Source: Motilimonas eburnea
GTDB taxonomy: Bacteria > Pseudomonadota > Gammaproteobacteria > Enterobacterales > CBDFNC01
Direction of reading: 5' to 3'
DNA: 64,000 nt
Assembly: GCF_021295345.1 (NCBI RefSeq)
Contig: NZ_JAIMJB010000007.1
Location: 1-64,000, forward strand
The notes under the pieces were generated by a model. The model was not told the origin of the DNA. It saw only the letters and a program-made list of their open reading frames with translations, and ran no database searches. Made by a program: the position numbers and the translations under genes. Positions 1 through 64,000 of this stretch are shown in pieces; the first letter of the stretch is position 1, and each line of letters opens with the position of its first letter.

Positions 1-146
1 CTGAAAATACAGTTAGTTCAATTTAATATATGATTTTCTAGGAAAAGGAAAAATAAGCTCATAAAACGCCCATAGTGCATAAATTATCAGCAATTAGACC
101 TTACTAATAATGTTAGATCTCGCCCTGTCGCAAGGGGCCAGCATTT
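1..146. other. Left-edge AT-rich noncoding stretch, cassette array
   Basis: No convincing gene is visible. A GTTAGAT heptamer at 112-118 fits the integron core-site consensus GTTRRRY and nearly complements the ACCTAAC box after the next small gene. It could therefore be the left boundary of that gene's cassette. An AAGGGG ribosome-binding site lies at about 132-137, ahead of the ATG at 147. The hairpin half expected to the left of 112 is not clear. Confidence 0.4.
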
Positions 147-326
147 ATGGCAATTAAGACTTGGGCAATCAACTCAGATCAATCTGCAGATATGCTTAAA
201 GTAATTGGCAGGCAAATTGGTTTTGAAGCTAACGGAAAAATTGAAGTCTATAAAACAGAACCAGAGGAACCACCAAAAGAAAATCCTTTTGGTTATGGTA
301 TAAACTTTACGCCGTATGATGAGTAG
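147..326 (+). CDS. Small cassette protein of 59 aa, unknown function
   Basis: An open frame from ATG 147 to TAG 324-326 encodes a 59-residue acidic soluble protein. It starts MAIKTWAINSDQ and ends GYGINFTPYDE, with a proline/glutamate-rich stretch (TEPEEPPKENP) near residues 38-47. An AAGGGG ribosome-binding site sits 9 nt before the ATG. There is no signal peptide or membrane segment and I do not recognise the family. The frame fits neatly between a GTTAGAT box upstream and an ACCTAAC box downstream, as expected for a gene in an integron cassette. It is probably a real gene given the ribosome-binding site, placement and protein-like composition. Confidence 0.6.
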   Translation: MAIKTWAINSDQSADMLKVIGRQIGFEANGKIEVYKTEPEEPPKENPFGYGINFTPYDE

Positions 327-334
327 TCAAAGAA

Positions 335-370
335 ACCTAACAAGTGCATCTTGCAAGGACTTGGGTAAAT
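335..370 (+). repeat. Short or degenerate attC-like site
   Basis: ACCTAAC at 335-341 matches the RYYYAAC box that opens an integron attC. It is followed by a small hairpin, CAAGT (341-345) with ACTTG (359-363), and a GGTAAAT heptamer at 364-370 that resembles a mutated GTTRRRY core. The site is much shorter than a typical 57-140 bp attC, so it is probably a decayed or minimal site. Confidence 0.4.
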
Positions 371-374
371 CTGA

Positions 375-785
375 ATGAACCAGAATCTAAGTAAAATAAT
401 TAGTGATTTTCAAGGTAAAGTTAAAATAGCTAATGAGCTATTGAAAACCCACTTGAATACAGATGAACCTCATAACTGGGGGCCTCCAATTAAGCAAGTC
501 GGTATGTTGGATGGTAAGTTAAAATACTTTTTTCATGGAATAGGGTGCGCTGTAAATATCACTGAAACTGAAGTTGTCGACTTCGACTACGGTTCGAATG
601 GTAGAATCGATGGGTTCGATTATTGGAGGTTATGGTCATTTGTTGATGATCGAAAAAACACTTACCCATCAATAACTTCTGAAGATATAAAAAGATGGTT
701 GGCAGAAGCGTTAGAAGCTGGGGAAATAGAAAGGCCAGCTACAGAGAAAGATGGAAGCTTATTTTATTTCAGTACAAACACATAA
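375..785 (+). CDS. Cassette protein, DUF6896-like, unknown function
   Basis: This 136-aa soluble protein has no signal peptide. The central block FFHGIGCAVNITETEVVDFDYG (about residues 51-72, listed here only to its key parts HGIGC and DFDYG) followed by GRIDGFDYWRLW (76-87) resembles, from memory, the uncharacterised DUF6896 family. The C-terminus is helical (SEDIKRWLAEALEAGEIE). No function is known. The ATG at 375 gives the full conserved core, although the AAGGAC upstream is rather far away (13 nt). The gene is the only one in its interval, and an attC-like hairpin begins at its stop codon, which is typical of a mobile cassette. Family assignment is moderate and no activity is inferred. 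Confidence 0.7.
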   Translation: MNQNLSKIISDFQGKVKIANELLKTHLNTDEPHNWGPPIKQVGMLDGKLKYFFHGIGCAVNITETEVVDFDYGSNGRIDGFDYWRLWSFVDDRKNTYPSITSEDIKRWLAEALEAGEIERPATEKDGSLFYFSTNT

Positions 786-835
786 TTGATAGCGAAAGAT
801 ATTTTGTGGAGATTCGCTAGAATTGGGCGTTATGC
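779..835 (+). repeat. attC recombination site (integron cassette end)
   Basis: An imperfect inverted repeat starts at the stop codon of the previous gene: AATTGATAGCGAA (784-796) pairs with TTCGCTAGAATT (813-824) around a 16-nt loop. It is followed by GGGC and the core heptamer GTTATGC (829-835). A degenerate ACATAAT-type box opens the site. Length (about 57 bp) and layout fit attC. The core GTTATGC is the exact complement of GCATAAC at the end of the next cassette, as cassette circularisation predicts. Confidence 0.7.
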
Positions 836-867
836 GGCAATAGAAAAATTATGTTCGGAAGTAATAG

Positions 868-1320
868 ATGAGTAGTGTAAAGCAAATCCCTGAGAAAATT
901 CGGAAGTTGTACGAAATAGTAAATGAGCTGGAGGCAATGTTCCCTGGTCGTCATTTCACACCTGATGGTCATTTAGTTGGAAGCATAGGCGAGGTGTTAG
1001 CTGAGTATCATTATGGATTAGAGTTATTTCCTGCATCTGTTGAAACACATGACGGCAAAAGCCCTTGTGGTAAATTAGTACAAGTAAAAGCAACTCAAAG
1101 TAAATTAATTGGATTACGTTCGGAGCCTGAGCACCTGCTAGTCTTAAAAATTTTACCATCTGGTTCAAGTGAAACAATTTACAATGGTCCGGGCAAACTC
1201 GCTTGGGACAATGCGGGTAAAATGCAGAAAAATGGGCAGAGATCTTTGTCTGTGAGTAAGATGCAAAAGTTAATGCTGGAAATTGGGACACAAAATCGAC
1301 TTCCAGTAATTGTCGCATAA
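868..1320 (+). CDS. Cassette protein, DUF6998-like, possible PD-(D/E)XK fold
   Basis: This is a 150-aa soluble protein. After an N-terminal helix (residues 8-24) it has RHFTPDGHLVGSIGEVLAEY (about 28-47), then HDGKSPCGKLVQVKATQS (about 60-77). The spacing of E (in GEVLAE), D (in HDGK) and QVK recalls the catalytic layout of PD-(D/E)XK nuclease-like folds. The sequence resembles DUF6998 as I remember it. Nuclease activity is an inference only and no partner gene is adjacent. ATG 868 has GGAAG about 8 nt upstream. The stop codon overlaps the GCATAAC box of the following, collapsed attC. Confidence 0.7.
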   Translation: MSSVKQIPEKIRKLYEIVNELEAMFPGRHFTPDGHLVGSIGEVLAEYHYGLELFPASVETHDGKSPCGKLVQVKATQSKLIGLRSEPEHLLVLKILPSGSSETIYNGPGKLAWDNAGKMQKNGQRSLSVSKMQKLMLEIGTQNRLPVIVA

Positions 1321-1333
1321 CAAGGCGTTAAGC
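1315..1333 (+). repeat. Collapsed attC: both core boxes, no stem
   Basis: GCATAAC (1315-1321) and GTTAAGC (1327-1333) are separated by only AAGGC. GCATAAC complements the GTTATGC that opened this cassette, and GTTAAGC complements the GCTTAAC that closes the next one. Both outer boxes of an attC are therefore present, but the internal hairpin that an integrase would fold and recognise is missing. Confidence 0.6.
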
Positions 1334-1335
1334 GT

Positions 1336-1665
1336 ATGAGTGAACATCACATTTTACCGTTAGAATTAGTCGTACTCACTTCCGTCTGGTATTTGCCGCC
1401 ATTAGTACTCGCGTCACTTGGCCAGATATACGTGCTTCGTCATGCCGGTGTATGGATCAGCTCTCGCTCTTCTTGTATTTTGGCTGTTTTAATAACGTAT
1501 GGTTTATCACCAGTCATAGGTTACCTTGTATTACCCTTACCTATTCCAAGGTGGCTAGGTGCAAGTGATAATATGCTATTTCTACCAATGGCATTCATTA
1601 TCGTTGCTCTGGTGGCATTAATAACTACTTATGGCGCCGTAACATATGCGCGTAAAATCGCTTAA
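1336..1665 (+). CDS. Small cassette-encoded membrane protein, unknown
   Basis: This is a 109-aa hydrophobic protein with three probable transmembrane helices, near residues 10-32 (LVVLTSVWYLPPLVLASLG), 45-67 (SCILAVLITYGLSPVIGYLVLP) and 80-103 (MLFLPMAFIIVALVALITTYG). It ends in a short basic tail (YARKIA). No family is recognised. The ATG at 1336 follows AAGGCG and the GTTAAGC core box directly, so the gene starts almost at the cassette junction. Its stop codon lies inside the GCTTAAC box of the next attC. The complementary core boxes at both ends support a single-gene cassette. Confidence 0.65.
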   Translation: MSEHHILPLELVVLTSVWYLPPLVLASLGQIYVLRHAGVWISSRSSCILAVLITYGLSPVIGYLVLPLPIPRWLGASDNMLFLPMAFIIVALVALITTYGAVTYARKIA

Positions 1666-1765
1666 CAAGTGCAAGTACAGGAGCGCTTTAAGCTGTCTTT
1701 GTTTTTGCGAAGGGGCTGCAAAAACGCAGCCATCTAAAATCGTTCTGTATCGCAGGCGTAATACG
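1660..1765 (+). repeat. Probable attC, about 105 bp, degenerate right core
   Basis: The site opens with GCTTAAC (1660-1666), which complements the GTTAAGC at the start of the same cassette. Inside are GTTTTTGC/GCAAAAAC (around 1701-1726), GGCTGC/GCAGCC (1714-1731) and a weaker GTACAG/CTGTAT outer pair. It closes near GGCGTAATAC (about 1755-1763), which lacks one T of the usual GCGTTR core. The left box is firm and the right end uncertain. Confidence 0.5.
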
Positions 1766-1778
1766 TCTAGGAGAATAT

Positions 1779-2168
1779 GTGACTGCAGTTCAAATCGCTA
1801 GATTCATAATTACCTTTGCGTGGTTATATCATGGTCTAGCTCCAAAGCTAATACAGATAGCACCGCTTGAACAATTGATGTCAGGAAGTATCGGTTTTGG
1901 AAATGAGCTAACTTACACATTTATTAAAATGGCGGGAATTTCAGAGGTTATTTGGGGAGTAATATTTTTCTTTTTTTACAAAGTTAGAGTTGTATTACTA
2001 TTAAATATTATTGCTTTGGTTGGCTTGCTTTTAGCGGTTGCAGCGTTGCAACCTCAACTATTAATCGAGGCGTTCAACCCTGTAACAACAAATATTCCGC
2101 TGATAGCTTTTACGGTCATTATTCTGTCTAGTAACAGTAATAGTGAGCAACCTATAACTAAGCCTTAA
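1779..2168 (+). CDS. DoxX-like small membrane protein, cassette gene
   Basis: This is a 129-aa integral membrane protein with four predicted helices. The N-terminal motif ARFIITFAWLYHGLAPKL (residues 6-23) and the following LEQLMSG resemble the DoxX-like family (PF13781 type), whose biochemical role is not settled. A GTG at 1779 is used. The upstream AGGAG (about 1769-1773) is a good ribosome-binding site and fixes this start. Charged residues are confined to a short loop (FYKVRV) and the C-terminal tail (SNSEQPITKP). It sits alone between two attC-like sites, so it is probably a cassette gene. What it does for the cell cannot be told from sequence. Confidence 0.65.
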   Translation: MTAVQIARFIITFAWLYHGLAPKLIQIAPLEQLMSGSIGFGNELTYTFIKMAGISEVIWGVIFFFFYKVRVVLLLNIIALVGLLLAVAALQPQLLIEAFNPVTTNIPLIAFTVIILSSNSNSEQPITKP

Positions 2169-2250
2169 AGTCGGATTCGTAACAGTTGGCTCGGTTCCGC
2201 TTCGCTACACATTTTAGCCAACAATTACTCATCGCTTAAGGCGGCGTAAG
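2162..2250 (+). repeat. attC site with VCR-like internal arms
   Basis: Outer arms GCCTTAA (2162-2168) and TTAAGGC (2236-2242) pair. Inner arms AACAGTTGGCT (2181-2191) and AGCCAACAATT (2216-2226) pair around a GGTTCCGCTTCGCTACAC segment. This inner pattern is characteristic, as I remember it, of attC sites in Vibrio-type chromosomal integrons. GGCGTAAG follows at 2243-2250 and again lacks one T of the canonical GCGTTA core. It is the best attC in the window. Confidence 0.75.
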
Positions 2251-2266
2251 ATTCACAGGGTGTAAA

Positions 2267-2677
2267 ATGAAACGACTAGCATGCCCAGCCTGCGGTAGTA
2301 ACGACATAGCAACCTTTCTTTACGGTATGCCAATGTATACTCCAGAGCTAGATAGAGAATTGGAGCAAGGTACTGTGATTCTTGGTGGGTGTGAAATAAC
2401 CCCTGATAACCCTCGGTGGTGCTGTAATTCTTGCAACCATCTATGGGGGGAGACCCTTTTTTCGTTAAGCCTTAAAGAAGCTGAGAAAAAAGAGCGTGAG
2501 AAAATGAAGGCGGCAGAAGAAAGAGGGGTATTAGAAGTCGCTACCAACTCGAATAACAATGTCGTTACCTGCCCAGTGTGCGAAACCAAGTTTAAGTATA
2601 CTTCTAAACGTTCTTTTAAAAGCGGCAGACACATAACTTGCAAAACACGGCTGAAGATTGTTAAACGTGATGAGTAA
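2267..2677 (+). CDS. Double zinc-ribbon protein, unknown function
   Basis: This is a 136-aa soluble protein with paired cysteines at both ends. CPACGS (residues 6-11) and CCNSCNHLWG (51-60) form an N-terminal zinc ribbon. CPVCETKFKY (102-111) and a further cysteine in HITCKT form a second, less regular one. A charged helix (KEAEKKEREKMKAAEERG) links them. It may bind zinc and nucleic acid or act in protein contacts, but no specific function is claimed. ATG 2267 has an AGGGTG ribosome-binding site. It follows a clear attC directly, but no good attC follows it before the next gene at 2717. Confidence 0.65.
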   Translation: MKRLACPACGSNDIATFLYGMPMYTPELDRELEQGTVILGGCEITPDNPRWCCNSCNHLWGETLFSLSLKEAEKKEREKMKAAEERGVLEVATNSNNNVVTCPVCETKFKYTSKRSFKSGRHITCKTRLKIVKRDE

Positions 2678-2716
2678 ATCTAGCAATCCTAGGTCGCAAC
2701 GCCAACAAGGTGAATA

Positions 2717-3700
2717 ATGGAATTTATCTATCAACAAAACAATAAAATGGTACTTGAAGCGGCTGGTAGAGATGCAGCCAATACCGGCAGTGCCCAGTCT
2801 TTATCCATTGCAGAGGCCAAACAGTGCAATCAACTTGTATCTGAGGTCTTGAACAACCCAAGTGACTGCCAAGCGCTCATAGACCAACAACCTTTTAAAT
2901 TACGACTTTGCATTTTAAATCAGCTTGCCATTTTACTTGATCCTAGGATAGATCCCCTAAAGCCCAAGATGGCGAGGATACAAGCTGGAGACTATCAATT
3001 AGGCTTAGACCTGAATGATTTAGACACAGAAATGCAAGAAATGGAGAAAATTGGTATTGGCAAATCATGGATAGAAAAAGAAACGCCAAGATTTAGTTGT
3101 AAACTGTCAGCATTCGCCATTGGTCAGTATCTAGTGACCAATATTGAATATCTTCACTTCATTAATGACAACCCAGATGCAGAGATCCCCTCGAGTTGGC
3201 AAAATGGTAGCTTTCCACAATCGCGAAGCAACCACCCTGTTTATAGCATTAGTAAATCGACAGCTAACCAATATTGTGACTGGTTGAGTCAAAAGACAGG
3301 ACGTAGATTTAGTTTGCCAAGTGAAGTCCAATGGGAAGTCGCTACAGGCAATGAGCAGTACCAGCAATTTATCTGGGGTGATAAATTTAATAAAGAGTTT
3401 TGTAACTCATTGGAATTAGGGCTAATAACCACTACCCCCGTGGGTTGCTTTAAAGAGTCTAGATCTTGTTATGGCGTCTATGACCTAGCAGGTAATGTCG
3501 AAGAGTGGACCAGCTCTTTATATGAACCTTATCCCGGTGGTGTGTTTATCGAAGATGGTTTTAGCCAAGCTGATCCAAAACACCCTATCACTAGAGGTGG
3601 AGGCTTCAATGGTCACTTCGATTTAACCCGTTGTACCCGAAGGCATTCTCTAGGCCCAATTACCCCATTAGGCTTTCGACTATGTGAATCATTTGATTAA
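2717..3700 (+). CDS. FGE-sulfatase/SUMF1-fold protein, non-FGE
   Basis: This is a 327-aa protein. A helical N-terminal region (residues 1-90) is followed by a formylglycine-generating-enzyme-fold domain from MARIQAGDYQLG (about 95) to the end. Signature blocks are RFSLPSEVQWEVATG, YDLAGNVEEWTSS, ITRGGGFNG and PLGFRLCES. The family contains sulfatase-modifying, ergothioneine and pyoverdine enzymes as well as kinases' effector modules. The two active-site cysteines of true formylglycine-generating enzymes, which follow the GG motif, are not seen (RGGGFNGHFDLTRC), so sulfatase maturation is unlikely. ATG 2717 has AAGGTG 5-6 nt upstream. There is no signal peptide. It is larger than usual for a cassette gene. 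Confidence 0.75.
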   Translation: MEFIYQQNNKMVLEAAGRDAANTGSAQSLSIAEAKQCNQLVSEVLNNPSDCQALIDQQPFKLRLCILNQLAILLDPRIDPLKPKMARIQAGDYQLGLDLNDLDTEMQEMEKIGIGKSWIEKETPRFSCKLSAFAIGQYLVTNIEYLHFINDNPDAEIPSSWQNGSFPQSRSNHPVYSISKSTANQYCDWLSQKTGRRFSLPSEVQWEVATGNEQYQQFIWGDKFNKEFCNSLELGLITTTPVGCFKESRSCYGVYDLAGNVEEWTSSLYEPYPGGVFIEDGFSQADPKHPITRGGGFNGHFDLTRCTRRHSLGPITPLGFRLCESFD

Positions 3701-3737
3701 GGGTAATTCTTTTGAAAATCAATGATTTGTGCCTTAC

Positions 3738-3777
3738 AGCGTAAAATAAAATGAATATTTTAATGAGTGTTTACGCT
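3738..3777 (+). repeat. Hairpin after FGE-fold gene
   Basis: AGCGTAAA (3738-3745) pairs perfectly with TTTACGCT (3770-3777), with a smaller AAAAT/ATTTT pair inside. It could be a weak terminator for the upstream gene or the remnant of a cassette hairpin. There is no T-tract and no clear GTTRRRY box next to it, so neither reading is secure. Confidence 0.35.
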
Positions 3778-3883
3778 TTAACTTGGCTATATGTCTGAGC
3801 ATAAATTGCTTTTTGACATTTGCCTTAGCCGTGGTTCGATGGCTTATTAATAACGTTGGCTTAAACAATGTTAGGAGTCTTAT

Positions 3884-4282
3884 ATGAGTTGGACCGTAGT
3901 TAAAGAACAGAAAAGATCTTTTGCTGATGAATCATATTTTCTCAAGGCCGTTTGTAGTTGCGCTCAAGGTGAGCTGGTATTAAAAATTGGCTGGGCACAA
4001 ATTATGTATGCTTTGACGGTGGAGCTTATCCCTTTAAAAGGCGATACCGAATTGGTATACGGCAGTATGATATTTTCTGAAGATCGAGTTGAAATCTATG
4101 GTCACAAGCTAATGAGAATTACCACAGAATCGACTCTTTCAAAACTAAGAAGAATCGATAGTATGCAAAAAGATGGAGTTATGAATTACTACCTTGGTGA
4201 ACTGCATGGTGTTTCGTTTAAATCTGATTTACCAAGTAAACCAATGCCTAACAATCACAGGGGACTAATAAATTTACGATGA
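3884..4282 (+). CDS. Hypothetical protein of 132 aa, unknown
   Basis: This is a soluble protein with no signal peptide. The first 100 residues look like a mixed beta-rich domain (ELVLKIGWAQIMYALTVEL; DTELVYGSMIFSEDRVEIYG), followed by a lysine/arginine-rich segment (TLSKLRRIDSMQKDG) and a proline-containing tail. Two cysteines occur as CSC at residues 24-26. No family is recognised. ATG 3884 is supported by an AGGAG 7-8 nt upstream. Its stop overlaps the next start (ATGA arrangement), so it is translationally coupled to the zinc-ribbon gene that follows. This two-gene coupling is unlike the one-gene cassettes to the left. Confidence 0.6.
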   Translation: MSWTVVKEQKRSFADESYFLKAVCSCAQGELVLKIGWAQIMYALTVELIPLKGDTELVYGSMIFSEDRVEIYGHKLMRITTESTLSKLRRIDSMQKDGVMNYYLGELHGVSFKSDLPSKPMPNNHRGLINLR

Positions 4283-4494
4283 ACCCTGTGAAAGAAACTA
4301 AAGAATGTAGTGAGTGCGGCAGCTTGTATTTTTCAAGTTCATCGCAGATGTCACATATGTGCCCTGAATGCTCGCATCACTTATACGGCTATGAGAATTG
4401 CCAACATGAATTCAGCAGCAGCCATTGCATAAAGTGTGGATGGGATGGCTCAGTATCGCCATATATAAAATCCCTAAAAAAGCTGCCCCATTAA
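4279..4494 (+). CDS. Small zinc-ribbon protein (71 aa)
   Basis: This is a 71-residue protein with three CxxC pairs: CSECGSLYF (residues 10-18), CPECSHHLYG (28-37) and CIKCGWDG (50-57), plus CQHEF between them. It should bind one or two zinc ions. The start ATG lies inside the last codons of the upstream gene, so the two are co-translated and their products may act together. There is no membrane segment and no recognised family. The size and cysteine spacing argue that it is real despite being short. Confidence 0.6.
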   Translation: MNPVKETKECSECGSLYFSSSSQMSHMCPECSHHLYGYENCQHEFSSSHCIKCGWDGSVSPYIKSLKKLPH

Positions 4495-4590
4495 CAACAA
4501 GATTCAACACACTGAAAAATCGGTGAATTCAGGACCGATTAAACGAAAAATCAAAGTCTACACAATGCGTTTTTCGCAGTGAGAGATAGG

Positions 4591-4992
4591 GTGTCAAAAG
4601 TAGTACTAAAGGGGTTCATCGTCATGCCTAAAGAGGATCTTCCAGCAGTAAAAAAAGAACTGACCAATCAAAAGGAAATCTGTCGCAAATTTAACGCCGA
4701 GTTTGCGCCTTGCAGTGAAACCGATAAGCTTGGTCTTGCTGTGGAGACCTTAGGTCAATTGCCAATCAATGGCTTGCGTCTTGTAGCCGAAAACGGCACC
4801 TCTGGCTGGTATATCTGGTGCGGTGAAACAATGGGTCAAGAAGCTGATTTTTTCAAGCCACTGCATGTAAGCCATATAAACAAATACTTACCTGAAATTG
4901 AGCCATATTTAGCATTGCCTACGGGCTACCGATTCTTAGTGGCTGATGATTATGAGGATGTGTGGTATGACGCCTTGCTCACTAAGGATTGA
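4591..4992 (+). CDS. Imm33-like protein with ABM-like N-terminal leader
   Basis: The 133-aa product has two parts. Residues about 25-133 (KEICRKFNAEF, GWYIWCGE, ADFFKPLHVSHI, LPTGYRFLVADDYEDVWYD) resemble Imm33/DUF2185-type immunity proteins as I remember them. The first about 24 residues (KVVLKGFIVMPKEDL, AVKKEL) instead look like the first strand and helix of an antibiotic-biosynthesis-monooxygenase (ABM) domain. The start is uncertain: GTG 4591 gives the whole ABM-like segment, GTG 4579 is four codons longer, and ATG 4624 has the best ribosome-binding site (AAGGGG, 9 nt upstream). No toxin gene is adjacent. It converges on tilS. Confidence 0.55.
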   Translation: MSKVVLKGFIVMPKEDLPAVKKELTNQKEICRKFNAEFAPCSETDKLGLAVETLGQLPINGLRLVAENGTSGWYIWCGETMGQEADFFKPLHVSHINKYLPEIEPYLALPTGYRFLVADDYEDVWYDALLTKD

Positions 4993-5028
4993 TAACCGCA
5001 TGGCTCAATAAGATTTCAGCGCGCTATT

Positions 5029-5052
5029 TCGCGGAATAAATTCCGCTCCCAC
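5029..5052. repeat. REP-like palindromic element
   Basis: GCGGAAT (5031-5037) and ATTCCGC (5040-5046) form a tight hairpin. Read on the minus strand it is GTGGGAGCGGAATTTATTCCGCG, which matches the widespread gammaproteobacterial REP pattern (GTGGGAGCGG, short loop, CCGCG). A second small palindrome, TCCCAC/GTGGGA, follows at 5047-5059. It lies between the convergent 4591-4992 gene and tilS, a usual place for REP sequences. Confidence 0.6.
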
Positions 5053-5112
5053 AGTGGGAAATCTAACTGTGTAGCTTGATAGGCAAACAGGCTGCTAGTT
5101 GCGGGAATATCA

Positions 5113-6459
5113 TCATTCAACAGGTAATTTCCAAATAAGGCTAAGCCCAGCTTCATCCGCTTGGGCTAGCCAAGGCTGACAGATAAACAATTCACCTACT
5201 GCTATCACCTCCTCGCCAGCAAAGATGATGGGTATTTGAGCGCGAAGCCAAGGTGGCACTTGGTATTCTTGTAGCAGCTTTTTATAACTGCGTGAACCAT
5301 TGCGACCTGCCGGGGTGAGCTTATGGCTGCCTGCCAGTTGATATCGCACAGTTAATGGGGCTTGAGGGAGTTTAATCCGCTCGCCTTGAACACTTGGTTG
5401 CAGCTTGAGCTGCTGTCCGCAAGGGAGTGAGTTTAACTGCACCGCTTCAAGGGGCACAATTAAGTGCGCAGGCACACTGCTTTCGGGCTTAACCAAGTAT
5501 AACTGCCCTAAATATCGGCGCACTTGATAGCCCTTAAAGGCTAACATGGGCTGTGCATCTTCACGCGCTAGGGCGATGTTGTCCCAGATTTCTTTGAGGC
5601 GCACTTCAGACGGTAATGAATAGCCATGTGTGTCGATCCATTGGCGCAAAATGGCTTGCCGGCGCAAGGGATCAAGCTGCGTTAGTGGCTCGATTTGCAA
5701 TGCGCCCTGCGGGCTTTGAAATCGCGCTAGTTCGTCTTGTAATAGCTGAGTGAGCAAGGTTTGCTGCTCGGCGCAAAGCCGTGCGCTGCGACCGATGGCC
5801 GTGAGTACGCCGGGCCAGCGTTCGGTGAGTTTAGGGATGATCTCAGCGCGGATAAAGTTGCGATCAAATTGGGTGTTTTGATTGCTTTCATCTTCGACCC
5901 ACTGCCAGCCTTGCGCCTTGGCTAACTGCGCTAATTCTGCTCGGCTGATTTCAAGAAGCGGCCTAAGCTGGCTGCCGTTGGCAAAGGGTTTGATAAGTGG
6001 CATAGCGCTTAAACCCTTTACCCCACTGCCCCGCTTCGCCGCTAGGATAAAACTTTCCACCTGATCGTTTTGATGCTGCGCGGTAAGCAGCTGACCGCTA
6101 GCAGGTAAATGTTTGCTAAAGGCTTGATAGCGGGCATCACGCGCCAGTGCTTCGATGCTTTCACCTTGCATATCACCCAAATTAACCCGCTCGGCCATAA
6201 AGGGCACATTCAGACTAAGACAAAGCTTCTGACAAAAATCGAGCCACACATCGGCGTTGGCACTTAAGCCATGATGCACATACAAGGCGGTGAGCTCAAA
6301 CGGCACATGTTTTTTCAGCTCAACTAACAAATGTAGCAAGGCGACTGAGTCTAAGCCGCCACTTAAGCCTATTAGACGCTGCGCGCTGGGGTGCGCCCTG
6401 CAGTGCTTAGCTAAGGCTTGATAAGCGCGATGCGCAGTGATTGCCCCTGTACACACCAT
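5113..6459 (-). CDS. tilS: tRNA(Ile)-lysidine synthase
   Basis: TilS uses ATP to attach lysine to cytidine 34 of tRNA-Ile (CAU anticodon), changing its specificity from Met to Ile. The PP-loop SGGLDS is at residues 33-38 and the N-type ATPase core follows (LYVHHGLS, AQHQNDQVESF, GSGVKGLSAM). The C-terminal TilS substrate-binding domain is present (LTPAGRNGSRSYKKLLQE). At 448 aa it is near the E. coli length (about 432). It is the last gene of the long minus-strand block, 13 bp after dnaE, and is expected to be essential. The direct dnaE-tilS junction, without accA, is unusual. Confidence 0.95.
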   Translation of the reverse strand: MVCTGAITAHRAYQALAKHCRAHPSAQRLIGLSGGLDSVALLHLLVELKKHVPFELTALYVHHGLSANADVWLDFCQKLCLSLNVPFMAERVNLGDMQGESIEALARDARYQAFSKHLPASGQLLTAQHQNDQVESFILAAKRGSGVKGLSAMPLIKPFANGSQLRPLLEISRAELAQLAKAQGWQWVEDESNQNTQFDRNFIRAEIIPKLTERWPGVLTAIGRSARLCAEQQTLLTQLLQDELARFQSPQGALQIEPLTQLDPLRRQAILRQWIDTHGYSLPSEVRLKEIWDNIALAREDAQPMLAFKGYQVRRYLGQLYLVKPESSVPAHLIVPLEAVQLNSLPCGQQLKLQPSVQGERIKLPQAPLTVRYQLAGSHKLTPAGRNGSRSYKKLLQEYQVPPWLRAQIPIIFAGEEVIAVGELFICQPWLAQADEAGLSLIWKLPVE

Positions 6460-6472
6460 TAATAAAACACCA

Positions 6473-9400
6473 TTAATGAAACACCAATTTGGTTTGATTA
6501 GGCCCTAAAAGTAAGTCTAATTGATCCATTAATTCATCGGCCGGGGTAACACGCCACTGAGTACCTAGTGTTAAATCAGCCGTGGCGGTTGCCCCTTCAT
6601 AGCTGATGGTAATAGGACAAATGCCGCCACTAAAGGGCGCGAGCGTATCGGTGAATTTCGGGAAAAAGTCTTTGTCCATTTGCGATTGTTTAAGCTGCAA
6701 GTGCAAACCTTTGGCGTGTTTTTCCCGGGCTTGGGAAAGATCCAACACTTCGCGAGCGGTGAGTTTTAACCCGCCCGAGAAATCGTCGTGACTGACTTGG
6801 CCACTGACCACTAAGATCTTATCTTTTTGAATCAGTGATTCATATTGATCGAAGGCATCGGAAAACAACATCACCTCAAGGCGCGCGCTTTTATCATCTA
6901 GGGTTAATAGGCCCATTTTTTTGCCGCGTTTGGTCATCATCACCCGCGTCGCGATCACTAAACCGGCCGCCGAGGTGTTTTTATGGCGATCGGTCGGCAC
7001 CATGTCTTTTAGGCGTCCCGAGGTATAATTACGCAGCTCACCTAAGTACTGGTTAATAGGATGTCCGGTAAGGTATAAACCTAAGGTTTCTTTTTCCCCT
7101 TCCAGCCACACTTTATCGGGCCATAGCGGGACATTGGCAAAGGCGTGTTGGACGTCGGCTTCCTCGGTGGTTAACACGCCAAATAAATCGCTTTGGCCAT
7201 GGGCTTCTGCGGCGGCATGTTGCGCAGCCGCTTGCATGGCATCGGGCAAGGTGGCCATTAATGCGGCGCGATGGGGTCCGAGTTTATCCATGGCACCCGA
7301 CATAATGAGTTTTTCAAGTACGCGGCGATTCACTTTTTTCAGATCAACACGCGCACAAAAATCAAATAGGTCTTTAAACGCCCCACCCGCATCACGGGCG
7401 GCAATAATGGCTTCAATCGGGCCTTCACCAACCCCTTTTACCGCGCCAATACCGTAAACAATAGAGCCATCGTCGGCCACGTTAAACTTGTATAAACCTG
7501 TGTTCACATCCGGCGGTGATAAAGGCAAGCCCATGCGCTCACACTCATCAACCAGCGTCACTATCTTGTCGGTGTTATCCATATCGGCCGACATGACCGC
7601 GGCCATAAAATACGCCGGATAATGGGTTTTCATCCATAGGGTTTGATAGGACACCAAGGCGTAAGCGGCTGAGTGGGATTTGTTAAAACCGTAACCGGCG
7701 AATTTCTCTACCAAGTCAAAGATCTTCATGGCCAGTTCGCCATCAACGCCGTTTTTCACCGCGCCCGCTTCAAAGCCGGCGCGCTGCTTGGCCATTTCTT
7801 CGGGTTTTTTCTTACCCATAGCACGACGTAACATATCCGCGCCGCCTAGGGTGTAACCCGCGAGCACCTGCGCGATTTGCATTACCTGCTCTTGGTACAA
7901 GATGATGCCGTAGGTCGGCTCAAGAATGGGCTGTAACGAGTCGTGTTGCCAGGTCGCGTCAGGGTATGAGATTTCCTCACGGCCATGCTTACGCTCGATA
8001 AAGTTATCTACCATGCCCGATTGCAGCGGCCCAGGTCGAAATAGCGCCACCAGAGCGATCATGTCTTCAAAACAGTCGGGCTGTAGACGCTTGATCAAGT
8101 CTTTCATACCGCGGGATTCCAGCTGGAACACCGCCGTGGTTTCAGAGTTTTGCAGGGTGCGAAAACACGCTGGACAGTCGACAGGGATCCGCGCGATATC
8201 AATCGGCGCTTCACCGCGTTTGGCTTTATGGGCATTGGCCATGTCCAGCGCCCACTGCACGATAGTTAGGGTTCTAAGACCTAAGAAGTCAAACTTAACT
8301 AAGCCAGCATATTCGACGTCGTTTTTATCAAACTGGGTAACCGGGAACTTACCTTCCGAGTCACAATAAAGGGGCGCAAAATCCGTAATAGTGGTGGGGG
8401 AAATCACCACGCCCCCCGCGTGTTTACCGGCGTTTCGGGTACAACCTTCAAGAATGCGACACATGTCGATCAGATCGCGCACTTCCTCGTCGCCATCGTA
8501 GGCTTCTTGAAGTTTTGGCTCTGCGTCAAAGGCTTTGGCCAAAGTCATACCCGGATCGGGCGGCACGAGTTTTGAAATCCGGTCAACAAAACCATAGGGA
8601 TGGCCTAATACCCGCCCCACGTCACGAATAACCGCCTTGGCCGCCATGGTACCAAAGGTGATGATTTGCGATACCGCATCACGCCCGTATAGCTCGGCTA
8701 CGTGATCGATGACCTCATCACGTCGGTCCATACAAAAGTCGATATCAAAGTCGGGCATGGATACCCGCTCTGGGTTCAAAAAGCGCTCGAACAGTAAGTC
8801 AAATTCAAGGGGATCAAGGTCGGTAATTTTTTGTGCATAGGCCACTAACGAGCCTGCACCCGAGCCCCGCCCCGGCCCTACGGGAATATTGTTATCCTTA
8901 CTCCACTGGATAAACTCCATTACGATCAAGAAGTAGCCGGGGAATCCCATTTGGTTGATTACGTCTAGCTCGATTTGCAGACGCTCGTCATAAGGTTTGC
9001 GCTTTTCGGCAAAGTCAGGACTGTTTTTATCAAATAAGAAGTCTAAGCGCTCTTCTAGGCCTTCCCACGACACCTTACAAAAGTATTCTTCTATCGGCAT
9101 ACCGCCAGTGGGGAAATCGGGCAAGAAATATTCCCCTAAGCGCACGGTGACGTTACAGCGTTTAGCGATTTCCACCGAGTTTTGCAGCGCCTCAGGAATA
9201 TCGGCAAACAGCTCACACATTTGCTCTTCGGTTTTAAGGTATTGCTCTGGGCTGTAAAGACGTGGCCGGTTTTTGTCCATCAGGGTGTAGCCATCGTGAA
9301 TAGCCACCCTAATTTCATGGGCGTCGAATTTATCTTTATCTAAAATAACCACTTCATTGGTGGCCACCACGGGCAAGTCTTGTTGCTGCGCGAGCTCCAC

Positions 9401-9955
9401 CGCCATGTGCAGGTAAGCTTCTTCATCGGGTCGCTCGGTGCGCAGTAATTCTAAAAAGTAACGATCAGGAAAATGGGTTTGATAAAACTCGACGCAGCGC
9501 TGGGTTAAGTCTTTATTGCCTTTGAGTAAAACCTTGCCCACATCGCCCATGCGGCCACCTGAGAGTAAGATCACCCCTTCACTGTGCTCTACCAGCCAAG
9601 ATTTATCAATTATTGGCCGCCCTTGCACATGGCCGCGCAAGTAAGCTTTTGAAATCAACAGGGTAACGTTTTTGTAGCCTTGATTATTCATGGCTAACGC
9701 GGTTAAGCGGAACTGCTCGTCGCCTAGCTCGTCACTTTGTACCCAAAAGTCCGCCCCAATAATCGGCTTGATGCCAGCGTCATGGGCCGCGCCATAAAAT
9801 TTAACCAAGCCGCACAAGTTGGTTTGATCGGTAATGGCGATGGCGGGCATTTGGTATTCTTGGGCGCGACCAACGATGGGCTTGATCTTGGCAAGGCCAT
9901 CAACCATAGAGAAATCACTGTGTACCCGCAGGTGGACAAATTTTGGATCGGCCAT
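6473..9955 (-). CDS. dnaE: DNA polymerase III subunit alpha
   Basis: This is the catalytic subunit of the replicative polymerase. The 1160-aa product equals the E. coli length. The N-terminal PHP domain begins [14 protein letters not shown]. The catalytic aspartates lie in PDFDIDF (D402, D404), with [11 protein letters not shown] just before and [12 protein letters not shown] in the palm/fingers region. [18 protein letters not shown] marks the family. An OB-fold and C-terminal tau-binding region complete it. rnhB ends 2 nt upstream, so the genes are co-transcribed, the standard gammaproteobacterial arrangement. No frame disruption is seen. Confidence 0.98.
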
Positions 9956-9957
9956 GA

Positions 9958-10554
9958 CTAGTCTTGCTGCTCCATGATTTTTTGTACTGGTTTAAATGAT
10001 TTACGGTGATACGGCGTGATGCCGTGCTGCTCCAGTGCCGCAAAGTGTGCCTTGGTTGGATAACCTTTATGGTGGGCAAAGCCAAATTCTGGGTAGCGCT
10101 GATCCAGCTCGGCCATCTCTTGATCTCGAGTCACCTTGGCAATGATGGAAGCCGCGCTGATCTCGGCCACGCGTGCATCGCCTTTCACTACCGCTTCACA
10201 CGGCATGGTCAGCTTTGGGCAACGATTACCATCAATGAAGACATATTCTGGCGTGATCTTTAAGCCCTCGACGGCGCGCTGCATCGCCAGCATGGTGGCG
10301 TGAAGTATGTTAATTTCATCAATTTCGGCTGGGCTGGCACGACCAATAGACACGGCCAAGGCTTTTTGCTGAATTTCGTCAAACAGCGCGAGGCGTTTTT
10401 TTTCCGAAAGCTTCTTTGAATCGGCAAGGCCTTGGATGGGATTGTTGGGATCTAAGATCACAGCAGCGGTGACCACGTCGCCAACCAAAGGGCCGCGACC
10501 GACTTCATCAACGCCTGCTACTAATGCATTTTCAGGATAAACAACTGGATCCAT
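9958..10554 (-). CDS. rnhB: Ribonuclease HII
   Basis: This enzyme nicks RNA-DNA hybrids, including single ribonucleotides in DNA. It has 198 aa, as in E. coli. The metal-binding signature [12 protein letters not shown] carries D16 and E17, further acidic residues occur in VFIDGNRC and in the conserved [12 protein letters not shown] region, and HKGYPTKAH is the C-terminal family motif. It lies between lpxB and dnaE in the classic order. A 40-nt gap to lpxB contains its ribosome-binding site. Confidence 0.97.
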
Positions 10555-10594
10555 CTTACTTCCCTCACCATAGATTTAGGCAAGGGATTATACG

Positions 10595-11743
10595 CTAATT
10601 CGCCTTGTCCGCTAAGACTTGGATCACCGCCTCTGCCGCTTTTTCGTCGGCATTACAGCGGATCATTTGGTGCAGCTCGGTGAAGCGGTTAATAAGTGCG
10701 CTGTTATCTTGGCCTATTAATTTATCAAGCTCAGTAACAATATTGTCTACCGTGCAATCGTATTGCAGCAACTCTCTCACCAGTGGGCCATCGTGAAGTA
10801 AATTAGGTAACGAGGCGTATTTGCTTTTCACTAGGGCCTTAGCAATACGATATGTCAGCCAATTAACCCGATAAGCCACCACCATAGGGCACTTAGCCAA
10901 CATGGCTTCTAGCGCTGCTGTTCCTGATGCTAACAACACATAATCGGCCGCTTGTAATACCTTACTCGCTTGGCCATCAACTATCGCTATGGCTAAATCA
11001 GGCGCGATTTGTTGTTTGATTTGCTCAAATTGCGCGCGGCGTTTGGCGTTCACCATGGGCACAACCAACTGCAAGTCTGGGTATTTTGCTTTGAGCTGCT
11101 GAGCCGCTTGTAAGAAATAAGGCGTTAACAGCTCAATTTCAGCGTGGCGACTGCCGGGCAACAAGGCCAGTGTCGGCGCATTTAAATCTAAGCCTAGCTC
11201 GGTTCGGTTGGCTTCACGCTCAGGCACTAGGGGTAAACGCTCGGCCAAGGTATGGCCAACAAATTCACAAGGGACATTGAATTTGTCGTAAAAGGCTTTT
11301 TCGAAAGGTAAAAATGCCAATACTAAATTGGTCGCCTTGGCGATTTTGTGAATACGCCATTGCTTCCACGCCCACACCGAAGGACTGACGTAATGAATGG
11401 TTTTAATACCGCTTTGCTTGAGTTTAAGCTCGACGGTGAGGTTAAAATCCGGTGCATCGACGCCAATAAAGATATCGGGTGGATTGGCAAGGAAATGCTC
11501 GGTGATGGCTTTGCGCACGTGCAAAATGCGTTTGAGTTTGCCCAAGACTTCAACAAACCCCATCACGGAAAGCTCTTCCATATTAAACAAAGCGTTACAG
11601 CCCTGCTCTATCATTTCAGGTCCGGCGATGCCTTCAACAATTAAATCGGGGTGGCGTTGACGTAGGGATTTGATTAAACCGGCAGCTAAAATATCGCCGG
11701 AAACTTCCCCGGCGATGATACCTATCCGTAGTGGACGACTCAT
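10595..11743 (-). CDS. lpxB: Lipid A disaccharide synthase
   Basis: LpxB condenses UDP-2,3-diacylglucosamine with lipid X to form the lipid A disaccharide at the inner-membrane surface. The 382-aa length matches E. coli. The GT-B N-terminal motif GIIAGEVSGDILAAGL is at residues 8-23, and GVDAPDFNL, YVSPSVWAW and LLPGSRHAEI follow in order. The 3' part has the conserved ASGTAALEA donor-binding segment. It starts 2 nt after lpxA, so it is in the same operon. Confidence 0.97.
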   Translation of the reverse strand: MSRPLRIGIIAGEVSGDILAAGLIKSLRQRHPDLIVEGIAGPEMIEQGCNALFNMEELSVMGFVEVLGKLKRILHVRKAITEHFLANPPDIFIGVDAPDFNLTVELKLKQSGIKTIHYVSPSVWAWKQWRIHKIAKATNLVLAFLPFEKAFYDKFNVPCEFVGHTLAERLPLVPEREANRTELGLDLNAPTLALLPGSRHAEIELLTPYFLQAAQQLKAKYPDLQLVVPMVNAKRRAQFEQIKQQIAPDLAIAIVDGQASKVLQAADYVLLASGTAALEAMLAKCPMVVAYRVNWLTYRIAKALVKSKYASLPNLLHDGPLVRELLQYDCTVDNIVTELDKLIGQDNSALINRFTELHQMIRCNADEKAAEAVIQVLADKAN

Positions 11744-11744
11744 G

Positions 11745-12524
11745 TTAACGAACGATGCCGCGCGTGTTGACGCTGATAAAGTCCAACATGGGTTTGATTT
11801 CAGGTGATTCTTTCACCATGTCTTCTAGCAGTACCTTGGCTTCTTCTAAGGTATTGCCATTACGACATAGGACCTTAAAGGCGCGCTTTATCGCCATGAT
11901 TTGGCTGCTGGTAAAGCCGCGACGTTTCAAACCCACCGAGTTGATACCATGAGCTTCGGCATAATTGCCGCTTGCCATAAAGTAAGGCGGTACGTCTTTG
12001 TTAACCGCAGAGCAACCACCGATCATGGCGTGATCGCCAATTTTACTAAACTGGTGGATAGCCGACATGCCGCCAAAGATAACGTTATTGCCAAGCTCAA
12101 CATGACCCGCAAGAGTGGCGTTGTTAGCAAGGATACAATAGTTGCCTATGATGCAGTCATGAGCGACATGGGCATTAACCATAAACAAACAGTTGTTACC
12201 AATTTTGGTTAGGCTGTTATCTTGGGTAGTACCACGGTGAATGGTGCAACTTTCACGGAAGGTGTTGTTGTCACCTATTTCAAGGTAAGTCTCTTCGCCA
12301 GCATATTTTAGATCTTGGCAATCTTCACCTATGCTGCCAAATTGGAAGAACTTGTTGTTCTTACCAATTTTGGTATGACCCTTGATAACCACATGGGGTC
12401 CAACCCAAGTGCCTTCACCTATCTCAACATGGGCGCCTATGATGGAATAAGGTCCAATTTCAACACCAGCGGCTAAGACTGCGCTCTCATCAACGATCGC
12501 GGTTGGGTGAATGTTTGCTGTCAT
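11745..12524 (-). CDS. lpxA: UDP-GlcNAc acyltransferase
   Basis: This enzyme adds (R)-3-hydroxyacyl from ACP to UDP-GlcNAc, the first step of lipid A synthesis. The 259-aa protein shows the left-handed beta-helix hexapeptide repeats ([18 protein letters not shown]). The catalytic histidine is H122 in MVNAHVAHD, equivalent to H125 of E. coli. The C-terminal helical domain carries [20 protein letters not shown]. The start ATG abuts the fabZ stop, so the two are translated together. Confidence 0.97.
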
Positions 12525-12977
12525 TTAGATTTCTCGTCTCGCGCACATGATATCGGCGCTACATACTACTTCACCATCAACCTTGGCTACGCAGCTGAAT
12601 TTACCCATACCTCGACGTTCCTTGAGGTAATCAACGAAAAGCTCTAACTGATCGCCCGGCACAACTGGCTTGCGAAAACGCGCATTATCAATTGAAGCTA
12701 AGAAATACAATTCGTTGTCTTGCGGCTTACCATGAGTCGCGAACGCAAGAATACCGGTGGCTTGTGCCATGGCTTCTAAAATCATCACGCCAGGGAAAAC
12801 CGGTGTATCTGGAAAGTGGCCGGTAAATTGTGGCTCGTTAAACGACACATTTTTAATGGCGTGTAAGGTTTCACCCTTTTTGTAATCCAAAACGCGATCA
12901 ACCAATAGAAATGGATATCTGTGGGGTAGAAAATCCATGATTTCTTTAATTTGCAGTTGGTTTAATTCGTTACTCAA
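12525..12977 (-). CDS. fabZ: 3-hydroxyacyl-ACP dehydratase FabZ
   Basis: FabZ dehydrates 3-hydroxyacyl-ACP in fatty-acid elongation and competes with LpxA and LpxD for the same substrate. At 150 aa it is the usual size. [13 protein letters not shown] (residues 17-29) and the active-site stretch around H54 ([13 protein letters not shown]) and E68 (ILEAMAQ) are intact. It stands between lpxD and lpxA with 0-3 nt gaps, the conserved arrangement. Confidence 0.97.
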
Positions 12978-12980
12978 AAG

Positions 12981-14021
12981 TTATTCCTTAGCATCGCTTG
13001 CCAGAGCAGCAAGCTGTTTTTCTAATTGATTTATACGTTTATGCATATCGTCGATACGCATGGTTCGAGCAGCGGTTTTACGCCATTCTTTATTGGTTTG
13101 AAGTGGAATGCCAGATGAATAAACGCCAGGTTTATCAATTGGTCGCATGACCATCCCCATACCCGTGATAATCACATTATCACAAATTTCCATATGGCCG
13201 TTGACCACGGCGGCGCCGCCGACCATACAGTTTTTACCGATTTTAAGGCTACCAGCAAAGGTTGCCGCCCCCGCGATGGCGGTGTTTTCACCAATCTCAC
13301 AGTTATGGGCAATTTGACAGAGGTTATCTATCACCACACCATCATCTATACGCGTGTCTTCAAGGGCCCCACGGTCGATACACGTATTGGCGCCTATTCG
13401 GACATTGTTGCCAATCACAACCGAGCCTAACTGAGGGATCTCGACCCACTTGCCTTGATCTGGTGCGTTACCAAAACCGTCTGAGCCAATCACAGCGCCA
13501 CTTTGGATCACTGCGTTATCGCCAATTTCAACTCGGTGATAAATAGAGACATTAGCCCAGATACGGCCATGAAAACCAATCTTAGCGTCTTTACCAATAA
13601 ACACACCGGCACCGATGGCGGTGTTATCACCGATTTCTACACCCGCTTCAATAACAGCGTTAGCTCCGACGGTGACACCTTTACCCAGTTTAGCAGAGCT
13701 GTCTATGACCGCACTGGCGGCGATACCCTCCGATGGTGACGGCGTGGTATCGAGTGCTTGTGCGGCTAAAGCAAATCCCAAATAAGGATTTGCCATGACT
13801 AATGCATTACCTTGATAATGCGGCAAAGCTTGCTCAGGCAAGATAACTGCCCCTGCTTGACACCGCATTAGCTGATCGGCCAATTTAGGATTTGAGAAAA
13901 AAGCCACATCCGTTGGCCCTGCACTGGTAAGAGACGCCACACCCTGGATCACAAAATCTGCATCACCGTGATATGTTGCGCCAATGCTTTGTGCAAGTTC
14001 AGCAAGGGTTATCTGCACCAT
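12981..14021 (-). CDS. lpxD: UDP-3-O-acylglucosamine N-acyltransferase
   Basis: LpxD adds the N-linked 3-hydroxyacyl chain, the third lipid A step. The 346-aa protein has an N-terminal uridine-binding domain (residues 1-100, with [10 protein letters not shown]), then a left-handed beta-helix of hexapeptide repeats ([17 protein letters not shown]), with the catalytic histidine in [15 protein letters not shown]. The C-terminal helix ([20 protein letters not shown]) is the ACP-recognition part. It is 2 nt downstream of skp. Confidence 0.97.
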
Positions 14022-14023
14022 CT

Positions 14024-14554
14024 TTATTTCTTACCGATTTCAGCGATAACTTTATCAGAGATATCAAGTGAAGGCTCAACAAACACAGTTGTTTCACCGT
14101 TAAGAACGATGTCATAACCTTCACGTTTCGCTACGGCATCAATCGCTTTCATCACTTTTTCACGGATCTTGTTTTGTTCTTCAGCTTGACGACGACGGTT
14201 GTCTTCTTCGAATGCTTTGACCTTCAATTGGTAATCAGCACCTAAGCTGTCTAATTCACGCTCTAGTTTAGTGCGATCACCTTCTTTCATCAGTTCAGCA
14301 TCACGTTTGTACTTCTCACGCTTACTTTTAATCTTTCCTTCAAGGGCTTTTAGCTCATTAATACGCGGTTGAAATTCTTTCTTAAGCTGATTAACAACCT
14401 GATCTTTTTGTGGCAGCTGTTGAAAGATCTCAGCAGGAAAGACCACAACGATCTTATCATTTGCCATGGCTGCGCTAGAAAACGTACCCGCGATCAAGGC
14501 TAAACTTAGTCCAGCAGCTTTAAGTAACTGTTTCAATGGATGACTCCTTTGCAA
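14024..14554 (-). CDS. skp: Periplasmic chaperone Skp (OmpH)
   Basis: Skp holds unfolded outer-membrane proteins in the periplasm and works with BamA, encoded just upstream. The 176-aa precursor has a signal peptide ([22 protein letters not shown], cleavage likely before NDK) followed by a long charged coiled coil (about residues 60-140) that forms the tentacles. The C-terminal beta segment [20 protein letters not shown] is typical of OmpH. The gene follows bamA by 8 nt. Confidence 0.95.
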
Positions 14555-14562
14555 AATAATAA

Positions 14563-16992
14563 TTAAAACGTTTGGCCAATATTGAACGAGAAAAATTCCG
14601 TTCTATCGCCATCATATTCTTTGAGAGGTTGTGCCAACGTAAATACAAGTGGTCCCATGGGCGATAGCCATTGTATCTGCATACCTGCTGATACGCGCAC
14701 TCGGCCCGGTTTAGAATAATCGTCAATGTAACTACAGTTTTTAATACAGTTGTCTAAATTAGCCCAATTGGTATTAAATTCGGTGTCCCATGACTCACCG
14801 GCATCAATAAAGAAACTGGTGCGGATTTGTCTTGCATACCCTTCATCAATAAACGGGGTTGGGACAATCAGCTCTGTACTTAGGGTATACATGGCGTTAC
14901 CACCCACGGAATCATCCGTGGCGACCACGCTACTATTACCGTTATCATTTGCCAAGTACAGCGCTTTTGGACCTATGGTATTACTTCTAAACCCGCGAAC
15001 GCTTGAAAAGCCGCCAGCATAAAAGTTTTCAAAAAATGGCAGAATTTGGTCGTTGCCATCGATTTTGCCATAACCGTTACCATAACCCAACCGGCCACGC
15101 GTAAGGAAAGTCCAATCCCCAGTGTCGCTGATGCGATTATAGTTACGGATCTCATAGCTTACTTTAAAATACTGTAAATCTGAGCTTGGTACTGTCACTT
15201 TGCCGGAAAGAGATTGGTATGAGCCTGATGTGGCAAACTGACCTCTGTCAAGGGTGTTACGGGTCCAGCTGGCGGTGAAATCTAAGGTATCAAATGACAC
15301 CGAGCCATCGTCTTCAAGCTCACTCTTGTAGATTTCCCAAAATTGTTGCACCTGAGCATAGGCTTTAAGCTGCGAAATCTTATTACGCTCAAGCCCCATG
15401 CCAAAACTCAATCGGTTGTATTCGTCAACTGGGAAGCCCAGATTACCCCTGATGCCATAAGTGGTATTGTTGTAGTCAACAATGTTCGCTTCACCCGCTT
15501 CAAAGTCGGAATAGAAAATACGGCCACCGGCACTCACGCCATCTCGCGTGAAATAAGGGTTAGTGTAATCGAGGTCGACGTTTTTCGAATAGTCGTTAAG
15601 GGATGCGTTAATCCCAACTTTGTTACCTGAACCCAAGAAGTTATTTTGCTGCACACCTGCCGATAAGCTCAAACCTGATTCGGTACCAAAACCGATACCC
15701 GCATTAATGGAGCCTGCGGCTTGTTCTTTTACGTTAACTTCAACATCCACCAAATCGTCACGGCCTGGCACCCGCGTGGTATTGATGTCAACGGTTTCAA
15801 AAAAGCCGAGACGGTTCAAACGTGAACGTGATAGCTCAACATTTTCACTGGATAGCCAAGTGCCTTCCATTTGGCGCATTTCACGACGCAGCACCACGTC
15901 TTTAGTTTCTTGGTTACCGCTAATATTGATTCGGCGAACATAAATACGTTGCCCAGGATCAATCGAGATGGTTAACGAGACCGTTTTATCGTCGTCGTTC
16001 ACCTCTGGGTAGGTGGTCACTTTAGGATATGCATAACCGTGACGCCCCAAAAACTTGCTAATGATCTCTTCTGTATTGGTAACATCTGCACCCGAGTAGG
16101 TTTCACCGGACTTAAGCACCACCAGCTGGTTAATTTGTTCTTCTTTGCCTAACAAATTACCTGTGATGGCCACGTCTTTAAGGGTGTATTTCTCTCCCTC
16201 ATTTAAGTTTACAGTGATGTAAATGCCTTTTCTGTCAGGAGTCATCGACACTTGCGTTTCGTTCATGTTGACACGAATGTAACCTCTGTCGAGGTAATAG
16301 CTGCGCAAGGTTTCAAGATCGCCTGCCAACTTTTGCTTTTGGTACTTTTGATCAGCGAGGAAATTCCACCAAGGTGCGCTATCGGTCAGTTCAAGCTGCT
16401 TAAGTAAGTCTTGTTCGTCAAAAACCGTGTTACCCACTATGTTAATTTGTTGAATTTGTGCACTGCGGCCCTCAACAAAGTTGAACTTTAAATCCACGCG
16501 GTTACGCGGCAATGGCGTGGCAATGGCGGTCACTTTAGCGCCGTACTTACCTACGCTGTGGTAAAAATCTTCAAGGCTTTTTTCTATATTGGACAGAGAA
16601 GTGCGATCAAGAGCATCACCCACACGCACACCTGATGATTTTAAGGTTTCTCTTAATTCTTCTTCCTTGATGGTTTTGTTGCCCGACAGCTCAATATTAC
16701 TGATGGTCGGACGCTCTAGCACCTTGATAATAAGCTGGCCATTGTCACGATAGACTTGAACATCTTCAAAGTTACCTGACTTATAAAGAGACTTAACCGC
16801 TTGAGAAAGGGTAAAAGCATCTACCTCATCACCCACTCGGATAGGTAAATTCAATAACGCTGCACCTAAGGTGACACGCTGCAATCCTTCTACCTGAATA
16901 TCTTCAACGGTAAATGAATCTGCAAACACCGAATGGGAAAATAAGCATGCCCCCATGATCAAACTGGGAGTAAATAATCTGCGTTTAGCCAT
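14563..16992 (-). CDS. bamA: Outer-membrane assembly factor BamA
   Basis: BamA is the central beta-barrel of the Bam complex, which inserts outer-membrane proteins. The 809-aa precursor has a signal peptide (residues 1-24, ending SVFA), five POTRA domains (about 25-425, beginning [14 protein letters not shown]) and a C-terminal barrel. The conserved loop-6 motif is present ([13 protein letters not shown]), and the protein ends in phenylalanine (FNIGQTF), the beta signal. It sits between rseP and skp as in other gammaproteobacteria. Confidence 0.97.
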
Positions 16993-17024
16993 TTTGTTAT
17001 TATTTTTCCTTTATGCCCTATAAC

Positions 17025-18380
17025 CTATAACAGGTTGAAGTCGTTGAGCAGCGCGACGCTCATTAAGAGTAAAATAAAAGCGCCACCGATTCTAAAACCA
17101 ATTTCTTGGATCCGCTCAGGAACGGGCTTACCACTGATAAGCTCTATACAGTAATAAAGCAAGTGGCCGCCATCAAGTACTGGGAGCGGAAATAAGTTGA
17201 TTAAACCCAAATTAACACTGATAAGTGCGACAAATCCCAAAAAATACACTAAACCATAGCTGGCACTTGCCCCTGCACCTTTAGCAATAGAAACCGGGCC
17301 GCTGAGATTATTGATTGAAATCGTCCCTGTGATCAACTTACCTAAGGTGTCAAATGTCAGTTTAGTGAGTCCCCAGGTTTTCTCGATTCCTTTACCCAAA
17401 GCCGCCAATGGTCCGTATTGTGTGGTGACAATATAAGACTCTGGGTAACTATCCACTACGGGTGAGACACCAATATGGCCAATAAGTTGCCCATTATTAT
17501 CTTCCCTTGAACCTGGCACCAGTTCAACGTCAATGAGCGAGCCTTGACGCTCGATGGTGACGGACAATGCCATTTCAGGATGCGCGCGAATAATGTCGAC
17601 CCATTGTTGCCAATCGGCTAGCGGCTGCCCGTTTGCCGCAACAAAAATATCCCCCTGCTGTAACTGTGCTCGCTGCGCCGCCGAGTCTGGGGTAATTTGT
17701 GCAATCTCTAAATGTACTTTCGGGCGATAAGGTTTAAAGCCAAAGCTCTCAATGGGCGAGATTTGTTTAGGATCGAATTGCCAATCCGTCAAATCAATAT
17801 CTGCCTTTTTGACTCGGCTACTGGAAGGGTCAATATAGGATAGCGTCAGTTGATCTTCACCTATGTAGCCGGCCAAGGCGAGATTGACTTCTTGCCAGTC
17901 TGGCGTTTTGGTGTCACCAATGGCGATCACTTCAAAGGGCGTTTCTATTTGTGCTTGAGCAATAGGAGAATTATCCGCGACCTCTGGCACCATAGGCTTG
18001 ACCGAGGTCGTCCCCAGTATGAAAACCAACCAAAATGCCGCGATAGCCAGCAGGAAATTGGCCGCAGGGCCCGCCGCCACAATGGCAATGCGTTTCCAAA
18101 CGGATTGATAATTAAACGCCAAATGTTGTTGCTCAGTGGGCACATCTTCAATGCGACTGTCGAGCATTTTGACATACCCACCTAACGGGATGGCCGCCAG
18201 TGTGTATTCCGTCTCGTCTTTAGCCCTGAAGGTATAAATGGAAGGACCAAAACCGACCGAAAAACGCAGCACTTTAACACCACAACGTCTTGCTACCCAA
18301 AAATGGCCAAACTCATGGATGGTGACCAGAATACCTAAGGCAACGATGAAAGCGGCGGTATTCCAGAAAAAATCTGCCAT
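17025..18380 (-). CDS. rseP: Site-2 protease RseP
   Basis: RseP is the inner-membrane zinc metalloprotease that cleaves RseA to release sigma-E and also clears signal peptides. The 451-aa protein has HEFGH at residues 22-26 in the first membrane helix and the second active-site motif NLFPLPVLDGGHLLYY near the C-terminus. Two PDZ domains lie between (the second around ITPDSAAQRAQLQQGDIF). There are four predicted membrane helices. The gene lies 2 nt after dxr. Confidence 0.97.
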   Translation of the reverse strand: MADFFWNTAAFIVALGILVTIHEFGHFWVARRCGVKVLRFSVGFGPSIYTFRAKDETEYTLAAIPLGGYVKMLDSRIEDVPTEQQHLAFNYQSVWKRIAIVAAGPAANFLLAIAAFWLVFILGTTSVKPMVPEVADNSPIAQAQIETPFEVIAIGDTKTPDWQEVNLALAGYIGEDQLTLSYIDPSSSRVKKADIDLTDWQFDPKQISPIESFGFKPYRPKVHLEIAQITPDSAAQRAQLQQGDIFVAANGQPLADWQQWVDIIRAHPEMALSVTIERQGSLIDVELVPGSREDNNGQLIGHIGVSPVVDSYPESYIVTTQYGPLAALGKGIEKTWGLTKLTFDTLGKLITGTISINNLSGPVSIAKGAGASASYGLVYFLGFVALISVNLGLINLFPLPVLDGGHLLYYCIELISGKPVPERIQEIGFRIGGAFILLLMSVALLNDFNLL

Positions 18381-18382
18381 AA

Positions 18383-19573
18383 CTATCTCTCTAGTTGCTT
18401 GATGGTCGACGATGCTAGTCGTCTAGCTTGTTGATCGACCGACATAATATCATCGATTGTTGGTGCGGTAGAAGTGGCCAATTGATCCAGTGTTTGTGCC
18501 ACCACATTGGCTATTTGATCAAAGCGTATCTGCTGCTTGAGAAACGCATCCACCGCAATTTCATTGGCTGCGTTGAGTGTTGTTGTCGCAGCTTGTCCAG
18601 TATAACAAGCGTCAATGGCTAGTTTCAGGCAAGGGTAACGCTCAAAATCCGGGGCGGCAAACGTCAGCTGCGCTATCTTACTGAAGTCCAAAGCTTCAAC
18701 GCCACTGTCGATACGCTCAGGGTATTGCATCACATGAGCAATCGGTGTGCGCATATCGGGCATGCCCATCTGCGCTAACACCGAGCCGTCGATGTATTGC
18801 ACCATAGAGTGGATCACCGATTGTGGGTGAATTAACACCTGAATATCCGATTTCTCGGTGTTAAATAGGCGCTTAGCTTCAATGTACTCTAACCCCTTGT
18901 TCATCATGGTGGCTGAATCGACAGAAATTTTAGGCCCCATTGACCAGTTAGGGTGTGCGATGGCTTGAGCGGGAGTGATCGCGCTGAACTCAGCTAAAGG
19001 TTTCGTCAGGAAAGGACCACCTGAGCCGGTTAGAATCAGCTGGGAAATGCCATTTGCTTTAAGATCACAATAACCAATCGTTTGCTGACATTGCGGCGGT
19101 AAACATTGAAATATGGCATTATGCTCACTATCAACCGGCAAAACTTGCGCACCGCTACGCTCGGCGGCTTGCATAAATAACGCGCCCGACATCACTAAGG
19201 CTTCTTTATTGGCGAGAAATACCTGCTTACCCGCATCCACTGCCGCTAATGTTGGCGCTAAACCAGCCGCCCCGACAATCGCCGCCATCACGGCATCCAC
19301 CTCAACACCGGCGAGACAAGCGAGAAATTCAGCTTCATCGCTTAACACTTGCGTCGGCTGTTCTTCCAAACAAGCGCGCAACGTTCGATTGGCTTTGGGA
19401 CATGACATAAAGGCATATGGCACTTGATATTGTTGGCACAACGCCACCATCGCATCCACATTGCGCCAAGCACTTAATAAAGTCAGCGCCATGGTGTCAC
19501 GGTTTTGTTCATACACAGACAAGGTACTACTGCCGATAGAGCCCGTCGCCCCGAGAATAGCTAACTTTTTCAT
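18383..19573 (-). CDS. dxr: DXP reductoisomerase
   Basis: This enzyme converts 1-deoxy-D-xylulose 5-phosphate to MEP with NADPH, the committed step of bacterial isoprenoid synthesis. The 396-aa length matches E. coli (398). The NADPH-binding [11 protein letters not shown] is at residues 8-18. [22 protein letters not shown] and [14 protein letters not shown] are the catalytic and metal-binding blocks. It follows cdsA by 6 nt. Confidence 0.97.
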
Positions 19574-19579
19574 GACAAA

Positions 19580-20428
19580 TTACAACCAAGCAACATAACA
19601 AAGGGTGAAAACAGGCAACGCCGCGGTAAGGCTATCGATGCGATCAAGTACCCCACCGTGACCCGGTAACAATCGGCCGCTGTCCTTGATGCCCGCTTGA
19701 CGTTTAAACATGCTTTCACTCAAATCGCCTAGACTCGATGCAAGGCTGGTTAATATCGCCGCCACAACAAACCAAACTTGTTTATCGGGTGAAATACCAA
19801 ATGTGAATACCGCAATCAGGGCAATGACCATGGTAGTGACCAAACCGCCAATAAACCCTTCGATGGTTTTGCCTGGACTGACTTTGGGCGCCAGTTTGTG
19901 ACGACCAAGGGCTTTGCCCGAGAAATAAGCGCCGGTATCCGCGCCCCACACCAGCAGCATCACGAATAACACCCACCAAGCCCCTTCTGTGGGATCATGG
20001 TGAAAGTTAACGCCACGCAACGTTACCAAAGCCCAAAAGAAGGGCATCAGTGTTAACAAGCCAAAGATAGCCTTAAGCCAAGGTTGCTGACGCCAGAGGC
20101 GTGCACTTTTGGGATACCCTAACACTAACATCAAACACGCTACCCACCATACACCTGCCGCAGTGAGAATGCCCAGCACGTAAGCATTTAGCTCACCAAG
20201 CCAGAGCCCATCAATTGGGATCAGGATCAAGGATGCTCCCAGTACCAAACCAAAAGGGTACAAAATGTAAGCACGTTTATCCTTGGCAACTAAACTGCCC
20301 CACTCACGAGAAGCTAACAAATAGATTGCGGCAACGAGTAATGAAAAGAGTTTGAGTGGGAGTAAAAATATCGCGGCGATGGCCAGCGGAGCCAACACGC
20401 CGGCAGTAATAATTCGTTGTTTTAACAA
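19580..20428 (-). CDS. cdsA: CDP-diglyceride synthase
   Basis: CdsA activates phosphatidic acid with CTP to CDP-diacylglycerol, the precursor of all phospholipids. The 282-aa integral membrane protein has about eight hydrophobic segments. The family signature is near the C-terminus (RQAGIKDSGRLLPGHGGVLDRIDS), preceded by VWGADTGAYFSG and SPGKTIEGFIGG. It starts 3 nt after uppS. Confidence 0.96.
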   Translation of the reverse strand: MLKQRIITAGVLAPLAIAAIFLLPLKLFSLLVAAIYLLASREWGSLVAKDKRAYILYPFGLVLGASLILIPIDGLWLGELNAYVLGILTAAGVWWVACLMLVLGYPKSARLWRQQPWLKAIFGLLTLMPFFWALVTLRGVNFHHDPTEGAWWVLFVMLLVWGADTGAYFSGKALGRHKLAPKVSPGKTIEGFIGGLVTTMVIALIAVFTFGISPDKQVWFVVAAILTSLASSLGDLSESMFKRQAGIKDSGRLLPGHGGVLDRIDSLTAALPVFTLCYVAWL

Positions 20429-20431
20429 AAG

Positions 20432-21169
20432 TTACCCTTGTTTTGCTTGCACTTGAGCACTGGTGTGGCCAAAGCGTCGTTCCCTATTACCGAAACTCGC
20501 CAATGCCTTGGCAAAGCTCGCTTCGTCAAAATCAGGCCAAAGTGTATCAGTAAAATACAACTCTGCATATGCCAGTTGCCATAGCAGAAAGTTACTGATC
20601 CTTTGCTCACCACCCGTGCGTATCATTAAATCAACATCAGATAATGGCAAATCCTTCAATTGCTTATCTAGGTTTTGTTCATTGATGTCCGCAACAGTAA
20701 GCGTACCTTGCTGGACTTGCTGGCAAAGTTGCTGCGCCGCATGGGCAATTTGCCATCGACCGCCATAGTTAGCCGCAATATTGAGCACAAGACCGGTATT
20801 ATCTTTAGTCAGTAGCTCAGCTTGGTGTATTTTTTCTTGTAGGCGCGCGGAAAATGCGGATAAGTCGCCGATAATGCGTAAACAAATATTATTTTTGTGA
20901 AGTTTTTTAACCTCACGACTAAGTACAGTGAAAAACAGCTCCATCAATGTACTGACTTCACTTTGCGGTCGCTTCCAGTTTTCACTGCTAAAAGCAAATA
21001 ATGTCAATGCTTTAATGCCATTTTGGCTGGCATAAGAAACACACCGACGAACAGATTTGACCCCAGCTTGGTGGCCAAAGACGCGAATTTTGCCTTTCTT
21101 TTCTGCCCAACGGCCATTGCCATCCATGATAATAGCAACATGCTGGGGAACAAGGTTAGTCTCAGGCAC
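20432..21169 (-). CDS. uppS: Undecaprenyl diphosphate synthase
   Basis: This cis-prenyltransferase makes the C55 lipid carrier for peptidoglycan and O-antigen. The 245-aa protein carries the catalytic [13 protein letters not shown] (D16), the [11 protein letters not shown] diphosphate-binding motif and the C-terminal [20 protein letters not shown] block. A strong terminator lies between frr and this gene, so uppS may have its own promoter or be read through. Confidence 0.97.
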
Positions 21170-21188
21170 TGATTACCTCTCGTAATAC

Positions 21189-21218
21189 AAAAAAACGCCG
21201 TGTGACTACACGGCGTTT
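21189..21218 (-). terminator. Rho-independent terminator after frr
   Basis: On the minus strand, ACGCCGTGT-AGTC-ACACGGCGT forms a perfect 9-bp stem with a 4-nt loop, directly followed by a run of seven T. It lies about 20 nt after the frr stop codon. It should end most of the pyrH-frr transcript before uppS. Confidence 0.9.
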
Positions 21219-21238
21219 AACTCTTTAATCCGGAGGGA

Positions 21239-21796
21239 TTAGATTTCCATTAGTTCTTTTTCTTTTTGCGCTAAAATCGCATCCGCTTCTTTAATCGCAG
21301 CATCCGTTAGCTTTTGTACGTCATCTTCTGCTTTACGCTGCTCGTCTTCGCTAATTTCTTTTTCTTTTTCTAGCGCTTTCAGATCACTGTTAGCATCACG
21401 ACGAATATTACGGATAGCGACACGGCCTGCTTCCACTTCGGCACGTACCACTTTGATCAGATCTTTACGACGCTCTTCGGTCAATGCAGGCAATGGAATG
21501 CGAATAACCGCACCAGCAGAGTTCGGGTTTAGACCTAAATCAGACGACATAATGGCCTTCTCAACAGCTTGGATCATGGCACGGTCAAACACCGTTACCG
21601 TCAAAGTGCGAGAATCTTCAGTGCTGATGTTACCCACTTGATTAAGTGGTGTATCTACACCGTAGTAAGAAACGGTAATGTTACTTAACAGGCTAGGGTG
21701 TGCACGGCCTGTTCTGATTTTTGATAGTTGAGATTTTAACGCCTCAATACTTTTACCCATGCGGGTTTGAGCATCATCTTTAATTTCGTTAATCAC
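21239..21796 (-). CDS. frr: Ribosome recycling factor
   Basis: RRF splits post-termination ribosomes together with EF-G. The 185-aa length equals the E. coli protein. The helical domain I begins [20 protein letters not shown] and contains [14 protein letters not shown]. The C-terminal segment has RREDLIKVV-type helices ([18 protein letters not shown]) and [20 protein letters not shown]. It lies between pyrH and uppS, the usual order. Confidence 0.97.
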
Positions 21797-21844
21797 TGTA
21801 TATTCCTTATAAAAATAGACTTGGCCAACTGACAGCCTAAATAC

Positions 21845-22588
21845 TTATTCTTGTTCGGTACGAGGAGCTTGAATCACGGTGCCCTCTGTCTCACCCATCA
21901 CAACACGGCGCAGGGCACCCGGTTTATTCATATTGAAAACACGAATAGGCAGGCCATGATCACGTGCTAGGGTAAAGGCGGCGAGGTCCATTACTTTTAG
22001 CTCTTTTTCTAATACAGTACCATAGTCAAGCTCATCATATAAAACGGCATCTGGGTTTTTAACCGGATCTGCGTCATAAACTCCATCAACTTTCGTTGCT
22101 TTCAATACGGCATCCGCTTCGATTTCAATGCCACGTAAACAAGCCGCTGAATCGGTTGTAAAAAACGGGTTACCTGTACCTGCTGAAAAAATCACCACTC
22201 GGCCCGACTTTAGTAAACTGATGGCTTCAGCCCAGTTGTAATCGTCACATACACCTTTTAATGGGATGGCTGACATTAAGCGCGCATTAACATAAGCACG
22301 GTGCAGTGCGTCACGCATGGCTAAGCCATTCATCACGGTTGCTAACATGCCCATGTGGTCGCCCACTACTCGGTTCATTCCGGCTTTAGCTAACCCTTCG
22401 CCACGGAATAAGTTACCACCACCGATCACCAACCCAACTTGCACGCCAAGCTCAATCAATTCTTTGATCTCATGTGCCATGCGCTCTAATACCTTGGCAT
22501 CAATGCCAAAGCCTTCTTCACCCATTAGGGCTTCACCACTTAGTTTTAATAGAATTCGTCGATAGCTTGGTTTTGGATTGGTACTCAT
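21845..22588 (-). CDS. pyrH: UMP kinase
   Basis: PyrH phosphorylates UMP to UDP and in proteobacteria is inhibited by UTP and activated by GTP. The 247-aa amino-acid-kinase-fold protein shows [20 protein letters not shown] at the N-terminus, [23 protein letters not shown] and [17 protein letters not shown]. It follows tsf, from which it is separated by a terminator-like hairpin. Confidence 0.97.
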
Positions 22589-22613
22589 TTTCTGCGATTC
22601 CTAGTTGCAAAAC

Positions 22614-22634
22614 AGCCGCAGCAAGGCTGCGGCT
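22614..22634 (-). terminator. Hairpin terminator between tsf and pyrH
   Basis: On the minus strand, AGCCGCAGC-CTT-GCTGCGGCT is a perfect 9-bp GC-rich stem with a 3-nt loop, followed by GTTTTGC. The short T-run suggests partial termination, so some transcription could continue into pyrH. Confidence 0.75.
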
Positions 22635-22659
22635 AATACTTATGATAAAAAAGTAGCGC

Positions 22660-23508
22660 TTACTTTTTAGAAGCGGCGATTTGCGCTTCTACTTCAGCAG
22701 CAAAGTTTTCTTCTTTCTTCTCGATACCTTCACCAACTTCTAGACGAACGAAGCCAGTTACAGTGATGCCTTTCTCTTTAAGAATTGCGCCAACTGTTTT
22801 CTTAGGTTCCATGATGAATGGCTGGCCAGTTAGTGCTACTTCGCCAGTGAATTTCTTCATGCGGCCTGCAACCATTTTCTCAGCGATTTCTTGAGGCTTA
22901 CCTTCGTTCATCGCGATGTCGATTTGGATTGCGCGCTCTTTCTCTACCACTTCAGCTGGAACATCTTCAGGGTTGATGAACTCAGGCTTACTTGCAGCAA
23001 CGTGCATAGCAATGTGCTTAAGTGAGTCAGCGTCACCGCTACCTGCAACAACAACACCAATGTTAGCACCGTGGCTGTAAGACGCTAATGCTTCGCCTTC
23101 TAGGTATGAAACGCGACGGATGTTGATGTTTTCACCAATTTTGGTTACTAGCGCAATACGCTTTTCTTCGAATTGTGCTTGTAGCTCTTCGATAGCAACT
23201 TGAGCAGCAGCAGCGGCATCAGCCACTTCATTAGCAAACTCTAGGAAGTTTTTATCTTTAGCAACGAAGTCCGTTTGACAGTTAATTTCAACAAGCGCAG
23301 CAACGTTACCAGCAGTCTTGATTAGGATAGCACCTTCAGCTGCGATGTTACCGGCTTTCTTAGCCGCTTTCGCTTGGCCGTTTTTACGCATAAATTCGAT
23401 AGCGCCTTCCATGTCACCATTGGTTTCTTGAAGCGCTTTTTTACAATCCATCATACCGGCGCCAGTACGGTCGCGCAGTTCTTTTACTAGGGCAGCAGTA
23501 ATTGCCAT
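22660..23508 (-). CDS. tsf: Elongation factor Ts
   Basis: EF-Ts exchanges GDP for GTP on EF-Tu. The conserved N-terminus [20 protein letters not shown] begins at the ATG at 23506-23508, which has a GAGG ribosome-binding site. An in-frame ATG five codons upstream is not needed. The 282-aa protein carries the EF-Tu contact [10 protein letters not shown] and later GVVVAGSGD. It is transcribed after rpsB across an intergenic terminator. Confidence 0.97.
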
Positions 23509-23543
23509 TTTGAGTTTCCTCAATTTTTAAAATAAGAATGAAA

Positions 23544-23567
23544 AACAGGGGCCGTTGGGCCCCTGTT
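23544..23567 (-). terminator. Attenuator/terminator between rpsB and tsf
   Basis: The minus strand reads AACAGGGGCC-CAAC-GGCCCCTGTT, a perfect 10-bp stem with a 4-nt loop, followed by TTTCATTC. An intergenic terminator between rpsB and tsf is known in enterics and lowers tsf expression relative to rpsB. The same role is inferred here. Confidence 0.85.
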
Positions 23568-23610
23568 AACCAAAAAATCTGGTTTGGTTAATAAGGGCGA
23601 TGAGCCGTTA

Positions 23611-24345
23611 TTACTCAGCAGCTTCTTCTACAAAGCCGTCTTCTTCAGCCTGTACAACGATATCTTGTTGACGACCTGCTTTTACTGCGTCTGCAGCAGA
23701 AGTTAGGTATAACTGTACCGCACGGATAGCATCATCGTTACCAGGAACAATGTAGTCTACGCCGTCTGGGTTAGAGTTAGTATCAACGATAGAAATCACA
23801 GGAATGCCTAGGTTGTTCGCTTCTTTGATAGCGATGTGCTCGTGGTCAGCATCGATGATGAATAGCGCGTCTGGTAGACCGCCCATCTCTTTGATACCGC
23901 CTAAGCTTTTCTCTAGCTTCTCAAGTTCGCGAGAACGCATCAGCGCTTCTTTCTTGGTTAGCTTGTCAAACGTACCGTCTTCAGTCTGAGTTTCAAGGTC
24001 TTTAAGACGCTTGATAGACTGGCGTACTGTTTTCCAGTTAGTCAGCATACCACCTAACCAACGGTGGTTTACGTAGAACTGGTCACAGCTTACTGCAGCT
24101 TCTTTAACTGCAACGCTTGCCGCGCGCTTAGTACCAACAAAAAGGATTTTACCTTTTTTCGCAGAAACGCCTGAAATGAAATCCAGTGCTTCGTTGAACA
24201 TAGGTACAGTTTGCTCAAGGTTGATGATGTGTACTTTGTTACGTGCGCCGAAGATGAAAGGCTTCATCTTTGGGTTCCAGTAACGAGTTTGGTGACCGAA
24301 GTGCACACCAGCCTTCAGCATTTCGCGCATTGATACATTAGCCAT
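23611..24345 (-). CDS. rpsB: 30S ribosomal protein S2
   Basis: S2 joins the head and platform of the 30S subunit late in assembly. The 244-aa protein begins [20 protein letters not shown] and contains [33 protein letters not shown] and [19 protein letters not shown]. Its C-terminal tail is acidic ([13 protein letters not shown]), as usual in this group. A long leader of about 190 nt precedes it, fitting the known S2 feedback control of its own mRNA. Confidence 0.98.
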
Positions 24346-24545
24346 GTTAAATTCCTCTTGGGGTTAGGCCTCCACACATCCCATAATTTCGACCCTAAAC
24401 AGGCACCCCGAAACATGTGTCGATGTGTGTGTGTTGTTTAAATTAAGTTTGTCGGGATGATCGGAAGACGTTGGCATCAATTAGCCAAACTCTGTTTCAA
24501 TGCAAATTCGTAATTTGACATTGCCAATTCCCGGCGCGCTTTATA
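24346..24545 (-). promoter_or_regulatory. rpsB promoter and leader region
   Basis: On the minus strand a TATAAA -10 element (24540-24545) is followed directly by a GC-rich discriminator, GCGCGCC. This is the pattern of stringently controlled ribosomal promoters. The -35 element is not clear. Transcription would start near 24533 and leave a leader of about 190 nt before the rpsB ATG. That is long enough for the S2-binding structure known in related bacteria. Position is inferred from sequence only. Confidence 0.6.
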
Positions 24546-24633
24546 CCATACCTAGGACATAACCACAATCTGAGATGCATATTTGAGGGTAAAAACATCC
24601 TCCACGCCGATCTCCCAAATTTAAGAGAAAATC

Positions 24634-25434
24634 ATGAGTGTAGTAATAAAAACAGCGGAACAAATTGAAAAGATGCGCGTTGCCGGTAGATTAGCAGCCG
24701 ATGTTTTGAAAATGATAGAACCCTTTGTCGTTAAAGGTGTAAGCACCGAAGAGTTAAATCAAAAATGCCATGATTATATCGTTAACGAGCAACAAGCTAT
24801 CCCTGCCCCTCTTAACTATCACGGTTTTCCAAAATCCATTTGCACCTCGGTCAATGAGGTCGTGTGCCACGGTATCCCAAACCATAAAAAGCTGCGCAAT
24901 GGCGACATTATCAATATCGATATTACGGTGATCAAAGATGGCTATCATGGCGATACGTCGAAAATGTTTGTGGTGGGTGACACGAATCCCCTCTCAAAGA
25001 AACTGATCAAGGTCACTCAAGAATGTCTTTACAAGGGCATCGAATTAGTTAAACCGGGTATCAAACTGGGTGAAGTGGGCACGATTATCCAAGATCACGC
25101 CGAAAAGAATGGCTTTTCTGTGGTGCGGGAATATTGCGGTCATGGTATTGGTGAGACCTTTCATGAAGAGCCACAAGTATTACACTACAAGAGCAAATCT
25201 GATCCTAATGCGATGTTGGTATTAGAGCCTGGTATGATTTTCACCATTGAGCCAATGATCAATTTAGGCAAACGTCACACTAAGTTGGACAAAAAAGACG
25301 GTTGGACCGTCACCACTAAAGATGGCTCGCGCTCAGCGCAATGGGAGCATACGCTTTTGGTGACAGAAACAGGTTGTGAAATATTAACTTGGCGTGATGA
25401 CGAGACCATTGCACAGGTTATTTCACATAACTAA
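24634..25434 (+). CDS. map: Methionine aminopeptidase type I
   Basis: Map removes the initiator methionine from nascent proteins. The 266-aa protein has the pita-bread fold motifs: TSVNEVVCHGIPNHK, the metal-ligand segment NIDITVIKDGYHGDTSKMF, GHGIGETFHEEPQV, and the two glutamates in FTIEPMINLG and QWEHTLLVTE. It is divergent from rpsB, and the two share a 288-bp intergenic region. A TTGACA at 24515-24520 could be its -35 but the spacing to an AT-rich -10 is poor. Confidence 0.97.
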   Translation: MSVVIKTAEQIEKMRVAGRLAADVLKMIEPFVVKGVSTEELNQKCHDYIVNEQQAIPAPLNYHGFPKSICTSVNEVVCHGIPNHKKLRNGDIINIDITVIKDGYHGDTSKMFVVGDTNPLSKKLIKVTQECLYKGIELVKPGIKLGEVGTIIQDHAEKNGFSVVREYCGHGIGETFHEEPQVLHYKSKSDPNAMLVLEPGMIFTIEPMINLGKRHTKLDKKDGWTVTTKDGSRSAQWEHTLLVTETGCEILTWRDDETIAQVISHN

Positions 25435-25470
25435 TTTGTTTTTTCACACGACATTAGGAGCAGTTGATTA

Positions 25471-28083
25471 ATGCAGGCCACCGCCCCCCATACTTTTGAC
25501 AGTTTAGCGCTAAAAGATATTAAAGCCTCCATGGCCAATTTTAATGCCCATCAGGCAGCGCGCTTTAGCCAAATGGATGACATTAGCGAGCTGGTCACCC
25601 AACGCTCCGATTACGTGGATCAGTTACTTTGCCAACTTTGGCAACACTACCTAACGGACGAAGCAGACTGTTTCAGCTTGGTCGCCGTGGGAGGCTATGG
25701 TCGCGGCGAACTTCACCCGAGATCAGACATTGATTTGTTGATCCTAAGTGCCGACGAATTAAGCCTCGAAACAGAACAAAAGATCAGTGCTTTCATTACT
25801 TTTTTATGGGATCTCAAGCTCGAGATTGGCCACAGTGTCCGCACGATTTCTGACTGTATTCAACTGGGGCTTGATGATATCACCATCGCGACTAACCTGA
25901 TTGAAAGTCGTTTAATTAGTGGCCATCAGGAAACATTTACTGAGTTAAAGCGCCAATTACACCTACCCAATTTTTGGCCGTCAAAGTCATTTTTCAGTGC
26001 TAAGCGCGAAGAGCAGCGTAAGCGTCACCTCAACTACCGTGATAATGGCTACAGTTTAGAGCCTGATATCAAAAGTAACCCAGGTGGTTTGCGGGATCTA
26101 CACACATTGTACTGGGTGGCTCGTCGTCATTTTGGCGCCGAAAACTTGCTTGAGATGACCATAGACAATTACCTCACCCAAGCGGAATATCGTGAGTTGC
26201 TGGAGTGTCAGAACTTCTTGTGGAAAATTCGCTTCGCACTGCACTTAGTGACTAAACGCAGCGACAATCGCTTGCTGTTTGATTATCAAACCGATGTCGC
26301 ACAAAAACTGGGTTACATTGAGCAAGGGAACGGCGGCATTGAAACCATGATGAAGCAGTTCTATCGCACCATCCGGCGCGTTGCTGAACTCAATGAAATG
26401 TTACTGCAGCACTTTGATGAAGATATTTTGGGCAATGCAGACCACAACCCTATTGCCATCGATGAGCATTTTCAGCTTAAGGGGAATCGCATTGTGCTGA
26501 TCACCCCGGGCGAGTTTTTCTACCGGCCCGAAAGCATTTTGCAGCTATTTTTACACATCGCCGACAACCCAGATATCAAAGGGATATACTCCACCACGTT
26601 ACGCGAGATCCGTGAGAGTCGCCGTCGCCTAACCTATTGGTTACAAGATATTCCTGCTTGTAGGGAAAAGTTTCTCGCTTTATTAAAGCACCCCAGAGGC
26701 ATGGGCTTACCACTGACCTTGATGCACAAATACGGCGTATTGGCGGCCTACATACCACAGTGGAATAAGATTTTAGGACAAATGCAATTTGACCTGTTTC
26801 ATGCCTACACAGTCGATGAACACACCCATAGATTAATCAAGTATATTTACCATTACCCTACCGCTGAGTCTAAAGTCGACCACCCAATTTGCGGCGATTT
26901 GTTTCCCACCATCAAAAAGCCTGAGTTATTGTTTTTGGCAGCCATTTTTCACGACATTGCCAAAGGGCGAAAAGGAGACCACTCCGAATTAGGTGCTGTC
27001 GATGCATTGGCTTTTTGTGAATTACATGGATTAAGCGCCCATGATGCCCGATTAGTGGCGTGGCTGGTTAAACATCATTTGGTCATGTCGGTTACGGCGC
27101 AGCGCCGAGATATCCAAGATCCCGACGTGATCACTGAGTTTGCCCGCGTGGTACAAGATGAAAAGTATTTAAACTACCTATTGCTGCTCACGGTGGCGGA
27201 TATCTGTGCGACGAATGATGACGTATGGAACAGTTGGAAGGGTGCCCTGCTCAAAGAGCTCTATTACCAAACCCAAAAAGCCCTGCGTCGCGGATTGGAA
27301 AAGCCCATCGACGTACGTAGCCGCATTCGTGATCACAAACAACAAGCCTTGAATAAACTATTGGCTCGCGCCTTCAATAGCCAGCAAGTTGAAACCTTAT
27401 GGAAACGCTTTAAAGCCGACTATTTCTTACGCCATACACCATCACAAATCGCCTGGCACAGTGAATACATCTTGCAGCATCATGATCCAGATAAGCCCTT
27501 AGTATTAGTCAGTAAGCGCGCTTCTCGTGGTGGTAATGAAATATTTATATATTGCAAAGACACCTTAGATTTATTTGCTACCGTGGCAACGGAGTTATCC
27601 AATAAAAACCTCAATATTCACGATGCTACCATCATGAACAGTCGCGACGGATTTACCTTGGATACCTTTGTTGTACTTGAACCGGATGGTGAGCCTTTAG
27701 CGCTGGACCGCACCCTAGCAATCAAGCCCGCTTTAGAACAAGCCCTCAGTTATCCCGATAAAGTAGTGCCTCGTTGCCATCGCCTCTCGCGACAGAAAAA
27801 ACAGTTTACGGTTAAAACACAAGTTAACTTTCTCCCCAACAAAAACCATCGAACCATGATGGAGCTCATCGCCTACGACACACCGGGTTTATTAGCATCC
27901 ATAGGTGATGTGTTCCAGCAATTAGATGTTATGTTACACACCGCCAAGATCACGACCATAGGTGAGCAAGTCGAAGACTTTTTCATCATTACAACCGAAG
28001 AAGGTAAAGCACTTAGCGAAGCGCAACAAACGCAGCTAAAACAGACCCTCATCAGTGCCCTGGCAAGTAATGCTCATTCTTGA
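25471..28083 (+). CDS. glnD: PII uridylyltransferase / uridylyl-removing enzyme
   Basis: GlnD senses glutamine and adds or removes UMP on PII, controlling glutamine synthetase and nitrogen genes. The 870-aa protein has the nucleotidyltransferase motif GGYGRGELHPRSDIDLLIL (around residues 75-93), an HD hydrolase domain with FLAAIFHDIAKG, and two C-terminal ACT domains (IFIYCKDTLDLFATV and ELIAYDTPGLLASIG). It follows map by 36 bp, the standard map-glnD pair. Confidence 0.97.
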   Translation: MQATAPHTFDSLALKDIKASMANFNAHQAARFSQMDDISELVTQRSDYVDQLLCQLWQHYLTDEADCFSLVAVGGYGRGELHPRSDIDLLILSADELSLETEQKISAFITFLWDLKLEIGHSVRTISDCIQLGLDDITIATNLIESRLISGHQETFTELKRQLHLPNFWPSKSFFSAKREEQRKRHLNYRDNGYSLEPDIKSNPGGLRDLHTLYWVARRHFGAENLLEMTIDNYLTQAEYRELLECQNFLWKIRFALHLVTKRSDNRLLFDYQTDVAQKLGYIEQGNGGIETMMKQFYRTIRRVAELNEMLLQHFDEDILGNADHNPIAIDEHFQLKGNRIVLITPGEFFYRPESILQLFLHIADNPDIKGIYSTTLREIRESRRRLTYWLQDIPACREKFLALLKHPRGMGLPLTLMHKYGVLAAYIPQWNKILGQMQFDLFHAYTVDEHTHRLIKYIYHYPTAESKVDHPICGDLFPTIKKPELLFLAAIFHDIAKGRKGDHSELGAVDALAFCELHGLSAHDARLVAWLVKHHLVMSVTAQRRDIQDPDVITEFARVVQDEKYLNYLLLLTVADICATNDDVWNSWKGALLKELYYQTQKALRRGLEKPIDVRSRIRDHKQQALNKLLARAFNSQQVETLWKRFKADYFLRHTPSQIAWHSEYILQHHDPDKPLVLVSKRASRGGNEIFIYCKDTLDLFATVATELSNKNLNIHDATIMNSRDGFTLDTFVVLEPDGEPLALDRTLAIKPALEQALSYPDKVVPRCHRLSRQKKQFTVKTQVNFLPNKNHRTMMELIAYDTPGLLASIGDVFQQLDVMLHTAKITTIGEQVEDFFIITTEEGKALSEAQQTQLKQTLISALASNAHS

Positions 28084-28124
28084 CAATGTCTTAGACTGAC
28101 TCCTAAACGTGATCATAAACCGAA

Positions 28125-28149
28125 TTTGGCCACCTCAACGGTGGCCAAA
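28125..28149 (+). terminator. Stem-loop after glnD
   Basis: TTTGGCCACC-TCAAC-GGTGGCCAAA is a perfect 10-bp inverted repeat 42 nt after the glnD stop. It is followed by ATAACAC rather than a T-run, so it is a probable but not textbook terminator. It could also protect the 3' end of the transcript. Confidence 0.65.
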
Positions 28150-28223
28150 ATAACACTGAGCCTTAATTTTTGAGGATAAACCTCGTACACTATGAACTGT
28201 TTTATCACTTATATACCTTTGCC

Positions 28224-28763
28224 ATGAACCCTGTGTCCGAGCTTGTCCCTCTCGCCATCTTTTTTTTAACGTATCAGTTTTATGATATCTACGTTGCAAC
28301 GGGATCATTAATGGCAGCCAGCACCCTAATGATCATCAGTCAATTATTGAAATTTGGCCGTGTTGATAAAGTCAAGCTCATGACCTTTGCTATGATCATT
28401 GTTTTTGGCTCACTGACCTTGTTGTTCGAAGAGGACGCCTTTATTAAATGGAAGGTAACTATCATCTATGGTTTATTTGCCGCTGCTCTTTGGGTGGCAC
28501 TTGTTGGATTTGATCATTGTCTAATCAAACACCTATTAGGTCGCGAGCTGAAGCTGTCCAATGCAGTTTGGTATCAGTTAACCCATGCTTGGGCCGTATT
28601 TTTTTTATTTTGTGCCTTACTGAACCTCTATATAGCTTTCTATTTACCCTTATCTATCTGGGTGAATTTTAAGGTATTTGGCTTACTCTCGCTCATGCTG
28701 GTATTTATTGCCGTCACGGGCTTATACGTTTACAAAAGCTTACCAACCGATAAAAAGGAATAA
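28224..28763 (+). CDS. yciB: Inner-membrane-spanning protein YciB (IspZ)
   Basis: YciB is an inner-membrane protein linked to cell envelope integrity and septation in enterics. Its exact biochemical role is unsettled. From ATG 28224 the product is 179 aa, equal to the E. coli protein, and the N-termini align without gaps, which favours this start over an in-frame TTG at 28170. Conserved blocks are [41 protein letters not shown] and [10 protein letters not shown]. Five membrane helices are expected. The ribosome-binding site is weak. It is paired with yciI, as in many proteobacteria. Confidence 0.92.
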
Positions 28764-28765
28764 AC

Positions 28766-29065
28766 ATGTGGTACTCCATTTACGCAACCGACGTGGCTGA
28801 TAGTTTACCCCTTCGTAAACAAGCTCGACCTGCGCACTTAGCACGCCTAGAGCAACTCAATGAAGCAGGCCGATTACTTGTTGCAGGCCCCTCTCCTGCC
28901 ATAGACAGTGAAGATCCCGCTGAAGCCGGATTTACCGGCTCCGTCGTCATTGCCAAATTTGACAGTTTAGCAGCAGCCAAAGCATGGGCAGACGCGGATC
29001 CTTACGTCGAGGCAGGCGTTTACGCTCAAGTTGAAGTTAAACCGTTTAAGCTTGTCTTACCCTAA
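28766..29065 (+). CDS. yciI: YciI-family protein
   Basis: This is a 99-aa soluble protein of the ferredoxin-like YciI family, whose function is not well defined. It shows the family histidine in [11 protein letters not shown] (residues 21-31), [11 protein letters not shown] and the C-terminal [17 protein letters not shown]. It starts 2 nt after yciB with AAAGGA as ribosome-binding site, so the two are one operon. Confidence 0.92.
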
Positions 29066-29084
29066 GCTTAGCCTTGCCCTCGTT

Positions 29085-29107
29085 AAGGGAGCCTAATTAG
29101 GCTTCCT
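29085..29107 (+). terminator. Terminator after yciI
   Basis: AAGGGAGCCT-AATT-AGGCTTCCTT type hairpin: arms AAGG(G)AGCCT and AGGCT(T)CCTT pair with one G-T wobble. It is followed by ATCCTGCTTTTC. It lies 20 nt after the yciI stop and fits a moderate intrinsic terminator. Confidence 0.65.
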
Positions 29108-29250
29108 TATCCTGCTTTTCGGTATAATCTCCTTGGTCCTCCCTTGCCTCTATTGATATAACTCACAATAACAAACATTAAAGACACATTTTCACAACGC
29201 CTGACTACGCTTAAGACTCAATTGACAAAAAAGTAAATAAGGTGACAACT

Positions 29251-29565
29251 ATGAAGATTAAAACGCTACTTGCCGCATCTCTGTTCTCGTTATCAGCCAT
29301 GACACATATGGTAGCCGCTGCCGAACAAGACCAAAATCAAAACCAAGTTGAGCAAGTAGAAACTCAACAAGCCGTGATCAATATCAATAGTGCAAACGAA
29401 GAAGAGCTAACCAAAATAAAAGGCGTTGGCGCTAAGAAGTCTAAAGACATCATTGCCTATCGTGAAAAAATTGGTCAATTCGAAACGGTTGAGCAATTAA
29501 TGGAAGTAGAAGGCATTGGTCAAGGGATCTTAGACAATAATAAAGGGTTGCTGGCAGTTAAATAA
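29251..29565 (+). CDS. ComEA-like helix-hairpin-helix protein
   Basis: This is a secreted 104-aa protein. The signal peptide is residues 1-24 (LLAASLFSLSAMTHMVAAA). A glutamine-rich linker (QDQNQNQVEQVETQQ) precedes a double helix-hairpin-helix domain, ININSANEEELTKIKGVGAKKSKDIIAYREK (key parts KGVGAKKS and VEGIGQGI). This family binds DNA, and periplasmic ComEA ratchets DNA in during natural transformation. A housekeeping role is also possible because many bacteria carry several paralogs. ATG 29251 is chosen over GTG 29242 because AAGGTG lies 6 nt upstream. Its 3' end overlaps the convergent regulator gene by 8 nt. Confidence 0.88.
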   Translation: MKIKTLLAASLFSLSAMTHMVAAAEQDQNQNQVEQVETQQAVININSANEEELTKIKGVGAKKSKDIIAYREKIGQFETVEQLMEVEGIGQGILDNNKGLLAVK

Positions 29566-30613
29566 TGATGGCTTCACTGTCACTGATGGTCAATGTGATG
29601 CCGTCAGTGGCGCGGTTAGCTGCAGCAGTTTGAAAAGCGAGGGTAAGGGGTAATGTCATGGTGAGTTCATGCTGCTCATAGGGATAATCAGGTAATAACC
29701 CTAAGCTCAGATCACAATGGAGATCCCCTTCTGTCAGGTTTGACGCCCTCGCTTTTATCCCTGCATTGCTGTAAATGATACGTCTCGTTGCCGTGTTTAG
29801 CTGCATCTGCATCAAGCTTAAGGGGTATTTTAGCGTCATTGCTTGATACTGACGATTCAAATAGCTCAGCATTTGGCTCGGTGATGTTAAACGATACTGC
29901 TGATGTTTATGATAGTGGCGGTAGTTGTCGTTAAGAAGGCTTTTTAAGATAGCGAGGCTCACCGCGGCATCCGGCTCGAGGGGATCCACGCCAGCAACAA
30001 ATAAACTGAGTTCGTGTTCTGATAGTTCAAAGTAAACCAACATCATACAGACGCTTTCACCCGTCACCACAAACTGCAAATAATCATGGATAAACCGACT
30101 GTTGCAGTTTAACTCCTTAATTAATAGGGTTGCGGCTTGATCATCACGACGAAAATAGGCCATGTGAGAAGTTAACTCTTGCTCTACCCCTAAGGCATAG
30201 CTGTGTTGCTCAAACACGGTTTTTCGTGGCTTTAACTCAAGCAGTATGGTTTGCTCTAGTGAAACCCAATGTTGTAACGGCTTAATAAAATAATCACTGG
30301 CGCCATTTTCGAGTGCTTCTGTGATGGCCTCCATGTTAGCAGCGGCAGAAATGACAATAATGGGTACTTGCTGTTGTAAACCTAAGATGGCCTTGATCAC
30401 TTGCTGACCATCCATGACGGGCATACCTAGATCACATAGCACAAGGTCGGGCAGCACATCATTAATCAGCTTCAGGCCATCAGCGCCATTATCCGCTTGA
30501 GCGACAATCGCGCCTCTTTGCTGCAAAAACTGAACTAACTGATGGCGAAACACGGCATCGTCTTCAATGACAACGAAGGTAAACGCGGCAAAGCACGGCT
30601 CGCACTTACTCAT
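29558..30613 (-). CDS. Response regulator, receiver + degenerate PP2C-like (RssB-like)
   Basis: This is a 351-aa protein. The receiver domain (residues about 12-130) has the acidic pocket (IEDD), phospho-acceptor D61 in LVLCDLGMPVMDG, and the switch lysine in FIKPL. The C-terminal about 200 residues have the layout of a SpoIIE/PP2C-type domain (ILKSLLNDNYR, LSYLNRQYQAM, IIYSNAGIKA, LSLGLLPDYPY), but I do not see the full set of metal-binding aspartates, as in the anti-adaptor-controlled regulator RssB. Role in RpoS turnover or an anti-sigma switch is therefore inferred, not shown. It overlaps the mlaA stop region by 8 nt and is probably co-transcribed with mlaA. Confidence 0.8.
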   Translation of the reverse strand: MSKCEPCFAAFTFVVIEDDAVFRHQLVQFLQQRGAIVAQADNGADGLKLINDVLPDLVLCDLGMPVMDGQQVIKAILGLQQQVPIIVISAAANMEAITEALENGASDYFIKPLQHWVSLEQTILLELKPRKTVFEQHSYALGVEQELTSHMAYFRRDDQAATLLIKELNCNSRFIHDYLQFVVTGESVCMMLVYFELSEHELSLFVAGVDPLEPDAAVSLAILKSLLNDNYRHYHKHQQYRLTSPSQMLSYLNRQYQAMTLKYPLSLMQMQLNTATRRIIYSNAGIKARASNLTEGDLHCDLSLGLLPDYPYEQHELTMTLPLTLAFQTAAANRATDGITLTISDSEAIII

Positions 30614-31367
30614 TCATAAACTCTTCTAGTTCTTCGTCAGATAAGGCGGGCCCAATGGGATCAACATAAGCCTCACCATGAACCCGAAAGTTTACATTTT
30701 GAATATAGGCATCACGCACAAAGATATATGGATCCAGTGCTTGCTCGATCAAGGGATCACTGTCGAGGAGCTGCGCGCGTTTGTAAATGGAATCTGCGCC
30801 CCACCGTAGCAAAATTTCAAAATAACTCAGCTCGGTATAGGGAAAATAGAGCTTATCAACGATGTCGCCCACTAATTCACGTGTTGTCGTTGGGCCATAA
30901 AATGGCACCATCAAATATGCGCCATGGCCGATTCCCACTTGGCTCATGACGGCCTGAAATTCAGCTCGATCACGCTCTAATCCGCCGTAACTTGCCACAT
31001 CAAACAGCCCTGCTAAACCAAATGTTGAATTTACGGCAAAACGCACCACACTGGCTAAGGAGGCCTCCACGTCTAACATCAGTAGGTGGTTAACGGCGCT
31101 GGAAGGCTCGTCAAAATTCAGCACAAAATTATTCACAGCCTCACGGCCGCCATTAGGAATATAGTTAACGTAAGCTTTAGTCACAGGTAAGTACAGGCTC
31201 TGGTCGACACGGTAATTGAAGTCCCAAAACGAGCGGTTTAGGCCTTCAAAGGGGTCGCTTACAGACCCATCAGAAGTGGTTTTTGAGGCATGAGTGAAAC
31301 TGGCAAAACACATTAATGCCAACCCAATAAACATCCAAAACCATACGCGTTGGACTTTCATTTTCAT
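30606..31367 (-). CDS. mlaA: Phospholipid-binding protein MlaA (VacJ)
   Basis: MlaA removes misplaced phospholipids from the outer leaflet of the outer membrane and passes them to the Mla pathway. The 253-aa precursor has the family blocks DPFEGLNRSFWDFNYRVD, VNNFVLNFDEPSSAVNHLL, NSTFGLAGLFDVA, VPFYGPTTTRELVGDIVD. The signal peptide contains a cysteine (GLALMCFAS), but methionine before it does not fit a lipobox. Cleavage after THA by signal peptidase I is as likely, so lipid attachment is doubtful. It follows ccmI by 53 bp. Confidence 0.93.
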   Translation of the reverse strand: MKMKVQRVWFWMFIGLALMCFASFTHASKTTSDGSVSDPFEGLNRSFWDFNYRVDQSLYLPVTKAYVNYIPNGGREAVNNFVLNFDEPSSAVNHLLMLDVEASLASVVRFAVNSTFGLAGLFDVASYGGLERDRAEFQAVMSQVGIGHGAYLMVPFYGPTTTRELVGDIVDKLYFPYTELSYFEILLRWGADSIYKRAQLLDSDPLIEQALDPYIFVRDAYIQNVNFRVHGEAYVDPIGPALSDEELEEFMNE

Positions 31368-31420
31368 GCCTCAGCAATCAATTGATTTCTATTTGTAAAT
31401 GTAGCAAAACCAATTAAGAA

Positions 31421-32653
31421 TTACATCTTAGTATCAACGACGATTGTAATAACGCTGCTTTCTCCAGCGGCCACAACCTGACTTTGCCCTTCCCATTCAC
31501 CGCTAGCTGCCGACACATTTTCATCCATCGAGACCCGCGCTTTAACAATGAAAGCACTTTGCTGGCTTAACTTAAGCTCAGGCACCATGGCATCAGCGTC
31601 CGATAAGGTGATTGTGACGGGAAAGCGGCCCAATGGAATTTTCTTTGCCGCTAGGGGCATCTTAGGCCCATCTACCATTTGCGCAAACACAAATAAATAG
31701 CCTTTCTCTGGTAAGCTGACTTGCTCGTCTAATGTCACGGCGACTTGATAACTCACCCCTTGGCTGGCATCGGAGGTCACTTCATCTTGTGCTGCCAACT
31801 GCTCCTTAGCATAGGCGATACTACTTTGGACCATGTTGTAACGCTCACTATTTGGCTCAAGGAAAGCAAGCATGGTTTGCCAACGGCTGATCGCGGTCGC
31901 AAAGTCATTTTGCTGCAGGGCCATAAAAGCATAAACCGATAGGGCTTGTAAGTTGTTTGGCTCCAATCCTACCGTGGCTACAATTAAGTTTTCGGCTTGT
32001 TTCACTTTGAGGGGATCTTCGGTTTGTAACAAGGCTTGAGCAAAAGCCACTCGCACAGCGCTGTCAGTTGGCGAGAGTCGATAAGCTTGACGCAACGCAT
32101 CTTCCGCCATTTGGCCATCACGCAAAGCAAAGGCTAATCGACCTAGCATCAACCAGCCTTGACTATCAGAGGGTTGATTGGCGAGGTGGGTGCGTAGTGC
32201 TAAGATAAAGTCATCCACTTCTTGCTTAGAGGGCGGTTGGCCATTGGCCATGGTCATTTTTTGCTGCAACGTCTCATAATTAGCCATCACCGATTGCCAG
32301 TGAGTCACTTGTTGGCTTGAGCCGTATTGCCAATATAAACCAATACATAAGGCAAAAAACAAGACGATCCCGGGCGCAATTAATGCAACCAAATTCACTT
32401 TTTTGACTTGTTGTTCTGCCTCTACCACATCTTCGAGCAAGTTCTTTTGTAGCTCGGTTAACACTTCATCTTGTTGCTTGATTAAGCCTTGGTCTACGTC
32501 TTGCTCAATCTCTTTTACACGACCTTGATACAAGGTTTTATTTAAGCTATCTCGATCTTCTTGTTGTACCTGGCGGTTCTTTAAAGCAGGTATGACTAAA
32601 GACAAGCTAGCAATGGCTAACAACAATATACACAACAGCCAGAATAGCAGCAT
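31421..32653 (-). CDS. ccmI: Cytochrome c biogenesis protein CcmI
   Basis: CcmI holds apocytochrome c for the heme lyase CcmF/CcmH. The 410-aa protein has an N-terminal membrane helix (LLFWLLCILLLAIASLSLVI), a cytoplasmic charged loop, a second membrane helix near residue 100 (LIAPGIVLFFALCIGLYW), then periplasmic TPR repeats (about 150-290; GWLMLGRLAFALRDGQMAEDALRQAYRLSP region) and a beta-rich C-terminal domain (VSLPEKGYLFVFAQ). The start overlaps the ccmH stop by one base. Confidence 0.93.
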   Translation of the reverse strand: MLLFWLLCILLLAIASLSLVIPALKNRQVQQEDRDSLNKTLYQGRVKEIEQDVDQGLIKQQDEVLTELQKNLLEDVVEAEQQVKKVNLVALIAPGIVLFFALCIGLYWQYGSSQQVTHWQSVMANYETLQQKMTMANGQPPSKQEVDDFILALRTHLANQPSDSQGWLMLGRLAFALRDGQMAEDALRQAYRLSPTDSAVRVAFAQALLQTEDPLKVKQAENLIVATVGLEPNNLQALSVYAFMALQQNDFATAISRWQTMLAFLEPNSERYNMVQSSIAYAKEQLAAQDEVTSDASQGVSYQVAVTLDEQVSLPEKGYLFVFAQMVDGPKMPLAAKKIPLGRFPVTITLSDADAMVPELKLSQQSAFIVKARVSMDENVSAASGEWEGQSQVVAAGESSVITIVVDTKM

Positions 32654-33111
32654 TAGTCTTTATCTCCGTTTAAAATACGCGCTAGCTTCGCCTGTTCAGC
32701 CGTATCCATCTCTGGGGCTGAATCCACTTTTTTAACCACTCGGGTCTTGTGCCATAACACCACTAAGCCGCCAAAGACAAAAAACAAAGGCCCGAGCCAA
32801 AGGAAAATAGTGGCCGGTGTCATTGGCGGATCATAGGTAACAAAGTTGCCAAATCGGGCGGCCATGTAATCGACCACTTGATCTCGGTCTTTTCCTTGTT
32901 TGACCAATTCGTAGGCTTTTTGGCGTAAATCTTGTGCTAAAGGCGCGTTAGAATCAGCAATGTTTTGGTTTTGACATTTAGGACAACGTAACTCTTTCGT
33001 TAGCTGTTGAAATAGCACCTCTTGTTCTTTGCTATCAAATTCATAAACCTGAATGGCTGCTTGGCTAGCAAAACAGAGCAATGAGGTAATGATTAACATG
33101 ACGATACGCAT
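32653..33111 (-). CDS. ccmH: Cytochrome c-type biogenesis protein CcmH
   Basis: CcmH reduces the heme-binding cysteines of apocytochrome c. The 152-aa protein has a signal peptide (residues 1-18), the family motif LRCPKCQNQNIADSNAPLA with redox cysteines C43 and C46, the helical bundle LRQKAYELV, and a C-terminal membrane anchor (IFLWLGPLFFVFGGLVVLW). It is the short, non-fused CcmH, with the TPR part encoded separately by ccmI. Confidence 0.96.
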   Translation of the reverse strand: MRIVMLIITSLLCFASQAAIQVYEFDSKEQEVLFQQLTKELRCPKCQNQNIADSNAPLAQDLRQKAYELVKQGKDRDQVVDYMAARFGNFVTYDPPMTPATIFLWLGPLFFVFGGLVVLWHKTRVVKKVDSAPEMDTAEQAKLARILNGDKD

Positions 33112-33648
33112 CTATTTCAGCTCCTTAAACATAGGCAATAAGGTTTGCTGCCAAACTTGATCATTCACATCGCCCACGTGGCGATACTGGATCACCCCTT
33201 GGCTATCAATCAGGTAGGTTTCCGGCGCACCATACACGCCCAAATCGAGGCCCAACATGCCGTCTTTATCATATAGGCTCACCTGATACGGGTCGCCAAG
33301 CTGCGTTAACCAGCCGATGGCTTTTTCTCGATCATCTTTGTAATTAAGGCCAACAATATAAATGCCTTCGGCCGCTAACTTATTGAGGTAAGTATGCTCG
33401 GCGTAGCAAGTTGGACACCACGTTGCCCACACATTGAGCAACATTGGCTTGCCTTTAAAAATCGAAGCATCATGTTGTATATCTTGCTGATAAAGATCTT
33501 GCAAAGTAAAGGTCGGCACCGGCTGACCGATCAAGGCCGACTCTAACTTGGAAGGATCAGAGTACAGCCCTTTAAATAAAAACACGACCGCAACCAAAAA
33601 CACCATTAAGGGTAACAGTAATACCCACAATTTAGATTTTTGCTGCAT
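33112..33648 (-). CDS. ccmG: Thiol:disulfide interchange protein CcmG (DsbE)
   Basis: This membrane-anchored periplasmic thioredoxin-like protein keeps apocytochrome c reduced. The start is set at ATG 33648, because AAAAGGAG lies just upstream. An in-frame ATG 7 codons earlier lacks this. The 178-aa product has one N-terminal membrane helix and WATWCPTCYAEH with C78 and C81, then GVYGAPETYLID. It overlaps the ccmF 3' end by 17 nt. Confidence 0.95.
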   Translation of the reverse strand: MQQKSKLWVLLLPLMVFLVAVVFLFKGLYSDPSKLESALIGQPVPTFTLQDLYQQDIQHDASIFKGKPMLLNVWATWCPTCYAEHTYLNKLAAEGIYIVGLNYKDDREKAIGWLTQLGDPYQVSLYDKDGMLGLDLGVYGAPETYLIDSQGVIQYRHVGDVNDQVWQQTLLPMFKELK

Positions 33649-35593
33649 GTTGGGCTCCTTTTGATGCAAACCGATAGCGCTTATCCAACATCATTAACAC
33701 ACCGCCAAATGACATGATCAATGCGCCAAACCAAATCCAACGAATAAAGGGTTTGTAGTAAATGCGCAATGCCCATGCTCCATTGTCTAACTGCTCACCT
33801 AAAGCGGCATAGAGGTCACGGGTAAAACCCGCATCGATGGCAGCTTCCGTCATCACATTACGCTGAACACGATAAAAGCGTTTTTCGGCGCGCATCGTGG
33901 TGACATAACGTTCGTCTTTTTCAACCTTCAAAACCCCTGTGTGGCCGTCGAAGTTAGGCCCATTTAGTGCTTCAACACCTTCAAAGGTAAATCGATAATG
34001 CTCAAATTCGACTTGATCGCCTGGCACCATGCGTACATCGCGTTCAATACTGAAGTTTTGCGTCATGGTGATGCCGATGACCATCACAGCAAAGCCAATA
34101 TGCCCCAATATCATGGCCCAATGGCTAATACTAAGCTTAAGTAAGCCACTCACAAAGGCGTGGCGATGTGTCGCTCGTAACCAGGTTTCTTGTAACGAGG
34201 TGACTATCACCCAAGCGCCAAGAAAACACCCCAGCATAGCTAGCCAAGTCAACTCAGGCGCAAAGGCATATAAAAATAACGCCGTGATGCCAATTGAAAC
34301 CAGTAAGCTTAACAATAAAGGCTGTAAAAGCTCTGCCCCTTGCTGCTTCTTCCAGCGCACCAGAGGGCCGATGCCAAGTAGCACCATAAAGGGCACAATC
34401 AGCACCGTAAAAATACGGTTAAAGAAGGGCTCACCAATCGAAATACTGCCCAAGCCAATTTCTTTGTGCACCAGAGGCAATAAGGTGCCCAGTAACACCA
34501 CGATCAAAGCGGCCACCAATAATATATTGTTACTGAGTAAGAATGACTCACGCGACAATAAGGTATAAGTGCCACGACTTTTCACCGCATTGGCTTTAAT
34601 GGCATAGAGTAACAAGGACCCACCTATCACCATGATCAAAAAGCCGAGAATAAATAATCCTCGCTCAGGATCACTGGCAAAGGCGTGAACCGAAACCAAC
34701 ACCCCTGAGCGCACCAAAAAGGTACCGAGCAAGCTCAGTGAAAAAGCAGAGATAGCCAGTAACACGGTCCAAGCCTTAAACACACCGCGCTTTTCAGACA
34801 CCGCTAAAGAGTGAATTAATGCGGTTCCCACCAGCCAAGGCATAAAAGAAGCGTTTTCAACCGGATCCCAAAACCACCAGCCACCCCAGCCGAGCTCGTA
34901 ATATGCCCACCAGCTTCCTAATGCGATCCCTGCAGTGAGAAACACCCAGGCAGCCATGGTCCAAGGTCTTGACCAACGAGCCCATGCCGAGTCCAAACGC
35001 CCCTGCATTAACGAGGCGATCGCAAACGCAAAAGCAACCGAAAAGCCAACATACCCCATATACAGCATAGGGGGATGTAAGATTAAGCCAATGTCTTGTA
35101 GCAATGGGTTTAAGTCACGACCATCAACGGGAAAGTAAGGTAAGGTTCGCTCAAACGGATTGGACGTGATGATCACGAACAAATAGAAGCCCACCCCCAA
35201 CATCCCCATCACAGCAAGCACACGTGCAACCGACTCCAATGGCAAGTTTTTACTTAATAGCGCCACTGCTGCGGTCCAGCCGGCTAGGATCAACATCCAC
35301 AACAGCAGTGAGCCTTCGTGAGAGCCCCACACGGCGGATATTCGGTAATATAAAGGCAGCTCTGAGTTTGAATGGGAGGCGACATAAGCCACCGAGAAGT
35401 CATTAACGATGAACGCATAGGTTAAACAAGCATATGACAAAGCCACAAATAAGAACTGGCAAACGGCAAGGGTTCGAGCGCTGTTCATCAGCCCCGCATG
35501 GCCCGTATGGGCGCCCCAAAGAGGATAAAAACTGAGCAGCACCGATAATCCGCAAGCGATGATTAAGGTAAATTGGCCTAATTCAGGGATCAT
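33632..35593 (-). CDS. ccmF: Heme lyase CcmF
   Basis: CcmF joins heme from holo-CcmE to apocytochrome c. The 653-aa protein has about 15 membrane helices. The periplasmic heme-handling WWD domain reads [20 protein letters not shown] near residue 235. Conserved PMLYMGYVG and [11 protein letters not shown] motifs carry the axial histidine region. The 5' end overlaps ccmE (ATGA). Confidence 0.97.
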
Positions 35594-36084
35594 TGATTAC
35601 CGCCTTGCAACTGCGCTTCGGTGTACTCAGGTTTAAAGTGCTGGATGCCCTTCAACGACTCCGCAATTTCGGGCGGCATGTACTCTTCATCATGTTTAGC
35701 TAATACCTCAGACGCAGTGACAGTGTGAGAGTCCTTTAGTACTCCCATTGCCACGATACCCTGCCCTTCTCGGAATAAATCCGGCAAGATACCGTCAAAC
35801 TCAACGGTGACAAAATCTCCGCCCGCGTCATAAAGTTGAAAGCTGACTTTCAAACTATTCTGATCTCGTTCTACCGAGCCGGGTAACACCATGCCGCCGA
35901 TACGTAATCGTTGTCCTACCTCTGGTTTAACTAAATCTTTGCCTTTACCTTGAACTAATTCCGAAGGGGTGTAAAAAAGGTCGATGTTTTGCGACAAGGC
36001 ATAAAGTACCAATCCTACCGCGCTGCCTAAGCCTAAAACGATGGCTAAGATAGCGCCAAGGCGTTTCTTGCGTCTTGGGTTCAT
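35590..36084 (-). CDS. ccmE: Heme chaperone CcmE
   Basis: CcmE binds heme covalently in the periplasm and delivers it to CcmF. The 164-aa protein has an N-terminal membrane anchor (residues 10-30), a beta-barrel OB fold with [11 protein letters not shown], and the heme-binding histidine H131 with Y135 in [13 protein letters not shown]. The start overlaps the ccmD stop. Confidence 0.97.
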
Positions 36085-36287
36085 AACGTGTTCTCCATAC
36101 TACGGGCCGCCTTAATACGTTTATTACGCTCGATATTGCTGCGCACTTGTTGCAGGATCCGGCGGCGAGTTAGGCGCGTATCGACAATAATCCAAACCAA
36201 GCTAGTTAAGCTGACACCAAATGCAAGCCACACATAAAAGCCATATCCACCCATGGCTAAAAAATCACTCAGGCTAGTAAATTCCAT
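36081..36287 (-). CDS. ccmD: Heme exporter protein CcmD
   Basis: CcmD is a small membrane protein that helps release holo-CcmE from the CcmABC complex. The 68-aa product has one membrane helix ([21 protein letters not shown]) preceded by FLAMGGYG and followed by a basic cytoplasmic tail ([25 protein letters not shown] region). It overlaps ccmC by one base and ccmE by four. Confidence 0.93.
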
Positions 36288-37033
36288 TATTTCTCCTGCA
36301 TTACTAGTGCTTTAACCCAAGGACGGTGGCACTCTCTTTGTAAGATTTCATTACGAAAGCGCATTAACATCAAGGCGCCAAAAAAAGCCTTAAATGCCAA
36401 TAGCATGATCAACAAGGGCCACAACATCGATGAATCAATCGAGGGTTTTGCAAACTTGGTGATAGTGGCGCCCTGATGCAGCGTGTTCCACCATTCCACC
36501 GAATAATGAATAATCGGGATGTTCACCACCCCGACCAAGGTTAATATGCCCGCTGCGCGTCCCGCCAATACCTTATCGGAAAAGGCGTTATATAATGCGA
36601 TCACGCCCAGGTATAAGAACAACAAAATCAACTCAGATGTTAATCTTGCATCCCACACCCACCAAGCGCCCCACATGGGCTTTCCCCACGCAGCACCGGT
36701 GAACAGAGCAATAAAGGTAAACACCGCCCCCACCGGCGCCATGGCTGCCACAGCCATATCCGCAAGGCGAATTTGCCATACCAAACCGATAAAAGCCGCA
36801 ATGGCCATGCTGGTGTAGGCACCCATCGACATAATGGCTGATGGCACATGAATATAAATAATGCGAAAGCTGTCGCCCTGTTGATAATCCGCTGGCGCAA
36901 ACGCGAGCCCCCATACCAAACCAACAACAAATGAAATTGAACAAACCGCGACAAACCAAGGAACGAGCTTTCCTGCGAGTTCATAGCTTGTTTGAGCTTT
37001 TGCATAAGGGTGTAACCACTTCCACATATTCAA
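36287..37033 (-). CDS. ccmC: Heme transporter CcmC
   Basis: CcmC presents heme to CcmE. The 248-aa protein has six membrane helices and a periplasmic WWD motif (WGKPMWGAWWVWDARLTSEL), with histidines in IYIHVPSAIMSMG and IIHYSVEWWNTLHQG as likely heme ligands. Upstream is a 117-bp gap to ccmB. That gap holds a small GGGC/GCCC hairpin (around 37056-37071) without a T-run, so the operon is probably continuous. Confidence 0.97.
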   Translation of the reverse strand: MNMWKWLHPYAKAQTSYELAGKLVPWFVAVCSISFVVGLVWGLAFAPADYQQGDSFRIIYIHVPSAIMSMGAYTSMAIAAFIGLVWQIRLADMAVAAMAPVGAVFTFIALFTGAAWGKPMWGAWWVWDARLTSELILLFLYLGVIALYNAFSDKVLAGRAAGILTLVGVVNIPIIHYSVEWWNTLHQGATITKFAKPSIDSSMLWPLLIMLLAFKAFFGALMLMRFRNEILQRECHRPWVKALVMQEK

Positions 37034-37150
37034 TAATCTCTTTTTTTATTATTGGGCCAACCTTGCCCATTTCTTATTAAAAACAACATACCCAGTTAGT
37101 AATATCTGCTCTGTCACTTTTCATGCTTATGACGTATGTCAATCATGGCG

Positions 37151-37819
37151 TTAACTGACGCTCACCCTTAAGGCTGCGGCCACAGCAAACGGCGCTAGCG
37201 TGATGGAGGCAATAGACATCGCCCCCAAGATAGCTAACGGACCAACAAAAGATTGATTAAAACTCGCCGCATCTATTGCCATGGTTGAAAAAATCAAAAC
37301 AGGAATACACAAGGGCAGCATAATTAAGCTTAAAATAATGCCGCCTTTACGTAAGCCTACCGTGAGCGCCACACCAATGGCACCAATAAAACTCAGCACA
37401 GGTGTGCCTATTAACAAAGTCAGCAACACTGCCCAATAGGTGGTTAAATCCAGTGATAACAAAACAGCAATTAAGGGAGAAATCAAAATTATCGGTAATC
37501 CCGTTAATAGCCAATGGGCGATCATTTTTGCCGTGACCAATAAAGGTAATGGATACGGGCTTAACATCAATTGCTCTAGCCCTCCGTCACTAAAGTCATC
37601 CTTAAACAATCGCTCTAAAGACAACAAGGACGACAACAGCGCGGCTACCCAGATAATCCCCGGTGCAATACGCATTAATAATTGGGGCTCCGGCCCAACC
37701 CCTAACGGAAATAAGGTGATCACTATGATAAAAAACCAAAGCGGGTTAAACACATCAGCAATACGACGAAAAGCCGTTAACAGTTCACGACGTAGTACCT
37801 GATAGAATGCATTACTCAT
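37151..37819 (-). CDS. ccmB: Heme exporter protein CcmB
   Basis: CcmB is the membrane subunit of the CcmAB ATPase that frees holo-CcmE from CcmC. The 222-aa protein has six hydrophobic segments. Typical blocks are RRELLTAFRRIADVFNPLWFF, ERLFKDDFSDGGLEQL and GAIGVALTVGLRKGGIIL. It overlaps ccmA by 4 nt. Confidence 0.96.
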   Translation of the reverse strand: MSNAFYQVLRRELLTAFRRIADVFNPLWFFIIVITLFPLGVGPEPQLLMRIAPGIIWVAALLSSLLSLERLFKDDFSDGGLEQLMLSPYPLPLLVTAKMIAHWLLTGLPIILISPLIAVLLSLDLTTYWAVLLTLLIGTPVLSFIGAIGVALTVGLRKGGIILSLIMLPLCIPVLIFSTMAIDAASFNQSFVGPLAILGAMSIASITLAPFAVAAALRVSVS

Positions 37820-38466
37820 AACCCATCTCCTGAGTACATTCTGTCTAATTCTGGTTTGACCATAGTAAGCTTAGAAAAAGCATCAGAGGGCAGAGCTAAA
37901 TCTTGGTGTGTGGTTAACAAAATCATACCACCGCGCTTTGCATGCTCTACAAATAACTGCTCCAACACCTTCACACCATTTTTATCAATAGCAGTGAACG
38001 GCTCATCCAAGATCCATAATGTCGCTGTTGAGATCCATAACCTAGCCAAAGCAACTCGACGTTGTTGCCCAGCCGACAATTGTGCTGCGGGTATATCTTC
38101 TAGGCCAACGAGGCCAACTTGGGCGAGAATGGCGTATAAATCACCTTGAAAGTCTGGCTCGAACATTTGCTGGTAAAAATACACATTTTCTAGTGCGCTT
38201 AATTCTGGTTTTACACCACTGTGATGCCCTAAATAAAGCAATGCCCGTTGGAAGCGTTCACGATCATCCAAGATAGCTTGACCCTGCCAAAAAACCTGAC
38301 CATGATAAGGGGACATAAGACCAACTAACAGCCTGAATAAACTGGTTTTACCTACTCCGTTAGGGCCTTCAACTTGAATGATTTGGCCTGGCGCTACGGT
38401 TAGGTTTAGGTCTTCAAATAATAACCTGTCTTCTCTCACGCAACTGAGGGACTTTGCTTCCAGCAT
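37816..38466 (-). CDS. ccmA: Heme exporter ATP-binding protein CcmA
   Basis: CcmA is the ABC ATPase of the CcmABCD complex. The 216-aa protein has the Walker A GPNGVGKT (34-41), the signature LSAGQQRRVALARLW and the Walker B LWILDEPFTAID. It is the first gene of the ccm operon. The 111-bp divergent region upstream (38467-38577) must hold its promoter, but no clear boxes were identified. Confidence 0.97.
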   Translation of the reverse strand: MLEAKSLSCVREDRLLFEDLNLTVAPGQIIQVEGPNGVGKTSLFRLLVGLMSPYHGQVFWQGQAILDDRERFQRALLYLGHHSGVKPELSALENVYFYQQMFEPDFQGDLYAILAQVGLVGLEDIPAAQLSAGQQRRVALARLWISTATLWILDEPFTAIDKNGVKVLEQLFVEHAKRGGMILLTTHQDLALPSDAFSKLTMVKPELDRMYSGDGL

Positions 38467-38577
38467 GGGTTACGCACTATGATGATAATTGGATGCGGAT
38501 AATAGCATACAAAATGCAACGGATTAACCTGTGTTGGCGCTGTTTTCCTCTGGTTTTACCGAGATTTCATTTCAGGA

Positions 38578-39387
38578 TTGATGATGGTTCATAAAATTAA
38601 CCACAGTACTAATACGGTTAAATCAGGGCTTACGCCGTCAAATAAGCCCGCTCAAATAGCCAAAGACGCATTAACCCCCACCCCATCGAATCATGGCCAT
38701 AACGGGGCTAACGTTAACTTAGGGCAAGCTGGCATTGCCCCCACTCTCGCGGCCCAAGTAGCCAATTTAATGCAAATAATCATTACATTAGACCCAGCAG
38801 CGTCAACCAAAATACACTCATTATTAGGCCAATTACTGCCGTCATCCCCGCAGCAAGTGTTAATACTGCTTAGCCACTTACTCAGCCACCCTAAACACAA
38901 GTTCCAAGGCATGTTGTTACTGTGGCTCAATCTAAAAAAACAATCGGCATTACCATCAAACATAACGACAGAGCTGAGCCAGCTGATTGAAAAGATGCAG
39001 TTAAAACACCTTGATAATGCCAATCAACAGATCTGGCTATTACAGTTACCATGGTGGCTTGATCACCAATTAAAGCCATTACAACTTAAGCTGGTAAAAC
39101 CTAAATCCAAACAAACTAAACGAAAGTGGCAATTGAAACTCAAGTTACCCACTCAAAAAAGTGAGATGTTAGCTGATTGCTGGCTCGATGAAAGTGACAT
39201 CGACATTAAGATTTACTGCGATAATCAGACCGACCTTGAACAAGTATGCCAGCATGCTCCATTACTGATTAACCAGCTTAATCAGGCTGGCTTGAGCGCC
39301 CATTGCCAACATTTTATGGGACAAGTACCCAGTGACTTAGTCGCTGAATTTGATGACAACCGATCGGGTTTCGACATATTAGTGTGA
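38578..39387 (+). CDS. FliK-like protein (second hook-length-control type)
   Basis: This is a 269-aa soluble protein. The N-terminal 55 residues are polar and low-complexity (NTVKSGLTPSNKPAQ; TPTPSNHGHNGAN). The middle is leucine-rich, with PSSPQQVLILLSHLLSH. The C-terminal region (about 185-265; KWQLKLKLPTQKSEMLADCWLDES, key parts WQLKLKLP and LINQLNQAGLSAH) has the beta-helix pattern of the FliK C-terminal domain. It is followed by a stand-alone FlhB-like gene, and a FliK/FlhB pair is functionally sensible because FliK triggers the FlhB export switch. Sequence similarity is weak; the context is the main argument. Confidence 0.6.
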   Translation: MMMVHKINHSTNTVKSGLTPSNKPAQIAKDALTPTPSNHGHNGANVNLGQAGIAPTLAAQVANLMQIIITLDPAASTKIHSLLGQLLPSSPQQVLILLSHLLSHPKHKFQGMLLLWLNLKKQSALPSNITTELSQLIEKMQLKHLDNANQQIWLLQLPWWLDHQLKPLQLKLVKPKSKQTKRKWQLKLKLPTQKSEMLADCWLDESDIDIKIYCDNQTDLEQVCQHAPLLINQLNQAGLSAHCQHFMGQVPSDLVAEFDDNRSGFDILV

Positions 39388-39417
39388 AAAGCACACAGAT
39401 TAGGGAGGCTTTAGTCA

Positions 39418-39711
39418 GTGAAAAAGTCCATTTCCATTAGCTACAATTCAAGCCAAGGTGCACCTACCATAGAGCAAAAAGTGTCAGGTGCGGCAGCAGA
39501 GCAACTCAATCAAGCCGCCCAAGAAGCGGGGATTCTATTACATCAAGATGAGCATTTAATGAGTTTGCTAGAAAGCTTGGAGCAAGGTGAAGAAATACCT
39601 GAATCACTTTACGTGCTGATGGCCGAATTAATCAGCTTTTCCTATTTACTGCAGGGGAAATTTCCTGAGCATTGGCATAAAGATGGCAACCCCATCGAAC
39701 TTGAAATTTAA
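39418..39711 (+). CDS. Stand-alone FlhB C-terminal-domain protein (FhlB-like)
   Basis: The 97-aa protein matches the cytoplasmic domain of FlhB/YscU after the autocleavage site. KVSGAAAEQLNQAAQEAGILL corresponds to the helix in full-length FlhB (VDQIALKIREIAREYEVPVM), and LMSLLESLEQGEEIPESLYVLMAELISF to its last helices (SPQLCRAIYHTTELEQEIPHELFVAVAQIL region). The NPTH cleavage motif is absent (QGAPTI in its place). Such FhlB paralogs can partly replace the FlhB tail in other bacteria. GTG at 39418 follows GGGAGG. It lies 30 nt after the FliK-like gene. Confidence 0.8.
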   Translation: MKKSISISYNSSQGAPTIEQKVSGAAAEQLNQAAQEAGILLHQDEHLMSLLESLEQGEEIPESLYVLMAELISFSYLLQGKFPEHWHKDGNPIELEI

Positions 39712-39712
39712 T

Positions 39713-39732
39713 AGCCCCATGGTAATGAGGCT
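39713..39732. terminator. Weak bidirectional hairpin between convergent genes
   Basis: AGCCCCAT (39713-39720) and ATGAGGCT (39725-39732) form an 8-bp stem with one mismatch and a GGTA loop. It sits between the convergent FhlB-like and DUF2802 genes. There is no clear T-run on either strand, so efficiency is uncertain. Confidence 0.45.
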
Positions 39733-39743
39733 AACCATTAAGA

Positions 39744-40151
39744 TTAAGACTTGCCATGCAGGCGAATTAAGAGCTCTGCTTCCGCTTTAGGCAGCTCACA
39801 TTCGTTCATTAACTCGTCAAGACCTGCACCTAGGGCGACCATCTTAACGGCTCGGCTATAGAGTTTGTTCTCTGGCGCCAGGTCCACTATTTCTTGCTGC
39901 TTTTCAATGGAGTCTTTTAATTCTCGCTGCAGGCCTTGAAAACGTTTTCCTAAGCCAACCGAGCCGGTATGAAGCTCAACAATTTGCTTATTTAAACTCT
40001 CTTTGGACTTATCGAGATCTTTGACCACCTTCTGCAAGGCCAATATCTTCCTCGCCTGTTTCTTGGTGGTCAGCACAGTCAAAATGAGGGCGATTAAGGA
40101 AACCAATAAGGCAAGCCCGCTTAGGCTTGCCAATACAATAGGATCTAGCAT
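39744..40151 (-). CDS. fipA: DUF2802 protein, FipA-like polar flagellum factor
   Basis: This is a 135-aa protein with one N-terminal membrane helix (residues 5-29), a coiled coil (about 35-95) and the C-terminal DUF2802 domain (RAVKMVALGAGLDELMNECELPKAEAELL). In polar flagellates, DUF2802 proteins next to cheW, named FipA, bind FlhF and help place the flagellum at the pole. The same position at the end of the che operon and the presence of flhF in this cluster support that role. The symbol is by family and context. Confidence 0.8.
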   Translation of the reverse strand: MLDPIVLASLSGLALLVSLIALILTVLTTKKQARKILALQKVVKDLDKSKESLNKQIVELHTGSVGLGKRFQGLQRELKDSIEKQQEIVDLAPENKLYSRAVKMVALGAGLDELMNECELPKAEAELLIRLHGKS

Positions 40152-40154
40152 GTC

Positions 40155-40643
40155 TTACAGCGCACTCATTTCATCCCATTCTTCATCACTTAAGAGCTTA
40201 TTCAGATCAACAAGAATTAGCAGCTGGCCATCGCGATTGCTGACGCCTTGAATAAATTTGGCACTTTCTTCTGTTCCGACATTCGGTGCAGTATCGATTT
40301 CCGATGCTCTTAAATACACCACTTCGGCAACGCTATCGACCATAATCCCAATCACTTGTTTCTCAGCTTCAATGATCACAATACGAGAGTTATCACTGAC
40401 TTCAGAAGGACATAAACCAAAACGCGAGCGAGTGTCTATTACCGTTACCACATTACCGCGCAGGTTAATGATCCCGAGTACATAATCGGGAGCACCAGGA
40501 ACCGGGGCTATCTCGGTGTAGCGTAAAACCTCTTGTACCTGCATAACATTGATGCCGTAGGTTTCATTTTCAAGCTGAAAGGTTACCCATTGCAAAACTT
40601 CGTCTTCAGACACATTCTCAGCCACATTTCGTTGTTCACTCAT
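40155..40643 (-). CDS. cheW: Chemotaxis coupling protein CheW
   Basis: CheW links chemoreceptors to CheA. The 162-aa single-domain protein has WVTFQLENETYGINVMQVQEVL, the VLGIINLRGNVVTVIDTRSRF core and VDSVAEVVYLRASEID. It ends 3 nt before fipA. A 112-bp gap separates it from parP; no clear terminator or promoter is visible there. Confidence 0.96.
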   Translation of the reverse strand: MSEQRNVAENVSEDEVLQWVTFQLENETYGINVMQVQEVLRYTEIAPVPGAPDYVLGIINLRGNVVTVIDTRSRFGLCPSEVSDNSRIVIIEAEKQVIGIMVDSVAEVVYLRASEIDTAPNVGTEESAKFIQGVSNRDGQLLILVDLNKLLSDEEWDEMSAL

Positions 40644-40755
40644 CCGCTTTCCCTCTAACCTAGAATATCGTTACCTAACATAAAATTAGCACGACACTGA
40701 TAATAATGATGTAAAAACTGTTCTGTTATACAAAATATTTGATAAAAGACCTTTT

Positions 40756-41712
40756 TTATACGCCTTCTATGTTTACCCCGCGTGATAATAGTTTCACGAG
40801 TTCACTGACATGCAGTAAAGCACACATCTTCTTCTTGACCATCCCCGCCAGCCAAGGACGTTTGCCTTCTTGATTGCGCCACTTGACTTGGTCTTTAGTT
40901 AATTTTTCAGTACCAATTAAACTACAGCAACTTAATCCCCATTGGGTATCGCCGAGCAATATGAGGTATTTATATTCCACCTCTTGCGGTGCACTCTCTG
41001 TCATCACCCATTTGGCAGTATCGACGACATTGAGTTTCTTATCTCGTTGAGTCATGATGCCCGAGAACCAAGGCGGTTTGCCAAAAAGGCTCGTCACACC
41101 ATCAATTTTGTGGATCCCGCCTAGCTCCGTCAACATCACCGCAAAAGATATGCCTGCAACTTCAAAAAATAGCGCCTGAAATTCCTCTTCTGGCTCGATA
41201 TTTTTCCAACCAGACGACATATTGGGCGGGGCAGAAGCGACGTCGACATCAGTCTGCTCAGTTAATTGCACCTCTTGGGTAGCGAGCACTTCGGGTTCAG
41301 GTTCAGGTTCAGGTTCAGGTTCAGGTTCAGGTTCAGGTTCAGCAAAAACCAGTTCATCAGGCAATACCGCGCCCATTGATACTAAGCTACCCAGTTGATC
41401 GTCTACTTCCTCTAAGAGTGAATCAACCGACAATGTAGGCTCAGCTTGTTTCTCAGGTAAGGGTTGCAGCGCCGGTTGCTCGGGTTGCGCCACGTTGTCC
41501 AATAAACGTTGAATGTTACCCTCTTGATGCGAAACCGGACTGACATTCACTGGGACATGAACTGGTTTAGGCGTCGCAGGATGGAGCTCACTGGCTTGCG
41601 CCTGTGACAACGTCTGTTGCGGATCCTGGCGCTCAGTAGGCTCCATTTTAGGCTCATCCAGTAGCGCAGAAAAATAACGCTCCATTGCATCTTCATTGGG
41701 CAAACGACTCAT
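40756..41712 (-). CDS. parP: CheW-domain polar array protein ParP
   Basis: This is a 318-aa protein. The N-terminal part is low-complexity and contains an uninterrupted run of eight Glu-Pro pairs near residue 125-140. The C-terminal CheW-like domain (about 185-318) begins EFQALFFEVAGISFAVMLTELGGI and includes SGIMTQRDKKLNVVDTAKWVM. In Vibrio, ParP has such an AIF/CheW-like domain, binds CheA and ParC, and keeps arrays at the old pole. Its place between cheW and parC matches. The start has AGGAATT about 11 nt upstream. Confidence 0.85.
   Translation of the reverse strand: MSRLPNEDAMERYFSALLDEPKMEPTERQDPQQTLSQAQASELHPATPKPVHVPVNVSPVSHQEGNIQRLLDNVAQPEQPALQPLPEKQAEPTLSVDSLLEEVDDQLGSLVSMGAVLPDELVFAEPEPEPEPEPEPEPEPEVLATQEVQLTEQTDVDVASAPPNMSSGWKNIEPEEEFQALFFEVAGISFAVMLTELGGIHKIDGVTSLFGKPPWFSGIMTQRDKKLNVVDTAKWVMTESAPQEVEYKYLILLGDTQWGLSCCSLIGTEKLTKDQVKWRNQEGKRPWLAGMVKKKMCALLHVSELVKLLSRGVNIEGV
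41294..41341 (-). repeat. (GGTTCA)8 hexanucleotide microsatellite in parP
   Basis: Eight perfect in-frame copies of GGTTCA (plus strand) encode the Glu-Pro run of ParP. Unit length six keeps the reading frame, so slippage would only lengthen or shorten the linker. Confidence 0.95.
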
Positions 41713-41804
41713 TTTTTTAGCCTAATTCCTTTCATCCATATCGCATCATCTCAGTGTTGGTCGTGATACACCCGCGAGGGGCCACACGTGCAGCCTGTGT
41801 TAAA

Positions 41805-42590
41805 CTATTTTGCTTGCTCTTTGTTCTCTAATTGCTGCAAATGGTTAAGTAAGGTTTCATAAGCAAACACGCCGCGACAATTACGTGAATAAGCCGACGG
41901 GGGAATATGCTTTAAACTGGCGTCTCGGAACTTAGTATCTATCGGGATCACCGAATTCCAAGCATCCTTAGGGTATTTATCTTTTATGGCTTGCAACGTG
42001 CTCAGTGAGGCCTTGGTTCGCTTATCAAACATGGTAGGAATCACACAATACTTAAATGGCGTTGGCCTTGAACGCTGCATGATATTGAAAGTACGGATCA
42101 TTCGCTCAAGCCCTTTCAAGGCAAGAAACTCTGTTTGTACGGGTACTAATATTCGGTTACACGCCGCAAGCGCATTCACCATCATCACACCCAATACCGG
42201 CGGACAATCGATTAACACATAATCATAATCGTTACTGACTTGGTCAAGCGCCCGTCTTAGAAACAGCCCCATGCCCTCTCGATTACCCAGAACCCGATCA
42301 AGGGTGGCTAGCGCCATGTTGGCAGGAATGATGTCTAAGCCTTCGAACGGCGTTTTCAAGGTATAGCGTAATACCGCCTCCCTAGTGGGTGAAGGCGTTT
42401 GGAATAATTCATACAAGGTGCCATCAATTAAGTCGGAGTCATAACCGAGGTAACTGGTCAAGGATGCATGGGGGTCGGTATCGATCAGCAATACCCTGTG
42501 TCCTCGCTCAGCCAATAAGCCAGCCAGTGAGATCACCGTTGTAGTTTTGCCTACACCACCCTTTTGATTTGCCACGGTCCAAACGATCAA
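41805..42590 (-). CDS. parC: ParA-like ATPase ParC
   Basis: ParC positions chemosensory arrays at the cell pole. The 261-aa protein has the deviant Walker A KGGVGKTT (residues about 10-17), the Walker B YVLIDCPPVLG and LIDTDPHASLTSYLG. The start is a TTG at 42588-42590, four bases after the motD-like stop, with AGGA about 8 nt upstream. An upstream ATG would read through the motB-like 3' end with unrelated residues. This ParC is not topoisomerase IV. Confidence 0.88.
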   Translation of the reverse strand: MIVWTVANQKGGVGKTTTVISLAGLLAERGHRVLLIDTDPHASLTSYLGYDSDLIDGTLYELFQTPSPTREAVLRYTLKTPFEGLDIIPANMALATLDRVLGNREGMGLFLRRALDQVSNDYDYVLIDCPPVLGVMMVNALAACNRILVPVQTEFLALKGLERMIRTFNIMQRSRPTPFKYCVIPTMFDKRTKASLSTLQAIKDKYPKDAWNSVIPIDTKFRDASLKHIPPSAYSRNCRGVFAYETLLNHLQQLENKEQAK

Positions 42591-42594
42591 AGTG

Positions 42595-43563
42595 CTATTC
42601 CTGTCTTGTGGTAATTCGTAAGCCACCGTTAGGCAGCTCAACCTCAATTATTTTACTCTCTTCATTGTTATCGGCACCCTCCCTAGAAAGTATAGGTTCA
42701 GTCGTCGCTTCTGGGGGAGTTTCAATACTCGCTTCTACGTCTATCAGGTCATCCTGCGCCTTTGCCTCGTAAGCATATTTCGATAACGCAATCACCACTC
42801 GGCGATTTTTTCTTCGCCCCTCATCGGTGGTATTGCTCGCAATAGGATAATACTCACCATAACCCTCAACCGCCAACCTTGCTGGGTTAACACCGTCGGC
42901 TTCAAGTAAACGTAAAATACTTGTGGCGCGTGCCACTGACAGCTCCCAATTTGAAGTAAAAACCTCGGTATTGATACCCTGATCGTCGGTATAGCCTCTG
43001 ACCCGTAAAAAATTACTGACCGGCGTTAATATGGCTGCGATACGACTAATCAACTCTTTGGAGGCCAATGATGCTTGGGCACTGCCACTTGGAAAAATCA
43101 AGCCACTGCTGATATCTATGGTTAGCCAATCGCCATCTAAGGTCACACTGGCTTGACCATTTTCAAGCTCCTTTAATAGGCTTTCATTCAATTCAGTTTC
43201 AAGGGAAGTTAAAGGCGCACCTAGTTTATTGCGGTCTAAATTAGATAAATCCTGCCCGCCATCAACCACAGAGCCTGCATCTTCCATCAAACCCGCGCCT
43301 TGCTCTTGAATTATTTCGTCTGCTTCATTATCCAAGATACCTTCTGTATCGGATACTTCAACGTGCTTAGAAAACTCTTTGGTCGCGGTGTAAAAATTCT
43401 CAATCACCACCTTATACTTATCTTCATTCACCGAGGCGGCGGCATATAACACAACAAATAGCGCAAACATTAACGTCATGTAGTCAGCATAAGACACCAA
43501 CCAACGTTCAGTATGGTTATGCTCTGGAACGTGCTTTTTTCTTGAGCGCCGCGCCATGCTCAA
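42595..43563 (-). CDS. motD: Stator protein, MotB/MotD-like
   Basis: This is a 322-aa protein. Its single membrane helix (SYADYMTLMFALFVVLYAAA, about residues 25-44) carries the proton or sodium-binding aspartate in SYADYM. A periplasmic linker is followed by an OmpA-like peptidoglycan-binding domain (VRGYTDDQGIN, NWELSVARATSILRLLE, VEGYGEYYP, KNRRVVIAL). A motC/motD pair inside the che operon is known in Pseudomonas, where it supports swarming as a second stator. Ion type cannot be decided here. It overlaps the MotA-like gene by 4 nt. Confidence 0.9.
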   Translation of the reverse strand: MSMARRSRKKHVPEHNHTERWLVSYADYMTLMFALFVVLYAAASVNEDKYKVVIENFYTATKEFSKHVEVSDTEGILDNEADEIIQEQGAGLMEDAGSVVDGGQDLSNLDRNKLGAPLTSLETELNESLLKELENGQASVTLDGDWLTIDISSGLIFPSGSAQASLASKELISRIAAILTPVSNFLRVRGYTDDQGINTEVFTSNWELSVARATSILRLLEADGVNPARLAVEGYGEYYPIASNTTDEGRRKNRRVVIALSKYAYEAKAQDDLIDVEASIETPPEATTEPILSREGADNNEESKIIEVELPNGGLRITTRQE

Positions 43564-44312
43564 TGCCTCTCAGTGGCAAACGACTCTAAACGCCGCTCTA
43601 TCACTAGCGCATTCTCACCATTGACAATGGCCACTAAGCCCTCGATGGTCATTTCATGATAAAGGGTTTGTTTATAGTTCAGCGCGCGTAATTTATGGCA
43701 AATCGGTAAAAAGACAAAGTTAGCAAATCCGACACCATAAATGGTTGCCACAAAGGCAGCGGCGATACCTCGTCCTAACACACTAGGATCATCGATATTG
43801 GACATGGCTTGGATAAGCCCTAATACCGCGCCTATTATCCCAACCGTTGGGCTGTAGCCCCCCATGGCCTCATAGACCTTAGCGCTGCGCTCGTAATACT
43901 CTTGTTTAAGATCAACGTCTTGTTCTAAAACGCTGCGTAGGGTTATCGCATCAACACCGTCAACAATCATAGACAAGCCTTTGCTGGTAAAGCTGTCCAA
44001 TTTCGTGTTGTCGATATCCGCCTCCAACGCTAAAAAGCCTTGGGTTCTTGCCGTGCTTGCCCACTGCTTTAACTTTGCCGTTTGCCGTTTAACGGGTAAG
44101 ACATCTGGCGTAATAAGCTGAGGAAGCAAGCGAATGGCATGACCAAATTGATCCGCAGTGGATTGAAATAATACTGCGCCTATGGTGCCGCCAAACACAA
44201 TCACAAAAGCGGCAAGATTTAACAGAAAAGACAGCGACCCACCCGTGATCGACTCTGCGATGATAAGTGAGGCGAATGCCAAAAATAGACCAAACAACCC
44301 CAAAATATCCAT
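43560..44312 (-). CDS. motC: Stator protein, MotA/MotC-like
   Basis: This is a 250-aa inner-membrane protein with four helices. The functional prolines lie in MGGYSPTVGIIGAVLGLIQAM and in FVFLPICHKL (TM3 and TM4). The cytoplasmic loop has the charged segment expected to contact FliG (DSFTSKGLSMIVDGVDAITL). It is paired with the MotD-like gene and overlaps cheB by one base. Confidence 0.9.
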   Translation of the reverse strand: MDILGLFGLFLAFASLIIAESITGGSLSFLLNLAAFVIVFGGTIGAVLFQSTADQFGHAIRLLPQLITPDVLPVKRQTAKLKQWASTARTQGFLALEADIDNTKLDSFTSKGLSMIVDGVDAITLRSVLEQDVDLKQEYYERSAKVYEAMGGYSPTVGIIGAVLGLIQAMSNIDDPSVLGRGIAAAFVATIYGVGFANFVFLPICHKLRALNYKQTLYHEMTIEGLVAIVNGENALVIERRLESFATERH

Positions 44313-45460
44313 TAGGTAAATTCCGTCATGATCCTAGCGGCCACACGATCGAGGGGTAACGACTCAGATGCGATTCCCTCCTTTGCGACCGCTTGCGGCA
44401 TACCGTAAACCACACAAGATTTTTCATCCTGAGCCCAAATCGTGGCCCCCATGTTTTTCAACATACGTCCACCATCGCGGCCATCGGCTCCCATGCCGGT
44501 TAACACAATAGCCAGTACTTTACTCTGGTAAAGCTTTGCCAGCGAAGCAAACGTAATATCAACACAAGGCTTGTAATTGACTTTATCATTGCCTTCTACA
44601 ATACGAATGCGGGCACTCGCTCCCCTGCCTTCAACGAGCATTTGTTTGCCGCCAGGGGCCAGATAAGCCTGCCCTTTGACAATGGGATCACCATCTTGTG
44701 CTTCTTTCACCTTAATTTTACAAAGGGAGTTTAAGCGCGCGGCAAATGCTGCGGTAAAGGTCGCAGGCATATGCTGGATCAGCAGGATCGGCAGCGGAAA
44801 GTTAGCAGGTAATGCCGTCAACACCGTTTGCAAAGCCACTGGCCCGCCGGTAGAGGTACCTATCGTGACAATATCGTAACTTTTACCACTGCGCTTGAAA
44901 TGAGGAGCAGCAGTAGGCGCTGGCTTGGCTGGCGAAGCAGGCGTTGTAGAAGCGCGAGCCGGGGCTGGTCGCGTTGACGCGCGCTCTAACGCAGGCCTAG
45001 CTGGTGTCGTGGGTGTCTGGGCAGAAGGAGATTTAGCGATCGATGTTCTCGGGCTAAACACGCGTCGGCGAGCAATCGCTTTAACACGTTGCTGTAGTGT
45101 CTTTGTTGCTTCGTCTTTATCGCGAGCAATATCTTCAAATTTCTTGGGTAAAAAATCTAATGCGCCAGCCTCTAGGGCTTCTAATGTTGCCGTGGCCCCC
45201 TGATGAGTGAGGGATGAGAACATTAAAATCGGCGTAGGTGTGGCGGCCATGATCTCACGCACAGCAGAAATACCGTCTAATACGGGCATTTCAATATCCA
45301 TGGTAATCACGTCCGGTCGAAGCCGTTGAGTCATTTCGACGGCTTCTTTGCCATTTTTGGCGGTATCGATTACCTCAAGTAATGGATCTTGGTTAATGAT
45401 TTCACTTACTCGTCTTCGAAAGAAGCTCGAATCGTCTACTACTAATACCTTTATTGACAT
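44312..45460 (-). CDS. cheB: Protein-glutamate methylesterase CheB
   Basis: CheB removes methyl groups from chemoreceptors when phosphorylated by CheA. The 382-aa protein has a receiver domain with D55 in [13 protein letters not shown], an alanine/proline-rich linker (about 145-190), and the esterase domain with the catalytic serine in TSTGGPVAL, histidine in [13 protein letters not shown] and aspartate in [12 protein letters not shown]. Confidence 0.96.
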
Positions 45461-45482
45461 CTACCTTCTCAACTTCGAAGTG

Positions 45483-47609
45483 TTATGCATAATGCTTTAA
45501 TAAGCTTGGAATATCTAAGATCAACGCGATGCCACCATCACTGGTGATCGTCGCACCCGCCATACCGGGTGTGCCTTGCAGCAAATCATCAAGGGCTTTG
45601 ATCACGACTTCTTCTTGGCCAATCAGGCTATCGACCACAAAACCGACTTGCTTCATGCCCAGTTGCACGATAACAACATGGCCCAAACCATCACGTTTTT
45701 GCTTAGCAGGCGCGCCGTTGCGGATTAACCAATCCTGTAAATAGAACAGTGGAATTGCCTTTTCTCTGACAATCACGGTTAGTTGGCCATCGACCACATT
45801 GGTCTTTCTAAGGTCAAGATGGAATATTTCGTTAACATTGGTCAACGGCAAGGCAAAGGTTTGTTTGCCGACTAACACCATTAGGGTCGGTAAAATAGCC
45901 AGAGTTAAAGGTACTTTGATTTCTAACCGAGTGCCTGTACCTAGATTAGAGTCGATATGAATCGCGCCGTTTAACTGAGTGATACTGGTTTTCACCACAT
46001 CCATGCCAACGCCACGACCGGATATATCAGAAATTTCGACTTTAGTTGAGAAGCCTGGAGCAAAGATAAGGCTGTAAGCTTCGGTGTTGGACATTCTCGC
46101 TGCCGTATCCGGATCAAGAATACCTTTGCTGATGGCGATATTCTTGAGCTTCTCAGCATCCATACCGGCACCGTCATCTTCAATAACGAGCAAGATATGG
46201 TCACCCTCTTGAGAAGCCGACAGTTTTATTTGTCCAAGTCGGGGTTTACCATTTTGTTCACGCACATCTGGCATTTCAATACCATGGTCAACGGCATTAC
46301 GCACTAAGTGGACCAAGGGATCAGCTAGGGCTTCGACCAAGTTTTTATCTAAATCTGTGTCTTCACCCTCTAGCGTGAGGTTAATTTCTTTTTTCAAGGT
46401 ACGCGCTAAATCGCGGACCACCCGAGGAAATCGGCCAAAAACTTTCTTAATTGGCTGCATCCGGGTTTTCATCACCCCACCTTGCAGGTCGGCTGTCACA
46501 ACATCAAGATTGGCTACCGCTTTCGCCATGGCTTCATCGGTACTGTTTATGCCCAAGCTCACCAATCTGTTTCGTACTAATACCAACTCACCGACCATAT
46601 TCATGATCTCGTCTAAGGTGCGCGTGTCTACACGAACCGTTGACTCAGCTGGAGCTGGCGCAGGGGCTCGATTGGCAGCCGGTTTTTCTGCTGGGGCTTT
46701 TGCTGGCGCAGCAGTTGCAGCGGGTGCAGCCGGACTTGATGGCTTGGGTGCTTGCGCGGGAGTCGAAGCTGAGGGAGCTTGGGCTTTGGGCGCAGCGGCT
46801 TGTGCAGAGGGAGCGGGGCTCGCTGCAGGTTTGGTTTCGTTAGTTGGGCTTTTACCGCTGCCGTGAAGTTCATCTAGCAAGCGTTCAAACTCATCGTCAT
46901 CAATCAAGCCATCATCAGCAGCCGGTGCAGGCGTGACCGATTTGTGTTGCCCTTTGCCGTGAAGTTCATCAAGTAAGGATTCAAACTCATCGTCTGTGAT
47001 ATCACCAGAAGCAACCTCTGACTCTGCTGGCGCGGTCGCAGTAGGCCCTTTCGTGCCATGCAGCTCGTCAAGTAATCGCTCAAATTCATCTTCTGTGATT
47101 TCATCAATACCGGCTTCTGCCGAGCTTTCTTCATTGGATGCAGCCGGTTCCACCAAGGGCTCAGGCTCTGGGATGGGCTCAGGCTCAACAACGGGCTCTG
47201 GTGCAGCAGGCTCAGCGCCAGCTGGTAAACTTAGTTTATGCAACGCATCAATGATTTCAGGTGGAGCAGGCGTTAGAGGTTCACGGGCTTGAACTTGAGA
47301 AAACATTTCGTTGATGCTGTCCAAGGCTTGCAAAATAACATCCATTAATTCCGCATCAACGGCACGGCCGCCGTTTCGCAATGTATCAAAGACGTTTTCC
47401 GCACCATGACAACAATCAACTAATTCGGTCAGGGAGAGAAAACCGGCTCCCCCCTTCACGGTATGGAATCCCCGAAAGATTGCATTTAACAGGTTGGAAT
47501 CATCTGGCTGCTTTTCCAGATCAACCAGTTGTTCTGAAAGTAGCTCCAGTATTTCCGCTGCTTCTACTAAAAAGTCCTGTAAAATGTCTTCATCGACGTC
47601 AAAGCCCAT
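45483..47609 (-). CDS. cheA: Chemotaxis histidine kinase CheA
   Basis: CheA phosphorylates CheY and CheB. The 708-aa protein has the HPt domain with H49 in FRGFHTVKGGAGF, a long Ala/Pro-rich linker (about 130-325), a dimerisation domain from VRVDTRTLDEIMNMVGELV, the ATPase domain (LVHLVRNAVDHGIE, GRGVGMDVVKT) and a CheW-like regulatory domain. No globular P2 is apparent. Instead, three copies of an acidic motif DEFExLLDELHG occur at residues 171-185, 204-218 and 236-250. In Vibrio the corresponding LID region binds ParP and ParC, both encoded downstream here. Confidence 0.96.
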   Translation of the reverse strand: MGFDVDEDILQDFLVEAAEILELLSEQLVDLEKQPDDSNLLNAIFRGFHTVKGGAGFLSLTELVDCCHGAENVFDTLRNGGRAVDAELMDVILQALDSINEMFSQVQAREPLTPAPPEIIDALHKLSLPAGAEPAAPEPVVEPEPIPEPEPLVEPAASNEESSAEAGIDEITEDEFERLLDELHGTKGPTATAPAESEVASGDITDDEFESLLDELHGKGQHKSVTPAPAADDGLIDDDEFERLLDELHGSGKSPTNETKPAASPAPSAQAAAPKAQAPSASTPAQAPKPSSPAAPAATAAPAKAPAEKPAANRAPAPAPAESTVRVDTRTLDEIMNMVGELVLVRNRLVSLGINSTDEAMAKAVANLDVVTADLQGGVMKTRMQPIKKVFGRFPRVVRDLARTLKKEINLTLEGEDTDLDKNLVEALADPLVHLVRNAVDHGIEMPDVREQNGKPRLGQIKLSASQEGDHILLVIEDDGAGMDAEKLKNIAISKGILDPDTAARMSNTEAYSLIFAPGFSTKVEISDISGRGVGMDVVKTSITQLNGAIHIDSNLGTGTRLEIKVPLTLAILPTLMVLVGKQTFALPLTNVNEIFHLDLRKTNVVDGQLTVIVREKAIPLFYLQDWLIRNGAPAKQKRDGLGHVVIVQLGMKQVGFVVDSLIGQEEVVIKALDDLLQGTPGMAGATITSDGGIALILDIPSLLKHYA
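46860..47099 (-). repeat. Three-copy DEFExLLDELHG motif in CheA linker
   Basis: Codons for residues 171-250 of CheA hold three near-identical 15-residue blocks of the form I-x-[DE]-D-E-F-E-[RS]-L-L-D-E-L-H-G spaced by about 18 residues of disordered sequence. The DNA repeats are diverged in synonymous sites, so the amino-acid sequence seems to be what is kept. Confidence 0.9.
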
Positions 47610-47618
47610 GCGCTACTC

Positions 47619-48374
47619 CTAGAATCCTAAACTCGACAACAAGTCGTCTACGTCATCTTGACCAGAAACCACATCATCCCTTGCTTCTGCATTCATAATT
47701 GGGCCTTCGGCCTCTATTCCTGATGAACTGGGGACACTGGCTTGCTCTTGTTTTGGTTTGCGTTCAATTTCACCAAACATCGTTAGCATTTCAACTAACT
47801 TGACTTCCACTTCTTGTACTAGGGATATCACCCGCCGAATCATTTGACCCGTCAAGTCTTGGAAGTCTTGGGCCATGAGAATTTCGGTCAACAGTTGCCT
47901 CAACTTATCGGCATCTTGTTCCGAATCCTTAAGGATCTTGTCAAGTTTGTGACATAGCTCCTTAAACTCAACCAACTCTAATTCACGGTTCATTAAGCAA
48001 TTCCAACCGGGCAGAACTTGTTGAATATTCTCATTTAATCGGTCAGCAAGGGGTAAACTCTCATCGACGGCATCCATGGTACGGTTTGCCGCCTTGTCGG
48101 TCATTTCGATGACATAACTGAGCCTGTCTTTTGCATCAGGAATTTCACTGTTAGCTAACTCTGACAATCGATTGTCATTTTGAAACTCAACTAACGAGTT
48201 ATGTAACTGACGAGTCAATAGGCCCACTTGTTCAAATAAATCATTTTTGGCGGGATCAGACAACGCACCAGATATCAAAGAGTTCGCTTGCTCAACCTCG
48301 CCAAGCTCAAGTAGTTCAACTAAGTGCCGTGCTTGCTCAAGCGAAAGCAAGGCTTCGTTGGTGTCTGTCATCAC
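47619..48374 (-). CDS. cheZ: CheY-P phosphatase CheZ
   Basis: CheZ dephosphorylates CheY-P. The 251-aa protein has the helical core with the catalytic segment MAQDFQDLTGQMIRRVI (glutamine in QDLTGQ) and the C-terminal CheY-binding peptide DDVDDLLSSLGF. It lies between cheY and cheA, in the normal order. Confidence 0.95.
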   Translation of the reverse strand: MMTDTNEALLSLEQARHLVELLELGEVEQANSLISGALSDPAKNDLFEQVGLLTRQLHNSLVEFQNDNRLSELANSEIPDAKDRLSYVIEMTDKAANRTMDAVDESLPLADRLNENIQQVLPGWNCLMNRELELVEFKELCHKLDKILKDSEQDADKLRQLLTEILMAQDFQDLTGQMIRRVISLVQEVEVKLVEMLTMFGEIERKPKQEQASVPSSSGIEAEGPIMNAEARDDVVSGQDDVDDLLSSLGF

Positions 48375-48383
48375 GACGCCTCC

Positions 48384-48767
48384 TTATTGAAGCCGTTCGA
48401 AAATTTTATCGAGCTTCTCTTTCAAGGTTGCAGCAGTGAAAGGTTTAACAATGTAACCATTCACACCTGCTTGAGCTGCCTCAATGATTTGTTCACGTTT
48501 GGCTTCTGCCGTTACCATGAGTACGGGTAAATGGCGTAGGTTTTCGTCTTTGCGAACCTCTTTTAACAAGTCAATGCCCTGCATGCCAGGCATGTTCCAG
48601 TCTGTGACTAGGAATTCAAAATCGCCATTTTTCAGCATCGGCAATGCTGTACTACCATCATCCGCTTCATGGGTATTGTTGAAGCCAAGATCGCGCAATA
48701 GGTTTTTGATTATTCTTCGCATTGTTGAGAAATCATCAACAATTAGAATTTTCATATTTTTATCCAA
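48384..48767 (-). CDS. cheY: Chemotaxis response regulator CheY
   Basis: Phospho-CheY binds FliM to change flagellar rotation. The start chosen is TTG at 48765-48767: AAGGAG lies 6 nt upstream and the resulting [18 protein letters not shown] matches the E. coli N-terminus. ATG 48755 is 18 nt from that site. The 127-aa product has D56 in [10 protein letters not shown] and the switch lysine in IVKPFT. Confidence 0.93.
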
Positions 48768-48871
48768 CTTAATCTCCTTAAATGGCAGTTGGTTTGAACT
48801 CAACTCTTTGTGCTGAAATGTTATTTAGGCAACTAGAATCAGTATAGTTACATTTATGCCACAGCGACATG

Positions 48872-49588
48872 CTATCTTTGCCAATCAGTCATTCTCCCCT
48901 TTAAACGGTGGATGGCTTGACTGTGTATTTGGCTGACGCGAGACTCACTGACATCTAACACTTCACCAATTTCGCGTAAATTTAGCTCTTCATCATAATA
49001 TAAAGATAATACAAGGGCTTCGCGTTCGGGTAAGGATTTTATACAAGTTGCGAGGTGATGCTGAAATTTTTCTTCAAAAACACCATCAAGTGGTGAATTA
49101 TCGAGCATTTCATCGCTTCCCACACTTTCTTGTCCTGCCCCTAAATCTTCTATCCCGATTAACTTTCCACTATTCACTTCGCGCAGCATCGTGTGGTATT
49201 CGTCTAAAGAAACACCTAATTTGGCTGCAATATCGGCATCTTTCGCATCGACACCGAGTTCTTTTTCAACTTGATCTATCGCCTGGGCAATCATGCGGCT
49301 ATTTTTGTGCACACTGCGTGGTACCCAGTCACCACGGCGCATTTCGTCTAACATCGCACCGCGAATACGGATCCCTGCAAAGGTTTCAAAACTGGCCCCT
49401 TTACTGGCATCAAAATTTTTACTGGCCTCTAACAACCCAATCAAACCTGCTTGAGTTAAGTCTTCAACTAACACGCTAGCAGGCAAACGGGCCAATAGAT
49501 GATGTGCTATCCGTTGCACTAAAGGTCCATAGCGTTCAACCAGTTCATTCGGCTGAACTTGACTGGTATAGGCGTGGACTTTATTCAC
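48872..49588 (-). CDS. fliA: Flagellar sigma factor sigma-28 FliA
   Basis: FliA transcribes late flagellar and chemotaxis genes. The 238-aa protein has region 2 (YGPLVQRIAHHLLARLP, AGLIGLLEASKNFD, RIRGAMLDEMRRGDWVPRSV) and region 4 (LPEREALVLSLYYDEELNLREIGEVLDVSESRVSQIHSQA, key part LREIGEVLDVSESRV). Its start overlaps the flhG 3' end by 8 nt. Confidence 0.97.
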   Translation of the reverse strand: MNKVHAYTSQVQPNELVERYGPLVQRIAHHLLARLPASVLVEDLTQAGLIGLLEASKNFDASKGASFETFAGIRIRGAMLDEMRRGDWVPRSVHKNSRMIAQAIDQVEKELGVDAKDADIAAKLGVSLDEYHTMLREVNSGKLIGIEDLGAGQESVGSDEMLDNSPLDGVFEEKFQHHLATCIKSLPEREALVLSLYYDEELNLREIGEVLDVSESRVSQIHSQAIHRLKGRMTDWQR

Positions 49589-50465
49589 TGACCTTCTCTC
49601 TATTTTCGGCGCTACTGTCTAACAGCTTTTCGATGAAAAACTCAAGGTGGCCACCCGGTTGATTCGGAATAGGCCAGGTCACCGCTTTACTTGATAGCGC
49701 TCTAAATGCTAATGATGAGGGTGATTTCGGAAACGCTTCTACAACCAGCTTTTGTTTTCTAACGGATTGACGGACATTGTTGTCAAAGGGAATACAAGAG
49801 ACTAATTCCAAGGCCGTGTCTAAGAAGCGGTCGGTAACGCGTGTTAATTTTGAAAATAATTCCTGCCCTTCACGCAAACTGCGCACCATGTTAGCCACAA
49901 TTTTAAAATGAAACACACCATATTGCGTACTAAGGAGCTTGATCAAGGCATAGGCATCCGTTATCGAGGTTGGCTCATCGCACACCACGACAACAATGTC
50001 TTGGGCGGCACGAGCAAAGCTAAGAACCATATCAGAGATGCCCGCAGCGGTATCCACCAATAACACATCAATGGGGGTTTGTAATTCGCTAAACGCACGA
50101 ATCAAACCGGCATGTTCAGCAGGAGTCAGCTCCACCATCGACTTGGTGCCAGAGGTTGCCGGAATAATTTTCATGCCTTGCGGCGCATCAATAATGACTT
50201 CGTCTAAGGTGCATTCTCCCGATAACACATGGGATAGGTTTTTGGTCACACGTAAACCCAATAACACATCGACATTGGCAAGACCTAAGTCGGCGTCAAG
50301 CACCAATACCCGCTTACCTTGGGCGGCCAAGGAGGCGGCCAAATTAAGGGTGACGTTGGTTTTACCCACCCCGCCTTTACCACCGGTGACAGTGATCACC
50401 TTTACTTTATTGTTTTTCATCATTCGCAGCCCACTTGCCTGATCAGTTAACATCGTTTTATTCAT
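49581..50465 (-). CDS. flhG: Flagellar number regulator FlhG (FleN)
   Basis: FlhG is a MinD-like ATPase that limits the number of polar flagella and stimulates the FlhF GTPase. ATG 50465, with GGAG just upstream, gives a 294-aa product. The DQASGLRMM activator motif is at residues 7-15 and KGGVGKTN follows. An in-frame ATG eight codons earlier is possible but would overlap flhF further. The switch segment DTAAGISDMVLSF is intact. Confidence 0.94.
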   Translation of the reverse strand: MNKTMLTDQASGLRMMKNNKVKVITVTGGKGGVGKTNVTLNLAASLAAQGKRVLVLDADLGLANVDVLLGLRVTKNLSHVLSGECTLDEVIIDAPQGMKIIPATSGTKSMVELTPAEHAGLIRAFSELQTPIDVLLVDTAAGISDMVLSFARAAQDIVVVVCDEPTSITDAYALIKLLSTQYGVFHFKIVANMVRSLREGQELFSKLTRVTDRFLDTALELVSCIPFDNNVRQSVRKQKLVVEAFPKSPSSLAFRALSSKAVTWPIPNQPGGHLEFFIEKLLDSSAENREKVSE

Positions 50466-51861
50466 AATACTCCGAGGTGTGGCAGTCATCTGCTTCGCTA
50501 TACCATTGATGTTGATCTTTTGCCATTTCTTGTTCCATTAAACGCAAGGCACTCGATACCATGTATTTTGCATTTGCAATTTTTATGTCTTCGGGCACAC
50601 GTTGCCCATCTGTAATATAAGAGATAGGTAAAGCATGTTTAATTGTAACACTTAGTATTTCGCCCAGACTCAAACTTTCATCTAGTTTCGTGAGAATACA
50701 ACCAGATAAGGGAATTTTTCTGAAGTGTTCGATGGCTTCTTGTACAACTCGGCGCTGACTTGTCGCTGGGATCACTAAAAAGCTGCGAATTTTCACCCTT
50801 GAGTTTTTCATCAAGGTTTCAAGTTGTTCCGAGAGCCTGACATCACGTTGTCCCATGCCTGCGGTATCAATCAGCACCAAACGTTTAGTGCGCATTTGAT
50901 ACAAAATCTCTGATAATTCGTCCGCATCTTTTGCCACTCGCACAGCACAGCCCAAAATCTTACCGTAGGTGGCAAGTTGCTCATGGGCGCCAATGCGGTA
51001 GGTGTCTGTGGTGATCATTCCGACCTGATCTGCACCATGCTCCATGGCAAAGCGCGCAGCTAATTTCGCAATCGTGGTGGTTTTACCTACCCCAGTAGGC
51101 CCAAGTAACGCCACAGCACCACCTAGTTTAAGAATTTCGTTTTCGCCGATGGCGACTTGATCTTCTAACAGTTGTGATAAGTACTGCTGGGCTTCATAAG
51201 GGGTGCAGCTTTCCGGTATGCAACTGGCGAGCTGGTCGGAAATATCATCTGAGAAGCCAGATTTATTGAGCCACTTAATCAACATGGCGCGCACAGGCTC
51301 TTTACGTTCGAGCTCTTGCCACATTAAGCCCGACACTTGATGTTCAAGTAATTTACGCAGCGAAGCCATTTCCTCACGCATGGCTTCGAGTACCTTATCA
51401 TCCTTACTGGCACTGGTCGCTGGTGCAGGCCTTGGTCGAGAAGGAGCAGGCTTAGGTTTCGGACTTTGCCAATTTTCTTGTTCCATCAATGTCGCTGGCT
51501 GGTTGGCTTTTCGCACGGGCGTCGGTTTGCCTTGTTTTGCCAATAAAGCCGACAAAGAGTCCGCTAGGTGTTGTCCAGACTTAGCATTGATGGTTTTTGC
51601 TTGTTGTTGTGCAGCTTGGGATGTCGAAGAATGTCCTGCGCGAGCTCGGTTTGACAGCACCACGCTGTCTTCTTTTAAATTGCCCTGAGGTTTCGCTGCA
51701 GGCTTTGCTTCAGATGCGGCTTGGTAATCAACCGCTGCGACAATTTCAATGCCACCGGTCACTTTTTTATTTGACATGATAACCGCATCTGGCCCTAAGA
51801 TCTCTTTAACCTCAGCCAGTGCAGCACGCATATCTTTTGCAAAAAAACGTTTAATTTTCAT
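50458..51861 (-). CDS. flhF: Signal-recognition-type GTPase FlhF
   Basis: FlhF marks the pole for flagellar assembly. The 467-aa protein has an N-terminal basic domain (MKIKRFFAKDMRAALAEVKE), a disordered linker (about 75-155), the N domain and the SRP-type G domain with LLGPTGVGKTTTIAKLAARF, LIDTAGMGQRD and LTKLDESLSLG. It follows flhA by 18 bp. Confidence 0.97.
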   Translation of the reverse strand: MKIKRFFAKDMRAALAEVKEILGPDAVIMSNKKVTGGIEIVAAVDYQAASEAKPAAKPQGNLKEDSVVLSNRARAGHSSTSQAAQQQAKTINAKSGQHLADSLSALLAKQGKPTPVRKANQPATLMEQENWQSPKPKPAPSRPRPAPATSASKDDKVLEAMREEMASLRKLLEHQVSGLMWQELERKEPVRAMLIKWLNKSGFSDDISDQLASCIPESCTPYEAQQYLSQLLEDQVAIGENEILKLGGAVALLGPTGVGKTTTIAKLAARFAMEHGADQVGMITTDTYRIGAHEQLATYGKILGCAVRVAKDADELSEILYQMRTKRLVLIDTAGMGQRDVRLSEQLETLMKNSRVKIRSFLVIPATSQRRVVQEAIEHFRKIPLSGCILTKLDESLSLGEILSVTIKHALPISYITDGQRVPEDIKIANAKYMVSSALRLMEQEMAKDQHQWYSEADDCHTSEYYE

Positions 51862-51879
51862 ACTGCTGTCTCCTGTCGG

Positions 51880-53982
51880 TTATTGTCCGACAGAGTTAAC
51901 GATTCTAATTTGCTTGTCTTCGGGCACTTCTTGATAACTGAGTACCTGCAAGCTAGGAATAGTGTTCTTAACAAACTTAGCCAAGGTTGTTCGTAATACC
52001 CCCGACGTTAGCAAAACAGCGGGTTGGCCCGCAAGCTCTTGCTGTTGTGAGGCTTCAAATAATGCGCTCTGGATCCGCTCTGCTAGTCCCGGCTCGATAC
52101 CAGCCCCTTCACTTCCCCCTGCTTGGATCGAGTTATGCAAAATTTGCTCCAACTCCGGAGACAGTGTAATAACGGGTATTTCTGATTCCGCTCCGACAAT
52201 ATTTTGACTGATCATGCGTTTTAATGCGATACGACACGCCGCCGTTAATACTTCTGCATCTTGGCTCTTCACACCATAATCAGACAAGGTTTGCACTATC
52301 GTGCGTATATCTCTGATCGGCACCCCTTCGTTTAATAGGCTTTGTAATACCTTAACCACCACCCCGAGAGGTAAAATGTCCGGCACCAACCCTTCTACTA
52401 GTTTAGGATGACTTTTCGCTAATAAGTCGAGAAGATTTTGAACTTCTTCATGTCCGAGCAACTGAGCGGCATGATTAGTCAGTAATTGACTAAGGTGGGT
52501 CGCCACCACCGTCGCCGCATCAACCACGGTATATCCCATGGCTTGGGCGTGTTCACGTTGACTGGGTGAAATCCACAAGGCGTCTAATTGGAAAGCAGGC
52601 TCTATGGTGGGGATCCCTTCTACCGTACCAAACACTTGACCTGGGTTAATGGCCATCTCTTTATCATGGAACACTTCAGCTTGACCACTGGTCACCCCCA
52701 TCAAAGAAATACTGTAATAACTCGGCGGTAAGTCCAAGTTATCACGAATATGAACCGGCGGAACCAGAAAGCCTAATTCTTGCGATAGCTTTTTACGAAC
52801 CCCTTTGATCCGCTCTAGTAGTTCACCACCTTGGCTTTTATCAACCAGAGGGATCAGTCGGTATCCCACTTCTAACCCTATGGTGTCAACGGGTTGAACA
52901 TCGTCCCAACCCAGCTCTTTGGTTTGTGCTGCCGGATTACTATTCGCCACATTTTTTTCAGATTCGACTAACGCCGAGGCCGCCGCCGCTTTTTGCTTTT
53001 TCATTAGCCAGTAAGTGCCACCCGCTGCGGCTAAACCTAAAGATAAAAATGCAAAGTGTGGCATACCCGGTACCAGCCCCATCACAATGAGTATGCCCGA
53101 GGTGATCATTAAGGCTTTCGGGTTACTGAACATTTGTCCCATCACCTGCTCACCCATGTCTTCTGAGCGGTTTTCTCGAGTCACGGTGATCGCCGCAGCA
53201 ATTGATAATAACAGTGAAGGAATTTGCGCGACCAAGCCATCGCCAATGGTTAACAAGGTATAAATTTCAGCGGCTTGACCAAAACTCAAACCATGTTGCG
53301 CCATGCCAATAATAAAACCGCCGATGATATTGATAAATAAGATCAATATGCCAGCGATGGCATCACCTTTAACGAATTTGCTGGCACCGTCCATCGAGCC
53401 ATAGAAATCGGCTTCGCGGGTCACCTCTTCGCGCCTTATTCTCGCCTGCTCTTGATCTATCATGCCCGCGTTTAAGTCGGCATCAATGGCCATTTGCTTA
53501 CCCGGCATCGCATCAAGGGTAAAGCGGGCGCTCACTTCAGAAATACGCCCCGCGCCCTTGGTCACCACCACAAAGTTAATGATCATTAAAATCAAAAACA
53601 CGATGAGACCAACCGCATAGTTGCCACCAATGACCACCGAGCCAAAAGCTGCAATCACGTTACCCGCGGCATCCCCACCTTGATGGCCCTCAAGTAACAC
53701 GACTCGCGTTGACGCCACATTCAGGGCCAAACGCAGTAAAGTCGCAATCAATAACACAGCAGGAAAAGCCGCGAAATCGAGGGGACGTTTAGTGTAAATA
53801 GCCACCAACAACACGATCAATGCCAAAGCAATATTGAATGAAAACAAAATATCGAGAAGGAAAGCGGGCATGGGTAAGACAACCATGCCAAGGGTCGCCA
53901 GTACCATGACTGGCGCGCCCACCCCTTTAATCAGTTTATCGCGCTGTTGCCAGAAACCGGCTAAATTTGACTTTAAATTCAT
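51880..53982 (-). CDS. flhA: Flagellar export gate protein FlhA
   Basis: FlhA is the largest part of the type III export gate and couples proton flow to export. The 700-aa protein has eight membrane helices (about 20-330) with the FHIPEP-family segment RFTLDAMPGKQMAIDADLN, and a cytoplasmic domain (about 360-700) that binds chaperone-substrate complexes. It has its own sigma-54 promoter (54020-54035). Confidence 0.97.
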   Translation of the reverse strand: MNLKSNLAGFWQQRDKLIKGVGAPVMVLATLGMVVLPMPAFLLDILFSFNIALALIVLLVAIYTKRPLDFAAFPAVLLIATLLRLALNVASTRVVLLEGHQGGDAAGNVIAAFGSVVIGGNYAVGLIVFLILMIINFVVVTKGAGRISEVSARFTLDAMPGKQMAIDADLNAGMIDQEQARIRREEVTREADFYGSMDGASKFVKGDAIAGILILFINIIGGFIIGMAQHGLSFGQAAEIYTLLTIGDGLVAQIPSLLLSIAAAITVTRENRSEDMGEQVMGQMFSNPKALMITSGILIVMGLVPGMPHFAFLSLGLAAAGGTYWLMKKQKAAAASALVESEKNVANSNPAAQTKELGWDDVQPVDTIGLEVGYRLIPLVDKSQGGELLERIKGVRKKLSQELGFLVPPVHIRDNLDLPPSYYSISLMGVTSGQAEVFHDKEMAINPGQVFGTVEGIPTIEPAFQLDALWISPSQREHAQAMGYTVVDAATVVATHLSQLLTNHAAQLLGHEEVQNLLDLLAKSHPKLVEGLVPDILPLGVVVKVLQSLLNEGVPIRDIRTIVQTLSDYGVKSQDAEVLTAACRIALKRMISQNIVGAESEIPVITLSPELEQILHNSIQAGGSEGAGIEPGLAERIQSALFEASQQQELAGQPAVLLTSGVLRTTLAKFVKNTIPSLQVLSYQEVPEDKQIRIVNSVGQ

Positions 53983-54019
53983 TCACATAGTTCGACAAAA
54001 AAATGACGTTTTAACCCTA

Positions 54020-54035
54020 TGCAATAACCGAGCCT
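54020..54035 (-). promoter_or_regulatory. Sigma-54 promoter for flhA
   Basis: The minus strand reads AGGCTCGGTTATTGCA, matching TGGCACG-N4-TTGCA at all but two positions, with the invariant GG and GC correctly spaced. The -12 GC lies about 40 nt upstream of the flhA ATG, leaving a leader of roughly 27 nt. Expected activator: a FlrC/FleQ-type protein. Confidence 0.75.
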
Positions 54036-54132
54036 AATGCAACATGCCACGGGTTAAAGTTTCCCGAGTAATACTGAAACTTAGTTAACGGTCAAATAAA
54101 TCAACCACAGTCTCCTCACTCAAGGATAAGAC

Positions 54133-54440
54133 TAGGGCCTGTTGACCTTTCGTGGTTAATTTTTGTTCGAGAGGGAGACACCCTGTCTAAAAGCGTTTTG
54201 AGCAAGGCGAGCAGTGTGTAGCTTAGCATTCTAAGTAAATACTGCTCAACGACGCGTAGAATGCTTACGCCCGAAGGGCTTTAGCCGAATCCAAAGGACA
54301 GCGTTTGTTGGTCATTTCTACTACGTTAGCGCCTTTTCGCGTAGTTCACTATGCCACAAAGATGCTGCCCACAACGATTGTTTTGTATAAATACCCAACA
54401 AATCGCTGCAAAAACAAGCTCCAAAGATCAACAGGCCCTA
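54133..54440 (-). mobile_element. MITE-like element, copy 1 (flhB-flhA gap)
   Basis: This is a 308-bp noncoding element bounded by TA on both sides. Terminal inverted repeats are GGGCCTGTTGACCTTT at the left and, inverted, GGGCCTGTTGATCTTT at the right. It is about 80 percent or more similar by eye to copy 2 over most of its length, with an extra insertion near 54172-54190 and another near 54340. Inside are paired arms GAGCAGT/ACTGCTC around CTTAG-CATT-CTAAG. It has no open frame. Its right end supplies the TAG stop of flhB. TA duplication and termini suggest mobilisation by an IS630/Tc1-type transposase. Confidence 0.85.
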
Positions 54441-55568
54441 ATATTTAAAGCCCTCTGGCATATCAAATTCTTTAGGCAGTGCGGTTGGGCGTTTTCCACG
54501 GCCTTTACGGTATTGCTCTAATTGAAAAAGGTAGGCAAGAATTTGCGCTACCGCGACAAAAAGCTCATGAGGAATTTCTTGTTCGAGTTCAGTTGTATGA
54601 TAGATGGCGCGGCAAAGCTGCGGTGAGCTCATCACTGGCACTTCATATTCACGTGCTATTTCACGAATTTTCAAGGCGATTTGATCAACGCCTTTCGCCA
54701 CCACTCGAGGGGCACCGCCGCTGGCCGCATCGTATTTTAATGCCACCGAAAAATGCGTCGGGTTAGTGACGACCACGTCTGCCGTTGGCACCTCACCCAT
54801 CATTCGGCGTTGTGCGGCTTCCATCTGTAAGCGGCGGATCCGCCCTTTGACTTCTGGCTTACCTTCTTGATCCTTATGCTCGTCTTTCACTTCCTGCTTG
54901 GTCATTTTCAGTTGTTCTTTGTGATGCCATAACTGATAGGGCACATCCACCACCACGATCACCAAAAGCGACAAGCATAAAATTAAAAACATCCAAAGCA
55001 GCATATCCAATGCCGCTTCAACACTTGAGCCTAATGGCGTTGAGCTCAACACCAAGATATCGGCAAAGCTCACATGCAAGATCCCCCACACGCCAAAGCC
55101 TATCACCGTCACTTTAAGGATCGATTTGAGTAATTCAATCCAACCTTGACTACCAAACATCCGCTTGAACCCAGCAAGTGGGCTCATTTTGCTCAACTTG
55201 GGCAACATCACTTCGGTACTAAAGTTCATACCGCCGATCATGATGGCCCCAGCAACACCGGCAATGAACAAAGCGACTAAAATAGCCAGTGTCGGCAAAA
55301 TCATTTCACCAATGCCATTGGCAAACACCACTTTCATCTGACTGGGATCAAACACCACATCACGCTCAAACGTGAAGGCTTTTTTCATCATGGTCACAAA
55401 AGCATGACCGAGATAATCGCCTAACATCATCAAGGCAAACGCCGCCATGATCAAGATAGCAGCCGTGCCCAACTCCTTAGAGCGGACCACTTGCCCTTTA
55501 TTTCGGGCATCACTGAGTTTTTTCCCCGTGGGGTCTTCGGTTTTTTCTTGACCGTCAGCTTCTGCCAT
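54438..55568 (-). CDS. flhB: Flagellar export switch protein FlhB
   Basis: FlhB changes export specificity from hook to filament. The 376-aa protein has four membrane helices (about 30-215) and the autocleaved cytoplasmic domain with VVVTNPTHFSVALKYD. The tail ends KEFDMPEGFKY and its TAG stop is formed by the first bases of the adjacent MITE-like element. Length is normal, so function is probably kept. AGGAG lies 8 nt before the ATG. It is separated from fliR by the second element copy. Confidence 0.97.
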   Translation of the reverse strand: MAEADGQEKTEDPTGKKLSDARNKGQVVRSKELGTAAILIMAAFALMMLGDYLGHAFVTMMKKAFTFERDVVFDPSQMKVVFANGIGEMILPTLAILVALFIAGVAGAIMIGGMNFSTEVMLPKLSKMSPLAGFKRMFGSQGWIELLKSILKVTVIGFGVWGILHVSFADILVLSSTPLGSSVEAALDMLLWMFLILCLSLLVIVVVDVPYQLWHHKEQLKMTKQEVKDEHKDQEGKPEVKGRIRRLQMEAAQRRMMGEVPTADVVVTNPTHFSVALKYDAASGGAPRVVAKGVDQIALKIREIAREYEVPVMSSPQLCRAIYHTTELEQEIPHELFVAVAQILAYLFQLEQYRKGRGKRPTALPKEFDMPEGFKY

Positions 55569-55596
55569 CTTAATTCTCCTGGCTGCTGTAAGTGAT

Positions 55597-55862
55597 TAGG
55601 GCCTGTTGACCTTTCGTGGTTAATTTTTGTTCGAGATAAAAGCGTTTTGGGCAAGGCGAGCGGTGTGTAGCTTAGCATTCTAAGTAAATACCGCTCAACG
55701 ACGCGCAAAACGCTTTTAGCCGAATCCAAAGGACAGCGTTTGTTGGTCCTTTCTACTGCGTTAGCGCCTTTTCGCATAGGTAGCTATGCCACAAAGTCGC
55801 TGCCTTGTATAAATATCCAACAAATCGCTGCAAAAACAATCTCCAAAGGTCAACAGGCCCTA
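55597..55862 (-). mobile_element. MITE-like element, copy 2 (fliR-flhB gap)
   Basis: This is a 266-bp element bounded by TA, with termini GGGCCTGTTGACCTTT at both ends in inverted orientation. Internal pairings: a perfect 13-bp arm TAAAAGCGTTTTG (55637-55649) with CAAAACGCTTTTA (55706-55718), inside it GAGCGGT (55658-55664) with ACCGCTC (55690-55696), then CTTAG/CTAAG; a second domain CAGCGTTTGTTGG with CCAACAAATCGCTG, and GCATAG/CTATGC. It has no open frame. Its right end supplies the TAG stop of fliR, and flhB starts 28 bp beyond its left end. Confidence 0.88.
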
Positions 55863-56645
55863 GGGTCGGCAAGCCCCATTGAGTAGATCACACATCAATG
55901 CCGACCCGCGTTGCCAGTGGCCATCAAAATGTAATACAACATTGCCTATGGTCAGCCACAAAATAAACAGGCCAAACAACATACTAATTGAAAAGCCTAA
56001 GGTAAAAATATTCAATTGCGGCGCGGCCCTGGTCATGATACCGAAAGAGAAATTCACCAATAACATGGCCACAATGGAGGCCATGGACATGGCTAACGCT
56101 GCGGTGAACATCACCCCTAGCCACCCCGCTAGCTTTTCATATTGTAATGGGGCTAACCCATTCATTGAGATAGGTAACGTGGTAAAGCTTTCAACTATCA
56201 TATAGATCATCACTAAATGGCCATCCACAGCAAAAAACAGCAAGGTAACCAACATAAGATAAAACTGACCAACGACAGGTGAAGATTGCCCATTGAGGGG
56301 ATCCGCCATGGATGCAAAGCCTAAACTTGTTTGCATTGCAATAATCTGGCCAGCAATCACAAAGGTCTGCATCACAAACACAGAAACGGTCCCCACCGCT
56401 GTGCCTATGAGAATTTGTTGCAGCGCAACCAAAAAGCTTTGTCCAGAGAATAATGGGATCGGCGGCGGCTCAGGTAGTACAGGCACCACCATAAAAGTAA
56501 GGGCTAAGGACAGCAACAAACGGATACGCTTTGGCGTCGTTTTCGCACCAATGCCCGTCATCACCATCAACATGGCCGAGATCCGACATAAAGCCCAGAT
56601 ATAGCTCGAGAGCCAAGAGATAACGATATCAGCAGGAAAGCTCAT
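55860..56645 (-). CDS. fliR: Flagellar export gate protein FliR
   Basis: FliR is a gate subunit with FliP and FliQ. The 261-aa protein has about six hydrophobic segments, with WALCRISAMLMVMTGIGAKTTPKRIR at the N-terminus and QTSLGFASMADPLNG in the middle. The C-terminus reads NGACRP and then TAG, which is formed at the junction with the MITE-like element. Normal length is about 260 aa. Confidence 0.95.
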   Translation of the reverse strand: MSFPADIVISWLSSYIWALCRISAMLMVMTGIGAKTTPKRIRLLLSLALTFMVVPVLPEPPPIPLFSGQSFLVALQQILIGTAVGTVSVFVMQTFVIAGQIIAMQTSLGFASMADPLNGQSSPVVGQFYLMLVTLLFFAVDGHLVMIYMIVESFTTLPISMNGLAPLQYEKLAGWLGVMFTAALAMSMASIVAMLLVNFSFGIMTRAAPQLNIFTLGFSISMLFGLFILWLTIGNVVLHFDGHWQRGSALMCDLLNGACRP

Positions 56646-56914
56646 TAGCCAACGACGCTTGGGATCTGTTCAATCATGGTATAGAAAAACTCCATTAACA
56701 TTCTAAACCCCCAGTGAGCACCAAACATCAATGCCAAAATGGTAATAATTAAACGCGGTAAAAAGCTTAAGGTTTGCTCGTTAATCGAGGTCGCCGCTTG
56801 AAACACCGCCACCACTAAGCCAATGATTAAGCTAGGGATGATACACGCAGAAACGAGGATCAGTACCAGCCACAATGCATGTTTGAAAATATCAACAAAG
56901 ACTTCGGGTGACAT
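56645..56914 (-). CDS. fliQ: Flagellar export gate protein FliQ
   Basis: FliQ is an 89-aa gate subunit with two membrane helices (ALWLVLILVSACIIPSLIIGLVVAVFQ; LIITILALMFGAHWGFRMLM) and the conserved AATSINEQTLSFLPR between them. It overlaps fliR by one base and follows fliP by 18 bp. Confidence 0.96.
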   Translation of the reverse strand: MSPEVFVDIFKHALWLVLILVSACIIPSLIIGLVVAVFQAATSINEQTLSFLPRLIITILALMFGAHWGFRMLMEFFYTMIEQIPSVVG

Positions 56915-56932
56915 ATTGGCTCCTTAGTCTGA

Positions 56933-57682
56933 TCACAAACCAAAACTGGCGGCCAAGCTGCCGATGATTAAGTTCCAACCATCAACTAATACAAATAGCA
57001 TGAGTTTAAAAGGCAAAGATACAATCATCGGTGACAGCATCATCATACCCATGGCCATCAGGATACTGGCTACCACAAGGTCAATAATCAAAAACGGAAT
57101 AAAAATCATAAACCCAATTTGGAAAGCGGTTTTAAGCTCACTGGTCACAAACGCTGGGATCAAAACATGAATCGGGACTTCTTCAGGAGAAGACACTTGT
57201 ATGTCCGCCATTTCAACAAAGGTCTGCAAATCGGTCACACGGGTTTGGGCTAACATGAAATCTTTCAGCGGCCCTTGGCCCCTATCAATGGCTTCGGTGA
57301 TGGAAATCTGCTCTGCTAAATAGGGCTGTAAGGCTTGATCATTCACCCGCTCAAACACGGGCGCCATGATAAAAAAGGTCATGAATAAGGTGATACCGAT
57401 AATGACTTGATTTGACGGCGTTTGTTGTAAGCCCAAGGCTTGACGTAAAATACTCATGACCACCACGATCCGAGTAAAAGACGTCATCATGATCACCATG
57501 GCAGGCAAAAAGCTCAGCGCCGTCATCAAGCCCAGCACTTGTAGCGTTAAGCTGTACTCTTGCGCCCCATCAGGGCCTGTTGTCACCGTAATGGCAGGCA
57601 ATGCACCTGTTTGCGCCGCCACAGGATGGGCAAACAACATCATTAACAGCCAAGCAAAAATCCAGTTATTGGTTTTTTTCAT
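56933..57682 (-). CDS. fliP: Flagellar export gate protein FliP
   Basis: FliP forms the core of the export gate. The 249-aa precursor has a cleavable signal peptide (residues 1-23, ending PVAAQ), then [39 protein letters not shown] and [22 protein letters not shown], all family hallmarks. The start overlaps the fliO 3' end by 17 nt. Confidence 0.97.
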
Positions 57683-58073
57683 CTTTTTTTATTACCTTGG
57701 CTAATTGCTCAGCAAATGCGCCCGCCAAAGGTACGGGCGGCTCTGTTGGCTCGGCTAAAGGTTGTTCCAATTTGTCAATCAAATTGATCTGCTGCGCCGT
57801 TGCGGCAAGTAAGTATTGTTGCTCACCCAGTTGCACAACCATGAGCTTTTCTTTTCTGCCAAGGGGGGTAGTTGCCACCACTTTAATGCCATTTTGGCCA
57901 AAATAGCGACTAAACTTGGTTTGATGAAACAGCCAAGCTAGGCCCACTATCAGCAGTAAAACAAACACCAATACCGACAACACAGAGACAAAGTCGAGAT
58001 CGGGCGGGCGCTGCTCTGACGACCAAGCGGGCAAAGACATCAGTAGCGGGAATAAGGCAAATCCATACTTCAT
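57666..58073 (-). CDS. fliO: Flagellar assembly protein FliO
   Basis: FliO helps FliP assemble. The 135-aa protein has a signal-like N-terminus, one membrane helix ([19 protein letters not shown]) and the cytoplasmic domain with [29 protein letters not shown]. It overlaps fliN by one base. Confidence 0.94.
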
Positions 58074-58468
58074 TATTTTAGTTTCTTTATCCGCTCGGTT
58101 TGGCTGATAACATCGGTCAAGCGGATCCCAAACTTATCATTGACCACGACCACTTCACCGTGCGCAATTAAGGTACCGTTAACTAACACATCAAGAGGTT
58201 CACCGGCCACGCGATCAAGCTCTACCACCGAACCTTGGTTTAATTGTAATAGGTTACGAATGCTAATATGGCTACGTCCCACCTCCATTGAGATAGTGAC
58301 AGGTATGTCCATAATGGCGTCTAAACGGCGTTTTTCTTCCGATGAGATAGACGGGCCATCATCACTATCAAATTGCTCAAGCTCCGCAGGTTGTGCTGCA
58401 CCTTCCGCCTCTTCTAGCGCGGCAGCCCACTCATCTGCCATTTGTTGATCATCACTCATCGATTTCAT
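58073..58468 (-). CDS. fliN: Flagellar motor switch protein FliN
   Basis: FliN is part of the C-ring. The 131-aa protein has an acidic N-terminal segment (MADEWAAALEEAEG) and the SpoA domain (DIPVTISMEVGRSHISIRNLLQLNQGSVVELDRVAGEPLDVLVNG, key parts LQLNQGSVVELDR and DVLVNGTLIA). Its 5' end overlaps fliM by 17 nt. Confidence 0.97.
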   Translation of the reverse strand: MKSMSDDQQMADEWAAALEEAEGAAQPAELEQFDSDDGPSISSEEKRRLDAIMDIPVTISMEVGRSHISIRNLLQLNQGSVVELDRVAGEPLDVLVNGTLIAHGEVVVVNDKFGIRLTDVISQTERIKKLK

Positions 58469-59516
58469 CCTCTAATACTTCTAAACTCGCGGCGTCATTA
58501 TTGATGCGCTTACCTTGGCGGGTGACTAACTCTAATTCACTCTTAACCGAATCAGGGCGTTTCAGTTTCTCAGTGATCTTAACCGCATAATTGTCTTTAG
58601 TGCGCCCCATCTTACCGCGGTAAGTCGGTAAGTCTTCAATAAACACGGTCATGGCTTCTGGCATTTCAACCGGGATCACATCCCCCGCCTTTAATTCCAT
58701 GATTTGACGTAAACTCAATTCAGTCTCAAGCAACCGGGTGCTGAGTTCAACGGGCACATCCATGATCTCGTCTTTTAGTGCCTTACTCCAACGGAAATCG
58801 GTGTCTTCTTTATCACTTTGTACCCCCGCATCCAATAATTCACGAATGGGCTCAAGCATGGAGTAAGGCATGGCGATGTGAAAATCCCCGCCGCCACCAT
58901 CAAGTTCAATATGAAAGGAATTGACCACGATCACTTCTGTTGGGCTCACGATATTAGCCATGGCCGGGTTAACTTCAGAGTCGAGGTATTCAAATTCCGC
59001 ATCCATTACCGGCGCCCAGGCATCATGGTAGTCTTCAAATACAATTTTAAGTAGCATTTGAATGATGCGGCGCTCCGTTGGTGTAAACTCCCGCCCTTCA
59101 ATCTTGGCATGGTAGCGGCCATCTCCACCAAAAAAGTTCTCCACTAAGATAAAAACTAAGCGGGCTTCCATGGTAATCAAACCTGTGCCCTTGAGCGGGC
59201 GAAAACGCACCATGTTAAGGCTGGTTGGTACAAATAGAGTGTGTACATACTCGCCAAATTTAAGCATTTGCACACCATTAATGGAGACCTCAGCGGTTCG
59301 TCTCATCATGTTGAACAAACTGATCCTCAAATGGCGGGCAAAACGTTCATTAACCAACTCCAAGGTTGGCATCCTACCGCGAACAATACGATCTTGAGAG
59401 GAGAAGTCATAATGCACCGCATTGCTATTTTCAACGGGGGAGGATTCTTCTTCCTCAACATCGTCAACCCCGTGAAGTAGCGCATCAATTTCGTCTTGTG
59501 ATAAAAGATCGCTCAT
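58452..59516 (-). CDS. fliM: Flagellar motor switch protein FliM
   Basis: FliM is the CheY-P receptor in the C-ring. The 354-aa protein has the N-terminal CheY-binding peptide LLSQDEIDALLHG, the central CheC-like domain (RMPTLELVNERFARHLRISLF; GTGLITMEARLVF) and a C-terminal SpoA domain (LRQIMELKAGDVIPVEMPE). It follows fliL by 26 bp. Confidence 0.97.
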   Translation of the reverse strand: MSDLLSQDEIDALLHGVDDVEEEESSPVENSNAVHYDFSSQDRIVRGRMPTLELVNERFARHLRISLFNMMRRTAEVSINGVQMLKFGEYVHTLFVPTSLNMVRFRPLKGTGLITMEARLVFILVENFFGGDGRYHAKIEGREFTPTERRIIQMLLKIVFEDYHDAWAPVMDAEFEYLDSEVNPAMANIVSPTEVIVVNSFHIELDGGGGDFHIAMPYSMLEPIRELLDAGVQSDKEDTDFRWSKALKDEIMDVPVELSTRLLETELSLRQIMELKAGDVIPVEMPEAMTVFIEDLPTYRGKMGRTKDNYAVKITEKLKRPDSVKSELELVTRQGKRINNDAASLEVLEDEIDE

Positions 59517-59542
59517 TATTAATCCATTAACCCTTTAGTGGA

Positions 59543-60061
59543 CTACTGTAAAACAAAGCCGGTAAATAGCACAGCCTCAACCACGGGGGCCGATGCCACT
59601 TCGTTCATTGCTTTTTGTACGGCTTGTAGTGACTTCTTGCGTATTTCTGTTTTGCCCACTTCCGTGCGCAATTCTTCCTCGGTCGCTGAGCTAAATACAC
59701 TCAACAAGGTTCCTTCAATCAAAGGGATATGCGCTTTGGCATGGTTCTCATTTTCTGTCCCACGCACCATTAACTGCACTTTAATTTGCACTAACCGGTC
59801 GCGTACGTCTCCGGCAACATTAAACACAAATGGCCTTGGCATCCCCACATAAACAGCCCTTAGGGTAGACGTGTCCACTTGAGGCTTAGCCTCTGCCTCA
59901 GTTGTTTCGCTTTGCGCTGGCTCATCTGAGCCCATCAGGAAAAAGGCAGCACCGCCACCACCAGCAAGTAAAACCACAACTGCCACAATGATAATAATGA
60001 GCTTGCCTTTGCCGCCTTTGTTTTCGTTTAACTCTAAATTCTCATTTTCCGCTTCAGCCAT
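59543..60061 (-). CDS. fliL: Flagellar basal-body protein FliL
   Basis: FliL surrounds the stator at the basal body. The 172-aa protein has a short charged N-terminus, one membrane helix (LIIIIVAVVVLLAGGGGAAFFLM) and a periplasmic stomatin-like domain (YVGMPRPFVFNVAG; RTEVGKTEIRKKSLQAVQKAMNEV). It starts the fliLMNOPQR run, 71 bp after fliK. Confidence 0.95.
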   Translation of the reverse strand: MAEAENENLELNENKGGKGKLIIIIVAVVVLLAGGGGAAFFLMGSDEPAQSETTEAEAKPQVDTSTLRAVYVGMPRPFVFNVAGDVRDRLVQIKVQLMVRGTENENHAKAHIPLIEGTLLSVFSSATEEELRTEVGKTEIRKKSLQAVQKAMNEVASAPVVEAVLFTGFVLQ

Positions 60062-60132
60062 GACATCATCCGTTAAAAAAATTAAAAGCTGGGTTAATTA
60101 TTACATAACAATGGCTTTAGGCCATAGTCAGT

Positions 60133-62511
60133 CTATGCATAATAATCAATTGCTGAGCTTGACTGCACATAATTTGGCACCGCCCGTAACTCAACTTCAT
60201 TAGCGTTGCTCACTTGTTGTTCGCCTTGGCCATTGCGATGATCCTGTTGATGCGATTGCGCCGTTTCCTTAGACCCTGACTGCTGTTGCCCAACCTGGCT
60301 TTCACCTAAGTTAATGCCTTGCTGATTCAACATCTCACGCAACCTTGGCATATGCTGTTCAACTAATTCTTTACTTTGCGCCTGAGTGGTTTGAACCTGG
60401 ATGCTAAGCTGATCATTTTGCATCGATAATTTCACGTGCATGCTGCCTAACTCAGCGGGGTCTAATTTGATCTCTGCTTGAGTAATGCCTTTATTCATCA
60501 TCATGGTAATACGCTCACGCAGCACACTGGGCGCTTCTTTTGCTGCCAGTTCAAACTTTTGACTTATTTCAAAAGCACTGGCTGGATTAGCTGGCGCAGT
60601 GGTGGCTTGGCTCATCCCAAAGGTTTGCGCTACCCCGCCTAGTACCTGACTAAATTGAGCACTAGCATTTGGGGGTTGATGGGCACTTTGAGCTTGTTGT
60701 GTGATTGGCGCAGGAATAGGCTGGGCCATCGGCTCTCGACTCATCCCTTGCCCTTTTATCGACGTTTGGGTTTGCTCTTTTACTGACGCTTCACGTGAAA
60801 ATGACTCTTCTTGATGAGCTTGAGCAGCCATTTCCTTACCTTGTTGCTTTAATGCTGCCCGCGTATCAAGCTTGTCACCTAATATCGTCTCTTTCCCATT
60901 CACATCTTTATTCGGTGACAGGGTGTCAACTGAATTGTCTGGACTAGTCTTACTCTGGTTCTGGGCCAGTTCAGGTAAACTCGATCCCGCCCCTACTTGC
61001 TCCCTTTGCGGAGTTGCTTTTGTGACATTAAAGCCATTGGCAATGTCTGGGTTACCCACCGCGCCTTTCTCTTGCTGCATTGTGGCGGCTTTGTTTGACT
61101 CCGAAACAACCCCTGTCAACTTAGGGGAATCAACGTCAGACTGATTCTTGGCCTGACTTTTGGACTGAGTAATGACATCTAAGTCAGCTGTATTTTTAGC
61201 TGAAGCAGGATTACCTGATACAGGATTACCTGAAACAGGGTTACCTGAAGAGCCAGTTTGTTGTGTTTCACCTACTTGGCTCGATGGTTGAGATAGCTTT
61301 TGCTGCACATTATTGTGAGTGGATGAAAGAGGTGAACCCGTTTGCATGTCTGATTTTGTCTCTTTGCTCGTCAGGCTAGCAGCATGTTGACTTTTGTCAC
61401 CGTCCACCACATTGGCGCGAGAGAGCTTGATATCTTTAGACTCGCCTTGCTCACTGGGCTCATGCTGAGCCGCCGTTGAATCATCCTTCATTGCAGAGGT
61501 GACCGGTGCCGCCGTGCCGTTAGCGCTGCCTTGCCCCTGCCGCTCAGGTGTCTTTAAGTCAATGGTTTGCTGTTCTTTTCCCGCTCCCCCTTGAGACACA
61601 GCGGACTCATTTTTAGCCTGATTTAGGTCTGACTTAAGTTCAAGCTTTGGTTCATGCTGTGACTCAGTGGCCACCGCTTTGGAGGCGAGTTGAACACGCA
61701 CTTCATCTTCACTTACCTGTTCACCCTCTTGAGCCGCTACTTTAGTCAGCGCAGAAACAGGGGCAGTGTCAGCTTGATGACCTGCCTGCTCCGGTTTGGC
61801 TTGCTCAGACAGAACAGCCACTAACTTCGCACTGGATTCTGCTTCTTTTGTTCCTCCCATTGGATCGACTAACTTCTCAGCGGCCTGGGTCGCGCCCCCT
61901 TCACTCACTTGTTTTGCCAAGATTTGACTAATGGGATTAAGAGGCGTGTTCAATGACGCTGAAGCATGCTCGCTTAATTTATCCTTAGAGGTGAGCTTGC
62001 TATCATCAACAGACGCCCTTGATGGCTCCTGAAAGCCAGACGTTGCATGGGAGTTTATTGCTTCGGTGGCGCCAATGCCCGAATCCGACCTCGGCCTTAC
62101 CTGCTGCTCTGCCGCTTGGATTTGCGCCAAAATATCGTGGCTAAGGGGCTTATTGTCCCCCTCTTTGCTTTTTGCCTTGCCCGGCTCTGTTGTGTCTCCT
62201 TGCGCCTCTTGTGCACTTTTTAAACCATGCTGTGGTGTGCGCTGTTTTTCTTGCGCTTGGCTGTCAGCTTTTTGACGACTCGCTTTTGATGCTTCAACGT
62301 CATCTTGCCAAGCCCGTTTGACCGCTTGCTCCTGCACATCCATTTGTTGGTGCTCTGATTTTTTATTTTTAGCCGCTTCGTAAGTTTTTTTGAATTCAAG
62401 AGACTTTTCTTGCGCAAGGTTTGATTCGGCGATCACGCCGACCGACTCTTGGGCCGAGGCATTCCCCGAAGACGTCGCCTGACTGACATTAATTGGCACT
62501 GATTGCATCAT
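60133..62511 (-). CDS. fliK: Flagellar hook-length control protein FliK
   Basis: FliK measures hook length and triggers the FlhB switch. The 792-aa protein is mostly polar and low-complexity (rich in Q, K, E, S, A), with short repeats such as three GNPVS-type units near residues 423-437. The conserved C-terminal domain runs about 655-745: ERITMMMNKGITQAEIKLDPAELGSMHVKLS, with key part KLDPAELGSMHVKL, then QAQSKELVEQHMPRLREML. It is long compared with enteric FliK (about 400 aa), but long forms are common in marine gammaproteobacteria. Confidence 0.92.
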   Translation of the reverse strand: MMQSVPINVSQATSSGNASAQESVGVIAESNLAQEKSLEFKKTYEAAKNKKSEHQQMDVQEQAVKRAWQDDVEASKASRQKADSQAQEKQRTPQHGLKSAQEAQGDTTEPGKAKSKEGDNKPLSHDILAQIQAAEQQVRPRSDSGIGATEAINSHATSGFQEPSRASVDDSKLTSKDKLSEHASASLNTPLNPISQILAKQVSEGGATQAAEKLVDPMGGTKEAESSAKLVAVLSEQAKPEQAGHQADTAPVSALTKVAAQEGEQVSEDEVRVQLASKAVATESQHEPKLELKSDLNQAKNESAVSQGGAGKEQQTIDLKTPERQGQGSANGTAAPVTSAMKDDSTAAQHEPSEQGESKDIKLSRANVVDGDKSQHAASLTSKETKSDMQTGSPLSSTHNNVQQKLSQPSSQVGETQQTGSSGNPVSGNPVSGNPASAKNTADLDVITQSKSQAKNQSDVDSPKLTGVVSESNKAATMQQEKGAVGNPDIANGFNVTKATPQREQVGAGSSLPELAQNQSKTSPDNSVDTLSPNKDVNGKETILGDKLDTRAALKQQGKEMAAQAHQEESFSREASVKEQTQTSIKGQGMSREPMAQPIPAPITQQAQSAHQPPNASAQFSQVLGGVAQTFGMSQATTAPANPASAFEISQKFELAAKEAPSVLRERITMMMNKGITQAEIKLDPAELGSMHVKLSMQNDQLSIQVQTTQAQSKELVEQHMPRLREMLNQQGINLGESQVGQQQSGSKETAQSHQQDHRNGQGEQQVSNANEVELRAVPNYVQSSSAIDYYA

Positions 62512-62675
62512 ACTTACATCCGTATTCTTGGTGGCAAAAGATTGCCGAAATGACCCACATGCATTGCTTTACTACTTGCCATCATGCATAAAGCTCCTCT
62601 CGCTAAAGCCCATATAACTCGCTATATCGACATCATTGCAGCCTATCGCAATACCCCAGCGAAAGGCTTAAGTCA

Positions 62676-62727
62676 TATTTCTAGGTAATACTTCTAGGCT
62701 ACATTCCTGAGCTATATTTCTAAGCAA
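62676..62727 (-). repeat. Four 13-bp degenerate tandem repeats
   Basis: Minus-strand units are TTGCTTAGAAATA, TAGCTCAGGAATG, TAGCCTAGAAGTA and TTACCTAGAAATA, contiguous and exactly 13 bp each. The first unit contains the TTGC of the -12 promoter element, so the other three lie in the first transcribed bases. Confidence 0.8.
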
Positions 62728-62738
62728 TTTTCGTTCCA
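62723..62738 (-). promoter_or_regulatory. Sigma-54 promoter for fliK operon
   Basis: The minus strand reads TGGAACGAAAATTGCT, which differs from TGGCACG-N4-TTGCW at one position only. GG and GC spacing is exact. It lies about 212 nt upstream of the fliK ATG, so the leader would be about 200 nt. Confidence 0.8.
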
Positions 62739-62826
62739 AAACTAGAATGGATAGACCCAGTGTTTGCATGAAATTCACAGAGGTTGAGGGGGCTTCCATT
62801 TAATAACGCGGTGAGCATTAAGATCC

Positions 62827-62848
62827 CCCCTCTTGGCAACAAGAGGGG
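62827..62848 (-). terminator. Hairpin just after fliJ
   Basis: CCCCTCTTG and CAAGAGGGG form a perfect 9-bp stem around a 4-nt loop, 7 nt after the fliJ TAG. On the minus strand it is followed by GGATCTTAATG, so the T-tract is poor. It may be a weak terminator or a 3'-end stabiliser for the upstream flagellar transcript. Confidence 0.6.
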
Positions 62849-62855
62849 TAAAAGA

Positions 62856-63311
62856 CTAAAAAGATTGATTTTGCTTTTGGTAGAACTGAAAGTTGGCAAA
62901 TTCATCGAGCATGTTTTGCTCCCTTTTATTCGCTATTTTCTGCGCCGCTTGAGCGCGTTTAGCGAGTAGGGTTTCCACGGCCTTACGTTTACTTTGCATC
63001 TCAATCCAATGCTTTTTTTTCAACTCAACCTGATGCATCACTTTAGGCAGGGCGGCTTGTTGCTGTAACATGGCCTCTTCTAGCTTCACGATAAACTTTT
63101 GATAGTAAGAGTAGCTGTCTGCGTATAAGCCTGATGAGCCCTTGTCGTGCATTTGCTTAACATATTGATTTCGGTAGTTTTGTAAATTAGCAAATTGTTG
63201 ACGAAACGCCACCAGCTGCTGCTGTGCCTGCGCTAATTCTTGCACCGCTTGCTGCTCATGTTGCTTATGCTGATCTAAAACCAACAACAATGCTTTATCA
63301 GACATCCCCAC
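62856..63311 (-). CDS. fliJ: Flagellar export chaperone FliJ
   Basis: FliJ links the export ATPase FliI to the FlhA gate. The 151-aa protein is almost wholly a coiled coil, with LALVLDQ-type N-terminus (ALLLVLDQHKQHEQQAVQELA), a hairpin turn near residue 60-70 and a long second helix (LKKKHWIEMQSKRKAVETLLAKRAQ). It follows fliI by 24 bp. Confidence 0.93.
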   Translation of the reverse strand: MGMSDKALLLVLDQHKQHEQQAVQELAQAQQQLVAFRQQFANLQNYRNQYVKQMHDKGSSGLYADSYSYYQKFIVKLEEAMLQQQAALPKVMHQVELKKKHWIEMQSKRKAVETLLAKRAQAAQKIANKREQNMLDEFANFQFYQKQNQSF

Positions 63312-63335
63312 CCCAATCTAGCTTACACGGGTTAT

Positions 63336-64000
63336 TTACGCTCTTTGCCCGCCATTAACAAACTCTTGCGCCAATCCCGCTAATTGGCTCAAGCTATTTT
63401 CGTAATTAACGGATTCTTTCATGGGCTGCTGCAAGAAGTGATCCAACCTAGGCTTGATATTAATCGCTTGATCGATTCGCGGATCGCTACCGCGTGAATA
63501 CGCACCTATGGTGATCAGGTCTTTGTTTTCTTGATACAAAGAATAAGCCTGCTTGATCGCGCGTGCCAGCATTTGATGTTCATCACTGGTGACCATAGGC
63601 ATCACCCGGCTGATGGATTTAGCCACATCTATTGCGGGGAAATGCCCCGCGTCAGCCAGCTCACGTGATAACACGATATGCCCATCAAGTATTGCCCGAG
63701 CGGCATCGGCAATGGGATCTTGTAAATCATCGCCTTCGGTCAATACCGTAAAAAACGCCGTGATCCCACCTTGGCCTTGGCCCTGATTACCATTACCAGC
63801 ACGTTCAACTAAAGCGGGTAACTTAGCAAACACAGAAGGAGGATAGCCCTTGGTTGCGGGCGGCTCACCAATAGCCAGCGCAATTTCACGCTGTGCTTGA
63901 GCAAAACGTGTTAAGGAATCCATAAGCAAAAGGACATTTAGCCCTTGGTCTCGAAAATACTCCGCCACGGTTAACGCCGTTTCGCAACCTTTTAAACGCA
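63336..64000 (-). CDS. fliI: Flagellum-specific ATP synthase FliI (partial, 5' end off window)
   Basis: FliI is the export ATPase. Only the C-terminal half is in the window, and the frame continues past base 64000 (residues [19 protein letters not shown] at the edge). Visible motifs are [39 protein letters not shown] (key parts [14 protein letters not shown] and [12 protein letters not shown]), [23 protein letters not shown] and [12 protein letters not shown]. The Walker A motif lies outside. A GTG at 63968 is internal, not the true start. Confidence 0.96.

Follow-up and report, generated by a model that had tools for sequence, protein, structure and literature searches.

The window, a stretch of 64,000 nucleotides from contig NZ_JAIMJB010000007.1 of Motilimonas eburnea (assembly GCF_021295345.1), contains three neighbouring flagellar genes on the reverse strand: fliR (55860..56645; PF01311, Bac_export_1, E 1.4e-64), flhB (54438..55568; PF01312, Bac_export_2, E 5e-130) and flhA (51880..53982; PF00771, FHIPEP). 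Two copies of a MITE, both annotated on the forward strand and both flanked by TA, are located between them: a 266-bp copy (55597..55862) between fliR and flhB, and a 308-bp copy (54133..54440) between flhB and flhA. They start with TAGGGCCTGTTGACCTTT and finish with a near-exact inverse of the same sequence. In 249 of 266 aligned columns (93.6%) the copies are identical, the longest exact block being 40 bp, and the 308-bp form contains additional short stretches relative to the shorter one. The predicted fold of the 308-bp copy, on which the shuffling test was run, beats 100 of 100 shuffles on each strand (z -6.5 and -5.4). A single open reading frame of at least 80 amino acids lies mostly within an element, a 108-aa frame continuing into the flhB region in another frame, and Rfam covariance models gave no match in positions 53900-56100 at E values up to 5. 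A preliminary description of this DNA had reported TA-flanked structured repeats of 308 and 266 bp, similarly orientated within the fliR-flhB-flhA run; its coordinates, its ends and, for the 308-bp copy, its fold agree with ours. The landing of both copies on stop codons and the family-wide structure are additions to it.

The TAG stop codons of fliR (55860..55862, reverse strand) and flhB (54438..54440, reverse strand) are both provided by element ends. On the coding strand, fliR finishes with ...CGA CCC TAG and flhB with ...TTT AAA TAT TAG, TAG being in either case the first bases of the element. In the congeners G001 and G002 the stop codons of fliR (TAA) and flhB (TAG) fall exactly on the insertion codons; in G003 they are TAG and TGA, respectively. 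All three congeners examined, whose FlhB proteins are 86, 86 and 76% identical to that of M. eburnea (G001, G002 and G003), are empty at both sites, so the insertions are most likely specific to the M. eburnea lineage. Judged from the reading frames, neither the FliR nor the FlhB protein is altered by the insertions, the upstream stop having been rebuilt as TAG. The 308-bp copy is 99% identical to C22:283847-284154, which suggests recent movement; the 266-bp copy is 97% identical to C8:59803-60068. An end-like motif with at most two mismatches is also present in the fli region of each congener, about 1.1 kb upstream of flhB (L091 near base 379; reverse complement of L092 near base 389), perhaps as a coding coincidence.

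The M. eburnea genome contains at least 42 copies of the element family (40 places, one of them truncated, and two from a further search), a lower bound given that 40 were scored of 62 and 65 first-look candidates. With at most one mismatch, the end motifs occur there 41 times in forward and 42 times in reverse direction, and the reversed pattern not at all. The MITE-like identity suggested in the preliminary description is thus borne out by the many copies, the TA target, the empty sites in three of three congeners and, as described below, a congener IS5-family insertion sequence (IS) with matching ends. A lack of further copies and the same sequence at these places in all relatives, named there as signs of old intergenic sequence, were not what we found. 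A second pair of copies in the same orientation, less than 1 kb apart, is present at C22:84193-84473 and C22:85040-85305. Short forms of about 151 bp (L098:631-781 in C24 and L100:1353-1503 in C5, both in the same genome) keep both ends and the left hairpin, while most of the right hairpin is missing. At the junctions L046, L048, L051 and L055 (4 of 40 own-genome elements) the upstream frame enters the element and stops at a TGA starting 10 bases in. Of the 14 genomes scanned, a relative, G036, has the most end motifs (67 in forward and 72 in reverse direction); none of its transposase loci read had MITE ends around the transposase, and two had a short element nearby. Phage records contained no match for two element queries, viral contigs none for one element pattern, and a plasmid search with the GC-rich element of G335 gave no match.

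A candidate source of transposase was found in the congener G002, where two 888-bp pairs of MITE end motifs are present among the matches listed for the 14 scanned genomes. These pairs are two copies of an IS with a 253-aa IS5-family transposase (NF033580, 267.1 bits, cut-off 110; PF13340 and PF01609 also above cut-off), 74.7% identical over its full length to the transposase of ISSod6 (IS5 family; NCBIfam transpos_IS5_3). Relatives of the G002 protein are encoded on plasmids of Vibrio alginolyticus (92% identity), Alteromonas mediterranea (84%), Shewanella oneidensis (ISSod6, 75%) and Pseudoalteromonas (66%). The ISSod6 copy read carries TAGGGTCTGTTGATCTTT at both ends together with TA, as does the MITE. 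Only about 31-36 bp per end are common to the MITE and the ISSod6-like IS: the left terminal region of the 266-bp copy (55597..55632, forward strand, about 36 bp) is 78% identical over 36 bp to the G002 IS and 81% over 32 bp to ISSod6, and the right one (55832..55862, forward strand) is 84% identical over 31 bp to one ISSod6 end. The MITE lacks the transposase gene and its interior is unrelated. In M. eburnea itself there were no matches to the G002 IS protein and five to PF01609, none with MITE ends at the loci read, in a draft assembly of 71 contigs from which an ISSod6-like IS may have been lost. A matching transposase in the same genome is not strictly required of MITEs. An IS630 parent, a candidate prompted by the TA target, was rejected: PF13358 gave no match in 7 of 10 genomes searched, M. 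eburnea included, and none of six PF13358 loci in the other three has MITE ends around the transposase, one having an ordinary short element nearby. On the plasmid of Pseudoalteromonas sp. HL-AS2 (L122, 1501-3599) the ISSod6-like transposase gene adjoins a gene for a TnpB-family RNA-guided nuclease.

The target was characterized with 142 deduplicated elements, chosen as being 240-335 bp long, with at most three substitutions in their ends, an identifiable core on the right and no locus end closer than 100 bp. It reads Y-TA-R, with Y in 127 and R in 122 of them; TA is present at both ends of 132, and 80 are 266-269 bp long within the 240-335 bp searched. The elements lie between tandem (61), convergent (33) or divergent (13) genes, at edges (22) or inside frames (13), against a background of YTAR sites that are tandem in 2100 cases, convergent in 680, divergent in 593, at edges in 941 and inside frames in 12037. 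In the M. eburnea genome 10 of 40 elements give the upstream frame an in-frame TAG, a count that includes the fliR of the window and a short frame of 85 codons. Orientation relative to the upstream gene is 56 : 47 within 100 bp and 17 : 10 at stop codons.

The interior of the element has a conserved predicted fold, in which the termini are closed and a mini-hairpin stands centrally between a left and a right hairpin. In the 266-bp copy the left hairpin module occupies 55631..55723 (forward strand; columns 35-133 of alignment A3, with a counterpart in A5) and the right one, its inverted relative, 55736..55835 (forward strand; covariance model R1). Alignment A3 consists of 43 elements from Motilimonas, Vibrio, Colwellia, Cognaticolwellia, Thalassotalea, Psychromonas and other genomes; at least 109 stretches were found and 80 used, of which 58 were delimited and 22 not, and A3 took 35 of the 58 (259-272 bp) and 8 others. 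Double compensatory changes occur in 37 of its 79 predicted pairs. Pairing is possible in 96.9% of cells versus 89.1% in shuffled alignments and 37.6-44.0% in slid registers, over which the structure is favoured, since it was predicted from the alignment it is tested on, albeit with members found by sequence and not by structure. Double-change cells number 237 versus 57.5 in shuffles, a control that related sequences can exceed without any structure. Elements are carried also by loci of Shewanella (L132, L186) and Litorilituus (L189), with lengths outside the A3 choice.

A covariance model of the right hairpin, built from 19 of 37 stretches, matched 24 of 369 Gammaproteobacteria genomes with E values up to 0.001 and, in a partly shared set spanning the phylum, 36 of 398 genomes with E values up to 0.0001. 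These E values are rough; 14 of the 36 lie outside the class, as model matches only, and 13 of these belong to one family. Under strict filters the search scored 10 or 11 candidates per genome, which makes the copy numbers minimum figures. In six distant genomes the elements are 258-298 bp long as delimited, most of them about 270 bp and the shortest cut by a contig end. Their ends are, for example, TAGGGCCTGTTAACAC, AGGGCGTGTCGTCAT and GGGGCTGTTCTCA, and full-length copies from one genome share 89-100% identity in five of these genomes and 72-90% in the sixth, G405. Partial matches covered 63% of the query in Halomonas sp. PA16-9, 48% in Methylophaga frappieri and 26% in two Azotobacter chroococcum plasmids. 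In G180 resident IS5-family copies, whose transposases are recorded with internal stops or with split frames, start with YTA-GGGCGTGTTAACACTAAT, like the G180 element with TA-GGGCCTGTTAACACTA, and these ends differ from those of the Motilimonas pair (GTTGAYCTTT). The loci read in G379, G405 and G408 contained no IS with matching ends, and G267 and G335 gave no IS5_3 match. As two lineages have the same interior architecture but ends that match a different IS5-family IS in each, the interior has, from these sequences, the look of a conserved module with ends that go with the transposase resident in the genome.

Alignment A5 brings together 17 elements, nine of them from distant families, and has double changes in 60 of 83 pairs. 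The left hairpin and mini-hairpin, which were not used to find the distant members, are paired in 98.7% of cells versus 79.8% in shuffles and hold 105 double-change cells versus 33.0 (0 of 500 shuffles); further pair types number 39 versus 35.1 (10 of 500 shuffles). Invariant or nearly so in A5 are GGC and AAC of the left hairpin and, nearly, GTTATC and CTGCCTTG of the right one. The Motilimonas copy and eight of nine distant members have CAAGGC, where Vibrio and Colwellia members have mostly CGCGGC. In Motilimonas and several distant elements CAAGGC...AACG occurs in the left hairpin and, read as reverse complement, in the right one. Similarity between the halves goes beyond base-composition shuffles in G405 and G335 (0 of 500 each), the 266-bp copy of the window (1) and G180 (5), and not in G379 (46), Colwellia (393) and V. 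penaeicida (215); in G379 the same covariance model recognises both halves, as pairs in inverted orientation.

We propose that both copies at flhB are MITEs which an ISSod6-like transposase of the IS5 family has, very probably, mobilised in trans, with harmless stop-codon insertions and a conserved, non-IS interior fold serving the element and not motility. Such a transposase would act on the common ends TAGGGYCTGTTGAYCTTT and insert the element at TA within Y-TA-R; the accompanying duplication of TA is visible in the sequence, and the chemistry is presumed. Here the targets would have been the stop codons of fliR and flhB, still TAA and TAG in two congeners. Because the element starts with GGG directly after the duplicated TA, a TAG stop is rebuilt and both proteins are left intact, the copies forming untranslated spacers between the genes of the operon. 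An inverted pair of hairpins around the mini-hairpin makes up the interior, which does not derive from the IS and is kept by compensatory change across many genera. Its fold may bring the ends together as a cruciform or as single-stranded DNA, may make near-gene insertions tolerable, or both.

The position of both copies raises the question of whether stop codons are specifically preferred targets. After exclusion of the 10 elements without right-hand TA, 132 remain: 26 coincide with a flanking gene's stop codon, 93 are intergenic and 13 fall within a called frame, genes being called by a simple ORF heuristic. The 26 stop-codon landings compare with 12.75 expected for random TA in the same intergenic intervals (z 4.6), and YTAR sites alone give 23 of 92 versus 10.35 (z 5.2). 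Against TA sites within 20 bp downstream of a stop, however, the excess almost vanishes (27 observed versus 22.5 expected, p 0.12; 24 versus 20.0 for YTAR only, p 0.04, not significant at the 120-aa gene cut-off). The pattern therefore reflects mainly proximity to gene ends together with YTAR, TAG being rebuilt by the element, and a specific preference is improbable. Template switching inside inverted repeats, in turn, may account for part of the covariation: arms repeatedly copied onto each other could acquire double changes without selection, and the elements are indeed near-palindromic, with self-matches of about 60-69% over their length. Arm-to-arm correction should, however, also pair the unpaired loop columns 61-62, 103-104, 173-176, 212-213 and 216-218 of A5, and these are invariant or nearly so in 17 elements. 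That paired and unpaired columns of the whole interior are about equally conserved on average (0.72 and 0.70) qualifies this argument, and we regard template switching as the full source of the covariation as unlikely.

From gene order, both copies are plausibly part of the flagellar mRNA. A terminator or promoter function was considered and rejected, with 0 promoter-like sites versus 2.9 expected in 53900-56000 and only one of six terminator-like sites (2.5 expected) touching an element end. The folded element might still be useful to the host as RNA, tuning stability or processing of the fliR-flhB-flhA transcript; strong folds are predicted for both strands, and ERIC and Correia elements provide precedents in the passages available from a review (PMC10969869). 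Against this speak the empty sites in all three congeners, the presence of the same fold at many other loci and the lack of a clear orientation bias. Wobble counts in Watson-Crick-dominant interior pairs are likewise not markedly biased (G-T 55, A-C 33, in a structure predicted with G-U allowed). Both observations fit a strand-neutral structure serving the element and speak against RNA that acts from one fixed strand, while RNA that folds whichever way the element lies would be compatible with them; a benefit to the host transcript seems to us rather doubtful. Hardly credible is the flhB on/off switch put forward in the preliminary description, in which recombination between the direct copies would remove flhB and turn motility off. 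The copies do share orientation, 93.6% identity over aligned columns and a 40-bp exact block, and such a deletion is possible in principle, as a generic risk of direct repeats that another same-orientation pair, at C22:84193 and C22:85040, runs as well. A deletion would, however, be irreversible and therefore no switch, and no deleted form was seen in the M. eburnea genome or the three congeners without elements.

Bacterial MITEs are usually regarded as decayed, taxon-specific leftovers of one IS. Beyond the MITE reading of the two copies, it is quite conceivable, though short of probable, that the interior with its two inverted hairpins is a mobile module of its own, under selection and acting at the DNA level, either old or very widely transferred, whose ends are exchanged or co-evolve to match the resident IS5-family transposase. 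It would extend over the Gammaproteobacteria and, going by the matches of the model, into a second class of the phylum; the fold might, for example, let the ends of a short element synapse, or its conserved internal loops might bind a factor. If this is true, a gene-less element of about 270 bp with its fold, and not its ends, conserved across families would be a nonautonomous lineage in its own right, and the selected structure of such lineages would parasitise successive transposases. The YTAR target combined with the GGG start, rebuilding TAG, also provides a simple and harmless route into tight operons.

Our full-text literature search, with subscription papers mostly outside its reach, returned nothing on this element family, which is perhaps already in print, for example as SonMITE_1. 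That Shewanella oneidensis MITE, known to us by its name in the accessible part of a review (PMC10969869), may or may not be of the same family. ERIC is not known to share the sequence of the Motilimonas element or to have an assigned transposase. According to the passages available, ERIC, IRU and RU-1 are short mobile intergenic repeats of Enterobacteriaceae and Vibrionaceae with effects on mRNA, also at 3' ends of genes (PMC2229807, PMC10969869). The Motilimonas element is a short intergenic mobile repeat too, set apart by description: RU-1 is given a length of 127 bp (PMC2759123, as far as accessible), as against about 270 bp. The RUP elements of pneumococcus and the Correia elements are MITEs like ours, compared by description only; RUP has TA-containing targets and ends like those of IS630-Spn1, its partner being IS630 and not IS5, and the passages available describe for neither an interior conserved over many families (PMC2229807). 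By description, too, the Motilimonas copies at flhB may be likened to the Chunjie MITE of Geobacter, which a review passage presents as an element of 178-235 bp inserted in an operon.
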